A stretch of 36,873 nucleotides of DNA from Chitinophagaceae bacterium. Its GTDB lineage: Bacteria; Bacteroidota; Bacteroidia; Chitinophagales; Chitinophagaceae. A program made the translations under genes and the position numbers. Every line of letters begins with the position of its first letter. Position 1 is the stretch's first letter. The stretch is from positions 1 to 36,873 of the forward strand of contig JABFRU010000079.1 in the NCBI GenBank assembly GCA_013140985.1. Reading direction: 5' to 3'. Below the pieces are notes generated by a model, which searched no databases, was not told the origin of the DNA, and saw only the letters and a list, made by a program, of their open reading frames with translations. This document shows positions 1 through 36,873 of this stretch, piece by piece.

Positions 1-237
1 AGATTGGGTAAAAGACTTGGCATTGGGTATCTCCAGGTTATTTTTAAAATCAAAAGCCTTGTTCTTGTATTTGAACCATAACCAGAAGCTGATGCTGTAT
101 TCTTTTTGCTTGAAATCTATATCATGTATGCTGGTGATATATACACCGGTGCTAACGGTATCGGGTGCTGGGGGTTGGGCATACAATGAATTGCCGGCAA
201 AAAAGGCAAACAGTATAAGCAGGAAGTTCTTTCTCAT
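1..237 (-). CDS. Secreted/membrane protein, 5' part only; resembles pentameric ligand-gated ion channel ligand-binding domain
   Basis: The minus strand reads from an ATG at 237 to the window edge, giving 79 residues with no stop, so the 3' end lies outside. The start MRKNFLLILFAFFAGNSLYAQ is a clear signal peptide ending in AQ. The following stretch (about residues 28-60) has the pattern TGVYITSIHDIDFKQKEYS followed by FWLWFKYKN, an aliphatic strand, an Asp-rich turn and a Trp-rich strand. This matches the beta1-beta2 region of the extracellular domain of bacterial Cys-loop receptor relatives such as GLIC and ELIC. The channel assignment is inference from this short segment; the pore helices would be outside the window. 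An in-frame ATG at 249 is an alternative start, but 237 directly precedes the basic residues of the signal peptide. The gene is divergent from the tRNA-Arg promoter. Confidence 0.6.
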   Translation of the reverse strand, partial: MRKNFLLILFAFFAGNSLYAQPPAPDTVSTGVYITSIHDIDFKQKEYSISFWLWFKYKNKAFDFKNNLEIPNAKSFTQS

Positions 238-289
238 TCGGCAGATCATGTTTGATGCTCTAACATACGAAAAAACATGTCTTGTTTCC

Positions 290-297
290 TATATTTG
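290..297 (+). promoter_or_regulatory. -7 promoter box (TATATTTG) of tRNA-Arg
   Basis: TATATTTG fits the Bacteroidota -7 consensus TAnnTTTG and ends 26 nt before the first base of the tRNA. No good TTTG -33 element is seen about 19 bp upstream. The location fits a short tRNA 5' leader. Confidence 0.55.
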
Positions 298-323
298 CAC
301 CCCACTGGTAAATGATGCAGGCT

Positions 324-395
324 GGTCCCGTAGTTCAATGGATAGAATAGAAGTTTCCTAAACTTTTGATACAGGTTCGATTCCTGTCGGGACTA
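324..395 (+). tRNA. tRNA-Arg, anticodon CCU
   Basis: A complete cloverleaf can be drawn. The acceptor stem GGTCCCG pairs with CGGGACT, with one G-U at the end. The D arm is GTTC/GAAT. The anticodon stem GAAGT/ACTTT carries the loop TTCCTAA with CCT at 357-359. The T arm is ACAGG-TTCGATT-CCTGT. The discriminator base is A395 and CCA is not encoded. The anticodon CCU reads the arginine codon AGG. No second copy of its 3' end was seen in the window, so there is no sign of an integrated element here. Confidence 0.93.
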
Positions 396-472
396 CGATT
401 TTTCCATGAAAATCATCTTGTAAAACCAATCTTTTGTAGCTCCGCCGCTTACTAACAATTCTGTTCCTTTCA

Positions 473-748
473 GTGCCTTATTGTGCCTTTGTGTTCCCTG
501 CCAAAACCCGGGTATTCATTTTAAAAACAGAAAAGCGTACGCCTGTCAGTAACGAAACAGAGATCGTCATCAAACCATGTAGTCATACCAACCTCGCTGC
601 CGCCTATGGCGTCAGCCGCAAAGTTCTTTATACCTCGCTGCGTCCCTATGAAAAGCAGATCGGTAAGCCCAGTGGTCGTAAATATTCTTTGGAACAGCTC
701 TGTATTATTTTTGACCGGGTCGGCTTCCTGCCAAACCCTATCAGGTAG
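473..748 (+). CDS. Small HTH-like protein of unknown role, start uncertain
   Basis: The reading frame encodes about 90 residues. The second half looks like a winged-helix or MerR-like small DNA-binding unit: SHTNLAAAYGVSRKVLYTSL has the helix-turn-helix pattern (LAxxYGVSxxxL), followed by GKPSGRKYSLEQLCIIFDRVGFL. Short proteins of this type are common and uncharacterised in Bacteroidota. There is no in-frame ATG upstream of the domain. The first candidate is GTG at 473, with a second GTG at 491, and the first 20 residues look like translated spacer. It could be a real gene with a rare start or a decayed one. The product ends just ahead of the promoter of the TPR gene. Confidence 0.45.
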   Translation: MPYCAFVFPAKTRVFILKTEKRTPVSNETEIVIKPCSHTNLAAAYGVSRKVLYTSLRPYEKQIGKPSGRKYSLEQLCIIFDRVGFLPNPIR

Positions 749-766
749 TGCCGTCGGCTGATTCCT

Positions 767-774
767 TATCTTTG
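767..774 (+). promoter_or_regulatory. -7 box (TATCTTTG) just upstream of the TPR gene
   Basis: TATCTTTG matches TAnnTTTG and ends 7 nt before the ATG at 782. A transcript from here would have almost no 5' leader. Confidence 0.5.
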
Positions 775-781
775 CGCCCTT

Positions 782-1432
782 ATGAAATTTTACACCCTCC
801 TTATAAAATACCGCCTGTGGGTCGGGCTTGTGTTGGTTGCCTTAGGTATTTATGTGAACTATTCCGCCAGCTTCTGGCCGGCATTTCCTTTATACCTTAT
901 TGGCGTCATTCTTATACTGGGTCATTTCTTTTTTGGTCCCTTAAGGCTGATACAGGAATACATGGAAAGCGGTGATATGGAAGGAGCAGAAAAGGTATTG
1001 GCTTCTATCAAGTTTCCACGCCTGTTATACAAGCCTATCCGTTCGGTGTATTATACATTGAAAGGGAATATCGCCATGATGAAACAGGATTTTGATGGCG
1101 CTGAGAAAAATATGAAGAAAGGTCTTTCTCTTGGTATGCCGATGAAAGAAGCCGAAGGCGCCAGTATGCTGCAAATGGGAATGCTGTCCATGCAAAAGAA
1201 TGACCTGAAACAAGCAGAGAGTTATATCCGCGGCGCTATCCGCAAAGGATTACCTGATAAAGAAAATGAAGCGGCTGCTTATCTCCAGATGTGCAGCATC
1301 ATGATGAATAAAAGAGAGTTCAGGGCGGCTAAAGATTTTTTCCGCAAGGCCAAAGCATTAAAACCAACTACACCGCAGATCGTTGACCAGATCAAACAGA
1401 TCGAGAAGTATATCTCGAGGATGCCTGGTTAG
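782..1432 (+). CDS. Membrane-anchored tetratricopeptide repeat protein
   Basis: The protein has 216 residues. Residues about 10-55 form two hydrophobic segments (LIKYRLWVGLVLVALGIYV and a following FPLYLIGVILILGHFFFG), making a membrane hairpin. From about residue 60 to the end, helical pairs follow with TPR-like patterns: VYYTLKGNIAMMKQDFDGAE, MLQMGMLSMQKNDLKQAE and YLQMCSIMMNKREFRAAK. TPR units usually serve as protein-docking scaffolds, so a cytoplasmic scaffold held at the inner membrane is the likely arrangement. The partner is unknown. The ATG at 782 is favoured because it follows a -7 box and opens the first hydrophobic stretch. Confidence 0.8.
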   Translation: MKFYTLLIKYRLWVGLVLVALGIYVNYSASFWPAFPLYLIGVILILGHFFFGPLRLIQEYMESGDMEGAEKVLASIKFPRLLYKPIRSVYYTLKGNIAMMKQDFDGAEKNMKKGLSLGMPMKEAEGASMLQMGMLSMQKNDLKQAESYIRGAIRKGLPDKENEAAAYLQMCSIMMNKREFRAAKDFFRKAKALKPTTPQIVDQIKQIEKYISRMPG

Positions 1433-1740
1433 TTTATAGTTTGTGGTTTGTAGTTTATAGTTGCGTACCCGAAAGATGAGTGTTTCCTTCTCTTAGCAGG
1501 TTTAAATCCTGCTATAACAGGTCGGCCAGCCTGCATAATAACATAATCTTTAATTTCAAAACGGGTGAAATTGCAGTAGTGTATCTGTTTCAATTTTGTT
1601 TCCCACAAAGACACCAAGAACACAAAAAAGGCACATTGACCTCAACCACTTTGTGGTTTTTGTGTCTTTGTGGGATGCCTTTATTTTTCAAAATGAGACA
1701 CTACTAAAATTGCTATATTAGATTTATTAAATTCCTTATC
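1433..1740. repeat. 308-nt non-coding spacer with word repeats and a palindromic element
   Basis: Directly after the TPR stop codon, 1433-1463 is built from degenerate repeats of the words GTTTATAG and TTTGTGG. Further on, TCCCACAAAGACAC (1601-1614) and GTGTCTTTGTGGGA (1662-1675) form a perfect 14-nt inverted repeat. Inside it AACCAC-TTT-GTGGTT (1644-1658) is a smaller perfect palindrome. Words of the CTTTGTGTCTTTGTGG type recur between genes in many Bacteroidota. No coding potential is seen. A weak -7-like TAAATTCC at 1728-1735 lies close to the next ATG. Confidence 0.6.
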
Positions 1741-2574
1741 ATGACCAGGGCTATTCTTTTATTGGCAGTTTTATTCAGCTCCCCTTTTGTACGATCACAA
1801 ACCATACTGTTCACTAAAGGCGCAGAGCTGGAATACAAGACCTTCAGCTCAAAACCAACAGGCTTTATGAAGCTTGAGCTCTATGAAGTGACCCGTATCA
1901 CTCTTACCGTTACGGATGTGAAGGATAGCAACGGTATCAAATACGCCTGGATCACCAAAACAGGGAAAGCCATTGAACGACCAGAACAAAACTCCTATGA
2001 AAAAAAATATATCGTCACGCAGGAGAATAATAAAATGAAAATTCCAAAGGATCTTTTTTCAGTAGACACTGTTTATCTCTCGGACAGGTATCCCGAACTT
2101 AGAAAAGGCAGCGGTTATCATGCCGTAATGAATATGAAGGATGATAATTATATGCTGCTGGACACAGATTCCACTGCCAGCGGTGTTTTCAGTTATTCTT
2201 CCACATCGGAAGAAATAGAAGTAAAGTCAAGAGAATTCGTAGTGGAAGGACAGCAAAGCAAACGTCAGGCGGGAGACCAGATCTATTATGGCGGCACATT
2301 AAGAACCAATGATTATACGATACATATCTCTTCTATTGAAATAAAGAATGAAGGGGAGGCTAAATTCAAGGTGAAGGCCGGTTCTTATAAATGCTATAAA
2401 CTCAGCACTAGTTCGAAAATAAAGATAAAGGGTGCGGGGCTGCTCGCTGCATTAATGAAAAACGAAACAACTTCCGTTGTGTACTATAGTCCCGAGGTCG
2501 GCATTCTTAAGACAGAAGACACTAATGGAAAAAATCAAACCGGCTATGTGGAACTGGTCCGTGTGAAGCGGTGA
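1741..2574 (+). CDS. Secreted protein of unknown function (DUF3108/TapB-like pattern)
   Basis: The protein has 277 residues with a signal peptide MTRAILLLAVLFSSPFVRSQ. The mature part is predicted to be beta-rich: it starts with GAELEYKTFSSKP, continues with repeated strand-like stretches, and ends with AGSYKCYKLS followed by TSVVYYSPEVGILKTED and a C-terminal strand. The ordering of a G-x-L-x-Y-K opening, a middle FxVxAGxYxCYK segment and a YYSPEVGIxK ending resembles periplasmic or surface proteins annotated as DUF3108-like or TapB-like in Bacteroidota. That relation is weak and from memory. No catalytic motif is visible. It is a single gene, with 80 nt before the helicase gene. Confidence 0.65.
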   Translation: MTRAILLLAVLFSSPFVRSQTILFTKGAELEYKTFSSKPTGFMKLELYEVTRITLTVTDVKDSNGIKYAWITKTGKAIERPEQNSYEKKYIVTQENNKMKIPKDLFSVDTVYLSDRYPELRKGSGYHAVMNMKDDNYMLLDTDSTASGVFSYSSTSEEIEVKSREFVVEGQQSKRQAGDQIYYGGTLRTNDYTIHISSIEIKNEGEAKFKVKAGSYKCYKLSTSSKIKIKGAGLLAALMKNETTSVVYYSPEVGILKTEDTNGKNQTGYVELVRVKR

Positions 2575-2642
2575 TCCCATTGCTGATCTTTATTTCCTGT
2601 TTACTATTGACCGATGTGCATTCTCCACTCACTTATTTCAGC

Positions 2643-2650
2643 TAAATTCG
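2643..2650 (+). promoter_or_regulatory. -7 box variant (TAAATTCG) 4 nt before the helicase ATG
   Basis: TAAATTCG differs from TAnnTTTG at one base and ends exactly 4 nt before the ATG at 2655. This is the same spacing as at recR, pdxH and the methyltransferase. Confidence 0.45.
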
Positions 2651-2654
2651 TTGC

Positions 2655-5600
2655 ATGTCACTGAACAAGGAAAAGCTGGAGAAAAGATTCAAAGAAGAAT
2701 ACGAAAAGCTGAATGAAAAGCAACAGCTTGCTGTAAATACTATTGATGGACCAGTGATGGTGATCGCCGGTCCGGGCACTGGCAAAACACAGATACTTGC
2801 CAGCCGCATCGGTAAGATATTATTGGAGACAGATGCCCTCCCGGAAAATATTCTTTGTCTCACCTATACCGATGCCGGTGTGGTGGCCATGCGGAAAAGG
2901 TTATTACATTTTATCGGCCCCGATGCCTACAAAGTAAATGTCTGCACCTTCCATGCTTTTTGCAATGATGTGATACAGGAAAATTTGTCGTTGTTTGAAA
3001 AGACAGCGATGGATCCCATCTCTGACCTTGAGAGAATTCAACTCTTTAAAGAACTGGTAGATGCTTTTCCCAAAAATCATCCGCTGAAAAGATACCGGGG
3101 CGATGTGTATTTTGAAGTGAACAATCTGCAATCACTTTTCAGCAATATGAAAAGAGAAGGATGGACCCCTGCCTTCATTGATCAAAAGATTGATGAATAC
3201 CTCGCCGACCTGTCGGCAAGAGATGAATTCATTTATAAAAGAAAGTACAAAGAGTTCAATGCCGGCGATCTGAAGAAGGATAAGATCGAAGAGGAAAAAG
3301 AAAGAATGGAAAGGCTCCGGGCTGCGGTGAATGAGTTCGATAAGTTCCAGCAGCTGATGAGAAAAAAGAACCGCTATGATTTTGACGATATGATCAACTG
3401 GGTGATCCGGGCATTTGAAGAGAATAAGAATCTGTTGGCCAATTACCAGGAAAAATATCAATACATACTGGTGGATGAATACCAGGATACCAGTGGTACA
3501 CAAAACCGTTTGGTGGAATTATTGATCAGTTATTGGGATAAGCCGAATGTGTTTGTAGTAGGTGATGATGACCAGAGCATCTATCGTTTCCAGGGCGCCA
3601 ACGTGGAGAACATGATGGACTTTGCCAATGATTATAAAGATGCATTGCTGACAGTAGTGCTCACCAACAATTATCGTTCTACGCAACCGATACTGGATGT
3701 TTCCAAAACGCTGATCAACCGCAATGATGAAAGACTGGTAAAGAAATTAAAAGACCTGAGCAAAGAATTATCCTCTTCCAATAAACTCATAAGCCAGCTA
3801 ACTAATAAACCACTTATCAAAGAATACGAATCACAGCAACAGGAAATGACGGGCATTGCAAAGAATGTTCAGCATTTGGTGACACAGGGAGTTGCCCCGG
3901 GTCGCATCGGCATTATTTATAAAGAGAATAAATACGGCGAAGAGCTGGCGCAATATTTCAAACTTCTCAATATCCCGGTTTACAGTAAGCGGCATCTGAA
4001 TATTTTGGAGATACCACTGGCCCAGAAGATCATTTTGATGCTGAAATATCTTGCCACCGAGCATGATGTTCCTTACAGTGGTGATGAAATGTTGTTCGAA
4101 ATACTGCATTTCGACTGGTTCCATCTTTCTCCGATTGATATTGCAAAGCTGAGTATTGAAACATCAGAAAAAAGATATGATGACAGCAAGGTTTCATTCA
4201 GGAGGATGTTGCATGATAAAGCAAAACAACCTCCTAAAGATCTTTTTACCAATACTGTGCCGGCAGGATTCAAAGAAGCATCGGATATCATTGAGAAATT
4301 AATTGCCATCGTTCCAAATGTTACATTACAGCAACTGTTCGAAAACATCATCCGGGTCGGTGGTGTATTAACGAACATCATGCAAAGCGCCGATAAGCAC
4401 TGGCAGTTGCAGGTGCTGAATGGTTTGTTTGAATTTGTAAAAGAAGAAACACATCGCAATCCTTTTTTGAAACTGCAGCAACTGGTGGGCCTGATCGAAC
4501 TGATGGAAAAAGAAAATATCAGTTTGCCACTGGTGCAGGTAAGCGGTAGTGACAAAGGCGTGAACCTGATGACAGCACATGGTTCTAAGGGTTTGGAATT
4601 CCAATATGTTTTTCTCGCAGGATGCAATGCCAGCTTCTGGGAGAAAAAAAGAAAGCCCGGCGGCGGATATAAGCTACCTGACAATATGTTTTCTTCCTCC
4701 TCCCCTAACGCGGGGGATCGGGTGGGGGCCGTTGATGAAGAGCTGCGAAGATTATTTTATGTGGCACTCACAAGGGCCGAGCAACATCTTTATCTCTCTT
4801 ACAGCAAATTCAAAAATGATGGGAAAGAACTGGAGCCCTCCATGTTCATTGCGGAAATACAGGATGAACATGATCTGCCGGTAGAAAAGGTCATCATCAG
4901 CCCGGAAGCATTGACAGAGTTCACCGCTTTGTATTTCGGTGAAGCCGAAGCGCCGGAGATAGAAAAGATGGAGGAAGAATTCATCAGTCGCTTGCTGGAT
5001 AAGTTTGTGATGAATGTTTCTGCGCTGAACAATTATTTAAAATGCCCGCTGGAATTTTATTTTAAAAATTTGGTCCGCATTCCTTCTCCTAAAAATGAAG
5101 CGATAGAATTTGGCTCAGCGGTGCACTATGCATTGGAAAAATTATTCCGCAAAATGCAGGATGAGAAAAAGGATGTGTTTGCACCCAAACAGGAATTCAT
5201 TGCCGATTTTGAATGGTATATGCACCGCCACCGGGAAAGTTTTACCAAAGAACAATTTGACCGGAGATTGGAATACGGGCAGGAAGTACTCAGCAACTAT
5301 TACGATAAGTATATTAACAGCTTCAATAAGATCGTGGCTATCGAACGGCGGATAAAAACAGTGGTGAAAGATATTCCTGTCAAGGGCGCATTGGATAAAT
5401 TAGAATTCGATGGCAAGTCCGTGAATGTAGTGGATTATAAAACCGGCGATCCTGATAAAGGAATTGCAAAGATCAAAGGCCCTTCGGATAAAGATCCCAA
5501 TGGTGGTGATTACTGGCGGCAGGCGGTCTTCTATAAGATCCTTGTTGATAATTATGAACAGAAAGACTGGAAAGCGATCAGTACTGAATTTGATTTTATT

Positions 5601-5825
5601 GAGCCCGATAAAAAGAAAAACTACCGGAAAGAAAAAATGGTTATTTCTCCTGCCGATATTACAACGGTGACACAGCAGATCAGCTCTACCTGGGAAAAAA
5701 TTCAGAACCGGGATTTTTACATCGGCTGTGGCAAAGAGGATTGTCACTGGTGCAATTTTGTAAAGACCAATGAACTTGCTGTGGTTTTACATGAGTATGA
5801 AGAAGAAAACGAGGACCACGATTAA
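2655..5825 (+). CDS. UvrD/Rep-family DNA helicase fused to a PD-(D/E)XK Fe-S nuclease
   Basis: The protein has 1056 residues. It carries superfamily 1A helicase motifs in order: Walker A AGPGTGKT (38-45), CTFHAF, VDEYQD (273-278), GDDDQSIYRFQGA, NNYRST, MTAHGSKGLEF and RRLFYVALTRAE. The C-terminal third is a RecB/AddB-type nuclease: FGSAVH, then D914 in GALDKLEF, then D927-Y-K929 in VVDYKTG. Four cysteines bracket this domain (C797, C1025, C1030, C1033), the arrangement of AddB-like 4Fe-4S nucleases. Such single-chain helicase-nucleases act in double-strand break processing or replication repair; the exact partner is not shown. A short low-complexity insert (residues about 680-692) between motifs V and VI is encoded by a G/C hairpin-like DNA element. 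The stop at 5825 is 82 nt before the next gene. Confidence 0.9.
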   Translation: MSLNKEKLEKRFKEEYEKLNEKQQLAVNTIDGPVMVIAGPGTGKTQILASRIGKILLETDALPENILCLTYTDAGVVAMRKRLLHFIGPDAYKVNVCTFHAFCNDVIQENLSLFEKTAMDPISDLERIQLFKELVDAFPKNHPLKRYRGDVYFEVNNLQSLFSNMKREGWTPAFIDQKIDEYLADLSARDEFIYKRKYKEFNAGDLKKDKIEEEKERMERLRAAVNEFDKFQQLMRKKNRYDFDDMINWVIRAFEENKNLLANYQEKYQYILVDEYQDTSGTQNRLVELLISYWDKPNVFVVGDDDQSIYRFQGANVENMMDFANDYKDALLTVVLTNNYRSTQPILDVSKTLINRNDERLVKKLKDLSKELSSSNKLISQLTNKPLIKEYESQQQEMTGIAKNVQHLVTQGVAPGRIGIIYKENKYGEELAQYFKLLNIPVYSKRHLNILEIPLAQKIILMLKYLATEHDVPYSGDEMLFEILHFDWFHLSPIDIAKLSIETSEKRYDDSKVSFRRMLHDKAKQPPKDLFTNTVPAGFKEASDIIEKLIAIVPNVTLQQLFENIIRVGGVLTNIMQSADKHWQLQVLNGLFEFVKEETHRNPFLKLQQLVGLIELMEKENISLPLVQVSGSDKGVNLMTAHGSKGLEFQYVFLAGCNASFWEKKRKPGGGYKLPDNMFSSSSPNAGDRVGAVDEELRRLFYVALTRAEQHLYLSYSKFKNDGKELEPSMFIAEIQDEHDLPVEKVIISPEALTEFTALYFGEAEAPEIEKMEEEFISRLLDKFVMNVSALNNYLKCPLEFYFKNLVRIPSPKNEAIEFGSAVHYALEKLFRKMQDEKKDVFAPKQEFIADFEWYMHRHRESFTKEQFDRRLEYGQEVLSNYYDKYINSFNKIVAIERRIKTVVKDIPVKGALDKLEFDGKSVNVVDYKTGDPDKGIAKIKGPSDKDPNGGDYWRQAVFYKILVDNYEQKDWKAISTEFDFIEPDKKKNYRKEKMVISPADITTVTQQISSTWEKIQNRDFYIGCGKEDCHWCNFVKTNELAVVLHEYEEENEDHD
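4701..4728 (+). repeat. G-rich hairpin-type element inside the helicase gene
   Basis: The DNA has a CCCC run, a short loop, GGGGGATC and then GGGTGGGGG. This is the same plan as the intergenic element at 33434-33454. It is in frame and encodes a Ser/Pro/Asn/Gly/Asp segment between two conserved helicase motifs. Confidence 0.45.
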
Positions 5826-5880
5826 CAGGATTTTTAGGGATTATTGGGAGATATTGAAGATTCTTTAAACATAAACAGGT

Positions 5881-5888
5881 TATGTTTG
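5881..5888 (+). promoter_or_regulatory. -7 box (TATGTTTG) of the Ig-like lipoprotein gene
   Basis: TATGTTTG matches TAnnTTTG and lies 19 nt upstream of the ATG at 5908. The -33 region is not a clear TTTG. Confidence 0.5.
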
Positions 5889-5907
5889 CGGTTGAGAAAC
5901 ACACCGA

Positions 5908-7332
5908 ATGAAAAAACTTTTTCTTTTTTTCCTCATACTCCTTGCCCTCTCAAAAATCTTGGTACTGTCGTCGGGTTGTGCTAATATCATTCCTCCTTCC
6001 GGGGGCGCCCAGGATACTATTCCACCCGTTTTATTAAAAGTATCTCCCGATGATTCAACAAGGAATTTTACCGGCAAGACGATCGTTTTTACTTTTGACG
6101 AATTCATTGATGCGCAGAATGTCTATGAAAACTTACTCGTTTCTCCATTGCTAAAGACCACTCCTGCTGTTGATGGTAAATTGAAAACAGTAACTGTAAA
6201 GATCAAAGACAGTCTTGAGGCCAATACTACTTACACATTTGATTTTGGAATTGGGATCAAAGATTTCACTGAAGGAAACCCTGTGCGGAATTTCAGGTAC
6301 ACATTTTCTACAGGGTCTTATATTGACTCGCTGGAACTACAGGGTAAGGTAATACTGGCTGAAACAGGCAAGATAGATACCACACTGATCGTAATGCTGC
6401 ATACCAATCCTGCTGATTCAGCTGTAACAAAAGAGAAGCCCCGTTATATTGCCAAACTGGACAGCAGAGGAGATTTTCATTTTAAAAATCTTCCTCCTAA
6501 AACTTTTTATATATATGCGTTGAAAAATGCGAGCGGCACTTATAGTTATAACGACAGGGATTTGTTTGCATTTGCAGATAAGCCGGTGACAGTTCAATCA
6601 ACAACAGAATCCGTTACATTATATGCTTATACCCCCAGGCCCACAACATCCGGACCGGCCAGCGCCCTTTCACTCAATCTCAACCCGGGAAGAGGGGGAA
6701 AGCCTGGAGCAACAGTGGATAAAAGATTGAAATATCAAACCAGTCTTGTCAATGAGCAGCAGGACCTGCTGACCAGTTTTAATATGACTTTTGAACAACC
6801 GCTTCGCCTGTTTGATTCATCGAAGATCAAACTCTATACAGATTCTGCATACAGCCCGGTATCATCTTATCAGTTTATTAAAGACAGCAACAATAAAAAA
6901 TTATCATTGAAGATTGAATGGAAAGAAAATACTTTGTATCATATCATCATGGATAAAGATTTTGCGGATGATTCGTCTGGAAAAAAATTGCTGAAGACCG
7001 ATACGCTTAGTTTCAAAACCAAAAAACTAAGTGAATATGGCTCATTAAAAATAAAATTCAAGGATCTGAAACTGGATAAAAACCCTGTATTGCTTATTAT
7101 GCAGGGAGAAAACATTTACCAGTCTTTCCCCTTAAGTGGTCCTGATTTTTTTCAGCGGCTTTTTTTACCGGGAGAATTTGAACTCCGCATATTATCCGAC
7201 ACTAATAAGAATGGCAAGTGGGATCCGGGTGAGTTTTTCGGCAAACACAAACAGCCCGAAATAGTAAAACCTGTTGAACGAAAGATCACTGTAAAAGCTG
7301 CCTGGCAGAATGAGTTTGATATAGCGCTGTAG
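5908..7332 (+). CDS. Lipoprotein with SbsA-type Ig-like domain
   Basis: The protein has 474 residues. The N-terminus is a long hydrophobic signal ending in the lipobox-like LSSGC, so Cys24 is the probable lipidated residue. The mature protein begins NIIPPSGGAQDTIPPVLLKV, a hallmark of a family of Bacteroidota lipoproteins. It is followed by an SbsA Ig-like (Big_5) domain at about residues 40-135, with a FTFDEFID core and a YTFDFGIGIKDFTEGN motif. A carboxypeptidase-regulatory-like beta sandwich follows at about 145-215 (GDFHFKNLPPKTFYIYALKN). The C-terminal half is beta-rich and ends with a calcium-loop-like DTNKNGKWDPGE. It is probably an outer-membrane-associated surface or periplasmic protein; its function is unknown. 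Confidence 0.8.
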   Translation: MKKLFLFFLILLALSKILVLSSGCANIIPPSGGAQDTIPPVLLKVSPDDSTRNFTGKTIVFTFDEFIDAQNVYENLLVSPLLKTTPAVDGKLKTVTVKIKDSLEANTTYTFDFGIGIKDFTEGNPVRNFRYTFSTGSYIDSLELQGKVILAETGKIDTTLIVMLHTNPADSAVTKEKPRYIAKLDSRGDFHFKNLPPKTFYIYALKNASGTYSYNDRDLFAFADKPVTVQSTTESVTLYAYTPRPTTSGPASALSLNLNPGRGGKPGATVDKRLKYQTSLVNEQQDLLTSFNMTFEQPLRLFDSSKIKLYTDSAYSPVSSYQFIKDSNNKKLSLKIEWKENTLYHIIMDKDFADDSSGKKLLKTDTLSFKTKKLSEYGSLKIKFKDLKLDKNPVLLIMQGENIYQSFPLSGPDFFQRLFLPGEFELRILSDTNKNGKWDPGEFFGKHKQPEIVKPVERKITVKAAWQNEFDIAL

Positions 7333-7338
7333 ATTCTG

Positions 7339-7413
7339 GATACTGGATTCTTGATGCTGGTTATCAGAATCAATCTTGTATTGACCAGTGACCAGAATCT
7401 AGAATCCAGTATC
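7339..7413. repeat. Long imperfect inverted repeat between lipoprotein gene and recR
   Basis: The arms 7339-7361 and 7391-7413 are complementary at 21 of 23 positions (core GATACTGGATTCT / AGAATCCAGTATC) with a 29-nt loop. It starts 6 nt after the upstream stop codon and ends one base before the -7 box of recR. It could end or protect the upstream transcript. Confidence 0.8.
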
Positions 7414-7421
7414 TATCTTTG
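7414..7421 (+). promoter_or_regulatory. -7 box (TATCTTTG) of recR
   Basis: A perfect TAnnTTTG ends 4 nt before the ATG at 7426. This supports 7426 as the true start and suggests a leaderless transcript. Confidence 0.6.
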
Positions 7422-7425
7422 TTTT

Positions 7426-8046
7426 ATGCAATTCTCTTCTTCCTTGTTAGAAAATGCGGTGAATGAATTTGCCAAACTTCCCGGCGTGGGAAAGAAAACG
7501 GCATTGCGTCTTGTTTTACATTTATTAAAACAGGATACAAAAGATGTGGGCCAGTTCAGCGAGATAATTGCCCGTATGCGGAGTGAAATAAAATTCTGCC
7601 AGCGATGTCACAATGTAGCGGATGGAGACATTTGTTCCATTTGTTCCAACTCAATGCGTAAACAGGAAGTGATCTGCGTTGTAGAAAATATCCGGGATGT
7701 GATCGCTATCGAAAGCACCCAGCAATTCAATGGCACTTATCATGTTCTCGGTGGCGTCATTTCTCCGTTGGATGGCATTGGCCCGGATCAACTGACTATT
7801 GAATCACTAATCCATCGCATTGAAAAAGAAAAAACAGAAGAACTGATCTTTGCTCTCAATCCCAATATACAGGGCGATACTACAATTTATTATATCCAGA
7901 AAAAATTGCAGCCCACCAATATCCGCATCACTACCATTGCCCGTGGCATTGCTTTCGGCGGGGAACTGGAATATGCTGATGAAATGACATTGGCAAGAAG
8001 CCTGCAGAACAGGTTACCTGTTGAAAGTTATGTTTCTAATAAATAG
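7426..8046 (+). CDS. recR: Recombination mediator protein RecR
   Basis: The protein has 206 residues, the usual RecR length. The N-terminus carries a helix-hairpin-helix (FAKLPGVGKKTALRLVLHLL, about 15-34). A C4 zinc finger follows, with C58, C61, C70 and C73 (FCQRC and ICSIC). A Toprim domain then contains ICVVENIRDVIAIE and a YHVLGGVISPLDGIGP segment typical of RecR. RecR loads RecA onto gaps together with RecO and RecF, in the cytoplasm. An ATG 75 nt upstream is in frame but would translate the inverted repeat, so 7426 is preferred. The gene stands alone, with an inverted repeat on each side. Confidence 0.95.
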   Translation: MQFSSSLLENAVNEFAKLPGVGKKTALRLVLHLLKQDTKDVGQFSEIIARMRSEIKFCQRCHNVADGDICSICSNSMRKQEVICVVENIRDVIAIESTQQFNGTYHVLGGVISPLDGIGPDQLTIESLIHRIEKEKTEELIFALNPNIQGDTTIYYIQKKLQPTNIRITTIARGIAFGGELEYADEMTLARSLQNRLPVESYVSNK

Positions 8047-8130
8047 GCTAGTAAGGAATAGCGGTAGCTAGTAGGAGGTTTACAATAACACGCCGACCCT
8101 ACTCGCTACTCGCTATTCCCTACTAGCTAC
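8046..8130. repeat. Imperfect inverted repeat after recR
   Basis: The left arm, about 8046-8076, and the right arm, about 8096-8130, are complementary with a few mismatches and one gap. Both are built from words such as GGAATAGCG, TAGCTAGTAG and their complements. It begins at the recR stop codon and lies well upstream of the metH promoter, so it probably belongs to the 3' end of the recR transcript. Confidence 0.7.
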
Positions 8131-8132
8131 TC

Positions 8133-8163
8133 TTGTTTATTCCCCCTATATAACTTAGCTTTG
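8133..8163 (+). promoter_or_regulatory. Promoter of the methionine synthase genes
   Basis: TTG at 8133-8135, a 20-bp spacer and TAGCTTTG at 8156-8163 fit the Bacteroidota -33/-7 pattern. Transcription should begin near 8168, leaving a leader of about 105 nt before the ATG at 8276. That leader is unusually long for this window. Confidence 0.6.
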
Positions 8164-8185
8164 TCCTCAATTCACAGGCGGATTT

Positions 8186-8260
8186 GTTTATTGTTCGGCC
8201 TTAACGGAACTAATAAACGTCAAAGAAACTCCTCATTTGGTTTCCCAACGTTTATAGTTC
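8186..8260 (+). promoter_or_regulatory. metH leader with two mutually exclusive hairpins (candidate riboswitch or attenuator)
   Basis: Three segments interact. A is GTTTATTGTTC (8186-8196), B is GAACTAATAAACGT (8207-8220) and C is ACGTTTATAGTTC (8248-8260). B can pair with A (11 bp, one bulge, 10-nt loop) or with C (13 bp, one bulge). The B-C hairpin encloses a second stem, GAAAC (8225-8229) with GTTTC (8240-8244). A and C are near direct repeats, so the two folds exclude each other. C ends 15 nt before the ATG and no U tract follows, so any control would act on translation rather than by intrinsic termination. No B12 box or known SAM-riboswitch core was recognised. The same repeats could instead be a DNA operator. 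Confidence 0.5.
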
Positions 8261-8275
8261 ACAAACAGTAGTAGT

Positions 8276-9277
8276 ATGAAGACAATACAAGATTGTTTGA
8301 AAGAACGCATTTTAATCATTGATGGCGCTATGGGCACCATGATACAGCGTCATAAACTGCAGGAAGCCGATTACCGTGGCGAACGGTTCAGGGACTGGCA
8401 TTGTGATGTAAAAGGTAATAACGACCTGCTCTGCATCACACAACCGGAAATCATCATTGGTATTCATAAAGAATATCTTGATGCCGGCGCTGATATTATT
8501 GAAACAAATACATTCAGCAGTACAAGCATTGCAATGGCTGATTATCAAATGCAGTCATTGGCTCATGAACTGAATGTGGCTGCCGCTAAATGTGCCAGGG
8601 AAGCTATCAAACGATCAGGCAAACAGGCATGGGTTGCCGGTGCGATCGGTCCATTGAATAAAACATTATCGCTTTCACCCGATGTAAACAACCCGGGCTT
8701 CCGTGCCGTTACATTTGATGAAGTAGTGGATGCCTATTATGAGCAAGTAAACGGATTGGTGGAGGGTGGTGTTGATATTTTATTGGTTGAAACCATTTTT
8801 GATACACTGAATGCAAAGGCAGCCATCTTTGCTATTAAAAAATATTTCAGGGATACAAAAAAAGAGGCGTTGCCCATCATGATAAGCGGAACGATCACCG
8901 ATGCTTCCGGCAGAACATTGAGTGGACAAACACTGGAAGCATTTTATACATCTGTAATGCATGCAAAACCATTGAGCATCGGATTGAATTGTGCATTAGG
9001 CGCTAAAGAAATGCGGCCGCATATTGAAGAGCTTTCTCAAATAGCTTCCTGCTATGTTTCTGCTTATCCCAATGCAGGATTACCAAATGCCATGGGAGAA
9101 TATGATGAACACCCGGAAGAGACGGCTCATTACCTGGAAGATTGGGCTAAAGAAGGTTGGGTGAATATTGTAGGTGGCTGTTGCGGCACTACACCGGATC
9201 ATATCAAACATATTGCAGAAGAAGTAAAGAATATCGCACCAAGACAGCTACCTGTCGTTGAAAAAGAATTAGCATAA
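8276..9277 (+). CDS. metH: Methionine synthase, homocysteine-binding subunit (split MetH, N-terminal part)
   Basis: The protein has 333 residues covering the Hcy-binding barrel of cobalamin-dependent methionine synthase. [11 protein letters not shown] at the N-terminus, GLNCALG with C239, and [11 protein letters not shown] with C302 and C303 supply the three zinc-binding cysteines that activate homocysteine. [12 protein letters not shown] is the family's terminal strand. The chain ends where the full-length enzyme would continue into the pterin domain. The rest is encoded by the next gene, 6 nt downstream. The two products must work together to transfer the methyl group from methyltetrahydrofolate through cobalamin to homocysteine. 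This split is common in Bacteroidota. A structured leader precedes it. Confidence 0.93.
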
Positions 9278-9283
9278 GACTTT

Positions 9284-11995
9284 ATGAGTGAATCATTACA
9301 TATAAGGCCTTACCTGCGGTTGTCAGGATTAGAACCTCTTGTCGTTCGTCCTGATACCAATTTTGTGAATGTTGGCGAACGCACCAACGTGACTGGTTCT
9401 AAAAAATTTGCCCGTCTTGTAAGAGAAAATAAATATGAAGAAGCATTAAGTGTGGCGAGACAACAAGTGGAGAACGGCGCACAGGTACTGGATGTAAATA
9501 TGGATGATGCATTGCTGGATGGCGTATTGGCAATGACCACTTTTTTGAATTTAGTACAAAGTGAACCGGATATTGCGAAGATCCCGGTCATGATCGACAG
9601 CAGTAAGTTCGAGATCATTGAAGCCGGACTGAAATGTGTGCAGGGAAAATGCATTGTGAATTCCATCTCCATGAAAGAAGGGGAAGCGAAATTCATTGAA
9701 CAGGCGATCATCTGCCAGAGCTATGGCGCTTCTGTTATTGTTATGGCTTTCGATGAGAAGGGACAAGCCGATACAAAAGACAGGAAAGTAGAGATCTGTC
9801 ACCGGGCTTATAAAATATTAACGGAACAGGTTGGCTATGATCCGCAGGATATTATTTTCGACCCTAACATATTTGCTGTTGCTACCGGGTTAGAAGAACA
9901 TAACAATTATGGTGTTGACTTCATTGAGGCAACAAGAGAAATAAAACAATTAATGCCGCTGACCAAAGTAAGCGGCGGTGTCAGCAATCTTTCTTTTTCT
10001 TTCCGGGGTAATGATCATGTAAGAGAAGCGATGCATTCCGTATTTCTTTTTCATGCTATCAAAGCAGGAATGGATATGGGGATCGTTAATGCGGGACAGT
10101 TGGTAGTATATGATGAAATAGAACCGGGACTGCGGGAATTATGCGAAGATGTGATACTGAATCGCAATAATGATAATAACGAAGCTACCGAAAAACTGAT
10201 CGCTTTTGCGGAAACCATAAAAGCTAAGGGGAAAGAAAATATAAAAGATGAAAGCTGGCGGGAGGCATCGGTAGAAGAACGATTGAAACATTCATTGGTC
10301 AATGGGATCACCGATTATATTGATACAGATACAGAAGAAGCAAGATTAAAATATCCAAAGCCCTTAGATGTGATCGAAGGCCCGCTGATGGATGGAATGA
10401 ATGTAGTAGGCGATCTCTTTGGTTCCGGTAAAATGTTTTTACCGCAGGTAGTAAAAAGTGCAAGGGTAATGAAAAAGAGTGTAGCTGTTCTTACTCCTTA
10501 TATTGAAGCAGAGAAAGAAAAAAGAAAACAGGCCCATTTAGCTGCCGGAACAGAAAATGTGGAAGGTGCCGGCGCCGCCAAAGTTCTGTTGGCAACCGTA
10601 AAAGGGGATGTACATGATATCGGCAAAAACATTGTTGGTGTAGTACTGGGTTGCAATGGTTATGATATCATTGACCTTGGCGTGATGGTACCTGCTGATA
10701 AAATTTTAGATACGGCCGAAAAAGAAAAAGTGGATATAGTTGGACTCAGCGGACTGATCACTCCCTCATTGGATGAGATGGTGCATGTGGCGCATGAAAT
10801 GAAACGCCGCAATATGAAACAACCATTGCTGATCGGTGGCGCTACTACTTCACGAATGCATACGGCTGTAAAAATTGCCCCGCAATATGATAATGGCGTA
10901 CTGCATATTTTAGATGCTTCAAGAAGTGTGACAGCAGTGAGTACTTTATTAAGCAAAGAAAAAAAGACATTGCTTAAAAAGACCCACCAGGAATATGATG
11001 ACCTGCGGACACAATTCCTGAATAAGAATAAAAAAGAACTGATCCCCTATTCCGAAGCTGTTATTACCAAAGAATATTTTGACTGGAAAAAATACCAACC
11101 CGTTAAGCCTGCTGTTGATGGGGTAAAAGTGCTGAAAGGATATGATCTCGCCACTATTGCCAGGTACATTGACTGGGGTCCTTTTTTTATTGCGTGGGAA
11201 ATGCCCGGCCATTATCCTGAAGTCTTAACCGATAAAATTTTCGGCGCCGAAGCAACAAAGCTCTATAATGATGCACAAAAACTGGTGCAGACAATCGTTG
11301 ATGAAAAATGGTTCAGCGCAGATGGTGTTATTGGCTTCTGGCCGGCCGCTACCAATAATGCTGACACTATAACACTTCAAACCGATAAAGGCGAAGTGAA
11401 GCTGGAATCATTGCGCCAGCAATTGAAGAAAGCCGTGGGACAACCCTCCTATTCTCTCGCTGATTTTATTTGTCCCGCTGAATTGGGCTCCGATTATATG
11501 GGTTCATTTGCTGTAACCATACAAGGAGCAAAAAAATACATCGACAAGTTTGCTGCTGAACATGATGATTATAATAAAATATTGGTACAAGTGCTGGCTG
11601 ATCGTTTTGTAGAAGCTTTTGCTGAATGCCTGCATGAAAAAGTGAGAAAAGAATACTGGGGCTATGAAAAGAATGAAGCTTTATCGAATGAACAACTGAT
11701 CAAAGAGGAATACAATGGCATTCGTCCTGCACCCGGTTATCCTGCCTGTCCTGATCATACCGAAAAATTAAAATTATTCGATCTGCTCGATGCAGTAAAT
11801 AATATTGATATCGAATTGACAGAAAGCCTTGCCATGAACCCACCTGCCTCTGTTTGTGGCTGGTATTTTGCTCATCCGAATAGCCACTATTTTGGTTTGG
11901 GCAAAATAGCCAAAGACCAGCTGGAAGATTATGCCAAACGAAAAGGCATGAGCATCGAAGAAGCGGAGAAATGGATGAGGCCGGTGTTAGAGTAG
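9284..11995 (+). CDS. metH: Methionine synthase, pterin/B12/AdoMet-reactivation subunit (split MetH, C-terminal part)
   Basis: The protein has 903 residues. In order: the pterin-binding domain ([40 protein letters not shown]; about 20-300), the four-helix cap (about 320-420), the B12-binding Rossmann domain with [12 protein letters not shown], in which His444 is the expected lower axial cobalt ligand, and the reactivation domain (about 570-900) with [15 protein letters not shown] for S-adenosylmethionine binding. All four functional parts look intact. The gene follows the homocysteine-binding gene by 6 nt, so both should be co-transcribed from the promoter near 8156. Its last 9 nt overlap the convergent HAD gene on the other strand, leaving no room for a terminator between them. 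Confidence 0.95.
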
Positions 11996-12601
11996 GTTCA
12001 TTTTCTCCAGCTCCGGTTTTAATTGTTCTGCTGAAAGGAAGTGTACCGTATTTATTCCTAAAGCTTCTGCTCCTTTTATATTTCTAAAACTATCATCAAT
12101 GAACAAAGCTTCATCAGCTTTTATAGTATATCTGTTCAATAACAACTGATATATTTCCGGAAAAGGTTTTCTTGTTTTTTCTTCCCCGCTTACTACAATC
12201 CCATCAAACCATTGTAAAAAATCAAACCGTTCCAACGCAACAGGAAATAATTCAGCGCTCCAGTTTGTGAGTGCATAGAATTTATATTTACTGCTTTCTT
12301 TTAATTGCCTGAATACTTCCACCGTTTCATTGATCGGGCCTTTCAGCATTTCTTTCCATCGCCCGTAATAATCTCTTATCGATCTTTCCCATTCAGGATG
12401 TTGTAATATCAATTCATTGGTAGAATCAGCGATCAGTTTGCCGGCATCCTGTTGCTCATTCCATTCCATCGTACAGATATGGGCGAAGAAATGATCTCTT
12501 TTTTCCAATGACTCAAAATAGTTCTCATCAAAAACATATTTGGGGTTCCAGTCGATGAGTACGCCGCCGAGGTCGAAGATGATTGTTTTTATTTCAGGCA
12601 T
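11987..12601 (-). CDS. HAD-superfamily phosphatase, YihX-like
   Basis: The protein has 204 residues. HAD motif I is IIFDLGGVL (Asp10; the second catalytic Asp is replaced by Gly, as in YihX and the epoxide-hydrolase-like branch). Motif II is the Thr-Asn-Trp-Ser of YALTNWS. Motif III is the Lys in TRKPFPEIY. Motif IV is ALFIDDS. The order and the C-terminal [20 protein letters not shown] are very close in style to E. coli YihX, an alpha-D-glucose-1-phosphate phosphatase. That specificity is inferred, helped by the neighbours: the start overlaps the SemiSWEET gene by 8 nt, and that gene overlaps the GH97 gene. It is probably translated by coupling as the last gene of the operon. Confidence 0.85.
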
Positions 12602-12854
12602 TCTTATATCGCAGTTTCAGGTAGATCATAAGAGAAGCCATGCACATCATAACAATGTTTGTGAGAATGATGACCATATCATCCCGCATGACGCCATAAG
12701 CTATCCAAAGCACTTCGTTCACAATAGCAATAATGAACATCAGCAAGGAAACATTTTTAGCTGATTTTTCTTTCCATGTTTTAATAACCTGCGGTAAAAA
12801 TGTAAACACCGTCACTGCGCTGGCTATATATCCTACAATATTTGCTGAATCCAT
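12594..12854 (-). CDS. SemiSWEET sugar transporter
   Basis: The protein has 86 residues with three membrane helices, the size of the bacterial half-transporters that dimerise to move sugars. Helix 1 (about 5-25) ends in the PQ motif of TFLPQVIKTWKEKSAKNVS. Helix 2 (about 38-56) is MFIIAIVNEVLWIAYGV. Helix 3 (about 62-80) follows. SemiSWEETs facilitate passive transport of mono- or disaccharides across the inner membrane. The start codon overlaps the stop of the GH97 gene (TAATG) and its end overlaps the HAD gene start, so all three belong to one transcript. The sugar is not shown by the sequence; glucose is suggested by context. Confidence 0.88.
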   Translation of the reverse strand: MDSANIVGYIASAVTVFTFLPQVIKTWKEKSAKNVSLLMFIIAIVNEVLWIAYGVMRDDMVIILTNIVMMCMASLMIYLKLRYKNA

Positions 12855-14995
12855 TAGTTATATTTTTTGATCGTTTTATTTTCTATGATAGATGCAGGGG
12901 TGAAACTTATTGCAGCCCCACCACCGGGTGCCAGCTTTAATTTCAACACTGTATGACTATCCACCAGGAATTTTTCAACCACATAAGCTTCGGGGTTATC
13001 CTTCCAGTCAGCAGTTGAAGCATCCCGGTAAATAGTAGCAAGATAATTCCTGCCGGCCGGTAAAAAATCTACTGGAACAGAAAAATCCCTTGCCTTCTCG
13101 TCTGTCATTGCCCCGAGGAACCAGCTTTGCTTTCCTTTTGCTTTTCTTGCGGTGATAACATAATCGCCGGGTTCTGCTTGCAGAATTTTAGTATCATCCC
13201 AATCCACTGCTACATCTTTGATAAATTGAAATGCATCCATATGTTTCTCATAATTCTCCGGCAGATCGGCAGCCATTTGCAATGGACTTGCCATCGTAAC
13301 ATATAAAGCCAGTTGTTTGCACAAGGTAGTATGCACCTGTTCTTTTTTGTTTGGATCGAACTGGTTCAGTTTTATTTTAAAGATGCCCGGAGTATAATCC
13401 ATGGGCCCACCCATTAATCTTGTAAAAGCAAGTATTGTTTCATGTTCCGGAGGATTGCCCACACTCCACGCATTGAACTCATTTCCCCTGGCAGCTTCGC
13501 AGGCCAAAAAGTTGGGATACGTTCTGTGCAAACCTGTTGGACGAACCGGTTCATGTGCATCCAGCATTATTTTATAAGAAGCAGTTTTCTGCATCACTCT
13601 TTCATAATGTTTGATCATCCATTGCCCGTCATGATGCTCGCCTCTTGGAATTATTCTTCCGACATAACCTGTCTTTACCGTATTATATCCGAATTTTTTC
13701 ATGAAACGATATGCCGTATCCATCCATCTTTCATAATTGGTAACAGAAGCAGACGTTTCATGATGCATAACAAGTCTTACCTTTTTGGAGGCGGCATAGC
13801 GTTGTAATTCTTTTACATCAAAATCAGGATAAGGCGTTACAAAATCAAATACATCCTCTTTCCATTGACCGAACCAATCTTCCCAACCGGTGTTCCATCC
13901 TTCCACCAGCACACCGTCCATTCCATTCTTCGCCGCAAAGTCAATATATTTTTTTACGTTGGCTGTTGTAGCACCATGACGACCATGTGCAACAATAGTT
14001 GAACCCGACTGCGTTGCCCCATAATCCCAGCTTGATTTACCAATATGCATTTCCCACCATACACCAACCATTTTTTGTGGTTTGATCCATGATACATCTT
14101 TTATCTTAGAAGGTTCATTCAGGTTCAATATCAATTTTGAAGAAAGGATATCTGTCGCCTTGTCGCTTACAATGATCGTTCTCCAGGGTGTTACAGCCGG
14201 AGCCTGCAGGTAAGCTTTATTACCCACTGCGTCAGGAACAAGATGTGCATTCAAAGCAAATCCATTTTTATCAACAACTAGGTTCATGGCAGGATAATTT
14301 ACCAATGCTGCTTCATGGATATTGATGTATAAACCACCGCCAGACTTCATCATCAGTGGTGTTTGCACTGCATTCTTATCGAAGAATGTCTTTGCATGTA
14401 TCTCCTGGCTCATGGCGCTGCTGCTGGCATCCACCTCACTCAATTTTGTGGTATTGTACATAAATTCATTGGTATCATAGTCGCCGGGGATCCAAAAAGT
14501 TTTATGATCACCACTCATAGTAAATTGTGTCAGTTCATCTGATACGATAAAGTGATTTAATTTGGCTTGTTGGGGGAATGAATAACGAAATCCCACGCCG
14601 TCGTTGAACACCCTGAAAATTATTTGTAATTGGATGCCTGATCCTGAACGATCGGTCAACTTTACTACCAATTGCTTATAATTATTTTGAATGGAACCCG
14701 CCTCTCCCCAAACAGGCTTCCAGGTTTCGTTAACCGCTGAAGAATCGATACCAGCCATGTCAAACTTTGTTAAAGAAACAACAGGGGACTTCAATAACAT
14801 TCCCAATGCCGAAGGAGAAACAGCGATCTCATTTTTATAGAAAACCCCATAACTGATGCTGCCGTTGTTACGATGAATAATATTCAGCAGTATATTTCCA
14901 TCCGGAGACCCGAGATTAATAACCGTCTGCTGTGCGTTTACTGCCGCTGCTGCACATATAACACCAATGATTACAACAATTCTTTTTAATAACAT
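12854..14995 (-). CDS. Glycoside hydrolase family 97, SusB-type inverting alpha-glucosidase
   Basis: The protein has 713 residues with a signal peptide of about 21 residues (MLLKRIVVIIGVICAAAAVNA). It has the GH97 plan: an N-terminal beta-sandwich to about 300, a TIM barrel with VGVWWEMH, DGVLVEGWNTGWEDWF and HHETSAS, then a C-terminal beta domain. Glu365, Glu413, Glu482 (HEPVRPTG) and Glu506 (ARGNEF) line up at one constant offset of 26 with the calcium-site and catalytic glutamates I recall for Bacteroides SusB (391, 439, 508, 532). It is therefore predicted to be an inverting alpha-glucosidase rather than a retaining alpha-galactosidase-type member, acting in the periplasm and releasing glucose. 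It heads the overlapping set with SemiSWEET and HAD; a -7-like TATCTTCA is at 15021-15014. Confidence 0.92.
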   Translation of the reverse strand: MLLKRIVVIIGVICAAAAVNAQQTVINLGSPDGNILLNIIHRNNGSISYGVFYKNEIAVSPSALGMLLKSPVVSLTKFDMAGIDSSAVNETWKPVWGEAGSIQNNYKQLVVKLTDRSGSGIQLQIIFRVFNDGVGFRYSFPQQAKLNHFIVSDELTQFTMSGDHKTFWIPGDYDTNEFMYNTTKLSEVDASSSAMSQEIHAKTFFDKNAVQTPLMMKSGGGLYINIHEAALVNYPAMNLVVDKNGFALNAHLVPDAVGNKAYLQAPAVTPWRTIIVSDKATDILSSKLILNLNEPSKIKDVSWIKPQKMVGVWWEMHIGKSSWDYGATQSGSTIVAHGRHGATTANVKKYIDFAAKNGMDGVLVEGWNTGWEDWFGQWKEDVFDFVTPYPDFDVKELQRYAASKKVRLVMHHETSASVTNYERWMDTAYRFMKKFGYNTVKTGYVGRIIPRGEHHDGQWMIKHYERVMQKTASYKIMLDAHEPVRPTGLHRTYPNFLACEAARGNEFNAWSVGNPPEHETILAFTRLMGGPMDYTPGIFKIKLNQFDPNKKEQVHTTLCKQLALYVTMASPLQMAADLPENYEKHMDAFQFIKDVAVDWDDTKILQAEPGDYVITARKAKGKQSWFLGAMTDEKARDFSVPVDFLPAGRNYLATIYRDASTADWKDNPEAYVVEKFLVDSHTVLKLKLAPGGGAAISFTPASIIENKTIKKYN

Positions 14996-15033
14996 ATTCG
15001 GTGATTTATAGCATGAAGATATGTTTCATTAGC

Positions 15034-15780
15034 TTATCGTTTTTCAAAAAGCCACCAGTAGCGTTTTCTTGGTTTTACCTTATAATTTTTTTCGACATAC
15101 GCCTGGATATGTGCTATTGCTTCATTTTCATCATCGGTGTATAAAACTAACTCAAGATCTTCTTTGGCAATAGTGCCTTGTTCCGCCATACTGTTCATCA
15201 CATCTATCAATGGCTTGTAATACTCCTTACCAAAAAGTACGATCGGGAAATTGGTCACTGTTTTTGTTTGTATCAGGGTCAGTATCTCAAAAAATTCATC
15301 CATCGTACCAAAACCACCCGGCATAATGATAAAAGCATACGAATATTTTACCAGCAATACTTTGCGCACAAAAAAATGTTCGAATGTAATGCTCTTATTG
15401 ACATAAGGATTGGCGCTTTGTTCAAATGGCAATTGAATATTACAGCCGATGGACATGCCGCCATTTTCAAATGCGCCCCGGTTGGCCGCTTCCATGATGC
15501 CGGGACCACCTCCGGTCATCGTACTGAAACCCATACCGGCGATACGTTTTCCCAAACTTCTTGCTGCTATATAATATTTATGCCCCTCTTTGAATCTTGC
15601 CGAACCAAAAACAGTGATGCAAGGCCCGGCAAAATGAAATTTTCTAAACCCCTTTATAAATTGAAAGAAGACCCGGAAGGCAAATAGTAATTCATAACCC
15701 CGGCTCTTGGGGCCTTCGAGATAAACCGATTCTTTGGCAGGGATGACCCGGGTCGTTTTTTCTTTTATTTCTGCTTCCAT
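15034..15780 (-). CDS. LOG-family (TIGR00730) nucleotide phosphoribohydrolase-like protein
   Basis: From the ATG at 15780 the protein has 248 residues. A longer in-frame start at 15831 would run into the divergent exonuclease gene and is less likely. The Rossmann-like fold shows the family signatures GGGPGIMEAANRGAF and PGGFGTMDEFFE (the PGGxGTxxE catalytic motif), with FGSAR near residue 60. Proteins of this family hydrolyse cytokinin or purine nucleoside 5'-monophosphates to base and ribose 5-phosphate; the bacterial role is usually unknown. The C-terminal tail is basic (KPRKRYWWLFEKR). The gene ends 38 nt before the GH97 gene on the same strand, so read-through into that operon is possible. 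Confidence 0.87.
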   Translation of the reverse strand: MEAEIKEKTTRVIPAKESVYLEGPKSRGYELLFAFRVFFQFIKGFRKFHFAGPCITVFGSARFKEGHKYYIAARSLGKRIAGMGFSTMTGGGPGIMEAANRGAFENGGMSIGCNIQLPFEQSANPYVNKSITFEHFFVRKVLLVKYSYAFIIMPGGFGTMDEFFEILTLIQTKTVTNFPIVLFGKEYYKPLIDVMNSMAEQGTIAKEDLELVLYTDDENEAIAHIQAYVEKNYKVKPRKRYWWLFEKR

Positions 15781-15820
15781 GGTATGATGTAAATTGCTTT
15801 CCAATTTAAACAATAAAGCA

Positions 15821-16588
15821 ATGCGTATCATCAGTTACAATGTAAATGGTATCAGGGCAGCCATCAAAAAGGGATTTACGGAATGGCTCAAAACAAATCC
15901 TGCAGATGTAATATGTATTCAGGAGACAAAAGCGATGAAAGAAGATGTGGATCATGACCAGTTTACCAAACTAGGCTATCACAATTTCTGGTACAGCGCT
16001 CAAAAGAAAGGATATAGCGGTGTAGCTGTTTTCACTAAGGTTTTACCTGATAATGTACAATATGGTACAGGCCATAAAGTGAGTGACGATGAAGGCCGGG
16101 TGATACAGTTGGACTTTAAGGATGTGCGGCTGATCAATGCTTATTTTCCTTCGGGCACCAGTGGTGAAGAAAGACAGACTTTTAAGTATGGCTGGTTGAA
16201 GGAATTCAATACTTATTTGGAGAAATTAAAAAAGAAATATCCCAAACTGATCCTTTGCGGCGATTATAATATTGCACATAAGGAAATAGATATACATGAT
16301 CCCAAAGGCAATAAGAATTCATCGGGTTTTTTACCGGAAGAAAGAGAATGGATGACAAAGTTCCTCGACAATAAATGGATAGATACTTTCCGTGAATTTC
16401 ATCCGGAACCGCATCGTTATAGCTGGTGGAGCCAGCGTTTCCCTACGGTAAGGGCACAGAATAAAGGATGGAGAATTGACTATATCACTGTAACGGAAGC
16501 ATTGAAAAAGAATATAAAGGATGCCGAGATATATCCTGATGTAAAACACAGCGATCATTGCCCGATCTATCTTGATATAAAAATATAA
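15821..16588 (+). CDS. xthA: Exodeoxyribonuclease III (AP endonuclease family)
   Basis: From the ATG at 15821 the protein has 255 residues; an earlier ATG at 15794 adds nine atypical residues and is not preferred. Exonuclease-endonuclease-phosphatase signatures are present: MRIISYNVNGIRAA with Asn7, ICIQETKA with metal-binding Glu35, CGDYNIAHKEIDIHDP for catalysis, and the terminal RIDYI and HSDHCPIYL with the Asp-His pair. The enzyme cuts DNA at abasic sites and removes 3' blocks in base-excision repair in the cytoplasm. It is divergent from the LOG gene, and the next gene starts 7 nt after its stop, so the two are probably co-transcribed. Confidence 0.95.
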   Translation: MRIISYNVNGIRAAIKKGFTEWLKTNPADVICIQETKAMKEDVDHDQFTKLGYHNFWYSAQKKGYSGVAVFTKVLPDNVQYGTGHKVSDDEGRVIQLDFKDVRLINAYFPSGTSGEERQTFKYGWLKEFNTYLEKLKKKYPKLILCGDYNIAHKEIDIHDPKGNKNSSGFLPEEREWMTKFLDNKWIDTFREFHPEPHRYSWWSQRFPTVRAQNKGWRIDYITVTEALKKNIKDAEIYPDVKHSDHCPIYLDIKI

Positions 16589-16595
16589 ATGCAAT

Positions 16596-17024
16596 ATGCG
16601 GATCATTGCTACTATCCTATCAGCGTCTTTATTATTACTGCCGGACATCCTGGATGCCCAGGACACTGCCCGTGCAACGTCGCCAAAATTTCCTGTGATA
16701 CGTTTTGTAAAAAAATCGACTACTGTTACAAAATTTGCTCAGAAACAATTGGATTCTGTTATTGCAATTTCAAATCAATATCCTGAAAAATGTATTTACC
16801 TGGTTGTACCTGATGTTCCTGAAGAAGATGAATTAAAGATGCTTGTCTGGGACAGGATGAATAACATAGTAGCATATATTGAAACAAAGGGATTCGATCT
16901 GCGAAAACTTGGACTCTCCGAGGAAGGTTCAAGTGATGGAAACTATTCCTTTGAATGGATGGCCGAATGTGCACCTTATGAAGGATCATATGAGCCCCCA
17001 AAGCAAAAAAAGAAAACAAATTAA
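16596..17024 (+). CDS. Secreted protein with a degenerate OmpA-C-like domain
   Basis: The protein has 142 residues with a signal peptide MRIIATILSASLLLLPDILDAQ. The mature region, about 33-105, follows the OmpA C-terminal plan: IRFVKKSTTVTKFAQKQLDSVIAISNQYP, then a strand (CIYLVVPDVP), then a helix MLVWDRMNNIVAYIETKGFD in the place where OmpA has LSxxRAxxVxxYLxxxGI. The peptidoglycan-binding Asp and Arg of real OmpA domains are not in place, so binding is doubtful. The C-terminus is basic (PPKQKKKTN). The gene follows exonuclease III by 7 nt, and its stop overlaps the DUF4286 start (TAATG). The function is unknown and the domain link is inference. Confidence 0.65.
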   Translation: MRIIATILSASLLLLPDILDAQDTARATSPKFPVIRFVKKSTTVTKFAQKQLDSVIAISNQYPEKCIYLVVPDVPEEDELKMLVWDRMNNIVAYIETKGFDLRKLGLSEEGSSDGNYSFEWMAECAPYEGSYEPPKQKKKTN

Positions 17025-17329
17025 TGATCATTTATAACGTAACCATCAAAGTAGATCCTTCCATAGCCCGTGAATGGCTGGAGTGGCTGAAAAAAGAACA
17101 TATCCCTGATGTCATCAATACCGGTTGCTTTACACATGCTGCAACACTTCGCCTTATGGAAGTTGACGAATCAGATGGCATCACCTATGCCATCCAGTAT
17201 CATGCAAAGGATATGGAGGACTATAAACGATACATAGACAAACATTCCAATGAAATGCGGAAAAAAGGAACCGGTAAATGGGGTAACAAATTCATCGCTT
17301 TCAGAACCGTAATGGAAGTTGTGAATTGA
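17024..17329 (+). CDS. DUF4286 family protein
   Basis: The protein has 101 residues. It begins MIIYNVTIKVDPSIAREWLEW and contains HIPDVINTGCFTHAATLRLM, YAIQYHAKDMEDYKRYIDKH and KGTGKWGNKFIAFRTVMEVV, the pattern of DUF4286, a small ferredoxin-like-fold family frequent in Bacteroidota. The biochemical role is unknown; the fold resembles dimeric alpha-beta barrel proteins. The start codon overlaps the stop of the secreted OmpA-like gene, so it is the third gene of the exonuclease III transcript. Confidence 0.85.
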   Translation: MIIYNVTIKVDPSIAREWLEWLKKEHIPDVINTGCFTHAATLRLMEVDESDGITYAIQYHAKDMEDYKRYIDKHSNEMRKKGTGKWGNKFIAFRTVMEVVN

Positions 17330-17373
17330 TTGTGCAAAAACAAAAAAATCATTTCTTAGAGGAAGAAAAATTT

Positions 17374-17403
17374 TTTGCCGGTATCAAAAAGCCTCTAAAT
17401 TTG
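17374..17403 (+). promoter_or_regulatory. Promoter of the HU gene
   Basis: TTTG at 17374-17377, an 18-bp spacer and TAAATTTG at 17396-17403 form the best match to the Bacteroidota -33/-7 consensus seen in the window. The ATG at 17436 follows after 32 nt, so this gene has a leader, unlike several others here. Confidence 0.75.
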
Positions 17404-17435
17404 TCGATGCTACAAAAACATCAAAATTCCCAACC

Positions 17436-17705
17436 ATGAACAAAGCTGAACTGATCGCCAAAATATCCGACGATACCGGAATTACAAAAACACAAGCCAA
17501 CGCTGCACTCGATTCTTTTACTGAAGCTGTAACAAAAACATTAAAGGCCGGTGGCAAAGTAACGCTGGTTGGTTTTGGCACTTTTATCATATCAAAAAGA
17601 AAGGCCCGCAAAGGACGCAATCCTCAAACCGGCGCCGAGATCAATATCAAAGCAAGAAAAGTTGCCCGCTTCAAAGCCGGCAAAGAACTTGCAGCCAAAC
17701 TCTAA
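17436..17705 (+). CDS. hup: DNA-binding protein HU
   Basis: The protein has 89 residues, standard HU length. MNKAELIAKISDDTGITKTQANAAL forms the dimerising helices. GGKVTLVGFGTF is the conserved turn. KARKGRNPQTGAEINIKARKVARFKAGKEL contains the DNA-binding arm with its RNPxTG tip. HU bends and compacts DNA in the nucleoid. The gene has a strong promoter upstream and a terminator 17 nt after the stop, so it is transcribed alone. The following THX gene has its own -7 box. Confidence 0.96.
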   Translation: MNKAELIAKISDDTGITKTQANAALDSFTEAVTKTLKAGGKVTLVGFGTFIISKRKARKGRNPQTGAEINIKARKVARFKAGKELAAKL

Positions 17706-17722
17706 TTGCTTATTCTTTCGAT

Positions 17723-17760
17723 AAAAGCCCCAGTGCTTAAAAGTACCGGGGCTTTTTATT
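17723..17760 (+). terminator. Rho-independent terminator of the HU gene
   Basis: The 12-nt arms AAAAGCCCCAGT (17723-17734) and ACCGGGGCTTTT (17745-17756) pair with one A-C mismatch, followed by T's. It lies 17 nt after the HU stop codon. Confidence 0.85.
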
Positions 17761-17764
17761 TACT

Positions 17765-17772
17765 TACATTTG
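17765..17772 (+). promoter_or_regulatory. -7 box (TACATTTG) of the THX gene
   Basis: TACATTTG matches TAnnTTTG and ends 25 nt before the ATG at 17798, just after the HU terminator, so THX is expressed separately. Confidence 0.6.
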
Positions 17773-17797
17773 CAACTTAACTACTAAATCAATTTTT

Positions 17798-17926
17798 ATG
17801 GGACGTGGAGATAAAAAAACAGCTAAAGGAAAACGCTTCAAAGGATCATTTGGCAAAAGCAGGCCTGCTAATAAGAAAGCTGACGCTACTGCTGCTAAGA
17901 AGAAAGCCGCTAAAAAGGGGAAATAG
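17798..17926 (+). CDS. Small ribosomal protein bTHX
   Basis: This 42-residue basic protein is easily missed because of its size. It begins MGRGDKKTAKGKRFKGSFGK and continues SRP, close to the Thermus THX sequence style (MGKGDxxTxRGKIxxGxxGxxRP). The rest is an Ala/Lys tail. THX sits in the head of the 30S subunit and stabilises 16S rRNA folds; Bacteroidota usually encode it. It has its own -7 box and a terminator starting 13 nt after the stop. Codon use is like that of the neighbouring highly expressed HU gene. Confidence 0.88.
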   Translation: MGRGDKKTAKGKRFKGSFGKSRPANKKADATAAKKKAAKKGK

Positions 17927-17939
17927 TTGAAAGTTACAG

Positions 17940-17969
17940 GTTGACAGGTAAAATACTTGTCAACTTTTT
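17940..17969 (+). terminator. Terminator after the THX gene
   Basis: GTTGACAGGTA (17940-17950) and TACTTGTCAAC (17954-17964) form an 11-bp stem with one G-U pair and an AAA loop, followed by five T's. It also lies just after the stop of pdxH on the opposite strand and may serve both genes. Confidence 0.85.
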
Positions 17970-17980
17970 AGCCTGTTAAC

Positions 17981-18619
17981 CTACGGTGCTAATCGTTCGA
18001 TCTTCCACTCACCGTTCTCCTGCAACGTATATTGTAATCTGTCGTGTAAGCGTCCCGGGCGGCCCTGCCAGAATTCGAATATCACTGGTTTTATCCTGTA
18101 ACCACCCCAATGTTCAGGTCGTTTTATACCGGTAGTTTCCTTTGAAAGCTTTTTATACTTTTCATCCAGCCATTCACGGCTTTCAATCACTTCGCTTTGA
18201 GGAGATGCAGTAGCACCCAACTGGCTTTCTTTTGGTCTGGAATAAAAATATTCATCGCTTTCGGCTACACTTATCTTTTCAACCAACCCTGTTAACCTTA
18301 CCTGTCTCTCCACTTCTTTCCAAAAGAAAACAATACAGGCTTTTGGATTCTCTTCTAATTGTTTTCCTTTATAGCTATTGTAATTGGTAAAGAATACAAA
18401 TCCTTTCTCATCGAACTCTTTTAATAATACAACCCTTGCTGATGGCATTCCATCTGCAGAGGCAGTAGCCAGTGTCATCGCATTGGGTTCTGCGATGGCC
18501 GATTTAAGCACCTGCTTCCACCATTTGGCAAATTGCTTATAGGGATCAGTATCGGCTTTTGCTTCCGTTAATTTCTTTTTTGAATAATCTTTCCTGATCG
18601 AAGCGATACTTTCTTTCAT
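17981..18619 (-). CDS. pdxH: Pyridoxamine/pyridoxine 5'-phosphate oxidase
   Basis: From the ATG at 18619 the protein has 212 residues, the usual length. An upstream in-frame ATG at 18664 would read through the promoter. Conserved stretches are AMTLATASADGMPSARVVLLK for FMN binding, FVFFTNYNSYKGKQL, ESQLGATASPQSEVI and the C-terminal substrate motif RPEHWGGYRIKP, followed by FWQGRPGRLHDR. The enzyme oxidises pyridoxine or pyridoxamine phosphate to pyridoxal phosphate using FMN and oxygen, in the cytoplasm. A perfect -7 box ends 4 nt before the start. Confidence 0.95.
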   Translation of the reverse strand: MKESIASIRKDYSKKKLTEAKADTDPYKQFAKWWKQVLKSAIAEPNAMTLATASADGMPSARVVLLKEFDEKGFVFFTNYNSYKGKQLEENPKACIVFFWKEVERQVRLTGLVEKISVAESDEYFYSRPKESQLGATASPQSEVIESREWLDEKYKKLSKETTGIKRPEHWGGYRIKPVIFEFWQGRPGRLHDRLQYTLQENGEWKIERLAP

Positions 18620-18623
18620 GCTG

Positions 18624-18631
18624 CAAAGATA
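18624..18631 (-). promoter_or_regulatory. -7 box (TATCTTTG) of pdxH
   Basis: On the minus strand TATCTTTG ends 4 nt before the ATG at 18619. The spacing equals that of recR, the helicase and the methyltransferase and suggests a leaderless mRNA. Confidence 0.6.
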
Positions 18632-18640
18632 GAACGAGAA

Positions 18641-18721
18641 GTTCAAAAGGTTTAAAACGATCAAGAGGATTAAAAGGTTCAGTTCAACGTTTTGAACTTC
18701 TTAAACCTTTTAAACCTCTTG
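18641..18721. repeat. Inverted-repeat cluster between pdxH and the coiled-coil gene
   Basis: CAAGAGG-type arms at 18662-18683 and 18700-18721 are complementary at about 20 of 22 positions. Between them GTTCAA and TTGAAC form a smaller palindrome. A further partial copy (GTTCAAAAGGTTTAAAAC) lies at 18641-18658. The words AAACCTTTT and TTGAAC recur throughout. The block sits 25 nt after the stop of the coiled-coil gene. Confidence 0.7.
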
Positions 18722-18746
18722 CACTTATAGTAAAAGATGAATGATT

Positions 18747-19757
18747 CTAGCCGTGTTTCCGGGCCAGGTGATCCCTTTCTTCCGCCACAATATTCAGCAT
18801 GCTTTCCAATTCGCCTATCTTTTTCATTTGGCCTTCCAGCTTCTTATTTACTTCTGTAATGGTTTGAAAATCCTCGTTCAGGTCTTCGAGGTAAGCCACT
18901 CTTTTTTGCAATTGCTGCCGCTGGAAATTGGCTTCTTTGAGTTTGTCTTCTGTTTCTGTCAATGTATTCCGGAGTTGCAGGTTTTCGGCCACAGAAGCAT
19001 TCCATTTAAGCTTCAGTTCATCCATATCAGAAGATAATTTGTAATGCTCTTCCTTCAGGTCGTCAAAATCAAGGCTGATATTGCGGGAATTATTTGCCTG
19101 TGCTTCCAGTTTTTTTATTTTATCCTGCAGGGTATTAAATTCATTGTATGTGCTGTCGATAATAGAGCTCATCTCCGTCGTCAGGTGTTCTTTTTTACGG
19201 ATCTGCCCGATCTCTTCTTCTTTTTGTAAAACTTTCTGTTCCAGGTCGCTGACTTTGTCTGAAAGTTCTTCATTCATCTTCATGATCTGCTGTTGCTGTT
19301 CTTCTGATTCTTTTACAATTTCTATCTGGCTTAACAGCTGGTTGATCTTTGCATTATGTTCTAATAAATCTTTTTGCGCCAACCGCAATTGTTCGGTATA
19401 AAAATTTTTGCTGCTTGTATTTTTTTCCTGCACCCCTTCTTCTAATTCAGCTTTTAGTTTTTTATTCAGCTTACGCATCTCATCTGCTTCTATTGAAAAT
19501 ATCCCGGCATTCTCCTCTGCATCGGCAAGTTTTTGTTTCAATTCAATAATTAATTTATCCCTGTCTTCGGTATCATTAAAGTAGCGGAGTTTCCATTCGG
19601 TTAGTTCAGCAGTAGATTTTGTTCCTTCAATGTTTAACATGGAAGCACTTAATGAACGGCGGCTGGAAATAAAAAAATGAATGGTAACGCCAAGCGTAAT
19701 GGCGCCAAGCATCAACACAATAATCTCTATGACCGAAAGTGAAAGGTGGGTATCCAT
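18747..19757 (-). CDS. Membrane-anchored coiled-coil protein
   Basis: The protein has 336 residues. A single membrane helix lies near the N-terminus (about 8-30, VIEIIVLMLGAITLGVTIHFF). Nearly everything after residue 60 is heptad-rich and charged, with long Lys/Glu/Gln/Leu stretches such as LIIELKQKLADAEENAG and ALYLEDLNE-like segments, predicting an extended coiled coil in the cytoplasm. It carries no enzymatic motif. Such proteins often organise division, chromosome or polar structures, but nothing in the sequence shows which. It lies upstream of pdxH and downstream of pyrH on the same strand, separated from each by a spacer, so it is probably its own unit. Confidence 0.8.
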   Translation of the reverse strand: MDTHLSLSVIEIIVLMLGAITLGVTIHFFISSRRSLSASMLNIEGTKSTAELTEWKLRYFNDTEDRDKLIIELKQKLADAEENAGIFSIEADEMRKLNKKLKAELEEGVQEKNTSSKNFYTEQLRLAQKDLLEHNAKINQLLSQIEIVKESEEQQQQIMKMNEELSDKVSDLEQKVLQKEEEIGQIRKKEHLTTEMSSIIDSTYNEFNTLQDKIKKLEAQANNSRNISLDFDDLKEEHYKLSSDMDELKLKWNASVAENLQLRNTLTETEDKLKEANFQRQQLQKRVAYLEDLNEDFQTITEVNKKLEGQMKKIGELESMLNIVAEERDHLARKHG

Positions 19758-19892
19758 TCTTATTATGTCAGGTTTTGAAACTATTAAAAAGCTGGCAAAT
19801 CAATTCTAATAGTTTTTCACAGATGAGGATAAAGGATACTACTGCAAGATAGTAGTTACTGCAAATCAACAAATAGGAAATATACTTGGGAA

Positions 19893-20606
19893 TTATCCCC
19901 TGACGAGTGTGCCAACCTTTTCTCCTGTTACTACACGGCGGAGGTTGTCTTCCTTATTCATATCGAAGACAATAATGGGGAGATTATTCTCCATGCACAG
20001 TGTAAAAGCAGTCATATCCATCACCCTAAGATTTTGAGAAAGACATTCCTGGAAAGTAATGACATTGTATTTAGTAGCGGCAGGATCTTTTTCAGGATCG
20101 GCTGTATAAATGCCATCCACCCTAGTTCCTTTTAAAATAACATCCGCATTTATTTCAATGGCCCTGAGAGAGCCGGCTGTATCAGTTGTAAAATAAGGAT
20201 TACCGGTACCGGCACCGAAGATCACTACTCTTCCTTTTTCCAAATGGCGGATTGCCCGGCGACGGATATAGGGTTCAGCAATCTGCTCCATCTTAATAGC
20301 GCTTTGCAATCTTGTAAACACTCCTGCTTTTTCCAGCCCAGCCTGTACTGCCATTCCATTGATCACGGTGGCCAGCATGCCCATATAATCGCCATGTGCC
20401 CTTTCAATACCTGTTTCTGCTTCATTCATTCCACGGTAAATATTTCCGCCACCGATAACGACGGCCACCTGCACACCCAATTCAGTTATTGACTTAATGT
20501 CCTGGGCGTATTGGTTAATGACATCAGTGTCAAAACCAAAATTTTTATTACCCATTAAAGCTTCACCGGAAAGTTTGAGAAGGATGCGTTTGTACTTTGG
20601 TAACAT
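19893..20606 (-). CDS. pyrH: UMP kinase
   Basis: From the ATG at 20606 the protein has 237 residues. The longer reading frame begins inside an inverted repeat and adds an atypical peptide, so it is rejected. Amino-acid-kinase motifs are [57 protein letters not shown] and [17 protein letters not shown]. The enzyme phosphorylates UMP to UDP with ATP in pyrimidine biosynthesis and is usually allosterically controlled by GTP and UTP. A TAnnTTCG-type -7 box lies at 20632-20625. In many bacteria pyrH follows tsf; here tsf is about 10.6 kb away, beyond the surface-protein block. Confidence 0.96.
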
Positions 20607-20624
20607 GGAACAAGAATTTCGGGG

Positions 20625-20632
20625 CGAAGATA
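20625..20632 (-). promoter_or_regulatory. -7 box variant (TATCTTCG) of pyrH
   Basis: On the minus strand TATCTTCG lies 18 nt before the ATG at 20606. The same variant occurs upstream of rplM. Confidence 0.5.
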
Positions 20633-20646
20633 AGGGAAAGCTGTTA

Positions 20647-20733
20647 GCCATCAGCTCTTAGCTGTTAGCCCTTTCCTTATAGCACATCAATCAAAACTAA
20701 GAGTGGATCTGCTAACGGCTAAGAGCTAATGGC
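20647..20733. repeat. Inverted repeat between pyrH and the methyltransferase gene
   Basis: The arms 20647-20669 and 20711-20733 are complementary at 21 of 23 positions and made of TTAGCTGTTAGC-type words. The right arm overlaps the stop codon and last codons of the methyltransferase. The same word family forms the inverted repeat at 33906-34017. Confidence 0.8.
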
Positions 20734-21528
20734 TTTTGTGGCTTTTAAACTATAGACCATCGGTATCTTTCCTTCCATTCCTTTGATATGCCATTTGCCC
20801 TTTTCAAACTCAACTGTATTCCTGAAACAGGGATAGGGGGAATACATATGCTCATTAAACAATTCGATCTTCAGTCCTGCTTTTATAAGCGCATTTAATA
20901 CCTCACTGATACTGTGATTCCAACTGTATTCTTTGCCTTTAATATCCGCATTCCTGTCGGTATAAGTTCCTTCATTTTCCGTCATGATGACTTCCTTGTT
21001 CTCATAGGAATATTTAATATGGGTGAAATCATCATCGAACATCCACACTACCGGGTGGAATTCGGCGATATAAAAAATGCCTCCGGGCTTTAATTTTCCG
21101 GCGATCATTTTTGCCCAGGACACCAGATCAGGCAGCCAGCCGATCGTACCATAGGAAGTAAATACAATATCAAACTGATCTTTTACATGCAATGAAGTAT
21201 CATATACATTGCAGCAAACAAATTTTGCATTCAACCCCAATTCGTCATTCAGTTTCTTTGCTTCATCAATAGCGGTATCAGAAAGGTCAATGCCAGTTAC
21301 TATTGCTCCTCTTCTTGCCCAATCAAGGCTGTCCATACCAAAATGACATTGCAAATGCAACAGGCTTTTACTTTTTACGTCTCCCAGTTCAGCTAATTCA
21401 ATTGAAGTAAGTACGGATTCACCTGCTTTGAATCCGGCAAGGTTATAAAAATCAGAATCTTTGTGAACAATGGTCCGTTGATTCCAGAGTTCTTTATTGG
21501 CCTGAAAATATTCTTCGTTTTTTATCAT
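20719..21528 (-). CDS. Class I SAM-dependent methyltransferase
   Basis: The protein has 269 residues. The SAM-binding Rossmann signature is LLHLQCHFGMDSLDWARRGA (motif I, with the usual GxGxG reduced to CHFG), then VTGIDLSDTAIDEAK with the ribose-binding Asp, then FDIVFTSYGTIGWLPDL and LKPGGIFYIAEFHPV. The order fits the UbiE/YcgJ-type small-molecule group. The substrate is not shown. It is divergent from the sensor kinase gene, and the palindrome at 21566-21581 lies in the shared spacer beside this gene's -33 element. Its last codons lie in an inverted repeat. Confidence 0.85.
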   Translation of the reverse strand: MIKNEEYFQANKELWNQRTIVHKDSDFYNLAGFKAGESVLTSIELAELGDVKSKSLLHLQCHFGMDSLDWARRGAIVTGIDLSDTAIDEAKKLNDELGLNAKFVCCNVYDTSLHVKDQFDIVFTSYGTIGWLPDLVSWAKMIAGKLKPGGIFYIAEFHPVVWMFDDDFTHIKYSYENKEVIMTENEGTYTDRNADIKGKEYSWNHSISEVLNALIKAGLKIELFNEHMYSPYPCFRNTVEFEKGKWHIKGMEGKIPMVYSLKATKAISS

Positions 21529-21532
21529 ATTC

Positions 21533-21564
21533 CAAACTTAAAGCAAACAGCCGGTTGTATCAAA
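21533..21564 (-). promoter_or_regulatory. Promoter of the methyltransferase gene
   Basis: On the minus strand TTTG at 21564-21561, a 20-bp spacer and TAAGTTTG at 21540-21533 match the Bacteroidota consensus. The box ends 4 nt before the ATG at 21528. Its -33 element abuts the palindrome at 21566-21581. Confidence 0.65.
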
Positions 21565-21565
21565 A

Positions 21566-21581
21566 TCACCCGGCGGGGTGA
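21566..21581. promoter_or_regulatory. Palindrome TCACCC-N4-GGGTGA, copy 1, upstream of the sensor kinase
   Basis: TCACCCGGCGGGGTGA has perfect 6-nt arms. It lies 57 nt before the kinase start and 21 nt before the -7 box TACATTTG at 21603-21610, the place of the -33 element or just upstream of it, where no TTTG is present. The position would suit an activator. It is the only copy with the N4 GGCG; copies 2 and 3 have AACC. Confidence 0.7.
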
Positions 21582-21602
21582 ACCCACAAATGCATTATAG
21601 AG

Positions 21603-21610
21603 TACATTTG
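21603..21610 (+). promoter_or_regulatory. -7 box (TACATTTG) of the sensor kinase operon
   Basis: TACATTTG matches TAnnTTTG and ends 28 nt before the ATG at 21639. No TTTG is seen at the -33 position, consistent with dependence on an activator. Confidence 0.55.
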
Positions 21611-21638
21611 TTTTAGTATCGAGGGTTAATCCTGATAA

Positions 21639-23747
21639 ATGAAACAACGGATATTCATATTGATTTTTATTATTCTGCAGGCCGCTTTTGTTGTAGCGCA
21701 AAATAATTCCTCCCAAACCCTTACTGTAAACAGGGAAGCCCTTTTGGCTGATTCTCTCGATTTAACAGCAAGGCAACTAATGTTTAAATTAAAATACGAC
21801 AGTGCAAAACATTTTCTTGACAAAGCCCTGGGTCTTGCCCTCCAAAGCGGCAGCGACAACATTATTGCCCGGTGCTATGTGGATTATGCAAATCTATATA
21901 ACGTACAGGGGAAATATAAAACTGCAACAGAGTATATACAAGCTGCAGCCCCTTATCTTGAAAAAGCTGATAACTATGAAGTAAAAATTAATGGCATCCT
22001 GTTACAGGCTTCCCTTCACATGCTGTCTGGAAAAAAAGACTCTGCTGTTTATTATTACCGGGCAGCGGAAAAATATAATGCTGAAAAAAATCCATACAGG
22101 AACTACCTGGTTTATATGTCACTGGGCGAATTGTATAACCAGATGGATGATAATGCTGAAGCGGAAAAGTATTACGGGCAATCTTATAAGCTCACCGCAA
22201 ATAAAGAAGGCAAGCCTGACCACATATACCTGCTTACTGTTTATTTAAATTTTTATCTCGCCAAAAATAAACCCGAAAAAGCCGGGCCGCTGATTGAAGA
22301 ATACAATGCATTGGTGGAGGAGCGCAGGAAAAAGAATATTAAGGACCCGCTGCGGGATATCCTAATGGGGATCACTGATAGTAAGCTGACAACAAATACG
22401 GAGTTTATGAAATCAGTAAAAGAAAAAAGTATGGAGGCGGGAATGCCGAACCAGGCATTAATGGCCAACCACTACCTGATAAAAAATTCAGAGAAGAAAA
22501 AAAAATACGAAGAAGCCCTGAAACTTGCTGACGAAAGCGAAGGCCTGGCTGAAAAAACCGGCAACATCCATTCCATATATGAAATAAAGAAAATAAAATT
22601 CGGGTTATTGGAGAAAGCGGGAAAACACCCCGAGGCAAATGCGATGGCAGATGTTTTGTTTATTTTAAAAGACAGTATGCTGGCATTGCAAAAAAGGGAG
22701 CAACTCTACGAACTGGAAACAAGATTTGAAACAGAAAAGAAAGAAAAAGAAATAGCGTTGCTTTCTTCCAACAATATGCTTAAGGAAAAAGAGATTGCCC
22801 TTTTACTGGCGGATAAAAAAATGGGGGCCTTGCTTTTGCGGCAGCAAATAATGCAGCGAACTGCATTGGGAAGAGAAAACCAGCTGATGGATTCCATCGT
22901 AAAAAGCGAACAAGCTTACAGCTTGTCTGTAAATAAAGAAAAAGAAAAACAAACAGCGTTGAATGCTGCATTGGACAGGGAGAATGATTTAAAAGCAATA
23001 CAGCTTATTAAAGAAAAAAGAACAAAGTGGATGCTGGCAGGCGGCGCTGCATTACTGTTGCTGTCGGGTATTTCCATCCTCGTATTGTACAGGAAACAAA
23101 AAAAGAAAAATAGAATCATCCAAAAGCAGGCTACCGACCTGGAAGTGCTGATGAAAGAAATACACCACCGGGTAAAAAATAACTTACAAGTAGTAAGCAG
23201 CCTGTTGGATTTGCAAAGCCACAGCATAAGCGATGCACAGGCACATGAAGCAGTGAAGGAGGGGAAGAACCGGGTGCAAAGCATGGCGCTCATTCACCAA
23301 AATTTATACAGCGAAGGAAATATAAAAGGCATTAAACTAAAAGAGTATGTGGGTAACCTTTTGCAAACACTTTGTGATTCGTATAATATAACAAACGATA
23401 AAGTAAAAATTAATGTTGCAATAGATGAGTTGAACTTAGATGTGGATACCATGATACCACTTGGACTAGTGTTAAACGAATTGGTGAGCAATTCTTTCAA
23501 GTATGCGTTCAAGGAAAAACAAAATGGTGAACTGAATATTATGCTGGAAGAACAGGCCGGGCAACTGCACCTGATGGTAAGTGATAATGGCAATGGTTTT
23601 CCGGCAGGGCTGGATATAAAAACGGGGAAATCATTTGGCATGAAGATGATAAGGGCATTTGCCCAAAAACTCAAAGCGAAGTTGGACGTTTATAATAATA
23701 ATGGCGCCGTAGTAGAAATGCATATTTCAAAATATAAAACAGCATGA
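21639..23747 (+). CDS. TPR-containing sensor histidine kinase (HisKA_2 type)
   Basis: The protein has 702 residues. It has a signal peptide (MKQRIFILIFIILQAAFVVAQ), a periplasmic region of TPR-like helical pairs (about 45-340), a long coiled coil (about 345-460), one membrane helix (about 463-485, WMLAGGAALLLLSGISILVLY) and a cytoplasmic kinase. The phosphoacceptor motif is EIHHRVKNNLQVVSSLLDLQ (His510, the residue before Arg, is the usual site). The ATPase has NELVSNSFKYAF, DNGNGFPAG and GKSFGMKMI. This is the HisKA_2/HATPase arrangement common in Bacteroidota TPR kinases. The stop overlaps the response regulator start by 4 nt (ATGA), so the two form a two-component pair. The signal sensed is unknown; a TPR sensor suggests a protein or peptide ligand. 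Confidence 0.93.
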   Translation: MKQRIFILIFIILQAAFVVAQNNSSQTLTVNREALLADSLDLTARQLMFKLKYDSAKHFLDKALGLALQSGSDNIIARCYVDYANLYNVQGKYKTATEYIQAAAPYLEKADNYEVKINGILLQASLHMLSGKKDSAVYYYRAAEKYNAEKNPYRNYLVYMSLGELYNQMDDNAEAEKYYGQSYKLTANKEGKPDHIYLLTVYLNFYLAKNKPEKAGPLIEEYNALVEERRKKNIKDPLRDILMGITDSKLTTNTEFMKSVKEKSMEAGMPNQALMANHYLIKNSEKKKKYEEALKLADESEGLAEKTGNIHSIYEIKKIKFGLLEKAGKHPEANAMADVLFILKDSMLALQKREQLYELETRFETEKKEKEIALLSSNNMLKEKEIALLLADKKMGALLLRQQIMQRTALGRENQLMDSIVKSEQAYSLSVNKEKEKQTALNAALDRENDLKAIQLIKEKRTKWMLAGGAALLLLSGISILVLYRKQKKKNRIIQKQATDLEVLMKEIHHRVKNNLQVVSSLLDLQSHSISDAQAHEAVKEGKNRVQSMALIHQNLYSEGNIKGIKLKEYVGNLLQTLCDSYNITNDKVKINVAIDELNLDVDTMIPLGLVLNELVSNSFKYAFKEKQNGELNIMLEEQAGQLHLMVSDNGNGFPAGLDIKTGKSFGMKMIRAFAQKLKAKLDVYNNNGAVVEMHISKYKTA

Positions 23748-24367
23748 GCAAACTAAAAGTACTGATAGTGGAAGATGAGCCGGTAATAGCCGAAAATGTA
23801 TCGCTGTACCTGGATAACCATGACTTTGAAGTAAGTGCCATTGCATACGACAGTGATGAAGCATTTGAACAATTAAAAACAAACACACCCGATGCAGTGA
23901 TATTAGACATTAATTTAGAAAGCGAGAAAGACGGCATTGACATAGCGCAGCACATTAACCAGCAATACCAGCTTCCTTTTTTATTTCTTACTTCCTACTC
24001 TGATAAAAATACATTGGACAGAGCCAAGAATGTTAAGCCAAGCGGCTACATCGTAAAGCCCTTTAATGAACGCACCTTGCTTGCATCTTTGGAAATCGCT
24101 ATCAGTAATCATGCCACCGAAAAAAATCACGACCTGCCAAAGCTTAGTATAGAAAAAATGAACAGGCATTTACTCTCACCATTATCTGACCGGGAGTTTG
24201 AAATAGTGCAATTAGTATATGATGGCATGAGGAATACCCAGATTGCTGAAAAAATTTTTGTGACAGTAAATACAGTAAAAACACATCTGAAAAATATTTA
24301 TCTGAAATTAGATGCTAATACCCGCCTCCAGGTTATTCAAAAACTCAGGGAACTGATGATGAAATAA
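23744..24367 (+). CDS. LuxR/NarL-family response regulator
   Basis: The protein has 207 residues. The receiver domain (1-120) shows Glu10/Asp11, the phosphorylation site Asp55 in VILDINLE, Thr83 in FLTSYSD and Lys105 in YIVKPF. A linker is followed by a C-terminal LuxR-type helix-turn-helix (about 145-205): LSDREFEIVQLVYDGMRNTQIAEKIFVTVNTVKTHLKNIYLKL. The gene overlaps the kinase by 4 nt, so it is its partner. It should bind a palindromic site as a dimer; the TCACCC-N4-GGGTGA palindromes beside the kinase and both beta-roll genes are the obvious candidates. One of them starts at the base right after this gene's stop codon. Confidence 0.95.
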   Translation: MSKLKVLIVEDEPVIAENVSLYLDNHDFEVSAIAYDSDEAFEQLKTNTPDAVILDINLESEKDGIDIAQHINQQYQLPFLFLTSYSDKNTLDRAKNVKPSGYIVKPFNERTLLASLEIAISNHATEKNHDLPKLSIEKMNRHLLSPLSDREFEIVQLVYDGMRNTQIAEKIFVTVNTVKTHLKNIYLKLDANTRLQVIQKLRELMMK

Positions 24368-24383
24368 TCACCCAACCGGGTGA
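24368..24383. promoter_or_regulatory. Palindrome TCACCC-AACC-GGGTGA, copy 2, upstream of beta-roll protein 1
   Basis: It has perfect 6-nt arms and starts at the base after the response regulator stop. Exactly 50 nt separate it from the ATG at 24434. A -7-like TATCTCG starts 29 nt after its end (24412-24418). Confidence 0.75.
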
Positions 24384-24433
24384 ACAACCAAACAGTTTTT
24401 AGTTGAATTTTTATCTCGTTAAAATTAAATGAG

Positions 24434-27085
24434 ATGAAAAAACTGCTTCCACTTTTTGCAATACTGTTTTCTTTTTACCATATCAATGCACAGAATGTGG
24501 GTATTGGTACAGTTTTTCCTAATGCCAGTGCACAATTAGATATTACCAGTACTTCAAAGGGGTTGCTGATTCCAAGATTGACATCCTCTCAGCGCACAGC
24601 CATAGCTTCACCAGCTACTGGGTTACTTGTGTATGAAACCACTTCAAGTAGTTTTTGGTATTACAATGGCTCTGCCTGGAATCAATTAGTTTCAGTAGCC
24701 ACATCTCCCTGGACAGTAAGTGGGAATAATATATATAACAGCAACAGCGGCTATGTGGGCATTGGCATTGCAACACCGGCGGCAAAACTGCATGTGGCGG
24801 ACAGCAGTGTAGTTTTTTCAGCAACTGGTACTGTGCTTGCTGTTCCCGGCACCACTCCTGTAATCGGTGCCGGAAGAAGAATGATGTGGTATGCAGATAA
24901 AGCAGCTTTCAGGGCAGGCTATGTATCAGATGATAACTGGGACAAGGACAGTATTGGAATCTATTCTGTGGCAACAGGGCATAATACAATAGCGTTAGGC
25001 GATTATTCATTTACTGCAAATGCCAGTAACAGGGCATTAAAGCCCGGTTCCTCCGCAATGGGTATTAATAATATTGCTGATGCGTATAACAGCATGGTAC
25101 TTGGCTCAAATAATATTGCTCATACACCGGCAGGGTTCGTGATTGGAAGATTTAATGATACAGTGATAACTGAAAATAACCTGACTGCACCAGCTCCCGA
25201 ACATCCGCTTTTCATAATTGGAAATGGAATTAGTGTCGGTACCCGGCGCAATGCTTTGGTAGTAAACCAAAATGGAAGAATGGGCATTGGCACCAACTAT
25301 CCGGCCGCAACGCTGCATGTGGCAGACAGCAATGTAGTGTTTTCAGCAGCAGGTGGTATTGGTGCTACTTCACCTGATACTGTGCCAATAAGCGGAATGG
25401 GGAGAAGGATGATGTGGTATCCAAGAAGTGCAGCTTTCAGGGTGGGCTATGTAGATGGTACCAACTGGGACAAAGATAGCATAGGCAGTTACTCATTTGC
25501 AGTTGGAAATAATACAAAGGCCATTGGTAGTTCTTCAACAGCAATGGGATTTAGCACAGATGCAAGGGGATTTTTTTCAACAGCAACCGGAAGTAGCACA
25601 ACCGCATCCGGCTATGCTTCAACTGCAATGGGGTTTAGCACAGACGCAGTTGGCCGTTCTTCAACTGCAATGGGAGAATACTCAAAAGCATCCGGCTATG
25701 CTTCAACTGCAATGGGGTCTGGTCCAATTGCAAGGGGCGAATATTCGACTGCAATAGGATATTCGCCAGATGCAATTGGCAACTTTTCTACTGCTATTGG
25801 GAATTCCGCAGTTGCAACTGGCGAAAATTCTACTGCGATAGGCTTTGGTGTTTGGACAAGGTCTTATGCTTCATTATCAATTGGCCGTTTAAATGATTCA
25901 ATTATCACCAGTTCGCCAACAAGCTGGGTAGCTACGGATCCTCTTTTTATTATTGGCAATGGCACTTCCAGTACCCGCAGCAATGCAATTACGGTTTTAA
26001 AAAATGCAAAAACAGGTATCAATACATCTTCACCGCTTGCCATGCTGCATGTGGCAGACAGCAGTACTGTATTTACCGCAACAGGAGTAGCAAACCCAAC
26101 ACCGGGCAATCCACCGGTAAGCGGGGCGGGCCGCCGTAATATGTGGTATGCAGATAAAGCCGCTTTCAGAGTTGGATATGTAAGCGGCACTAACTGGGAT
26201 AAAGATAATATCGGCAACTACTCCTTTGCCGCAGGTAACGATGTGTTGGCTAGTGGCCAGCAATCTGTAGCATTTGGCTCCTCTTCACAGGCGTTAACAG
26301 CAGAAAGTTTTGCAATAGGTAATAATGCAATTGCTTCAGGTCTTGGAGCAAGGGCAATGGGATTGAATGTAACAGCAAGTGGGGACCAGTCAACCGCAAT
26401 TGGCTATAATCATACGGCTTCCGGAGGTTATGCAGTGGCGTTGGGCTCTGTCAATACAGCATCAGGGTTTGCCTCAACCGCAACCGGAAGTTTCACTATT
26501 GCCTCCGGCGATTATTCGTCTGCCAACGGTCGGTTTACCAAATCAAAATCATTTGCAGGAACCGTAGTGGGTATTTATAATGATTCCACGAACGCAGCAA
26601 GCGGTACTGCAATCAACCAAAGCAATCGTCTCTTTCAAATTGGAAATGGCACAGCAGATAATGCAAGAAGCAATGCAATGACTGTACTTCAAGACGGCAG
26701 CACGGGGATAAATACATCACTACCGGAAACGAATATGGATGTAAACGGCGATTTAGCTCTCCGGCAAAATGTAATAACACTGGCTGGAGGATTAAACTCA
26801 AATATCAATGTAGGTAAATACAGTTTTGTAAAAATTACCGGCCCTGCTATTAATTTTTCTATTGATGGCATACAGGGCGGGGTGGATGGAAAAATACTGA
26901 CACTGTATAACCTTACCGGCACCAATATGACGATTGTGGACCAGACAGGAAGTGCCTCCAACCTTATTAACCGTATTAATACATTAGAAGGCGGAGTGGC
27001 TATCAGTACCATAGCCAATGGCTCGGTTACCCTTCAATACAGTGCAGCCGATAACCGTTGGATGGTGATAGCGATGAAGGAGTAA
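24434..27085 (+). CDS. Large secreted beta-roll protein with YadA-head-type repeats (protein 1)
   Basis: The protein has 883 residues with a signal peptide [20 protein letters not shown]. The N-terminal cap (21-85) has [20 protein letters not shown] and LIPRL, followed by a [11 protein letters not shown] segment, a motif common in Bacteroidota surface proteins. Three copies of a module starting LHVADSS begin near residues 118, 293 and 536. Between and after them are 14-residue repeats ([14 protein letters not shown] type, about 367-480, and about 620-700), which build the left-handed beta-roll of YadA and Hep/Hag heads. The C-terminal cap (about 755-883) ends [17 protein letters not shown]. 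No YadA membrane anchor is present and no clear type IX sorting domain was recognised, so its attachment is unknown. An adhesin or surface fibre is likely; trimerisation is inferred from the YadA repeats. Confidence 0.82.
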
Positions 27086-27087
27086 AA

Positions 27088-27103
27088 CCACCCAACCGGG
27101 TGA
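27088..27103. promoter_or_regulatory. Palindrome CCACCC-AACC-GGGTGA, copy 3, upstream of beta-roll protein 2
   Basis: It is identical to copy 2 except for the first base, leaving 5-nt perfect arms. Exactly 50 nt separate it from the ATG at 27154, and a -7-like TATATTG starts 29 nt after its end (27132-27138), the same offset as at copy 2. Confidence 0.75.
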
Positions 27104-27153
27104 GTGATGAACCAATGGTATAAAGCATTTTTATATTGCTAAATCAAAGCAAT

Positions 27154-29853
27154 ATGACAAAGCTATTTCTTTTTGCAGCCATGTTTTTCTTTGTAATAAG
27201 CTGCGGGGCGCAGAGTGTGGGCATCGGTACCACCACACCATCGGCCAGTGCTCAATTAGATATCACCAGCACAAGCAAAGGATTGCTCATTCCCAGAATG
27301 ACAAAAGCTCAAAAGAATGCCATTGTATCACCCGCAACCGGGCTATTAATTTATCAAAGCGGGCCAGACAGTATTGGCTTCCAGTATTACACCGGCAGCA
27401 GTTGGTTTTGGCTGGAGCCGTTAAACACCAGTGCATGGAAAACAACAGGCAATGCAGGAACAGATACCGCAGTAAATTTTATCGGAACAACGGATAATAT
27501 ACCACTGGCCTTTCGTGTAAATAACGAAAACAGCGGCAGGATTGAAAGTAATATTGCTTCCGCCAATTCGTATCTGGGATTCCGCAGCGGAAGATTTACC
27601 ACCGGTAATTTCAATACCGCATTTGGAAACCGGGCCATGTCGTTAAATACGACCGGTAACTCAAATGTAGCTGTCGGTGCTTTTTCATTGGCAGGCAATG
27701 TTAACGGAAGCGATAATATCGCCATTGGCAACAGCGCCTTGTTATCACAGTCTGGTTCTCCTGCCAATATTGCTATTGGCACCAATGCATTGCGCAACAA
27801 TCTAACAGGCCCCGGCCAGGTCGCAATAGGTCATGAAGCCCTTGCCGCCAATACCTCGGGATTTTTCAATATGGCAATGGGTTATGAAGGCCTTACTTCC
27901 AATACCACCGGTTCCAATAATATTGCGTTTGGGTTTCAGTCACTGCGTTCAAACACCACCGGCATTCTTAATTATGGCATAGGATACCAGTCATTATTTT
28001 CCAATACTGTGGGCGGGTATAACCTTGCTATCGGCATGGAGGCATTAAAGGCTAACACAAGTGGAACTTTTAATATCGCTATTGGCGGCTGGCAGAATAT
28101 GTACAATAATACTACAGGTGGCGCTAATATTTCAATTGGTGCAGAGTGGCCCAATAGCAGTTTATATAATAATACCACCGGCTCAAGAAACATAAGCATT
28201 GGAAGTAACATGTTTAACAATACCACCGGTACAAATAATATTGCTTTGGGCTACCTGGCGTTGAATAATTCCCAAACTAAAAGCGACAACATAGCAATAG
28301 GCACTGCTGCATTATTGAGTAATGGAATCAATGCACCATTGGCAATACAGGCTGTCGGCAATACGGGTATCGGATCTGGTGCATTAAACGGCAATTCCAG
28401 GGGAAGCTATAACACTGCCATCGGATATTCCACAGCCACACTTGATACAGCGCAAAGTTTTAATACCGCAATCGGAGCCCTTACATTGAATGCAGCCAAA
28501 GGCAACAGGAATACTGCGGTTGGATATTCAGCTTTATTAAACAGCCAGGGCAGTTCCAATGTTGCAGTTGGTGAACAGGCATTGATGGATAGCACCGGGA
28601 ATTATAATGTAGCCGTGGGCGCCGAAGTGCTGAAGAACAACCAAGGCAGTAATAATGTGGCAATGGGATACAAGAGTTTGCTGAACAACAGAACAGGAAA
28701 TAGTAATATAGCCATCGGCGACAGTGCCGCTTATACCAGCGCCGGCGTTTCAGAAATAGTAGCCATTGGAAGTAAGGCCCTGCTCCAAAATGTATCGGGG
28801 GTGGATAATACTGCAATTGGCAGCCATGCATTACAGTTAAATACAAATGGCCATTTTAATACTGGGGTTGGGAGTTATGCTTTACAGCGAAATACCAGCG
28901 GCCTCCGCAACACGGCTTTGGGGAGTTTCGCTATGTTTGATAATATGGGTAATGAAAATGTTGCGGTAGGTGCCGGTGCGCTGGGTCTATTCACCAGCGG
29001 GTCCAATAATGTTGCCATTGGTGCTTACGCAGGTTATGGCGCTTCAGGGTCAGGAAACATTTTTATAGGCTCAAAAACCGGAGAGGGGGCAAATAGCTTT
29101 TCTGATAAACTTATCATTGACAATTTTGATAACCCTAATCCATTAATATGGGGCGATTTCTTTTTCAACAGGCTGCGTATTAATGGTGTATTGGATATTA
29201 ATAACGCCTACGTATTTCCTGCGGCAGACGGAGCTGCAAACCAGGTAATGCGTACTGATGGCGCCGGTGCAGTAAGCTGGTCTAATGCAATCGTATCCGC
29301 CAATAATGGACTAACCCTTACCGGCAGCAATGTAGTATTGGGTGGCACATTAATTAACAATACTACCATTATCCATGAGGCGCAGAATTTTACACACAAC
29401 CTGGGAGGTACCGGTGATTTTATTATTACCACTCCTTCTTCCACTGCATTTACTGTTTTGCAAAATGGCGTCACCGGTTTTAATACAGCCTCACCAGCAG
29501 CAGTAATAGATGCCAATGGCGATTTAGCAATCCGGCAAAATGAAATAACTGTCAGCAATGGCGTAAATAACGATGTGAGCACCGGTCCATTCAGTTTCAT
29601 AAAAGTAACCGGGCCTGCAGCGGCATTTTCATTAAGCGGTTTTACCGGCGGGGTGGATGGCAAAGTACTAACTGTATTGAATCTTACCGGACAGAATATG
29701 ACTATTGTAAACCAGGGCGGAAGTGCATCAGCAACTGTAAACCGCATCAACACTCTCAGCGGGGCAGATATTGTTACCACAGGCAATGGTTCGGTAACCA
29801 TGCAGTACAGTGCTGCTGACAGCCGTTGGATGGTAATTGCGGTAAGAGATTAG
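27154..29853 (+). CDS. Large secreted beta-roll protein with about 17-residue repeats (protein 2)
   Basis: From the ATG at 27154 the protein has 899 residues; an in-frame ATG six codons upstream is not preferred because the 50-nt operator spacing matches protein 1 at 27154. The signal region MTKLFLFAAMFFFVISCGAQ could be cut after AQ or lipidated at the Cys. The N-terminal cap ([20 protein letters not shown]) matches protein 1. The core (about 150-640) consists of degenerate repeats of about 17 residues, such as NTTGSNNIAFGFQSLRS, forming a beta-roll or beta-helix like those of phage fibres. The C-terminal cap (about 770-899), including NGDLAIRQNEIT and LQ-like YSAADSRWMVIAVRD, matches protein 1. 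No anchor domain was recognised. It is probably a surface fibre or adhesin. Confidence 0.82.
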   Translation: MTKLFLFAAMFFFVISCGAQSVGIGTTTPSASAQLDITSTSKGLLIPRMTKAQKNAIVSPATGLLIYQSGPDSIGFQYYTGSSWFWLEPLNTSAWKTTGNAGTDTAVNFIGTTDNIPLAFRVNNENSGRIESNIASANSYLGFRSGRFTTGNFNTAFGNRAMSLNTTGNSNVAVGAFSLAGNVNGSDNIAIGNSALLSQSGSPANIAIGTNALRNNLTGPGQVAIGHEALAANTSGFFNMAMGYEGLTSNTTGSNNIAFGFQSLRSNTTGILNYGIGYQSLFSNTVGGYNLAIGMEALKANTSGTFNIAIGGWQNMYNNTTGGANISIGAEWPNSSLYNNTTGSRNISIGSNMFNNTTGTNNIALGYLALNNSQTKSDNIAIGTAALLSNGINAPLAIQAVGNTGIGSGALNGNSRGSYNTAIGYSTATLDTAQSFNTAIGALTLNAAKGNRNTAVGYSALLNSQGSSNVAVGEQALMDSTGNYNVAVGAEVLKNNQGSNNVAMGYKSLLNNRTGNSNIAIGDSAAYTSAGVSEIVAIGSKALLQNVSGVDNTAIGSHALQLNTNGHFNTGVGSYALQRNTSGLRNTALGSFAMFDNMGNENVAVGAGALGLFTSGSNNVAIGAYAGYGASGSGNIFIGSKTGEGANSFSDKLIIDNFDNPNPLIWGDFFFNRLRINGVLDINNAYVFPAADGAANQVMRTDGAGAVSWSNAIVSANNGLTLTGSNVVLGGTLINNTTIIHEAQNFTHNLGGTGDFIITTPSSTAFTVLQNGVTGFNTASPAAVIDANGDLAIRQNEITVSNGVNNDVSTGPFSFIKVTGPAAAFSLSGFTGGVDGKVLTVLNLTGQNMTIVNQGGSASATVNRINTLSGADIVTTGNGSVTMQYSAADSRWMVIAVRD

Positions 29854-29910
29854 AAAATCCTCAGCTCTTGTAATAAAAAGAAAAGATTAACTTTAAATAA
29901 ACCACCAGTT

Positions 29911-31134
29911 ATGAAGTCTTTTCTATTTGTTTTACTCATTTCTCTTTTTTACAGTCTGGCACAAGCTCAACCATCTGATGCCACCATAAAAAAAGATGCA
30001 ATCGGAAATGAGAGCGGAGTGCTGAGTTTTAAATTTACAAAAAGCACCGGTACCCGCCAATGGAACAGGAGCACCGGCAATTGGGAATACGTAAGAGGGG
30101 TGGCGGTGAAACGTAAAAGTGAGTATCCCGGTATTAACCTGGTGGTGTATGAAGATGTGGTGTACCAGTACACTGGTGGTGGCGGATACAGTTTCTGGAA
30201 GGTACGGGTGGTGAGTAATGAATATGAAGGTCTCCCTAATCCTACACTGTCGGACATTACCGGTTTGATAAACAAGGATCCGGAAAAATTTTATGGCTAT
30301 TATTATTCGCTGATCACAAAACTCTGGCATCAACCACAGCTGGCAGACACACCCGGGTTTATATGGTCCAGCCCAAAAGCGGTTGAGTTCAGGATGAAAA
30401 TGAAGTTTGACTACATTGTTCGTTCAAAAGGTATTGAAACGCTGGAAAGTATCTGGAATGTCCATCTGTACCGCGACGAACCAAAAGGCCCCTGGAAAAG
30501 TATGTTTGCTACCCGCAGCGAAGATGGCACTGAAAACCAGGTGCTGGATTTTAAAGCATACACGCCTCAGCAGTTAGCCGATTTTGAAAAGCAGACGTTG
30601 CAGTTTACCATAGCTGAGCAAAAGGGCAAACAACAAGCTGCCGACCTTGCAAAAACAATCACAGTACCTGAATTCAATAATGCAGACGAAATGCTTCGCT
30701 TCCTGCATGATGTATTGAGAAATGGTAATCCTGATAAACTGAGAGCTGTGATGCTGCAGGTACTGGCCCCGGGCTTTTTTGTGGAAGGCAGCAAAGTTCA
30801 GCTCATGCCAACAGAAGAAAGAAATCTTGCTGATGTAATAACGGCTGTGTACAACAATAAAGTGAAATATAAAGATCTCTATTGCGCCGTACCTACCTAT
30901 AAGGTAGAAAGATGGGGCAATAGTGATACAAGAAAGGACATTACTATCAGAAGCGTAGTGGACAACTGCAATACATTATTTACTGTTGACAGGGTAAATA
31001 TTGGTTACGTAGAAGGCGTTCCGGTAACAAGGTTAGTTATTCTTTCCTATGGCATATATGTGCGACAGGACCAGGATGCCATTAACTATATTAACTCATT
31101 CAGCGACAGGAGTAAAATATGCCCGAATGACTGA
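29911..31134 (+). CDS. Secreted protein of unknown function, last gene of the surface block
   Basis: The protein has 407 residues with a signal peptide MKSFLFVLLISLFYSLAQAQ. No domain is recognised. Visible features are an Arg/Trp-rich N-terminal part (TRQWNRSTGNWEYVRGVAVK), a Tyr/Gly-rich YQYTGGGGYSFWKVRVV, a central helical stretch (about 225-255) and a C-terminal mixed alpha/beta region ending CPND. It is transcribed in the same direction as the two beta-roll genes, 57 nt after the second. A weak TTG-N17-TAACTTTA pair (29868-29895) could be its own promoter, and no TCACCC palindrome is present. A strong terminator follows. A role with the beta-roll proteins is only inferred from position. 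Confidence 0.7.
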   Translation: MKSFLFVLLISLFYSLAQAQPSDATIKKDAIGNESGVLSFKFTKSTGTRQWNRSTGNWEYVRGVAVKRKSEYPGINLVVYEDVVYQYTGGGGYSFWKVRVVSNEYEGLPNPTLSDITGLINKDPEKFYGYYYSLITKLWHQPQLADTPGFIWSSPKAVEFRMKMKFDYIVRSKGIETLESIWNVHLYRDEPKGPWKSMFATRSEDGTENQVLDFKAYTPQQLADFEKQTLQFTIAEQKGKQQAADLAKTITVPEFNNADEMLRFLHDVLRNGNPDKLRAVMLQVLAPGFFVEGSKVQLMPTEERNLADVITAVYNNKVKYKDLYCAVPTYKVERWGNSDTRKDITIRSVVDNCNTLFTVDRVNIGYVEGVPVTRLVILSYGIYVRQDQDAINYINSFSDRSKICPND

Positions 31135-31158
31135 ACAGCGGTTTATTGTTCATAAAAT

Positions 31159-31187
31159 AAAACAGGGCTCCTTGGAGCCCTGTTTTT
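31159..31187. terminator. Strong bidirectional terminator between the surface block and tsf
   Basis: AAAACAGGGCTCC (31159-31171) and GGAGCCCTGTTTT (31174-31186) form a perfect stem with A's on one side and T's on the other, so it can end both the plus-strand gene at 31134 and the minus-strand ribosomal operon ending at 31209. Confidence 0.92.
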
Positions 31188-31208
31188 ATATACAAAAGTT
31201 CAGTTTGG

Positions 31209-32045
31209 TTATCCTAATGCTACTCTTTTGAATTCAGTGATCTTTACATCACCACTTTCTTTCAGGTATTGCTCAACTGTTTTACCGCCATCTTTTACAA
31301 AAGCCTGTGCAGTGAGTGTTTGCTCTTTAAAGAAAGCTCCCATTTTACCTTCAGCAATTTTGGCCAGCATTTCATCGGGCTTGCCTGCCATCTTGGGATC
31401 TTGCTTCATCAATTCCATGATGATATCTTTTTCACGGGCCACCACATCAGCAGGAACTGATGCTGCATCAACAGCCACAGGATTCAATGCTGCGATCTGC
31501 ATCGCAATATCTTTACCAGCTTCAGCTGCTTCTTTATCCATTCCTACCAACACACCTATACGGTAAGCTCCGTGAATATAGGAAGCTACATAAGGTGCAT
31601 CTATTCTTTCAAATTTCGTAACACCGATCTTCTCACCGATCGCAGCCAGTTTATCGTTCACCAGTTCTGCCACTGTTGCATTACCGGCTTTCGTATTCAT
31701 CAGTTCATCCAGTGTCTTTACATTATTGGCAATGGCTGCATCAGCAATGGTCTGGCCAAAAGCAACGAAGTCCGCATTTTTGGAAACGAAATCAGTTTCG
31801 CAGCTCACGCAAACAACGATACCAGTTTTGTTATCTGCCGTTGTTTTTGCGATCACCACACCTTCTTTAGCTTCACGGTCGCCTCTTTTAGCAGCTACTT
31901 TCTGGCCTTGCTTGCGCAACCAGTCGATCGCTGCTTCGAAATCACCATTTGTTTCTGTCAATGCTTTACGGCAATCCATCATGCCGGCGCCAGTCATCTG
32001 GCGAAGTTTATTTATGTCTTGTGCACTTATTGCAACTGTACTCAT
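31209..32045 (-). CDS. tsf: Elongation factor Ts
   Basis: The protein has 278 residues. The N-terminal UBA-like domain reads AQDINKLRQMTGAGMMDCRKAL, with the family's TDVP-type Tu-contact replaced by TGAGMMDCRKAL. VCVSCETDFVSKNADF is the conserved core contact. The C-terminal dimerisation region is full length, with MAGKPDEMLAKIAEGKM. EF-Ts is the nucleotide exchange factor for EF-Tu in the cytoplasm. It is the last gene of rplM-rpsI-rpsB-tsf, about 70 nt after rpsB, and ends just before a strong terminator. Confidence 0.97.
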   Translation of the reverse strand: MSTVAISAQDINKLRQMTGAGMMDCRKALTETNGDFEAAIDWLRKQGQKVAAKRGDREAKEGVVIAKTTADNKTGIVVCVSCETDFVSKNADFVAFGQTIADAAIANNVKTLDELMNTKAGNATVAELVNDKLAAIGEKIGVTKFERIDAPYVASYIHGAYRIGVLVGMDKEAAEAGKDIAMQIAALNPVAVDAASVPADVVAREKDIIMELMKQDPKMAGKPDEMLAKIAEGKMGAFFKEQTLTAQAFVKDGGKTVEQYLKESGDVKITEFKRVALG

Positions 32046-32117
32046 TGTAATTAAAAATTAATAATTAATAATTTCCTTCTAACCGCCGCCAAGGTTTTCA
32101 ACCGTTGACGGGGGATC

Positions 32118-32990
32118 TTATCTCCTTCCACCACCAGGTCCTCTGCTGCCACCTGCAGGTGTACGGCGTCTTTGACCACCGCCTCTTCCACCACGGCCAC
32201 CACGACCACCTTCTGCTTCTGCTTCTGCCTGCAGCTTCGCTGCTTTCCTTTCTTTCTCATCATCCGTTATTTCTTCTGTTTCCTCATCTTTTGCTGCTTG
32301 TCTTTCAGCTAATCCTTCTGCGATAGTAGCAGTGATATAGTTAACAAGGATTGCAATTGATTTGGTAGCATCATCATTGGCAGGGATAGCAAAATCAACT
32401 TTATTAGGATCGCAATTGGTATCAACAATACCGAACGTAGCGATGCCGAGACGTTTTGCTTCTGCTAATGCGATATGCTCATGGCCGATATCAACAATGA
32501 ACAAAGCAGCAGGCACACGACCCAGTTGGGAAATACCGCCTAATACTTTTTCCATTTTGTCTTTATCACGGCTCAATGTGAGACGTTCTTTCTTTGTGAT
32601 ATTATCAAAAGAACCATCGCCCAGCATTTTTTCAATGCTCTGCATTTTCTTTACGCTCTTGCGAACGGTGTTGAAATTGGTCAGCATTCCACCTAACCAT
32701 CTTTCTGTAACGAAAGGCATGTTCACTCTCTTTGCACATTCGTTCACAATATCCTTTGCTTGTTTCTTCGTTCCAACAAACAGGATCTTCTTACCACTGC
32801 GGGCAATCTGCTTTAATACAGCAGCTGTTTCCTGCAGGCACTCAACCGTTTTGTTGAGGTCAATGATGTGAATACCTTTTTTCTCAGCAAAGATGTAAGG
32901 CAACATCTTGGGATTCCACTTCTTTTTCAGGTGACCGAAATGAACACCGGCTTCCAGGAGTTGCTGTTGTAAGGATGTATTATTTTCCAT
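32118..32990 (-). CDS. rpsB: Ribosomal protein S2 with an RGG-rich C-terminal tail
   Basis: The protein has 290 residues, longer than the usual 230-260. The conserved S2 body includes LEAGVHFGHLKKKWNPKM, RWLGGMLTNFNTV and ALFIVDIGHEHIALAEAKRLG, followed by GIVDTNCDPN. After an acidic linker (EETEEITDDEKERK), the last 30 or so residues are a Gly/Arg/Gln-rich tail with GGRGGRGGRGGG and later GSRGPGGGRR. The body is standard. The tail resembles RGG boxes that bind RNA and protein in eukaryotes; its role here is unknown. The gene lies between rpsI and tsf in the ribosomal operon. Confidence 0.97.
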   Translation of the reverse strand: MENNTSLQQQLLEAGVHFGHLKKKWNPKMLPYIFAEKKGIHIIDLNKTVECLQETAAVLKQIARSGKKILFVGTKKQAKDIVNECAKRVNMPFVTERWLGGMLTNFNTVRKSVKKMQSIEKMLGDGSFDNITKKERLTLSRDKDKMEKVLGGISQLGRVPAALFIVDIGHEHIALAEAKRLGIATFGIVDTNCDPNKVDFAIPANDDATKSIAILVNYITATIAEGLAERQAAKDEETEEITDDEKERKAAKLQAEAEAEGGRGGRGGRGGGQRRRTPAGGSRGPGGGRR

Positions 32991-33029
32991 TGTATATGAA
33001 TGATCGTTTTTAAAAATTGTTTGCGGCGA

Positions 33030-33419
33030 TTAACGTTTAGAGAACTGGTAGCTTCTTCTCGCTTTTTTATGACCAAATTTCTTACGTTCAACTGAACGGG
33101 GATCCCTTTTCAATAAACCCGCAGCCTTTAATGCCGGACGAAACTCCGGGTTGATCTCAAGCAATACACGGGCAATACCCAGCATTGCTGATTCTGCCTG
33201 GCCCTTTACACCACCGCCGGATGCATTGATCTTGATATCAAATTTATTGATCGCATCGATTGTCTTCAGCGGACGCTCCACCTGGTTTTGCAGATATACC
33301 AGCGGAAAATAAGTTTTATAGTCTTTGTCGTTGATCGTGATCTTGCCTTCGCCTTTTGAAACGAAAACTCTTGTCACAGCTTCTTTACGACGACCTACAC
33401 CATTTTTTTGCTTTTCCAT
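33030..33419 (-). CDS. rpsI: Ribosomal protein S9
   Basis: The protein has 129 residues, normal length. It starts EKQKNGVGRRKEAVTRVF and ends with the conserved basic tail KRDPRSVERKKFGHKKARRSYQFSKR, whose last Lys-Arg reaches the decoding site of the 30S subunit. GGGVKGQAESAMLGIARVL is the conserved middle. The gene follows rplM by 36 nt, which hold a G-rich hairpin element. Confidence 0.97.
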   Translation of the reverse strand: MEKQKNGVGRRKEAVTRVFVSKGEGKITINDKDYKTYFPLVYLQNQVERPLKTIDAINKFDIKINASGGGVKGQAESAMLGIARVLLEINPEFRPALKAAGLLKRDPRSVERKKFGHKKARRSYQFSKR

Positions 33420-33433
33420 TTATTATTTTTTTA

Positions 33434-33454
33434 CTCCCCTTTAGGGGATGGGGG
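33434..33454. repeat. G-rich hairpin element between rplM and rpsI
   Basis: CTCCCC-TTTA-GGGGAT-GGGGG starts one base after the rplM stop. TCCCC and GGGGA pair around a TTTA loop. Its plan recurs inside the helicase gene at 4701-4728. Confidence 0.5.
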
Positions 33455-33455
33455 T

Positions 33456-33899
33456 TTAGAATTTTAATTCTTTCGGTTGCTGTGCGCCATGCGGATGCGC
33501 AGCACCTGCATACACAAATAATTTTTTGTACATCTTGCGGCCCAGCCTGTTTTTCGGAAGCATTCCTTTTACAGCTCTTTCAACCATTACTTCAGGACGG
33601 CGCTTCTGCAGGTTAGCGGCAGTTTCTTCTTTTAAACCGCCGGGATAACCAGTGAAGTGGTCATAAATTTTCTGATCAATTTTTTTGCCGGTCAATACAA
33701 TTTTTTCTGCGTTAATAACAATGATGTAATCACCAGTGTCAACATGGGGTGTGTAGGAGGCTTTATTCTTACCACGAAGAATAGCAGCGATCCTTGAACA
33801 CATACGACCCACGGTTTGATTAGTACCGTCCACAACATACCAGTTGCGCTTAACGGTAGCCTCGTTCGCATGTTTAGTAGTGAAATGTAGTTTGCTCAT
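33456..33899 (-). CDS. rplM: Ribosomal protein L13
   Basis: The protein has 147 residues, the usual size. [51 protein letters not shown] and [19 protein letters not shown] are L13 signatures. L13 is an early assembly protein of the 50S subunit and in many bacteria heads the rplM-rpsI pair, as here. A TATCTTCG -7 box at 34056-34049 is a likely promoter. It leaves a leader of about 145 nt, in which an inverted repeat at 33906-34017 is transcribed. Confidence 0.97.
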
Positions 33900-33905
33900 T
33901 TTAAG

Positions 33906-34017
33906 AAAAGCTTTTAGCTGTTAGCTGCGAGCCACTGGCCCGGTCGCCTTCAGCAGTTAAATAATAAACAGATCGAGCTATCCCTCTTTCTGTTCCCGCT
34001 AACAGCTAATAGCTTAT
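33906..34017. repeat. Inverted repeat in the leader of rplM
   Basis: The arms 33906-33925 and 33998-34017 are complementary at 17 of 20 positions (core TAGCTGTTAGC / GCTAACAGCTA), separated by 72 nt. It belongs to the same word family as the repeat at 20647-20733. It lies upstream of rplM and could fold in the rplM leader RNA, where L13 often regulates its own mRNA. It may also end the upstream metallo-hydrolase transcript. Confidence 0.7.
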
Positions 34018-34048
34018 AGCTGGTAGCTGGTAGCTTATTTTGGGGGTG

Positions 34049-34056
34049 CGAAGATA
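34049..34056 (-). promoter_or_regulatory. -7 box variant (TATCTTCG) of the ribosomal operon
   Basis: On the minus strand TATCTTCG lies 149 nt before the L13 start. It is the same variant as at pyrH. No TTTG is seen at -33. Confidence 0.5.
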
Positions 34057-34150
34057 GGTTTGAGATAAATCCTAACCTGAAGATTAGGTAAGTATTTTTT
34101 ATCGGGGCTTTATAAAATGCTGAATTTCAATAAAATTTTTGCACTGTTTT

Positions 34151-35191
34151 TTAAACAGGCAAAAAATTCCACCATTTTTTACTGATAAAATGGCCATCAA
34201 TAATCAACGGCTCACCTATTTGAGGAGTGAGCACCGGCATATTCAATTCCTTCGCTTTTTCCAATACCCTTTTTACCGGTTCATTCCACGGATGCATGCC
34301 CAGGCGAAATTTCCCCCAATGCACCGGCATCAATGCCTTTGCGTTCAGATCAACAGCTGCCTGCACTGTTTCTTCCGGTATCATATGTATCAATGGCCAC
34401 ATAGTATTATACTGTCCCGATTCAAGAATAGCCAGGTCAAAGGGACCGAAACGTTGACCTATTTCTTTGAAATGAGAATCATAACCAGAATCCCCACCGA
34501 GATATATATTACATGATGTAGTTTTTAAAATAAATGATGACCACAATGTTTGCCCTCTCTTTAATCCCCTGCCGGAAAAATGTCTTGCAGGCGCTGCAGT
34601 TAGTTTCATACTATCATCCAATTGTTCTGATTGCCACCAATCCATTTCGGTGATCTTATTTCCATCAACACCCCAATGTTTTAAATGAGAACTGATGCCG
34701 AGTGAACAATATATCTTATCAATTTTATTTCTCAGCTTACGAATTGTTTTAAAATCAAGATGATCATAATGATCATGTGTGAGAATGAGATAGTCAATAG
34801 GCGGCATATCCTCTGCTTTGTATTCATTGGCGCCGGGAAACGCTTTTACCATAAAAGATACCGGCGCTGCATTGCCGCTGAATACTGGGTCGATCAAAAA
34901 GTTTTTATTTTCTATCCTTAATAAATAAGAAGAATGCCCGAACCAAACGATAACGGGTTTGGATGGATCGAGCTTATACAGGTCCGTTTTTACAAAAGGC
35001 AATTTTTTTACCGGCGCAGTGTCCGGATGCTTTTTAAAAAACTCTTTCATCATTTTCCAATACGTCACCCCTTCCTGTTTCATTGGGGTGGGTGAAAGAT
35101 TTTGGAAAGCGCCATTCTTATAATTGGGTGATCGCTTTAATTGCTCAAGATATTTACCAGCGGGAAGCTTGCCTGCAATCTTTAATGACAT
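34151..35191 (-). CDS. Metallo-beta-lactamase-fold hydrolase, NAPE-PLD-like
   Basis: The protein has 346 residues. The metal-binding motif HDHYDHLD appears in LILTHDHYDHLDF, preceded by VIVWFGHSSYLLRIENKNFLIDPVF. Later GGDSGYDSHF supplies the bridging Asp, and MPVHWGKFRLGMHPW supplies the last His. The order and the N-terminal extension (about 1-90, NGAFQNLSPTP) match NAPE-PLD and UlaG-like hydrolases, which cleave phosphodiesters or lactones. No signal peptide is seen, so it is probably cytoplasmic. The substrate is not known. It is separated from the L13 operon by about 250 nt. Confidence 0.87.
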   Translation of the reverse strand: MSLKIAGKLPAGKYLEQLKRSPNYKNGAFQNLSPTPMKQEGVTYWKMMKEFFKKHPDTAPVKKLPFVKTDLYKLDPSKPVIVWFGHSSYLLRIENKNFLIDPVFSGNAAPVSFMVKAFPGANEYKAEDMPPIDYLILTHDHYDHLDFKTIRKLRNKIDKIYCSLGISSHLKHWGVDGNKITEMDWWQSEQLDDSMKLTAAPARHFSGRGLKRGQTLWSSFILKTTSCNIYLGGDSGYDSHFKEIGQRFGPFDLAILESGQYNTMWPLIHMIPEETVQAAVDLNAKALMPVHWGKFRLGMHPWNEPVKRVLEKAKELNMPVLTPQIGEPLIIDGHFISKKWWNFLPV

Positions 35192-35266
35192 AGATCGTTC
35201 TTTTCTTCCTGCAAATTAACCGGTAAGAGAAGTTATACTTTATTAAATTCGGTGAACCTCCAATTT

Positions 35267-35983
35267 TCAAAGGCCGGTGTCCGCAACCTTTTTAACCACC
35301 ACACGATAAGGACTGAGATAAGTGATCAGCACCTGCACGGTATCACCCTTTTTTACTTCACCTGCTTCCTCTATGCCCAGCTTTGCCTTCATTTTCTCAC
35401 CAAACAGATCCAGGTAAACGCCATGCGGAGCAATTTTTGATACCGTGGCTTCGATATCGATCTTATTATTGAAATGCTGAACGGCTTTCCTGTACTCCGG
35501 GATATAGTTATGTGAAAACAGCTCAGCCTGTATAGAGTTGGGCTTATCAAGATTGATAAGCGTAAAACTGATCGCTTCATTGGCTGCTGTTTCAACCGGT
35601 GGCACTTCCCATGGAGAAAGCAGGAGAGGAAAAAGGATATAGCTTTCCCATTCCTTGACAAAATATTTATTCTCCACCATCTTTAAATAACCGGAGAAAC
35701 GATTTTCAATAGCTGCTTTCTGGATCAACAGGTCCACCGAAGTGTTATGAGTGAATTTTACATTATAAGCCGCCATCTTATCGCCCCGGTCTGACAACCT
35801 GAGTTGAAAGCTCACCCCATCTCCAAGCCTGAACTGGTGTGATTTTTTCCCGATGCCGCTATCCGTTTTGAAATTGACCGCCTTCTCTTTATTATTATAC
35901 AGGTACTCTATCGTTGCAAATTGTTTTTGATGATTGATGAAAGAGATCTTTCCTTTATATACCTGCAGGTCCGGCGTACTCAT
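35267..35983 (-). CDS. Protein with cold-shock-like and S1-like OB folds
   Basis: The protein has 238 residues. The N-terminal part (about 8-80) follows the cold-shock-domain plan: YKGKISFINHQKQFATIEYL, then FRLGDGVSFQLRLSDRGDKMAAYNVKF (the KG..A.NV ending). The C-terminal part (about 175-235) has an S1-like arrangement: VSKIAPHGVYLDLFGEKMKAKLGIEE, then VKKGDTVQVLITYLSPYRVVVK. A helical middle with LFPLLLSPWEVPP links them. An RNA- or nucleic-acid-binding role is inferred. It is divergent from the HD-domain gene; the two starts are about 30 nt apart and a TAAATTTG -7 box (near 35989-35996) ends 4 nt before this start. Confidence 0.65.
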   Translation of the reverse strand: MSTPDLQVYKGKISFINHQKQFATIEYLYNNKEKAVNFKTDSGIGKKSHQFRLGDGVSFQLRLSDRGDKMAAYNVKFTHNTSVDLLIQKAAIENRFSGYLKMVENKYFVKEWESYILFPLLLSPWEVPPVETAANEAISFTLINLDKPNSIQAELFSHNYIPEYRKAVQHFNNKIDIEATVSKIAPHGVYLDLFGEKMKAKLGIEEAGEVKKGDTVQVLITYLSPYRVVVKKVADTGL

Positions 35984-36000
35984 CCTGCAAATTTATGCCG

Positions 36001-36008
36001 TAACTTTC
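36001..36008 (+). promoter_or_regulatory. -7-like box (TAACTTTC) of the HD-domain gene
   Basis: TAACTTTC differs from TAnnTTTG only in the last base and ends 4 nt before the ATG at 36013. The minus-strand TAAATTTG near 35989-35996 serves the divergent gene, so the two promoters nearly overlap. Confidence 0.4.
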
Positions 36009-36012
36009 ACTC

Positions 36013-36615
36013 ATGGCAACACATAACTTAGGCCGTTCTGTTTTTGGCGATCCTCAACACGCCGACAACCTGATGCCGATCGAAGAAGCCCATGCTTTAT
36101 TAAATGAATGGGTGCCCAATGAAAAACTACGCCTGCACATGAAACAAGTAGCAGCCAACATGAAAGCATGGGCCATTGAAAAAGAAAATGCAGATGAACA
36201 AACAGCATTGAAATGGGAACTGGCAGGCTTATTACATGATGCTGACTGGGAAAAATATCCTGATGATCATTGCCGCATTATTATTGAAGAACTGGAAAGA
36301 AGAAACATTGATCCTGATGTTATCCATTGTATCGCTTCTCATGGACCGGGTTATTTTGGAGTAGAACCCAATAATACAATGGACAAGATGATCTATGCCA
36401 TTGATGAACTTTCCGGTTTTGTTCATGCCGCTGCTCTCATCCGTCCTACTCTTTATGAAGGGCTGGAAGTAAAAAGTGTTTTAAAAAGATTGAAAAGTCC
36501 TGCATTTGCTGCGCAGGTAAGCCGTGAAGATATTGCCGATGCCACAGCGAGAGCAGGTGTTTCATTGGAAGAATTGATCCAGTTCATTATCGATCACCAG
36601 AAGCATGTGACTTAA
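36013..36615 (+). CDS. HD-domain phosphohydrolase
   Basis: The protein has 200 residues. The HD-domain core reads WELAGLLHDADWEKYPDDH (His-Asp pair), followed by CIASHGPGYFG with a further His and by MIYAIDELSGFVHAAALIRP with the final Asp. The spacing H...HD...D fits the metal-dependent HD superfamily. No signal peptide or nucleotide cyclase partner is present, so it is a stand-alone cytoplasmic enzyme, probably acting on a nucleotide or small phosphate ester. The substrate is unknown. An inverted repeat begins a few nt after its stop codon. Confidence 0.85.
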   Translation: MATHNLGRSVFGDPQHADNLMPIEEAHALLNEWVPNEKLRLHMKQVAANMKAWAIEKENADEQTALKWELAGLLHDADWEKYPDDHCRIIIEELERRNIDPDVIHCIASHGPGYFGVEPNNTMDKMIYAIDELSGFVHAAALIRPTLYEGLEVKSVLKRLKSPAFAAQVSREDIADATARAGVSLEELIQFIIDHQKHVT

Positions 36616-36616
36616 A

Positions 36617-36760
36617 TTACGAATTACGATTTGGGATTTACGATTTGTTTAAACTCCGGAAATTCTTTAAAAACCCGAATCTTTCGGAAGATCCGGGGCT
36701 TCGATACCTGCAATGATTATTCGAATAGCGACAAATCGTAAATCTTAGTTCGTAAATCCC
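36617..36760. repeat. Inverted repeat and hairpin after the HD-domain gene
   Basis: GATTTACGATTTGT (36635-36648) and ACAAATCGTAAATC (36731-36744) are perfectly complementary, with weaker pairing beyond them (TTACGAATTACG against CGTAAATCCC). Between them CCCG-A-ATCTT (36674-36683) and AAGAT-C-CGGG (36688-36697) form a hairpin with a TCGG loop. Confidence 0.75.
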
Positions 36761-36873
36761 CGCAACCAGCTCCGATGGACAAAGAAAAATATTGGCCTTT
36801 TTTTAAACCCCGCTGATTAAACCCGGTCACAAAAACGATTTGTGTGTTCCCGCCCCTACGTAAAGAACATTAG
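36761..36873. other. Non-coding end of the window
   Basis: No coding region of useful length, RNA gene or promoter could be supported here. A 13-codon frame from the ATG at 36775 is the only short reading frame and has no support. Confidence 0.4.

What the first reader, a model, noticed from the sequence alone, without database searches (positions are those of the whole stretch)
21566..31134. Candidate self-contained regulon: TPR two-component pair, repeated palindrome and two giant beta-roll surface proteins
A TPR histidine kinase and its LuxR-type regulator (overlap ATGA) are followed on the same strand by two secreted beta-roll proteins of about 890 residues and a third secreted protein. 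The palindrome TCACCC-N4-GGGTGA sits upstream of the kinase operon and both beta-roll genes and was not seen elsewhere in the window. The simplest reading is that the regulator controls its own operon and the surface fibres. I know of no described system with this layout, but I cannot search.
Basis: partly seen in the sequence, partly recalled or inferred. Interest (0 to 1): 0.75.

Follow-up and report, generated by a model that had tools for sequence, protein, structure and literature searches.

The report
Two-component switch for surface-fibre genes
A bacterial sensor-regulator pair sits beside genes for large secreted surface proteins, and a DNA palindrome in front of them, kept at a fixed distance from the promoter in many related species, is very probably the switch by which the regulator turns on itself and those proteins.

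Summary
TCACCC-N4-GGGTGA occurs exactly twice in the 3.86 Mb genome, before the kinase operon (21566) and the first beta-roll gene (24368); a one-mismatch copy precedes the second (27088). Around 60 homologous regulators (window included) collected by protein similarity, a palindrome with at least 10 of 12 matches lies just after the regulator gene in 26 of 59 (0.4 expected) and upstream of the kinase in 18 of 46 (0.2 expected). In 48 sites a Bacteroidota -7 box (TAnnTTTG-like) sits about 38 bp from the palindrome start (TTT at offset 42 in 30 of 48; mean 3.3 elsewhere), the geometry of an activator beside polymerase. Genes behind such sites are mostly signal-peptide-like (33 of 41, against 226 of 588 others). 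The same genome holds a second TPR-kinase/LuxR/surface-protein cassette with its own operator (TCACCC-N4-TCGCTA, four copies, box at +39). Binding and activation are untested, and the palindrome also occurs in genomes without a close regulator. The closest known system is FimS/FimR of Porphyromonas. It is a new regulon of a known kind; I found no description in the held papers.

The parts
21566..21581 (+). operator 1, TCACCCGGCGGGGTGA, upstream of the kinase-regulator operon
   Evidence: homologous sites upstream of kinases in 18 of 46 regions, window included
21603..21610 (+). predicted -7 box TACATTTG, 37 bp from the start of operator 1
21639..23747 (+). TPR sensor histidine kinase: hydrophobic N-terminus, TPR region, one TM-like stretch near 463-485, HisKA_2 and HATPase_c
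23744..24367 (+). LuxR/NarL-type response regulator (REC + GerE), overlaps the kinase stop by ATGA
24368..24383 (+). operator 2, TCACCCAACCGGGTGA, directly after the regulator stop, 50 bp before the first beta-roll gene
24406..24413 (+). predicted -7 box AATTTTTA at +38 from the start of operator 2 (imperfect)
24434..27085 (+). secreted beta-roll surface protein, 883 aa, YadA_head repeats
26702..27082 (+). C-terminal cap; in a search of the own genome with the second protein only this gene matched that part
27088..27103 (+). operator 3, CCACCCAACCGGGTGA, one mismatch
27126..27133 (+). predicted -7 box CATTTTTA at +38 from the start of operator 3 (imperfect)
27154..29853 (+). second secreted repeat protein, 899 aa, same C-terminal cap; body resembles phage tail-spike/virion repeat families
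29911..31134 (+). secreted protein of unknown family, 407 aa, no operator of its own; close homologs beside the same pair in L213 and L082, a remote one in L228

Best explanation
The locus is a self-contained two-component regulon. The TPR kinase, anchored in the inner membrane with its TPR part in the periplasm, senses an unknown signal and phosphorylates the LuxR-type regulator. The regulator dimer binds TCACCC-N4-GGGTGA, centred about 44 bp upstream of the expected start of transcription, and helps RNA polymerase use a promoter that has a Bacteroidota -7 box but no conserved -33 box. It thereby raises its own operon and the two adjacent beta-roll surface proteins, the second probably together with the 407-aa protein. 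Shown by computation: the sites, their rarity in the genome, their conservation beside this regulator across families, their register with the -7 box, and the signal-peptide-like nature of most genes behind them. Inferred: that this regulator is the binder, that it activates, the phosphotransfer, where the proteins sit and what is sensed.
For: Exact sites: 2 of 2 at the locus in the own genome. Regulators found by protein similarity (L067 was first fetched because it carried a palindrome but is also one search match): site with 10 or more of 12 matches within 330 bp after the regulator in 26 of 59 (shuffles 0.41) and upstream of the kinase in 18 of 46 (shuffles 0.18), window counted once in each. 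37 of 60 regulators have at least one such site; in the window's own clade (support 93/84) 9 of 10, the tenth with a degenerate copy. In 48 sites (44 of score 10 or more, three weaker ones of L070 and L072 added by hand, and window site 3) TTT falls at offset 42 in 30 and at 41 in 22 (the counts overlap); other offsets average 3.3, maximum 9; an A..TTT box at 37-39 in 34 of 48; strict TAnnTTTG 7 times at 37-39 and 3 times at 90 other offsets together. Distinct genes behind sites in register: 33 of 41 signal-peptide-like against 226 of 588 others, p 1.3e-7. L213, another genus, keeps kinase, regulator, capped beta-roll and 407-aa homolog, with a one-mismatch site before the kinase and before the beta-roll. 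In L217 a gene with a diverged cap lies on the opposite strand and still has an exact site with TAATTTTG at +38. 17 N-terminal matches of the same surface-protein family elsewhere in the own genome have no site better than 8 of 12 upstream. A second cassette of the own genome and a sister regulator clade show other second half-sites in the same register.
Against: No binding, expression or start-site data. 23 of 60 regulators have no site of 10 or more matches nearby; for some the flank was not held, others carry variants. Exact palindromes also occur away from the regulator (11 of 25 in regulator-bearing genomes) and in genomes without a close regulator (G125 has 7), partly as hairpins or coding sequence. 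The half-site TCACCC is shared with other LuxR-type cassettes, so cross-binding is possible. Two of the window's three -7 boxes are imperfect. The 407-aa gene has no site.
Confidence: 0.85

Rival explanations
1. The palindrome is an RNA hairpin: an intrinsic terminator after the regulator and beta-roll genes, or a leader structure, not a protein-binding site.
For: Sites 2 and 3 directly follow stop codons. In other family genomes the same word does sit in terminator-like hairpins, for example in L028.
Against: Site 1 follows no + strand gene (its upstream neighbour is on -). No T-run follows the stems in the window. The word keeps its distance to a -7 box in most of 48 sites, so it lies upstream of the transcript start. 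It is found upstream of kinases and of an inverted target.
Confidence: 0.04
2. The site is bound by a different regulator, and these two-component genes are merely among its targets.
For: Exact palindromes exist in genomes without a close homolog of this regulator, and other LuxR-type cassettes share the TCACCC half-site.
Against: In the own genome the near-perfect noncoding sites are at this locus, plus one before another TPR kinase. 14 of 25 exact copies cluster at the regulator over 24 genomes. The other cassettes carry their own second half-sites, GGTTCTA or TCGCTA, in the same register, as expected if each regulator has its own operator.
Confidence: 0.07
3. The regulator binds the site but represses these promoters.
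For: The palindrome overlaps the place of the -33 element, where a bound protein could block polymerase.
Against: No TTTG-like -33 element is conserved between palindrome and -7 box in the 48 sites, so the promoters look weak without help. The spacing mostly varies by 1 bp, as for a protein touching polymerase. FimR, the nearest described analogue, activates (PMC1974823, passages).
Confidence: 0.1
4. Shared ancestry alone: sites 2 and 3 are copies made when the beta-roll gene duplicated and have no function.
For: Sites 2 and 3 share 15 of 16 bases.
Against: The word is conserved with changing spacers across several family labels of the order while the downstream genes differ.
Confidence: 0.02

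Closest known systems
FimS/FimR two-component system of Porphyromonas gingivalis (fimA and mfa1 fimbriae)
   Same: Bacteroidota; inner-membrane kinase with a periplasmic TPR sensor region between two TM segments; the regulator raises surface-fibre genes and binds the mfa1 promoter (PMC11053733 and PMC1974823, passages including parts of the abstracts). The window kinase's TPR part matches the NCBIfam FimS model weakly (E 9.1e-08). That FimR is LuxR-type is recalled.
   Different: The kinase scores 30.8 against the FimS cut-off of 600; its core is HisKA_2; no fimbrillin model is hit; the word palindrom does not occur in the main text of PMC1974823.
NarL/FixJ (LuxR/GerE) response regulators such as VraR
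   Same: REC plus GerE domain; VraR is the best PDB match of the regulator (E 3.2e-20); an inverted-repeat site fits a dimer (general knowledge).
   Different: The operator and its geometry on Bacteroidota promoters were derived here; no held paper has both half-sites together with 'response regulator'.
Trimeric autotransporter heads (YadA, BpaC, Ata)
   Same: P0003 has YadA_head repeats (E 7.9e-33) and matches the BpaC structure 7o23 (E 6.4e-24).
   Different: No YadA anchor model is hit; the cap has no PDB relative below E 0.18; P0004 resembles phage tail-spike/virion repeat families instead.

Membership tests
FimS/FimR system | sensor kinase with a TPR region between a hydrophobic N-terminus and a TM segment | tested here: met
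   TPR_12 hit at 159-204; hydrophobic stretches at 1-24 and 463-485
FimS/FimR system | kinase passes the NCBIfam FimS cut-off | tested here: not met
   30.8 bits against 600
FimS/FimR system | targets are fimbrillin genes | tested here: not met
   no fimbrillin model hit in P0003-P0005 in Pfam or NCBIfam at E 0.001
FimS/FimR system | regulator binds target promoters and activates | not testable with these tools
   needs EMSA and expression data
NarL/FixJ response regulators | receiver domain plus GerE helix-turn-helix | tested here: met
   Response_reg 2.6e-23, GerE 1.7e-15
NarL/FixJ response regulators | phospho-acceptor aspartate and conserved lysine of the receiver present | tested here: met
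   D55 and K105 invariant in the 15 rows of A1; their roles are recalled family knowledge
Trimeric autotransporter adhesin | YadA-type head repeats | tested here: met
   P0003 only; P0004 has no Pfam hit
Trimeric autotransporter adhesin | C-terminal YadA membrane anchor | tested here: not met
   no anchor model among the Pfam hits; no strongly hydrophobic segment beyond the N-terminus

The most novel reading that the evidence does not exclude
These bacteria carry a family of sensor-to-surface cassettes built on one plan: a TPR kinase, a LuxR-type regulator, and a private operator that keeps one half-site (TCACCC) and changes the other (GGGTGA, GGTTCTA, TCGCTA), always placed so that a -7 box follows about 38 bp from its start. 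What stands behind the operator is exchangeable: capped beta-roll fibres, other secreted proteins, and in one clade a small noncoding RNA of a multi-copy family. Lineages would thus duplicate and rewire envelope sensors to choose what they display, with the half-site keeping parallel cassettes apart.
Probability: 0.65. Interest if true: 0.66.

Novelty: new member of a known kind. Interest (0 to 1): 0.56.

Why it matters
As far as I know few operators of Bacteroidota two-component regulators are defined. Here site, promoter geometry and targets can be read from sequence and followed across an order, which gives testable targets for a large group of uncharacterised TPR sensor kinases. Two parallel cassettes in one genome, with different second half-sites, offer a natural test of how related regulators keep apart while each governs its own surface proteins.

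Tried and rejected
Considered and rejected: terminator or RNA hairpin (see rivals). Exact palindromes in the 195-genome sample as such were a poor test because many are hairpins or coding, so I changed to regulators chosen by protein similarity. Of the 80 loci of the named-genome scan only L082-L084 were used in the counts; L083 is the same locus as L233, and L233 was dropped. The weaker matches (below roughly 222 bits) were not fetched. In L226 no regulator ORF was recovered, so it is not among the 60; its sites are in the gene lists. Some rows are near copies (for example L080 and L218) and were kept.

The first check of surface-protein relatives in the own genome caught one wrong gene and missed others; one search replaces it. 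The intergenic one-mismatch site, first passed over, turned out to stand before a second cassette; for that reason I raised the odds of the novel case from 0.60 to 0.65 and the interest from 0.52 to 0.56.

The structure model of the cap was poor (mean pLDDT 45.5); no fold search was made with it and nothing rests on it. The cap profile found no PDB relative below E 0.18. Alignment had wrong coordinates for two rows, and one search had a faulty pattern that kept one sequence; both were replaced. The idea that the small RNA pairs with start codons of secreted genes was tested by searching its complement: of 29 loci looked at, 21 hold the exact 13-base word; 19 of these are copies of the RNA and 2 open only 10-codon frames, so the idea is not supported. 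Paper searches for the layout, the surface proteins, TAnnTTTG with a response regulator, and the operator words gave listings in which I saw nothing that names this system; no paper of those listings was opened.
Full report
What is there. On the + strand lie a TPR sensor kinase (21639-23747), a LuxR-type response regulator that overlaps its stop by ATGA (23744-24367), two secreted repeat proteins (24434-27085, 883 aa; 27154-29853, 899 aa) and a secreted 407-aa protein (29911-31134). The kinase has TPR_12, HisKA_2 and HATPase_c, with hydrophobic stretches at residues 1-24 and 463-485, so the TPR part should be periplasmic (inference). The regulator has Response_reg and GerE. The first repeat protein has YadA_head repeats and matches the BpaC head structure; the second has no Pfam hit but resembles phage tail-spike and virion repeat families. 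Both end in the same cap of about 127 residues. In a search of the own genome with the second protein, that part matched only the first protein, although the repeat body and N-terminus have many relatives.

The palindrome. TCACCC-N4-GGGTGA occurs exactly at 21566 and 24368, and with one mismatch at 27088. The genome of 3,858,101 bases has 2 exact copies, both here, and 0 of the reversed control. Of the 8 one-mismatch places one is 27088; of the other 7, 6 lie inside ORFs and 1 is intergenic, discussed below. With 2 mismatches the genome count (91) is less than twice the control (49), so weaker sites cannot be told from chance.

A test not based on the palindrome. I gathered homologs of the regulator by protein similarity: 15 full-length matches, own included, in 195 family genomes, 28 matches in 24 of 394 family genomes, and matches in 55 of 396 order genomes. 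I fetched the surroundings of the best-scoring ones and added three named-genome loci. With one duplicate dropped, 60 regulators remained, the window's included. The best 12-base match was 10 or more after the regulator gene in 26 of 59 (shuffled expectation 0.41) and upstream of the kinase in 18 of 46 (expectation 0.18). 37 of 60 have at least one such site. In the tree 9 of 10 regulators in the window's own clade (support 93/84) have it; the tenth has CTACCC-N4-GGGTAA. Sites occur beside regulators of four family labels (f1, f3, f18, f19); f18 should be Saprospiraceae, because its L233 equals the named locus L083.

Geometry. In 48 sites aligned on the palindrome (44 of score 10 or more, three weaker ones of L070 and L072 added by hand, and window site 3) the conserved feature downstream is a Bacteroidota-type -7 box about 38 bp from the palindrome start. 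TTT lies at offset 42 in 30 of 48 and at 41 in 22 (overlapping counts); other offsets average 3.3 with a maximum of 9. An A..TTT box starting at 37-39 is present in 34 of 48, so 14 lack it. Strict TAnnTTTG falls 7 times at offsets 37-39 and 3 times in the 90 other offsets together. In the window the boxes are TACATTTG, AATTTTTA and CATTTTTA. No -33 TTTG element is conserved in between. The box consensus is recalled from the Bacteroidota literature; papers carrying it appear in the listing. With the start of transcription expected a few bases after the box, the palindrome would be centred near -44, the place of an activator that touches polymerase.

Targets. Distinct genes behind sites in register, other than kinase and regulator, are signal-peptide-like by a crude rule in 33 of 41 cases, against 226 of 588 other genes of the same loci (p 1.3e-7). 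L213, another genus of the same family, keeps the whole layout: site, kinase, regulator, site, a capped 1053-aa beta-roll protein, then the homolog of the 407-aa protein; both sites have one mismatch. L214 has an exact site before each of two such surface proteins. L211, same genus, has sites before the kinase, before a pair of small secreted proteins and before a protein with the same N-terminal motif. In L217 a gene with a diverged cap lies on the opposite strand and still has an exact site with TAATTTTG at +38. L082, the best named-genome match (regulator 80% identical), has the 407-aa homolog right after the regulator and no beta-roll gene there, so the fibres look replaceable. In one clade (six loci) the site stands before a small RNA-like element instead.

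A second cassette in the same genome. The one intergenic one-mismatch site (G000:C2:39283) lies 96 bp before the TTG start of another TPR kinase, of HisKA_3 type, followed by another LuxR-type regulator (24% identical to the window's) and at least three surface proteins with the same N-terminal motif. That first site has no clear -7 box and also looks like a hairpin after the preceding gene, so it is uncertain. But TCACCC-N4-TCGCTA occurs exactly 5 times in the genome: 4 times within 3.6 kb of this cassette, before the regulator and before each of three surface genes, and once inside another gene. All four have a box (CATTTTTG, CAACTTTG, CACCTTTG, CAACTTTG) at +39. The reversed control at the one-mismatch level was similar in number to the scattered one-mismatch hits. 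A sister clade of the window's regulator (L071, L082, L210, L211) likewise has TCACCC-N4-GGTTCTA with a box at +38, in three of the four loci in tandem with the window-type pair. So one half-site is shared and the other differs between cassettes, in the same promoter register. Of 17 N-terminal matches of the surface-protein family elsewhere in the genome (one probably internal to another), none has a GGGTGA-type site better than 8 of 12 upstream.

Results against. The palindrome is not exclusive: 38 of 195 family genomes have an exact copy (5 of 195 for the control), some as hairpins after genes, including a tRNA, or inside genes, and G125 has 7 copies without a regulator match at E 1e-30. Over the 24 regulator-bearing family genomes 14 of 25 exact copies are within about 10 kb of a regulator, 11 are not, and 11 genomes have none; the control has 4. 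23 of 60 regulators lack a good site nearby. Nothing here shows binding or expression.

Closest known. FimS/FimR of Porphyromonas has a periplasmic TPR sensor kinase whose regulator raises fimbrial genes and binds the mfa1 promoter (PMC11053733 and PMC1974823, passages). It works alike, but the kinase fails the FimS cut-off by far (30.8 against 600) and no fimbrillin model is hit. I therefore file this as a new member of the known kind 'local two-component regulon for surface structures', not as a FimS/FimR system. The paper searches showed no description of this operator or layout; only openly licensed papers are held.

Verdict. It gains from order-wide conservation, promoter geometry and a second cassette in the same genome. 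It is limited by the lack of any experiment and by its being a known kind of regulatory logic.

Noticed in passing
G000:C2:39283-46500 (L315, L275, L316-L319): Second TPR-kinase (HisKA_3)/LuxR/surface-protein cassette of the same genome, with its own operator TCACCC-N4-TCGCTA before the regulator and three surface genes and a -7 box at +39.
   Followed up: partly
L067, L073, L075-L078 downstream of the regulator; own genome L291 (G000:C25:22850) and L301 (G000:C45:17585): A short noncoding RNA-like element, GGTTTTTCATAGGATATTGGAT followed by a GC hairpin with compensatory changes and usually a T-run; 19 sequences aligned, one of them only a lookalike. In six loci of one clade a copy lies behind the palindrome and -7 box. 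No Rfam match at gathering score in the six loci; at the two own-genome loci only hits far below gathering scores.
   Followed up: partly
L071, L082:3045-3668, L210:5415-6089, L211:14145-14768: Sister kinase-regulator pair with a variant operator TCACCC-N4-GGTTCTA and a -7 box at +38, in three of the four loci in tandem with the window-type pair.
   Followed up: partly
own genome contigs C4, C46, C67, C21, C2, C18, C70, C63, C12, C13 (L270-L282): Many further secreted proteins share the N-terminal motif or repeat body of the window's beta-roll proteins but did not match its cap; 17 N-terminal matches have no window-type operator upstream.
   Followed up: partly
G125 (seven exact palindromes; L023): A family member with seven exact palindromes but no regulator match at E 1e-30; whether another regulator or terminators explain them was not examined.
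   Followed up: no
window 324-395: A tRNA gene, the only Rfam match at gathering score in the window.
   Followed up: no
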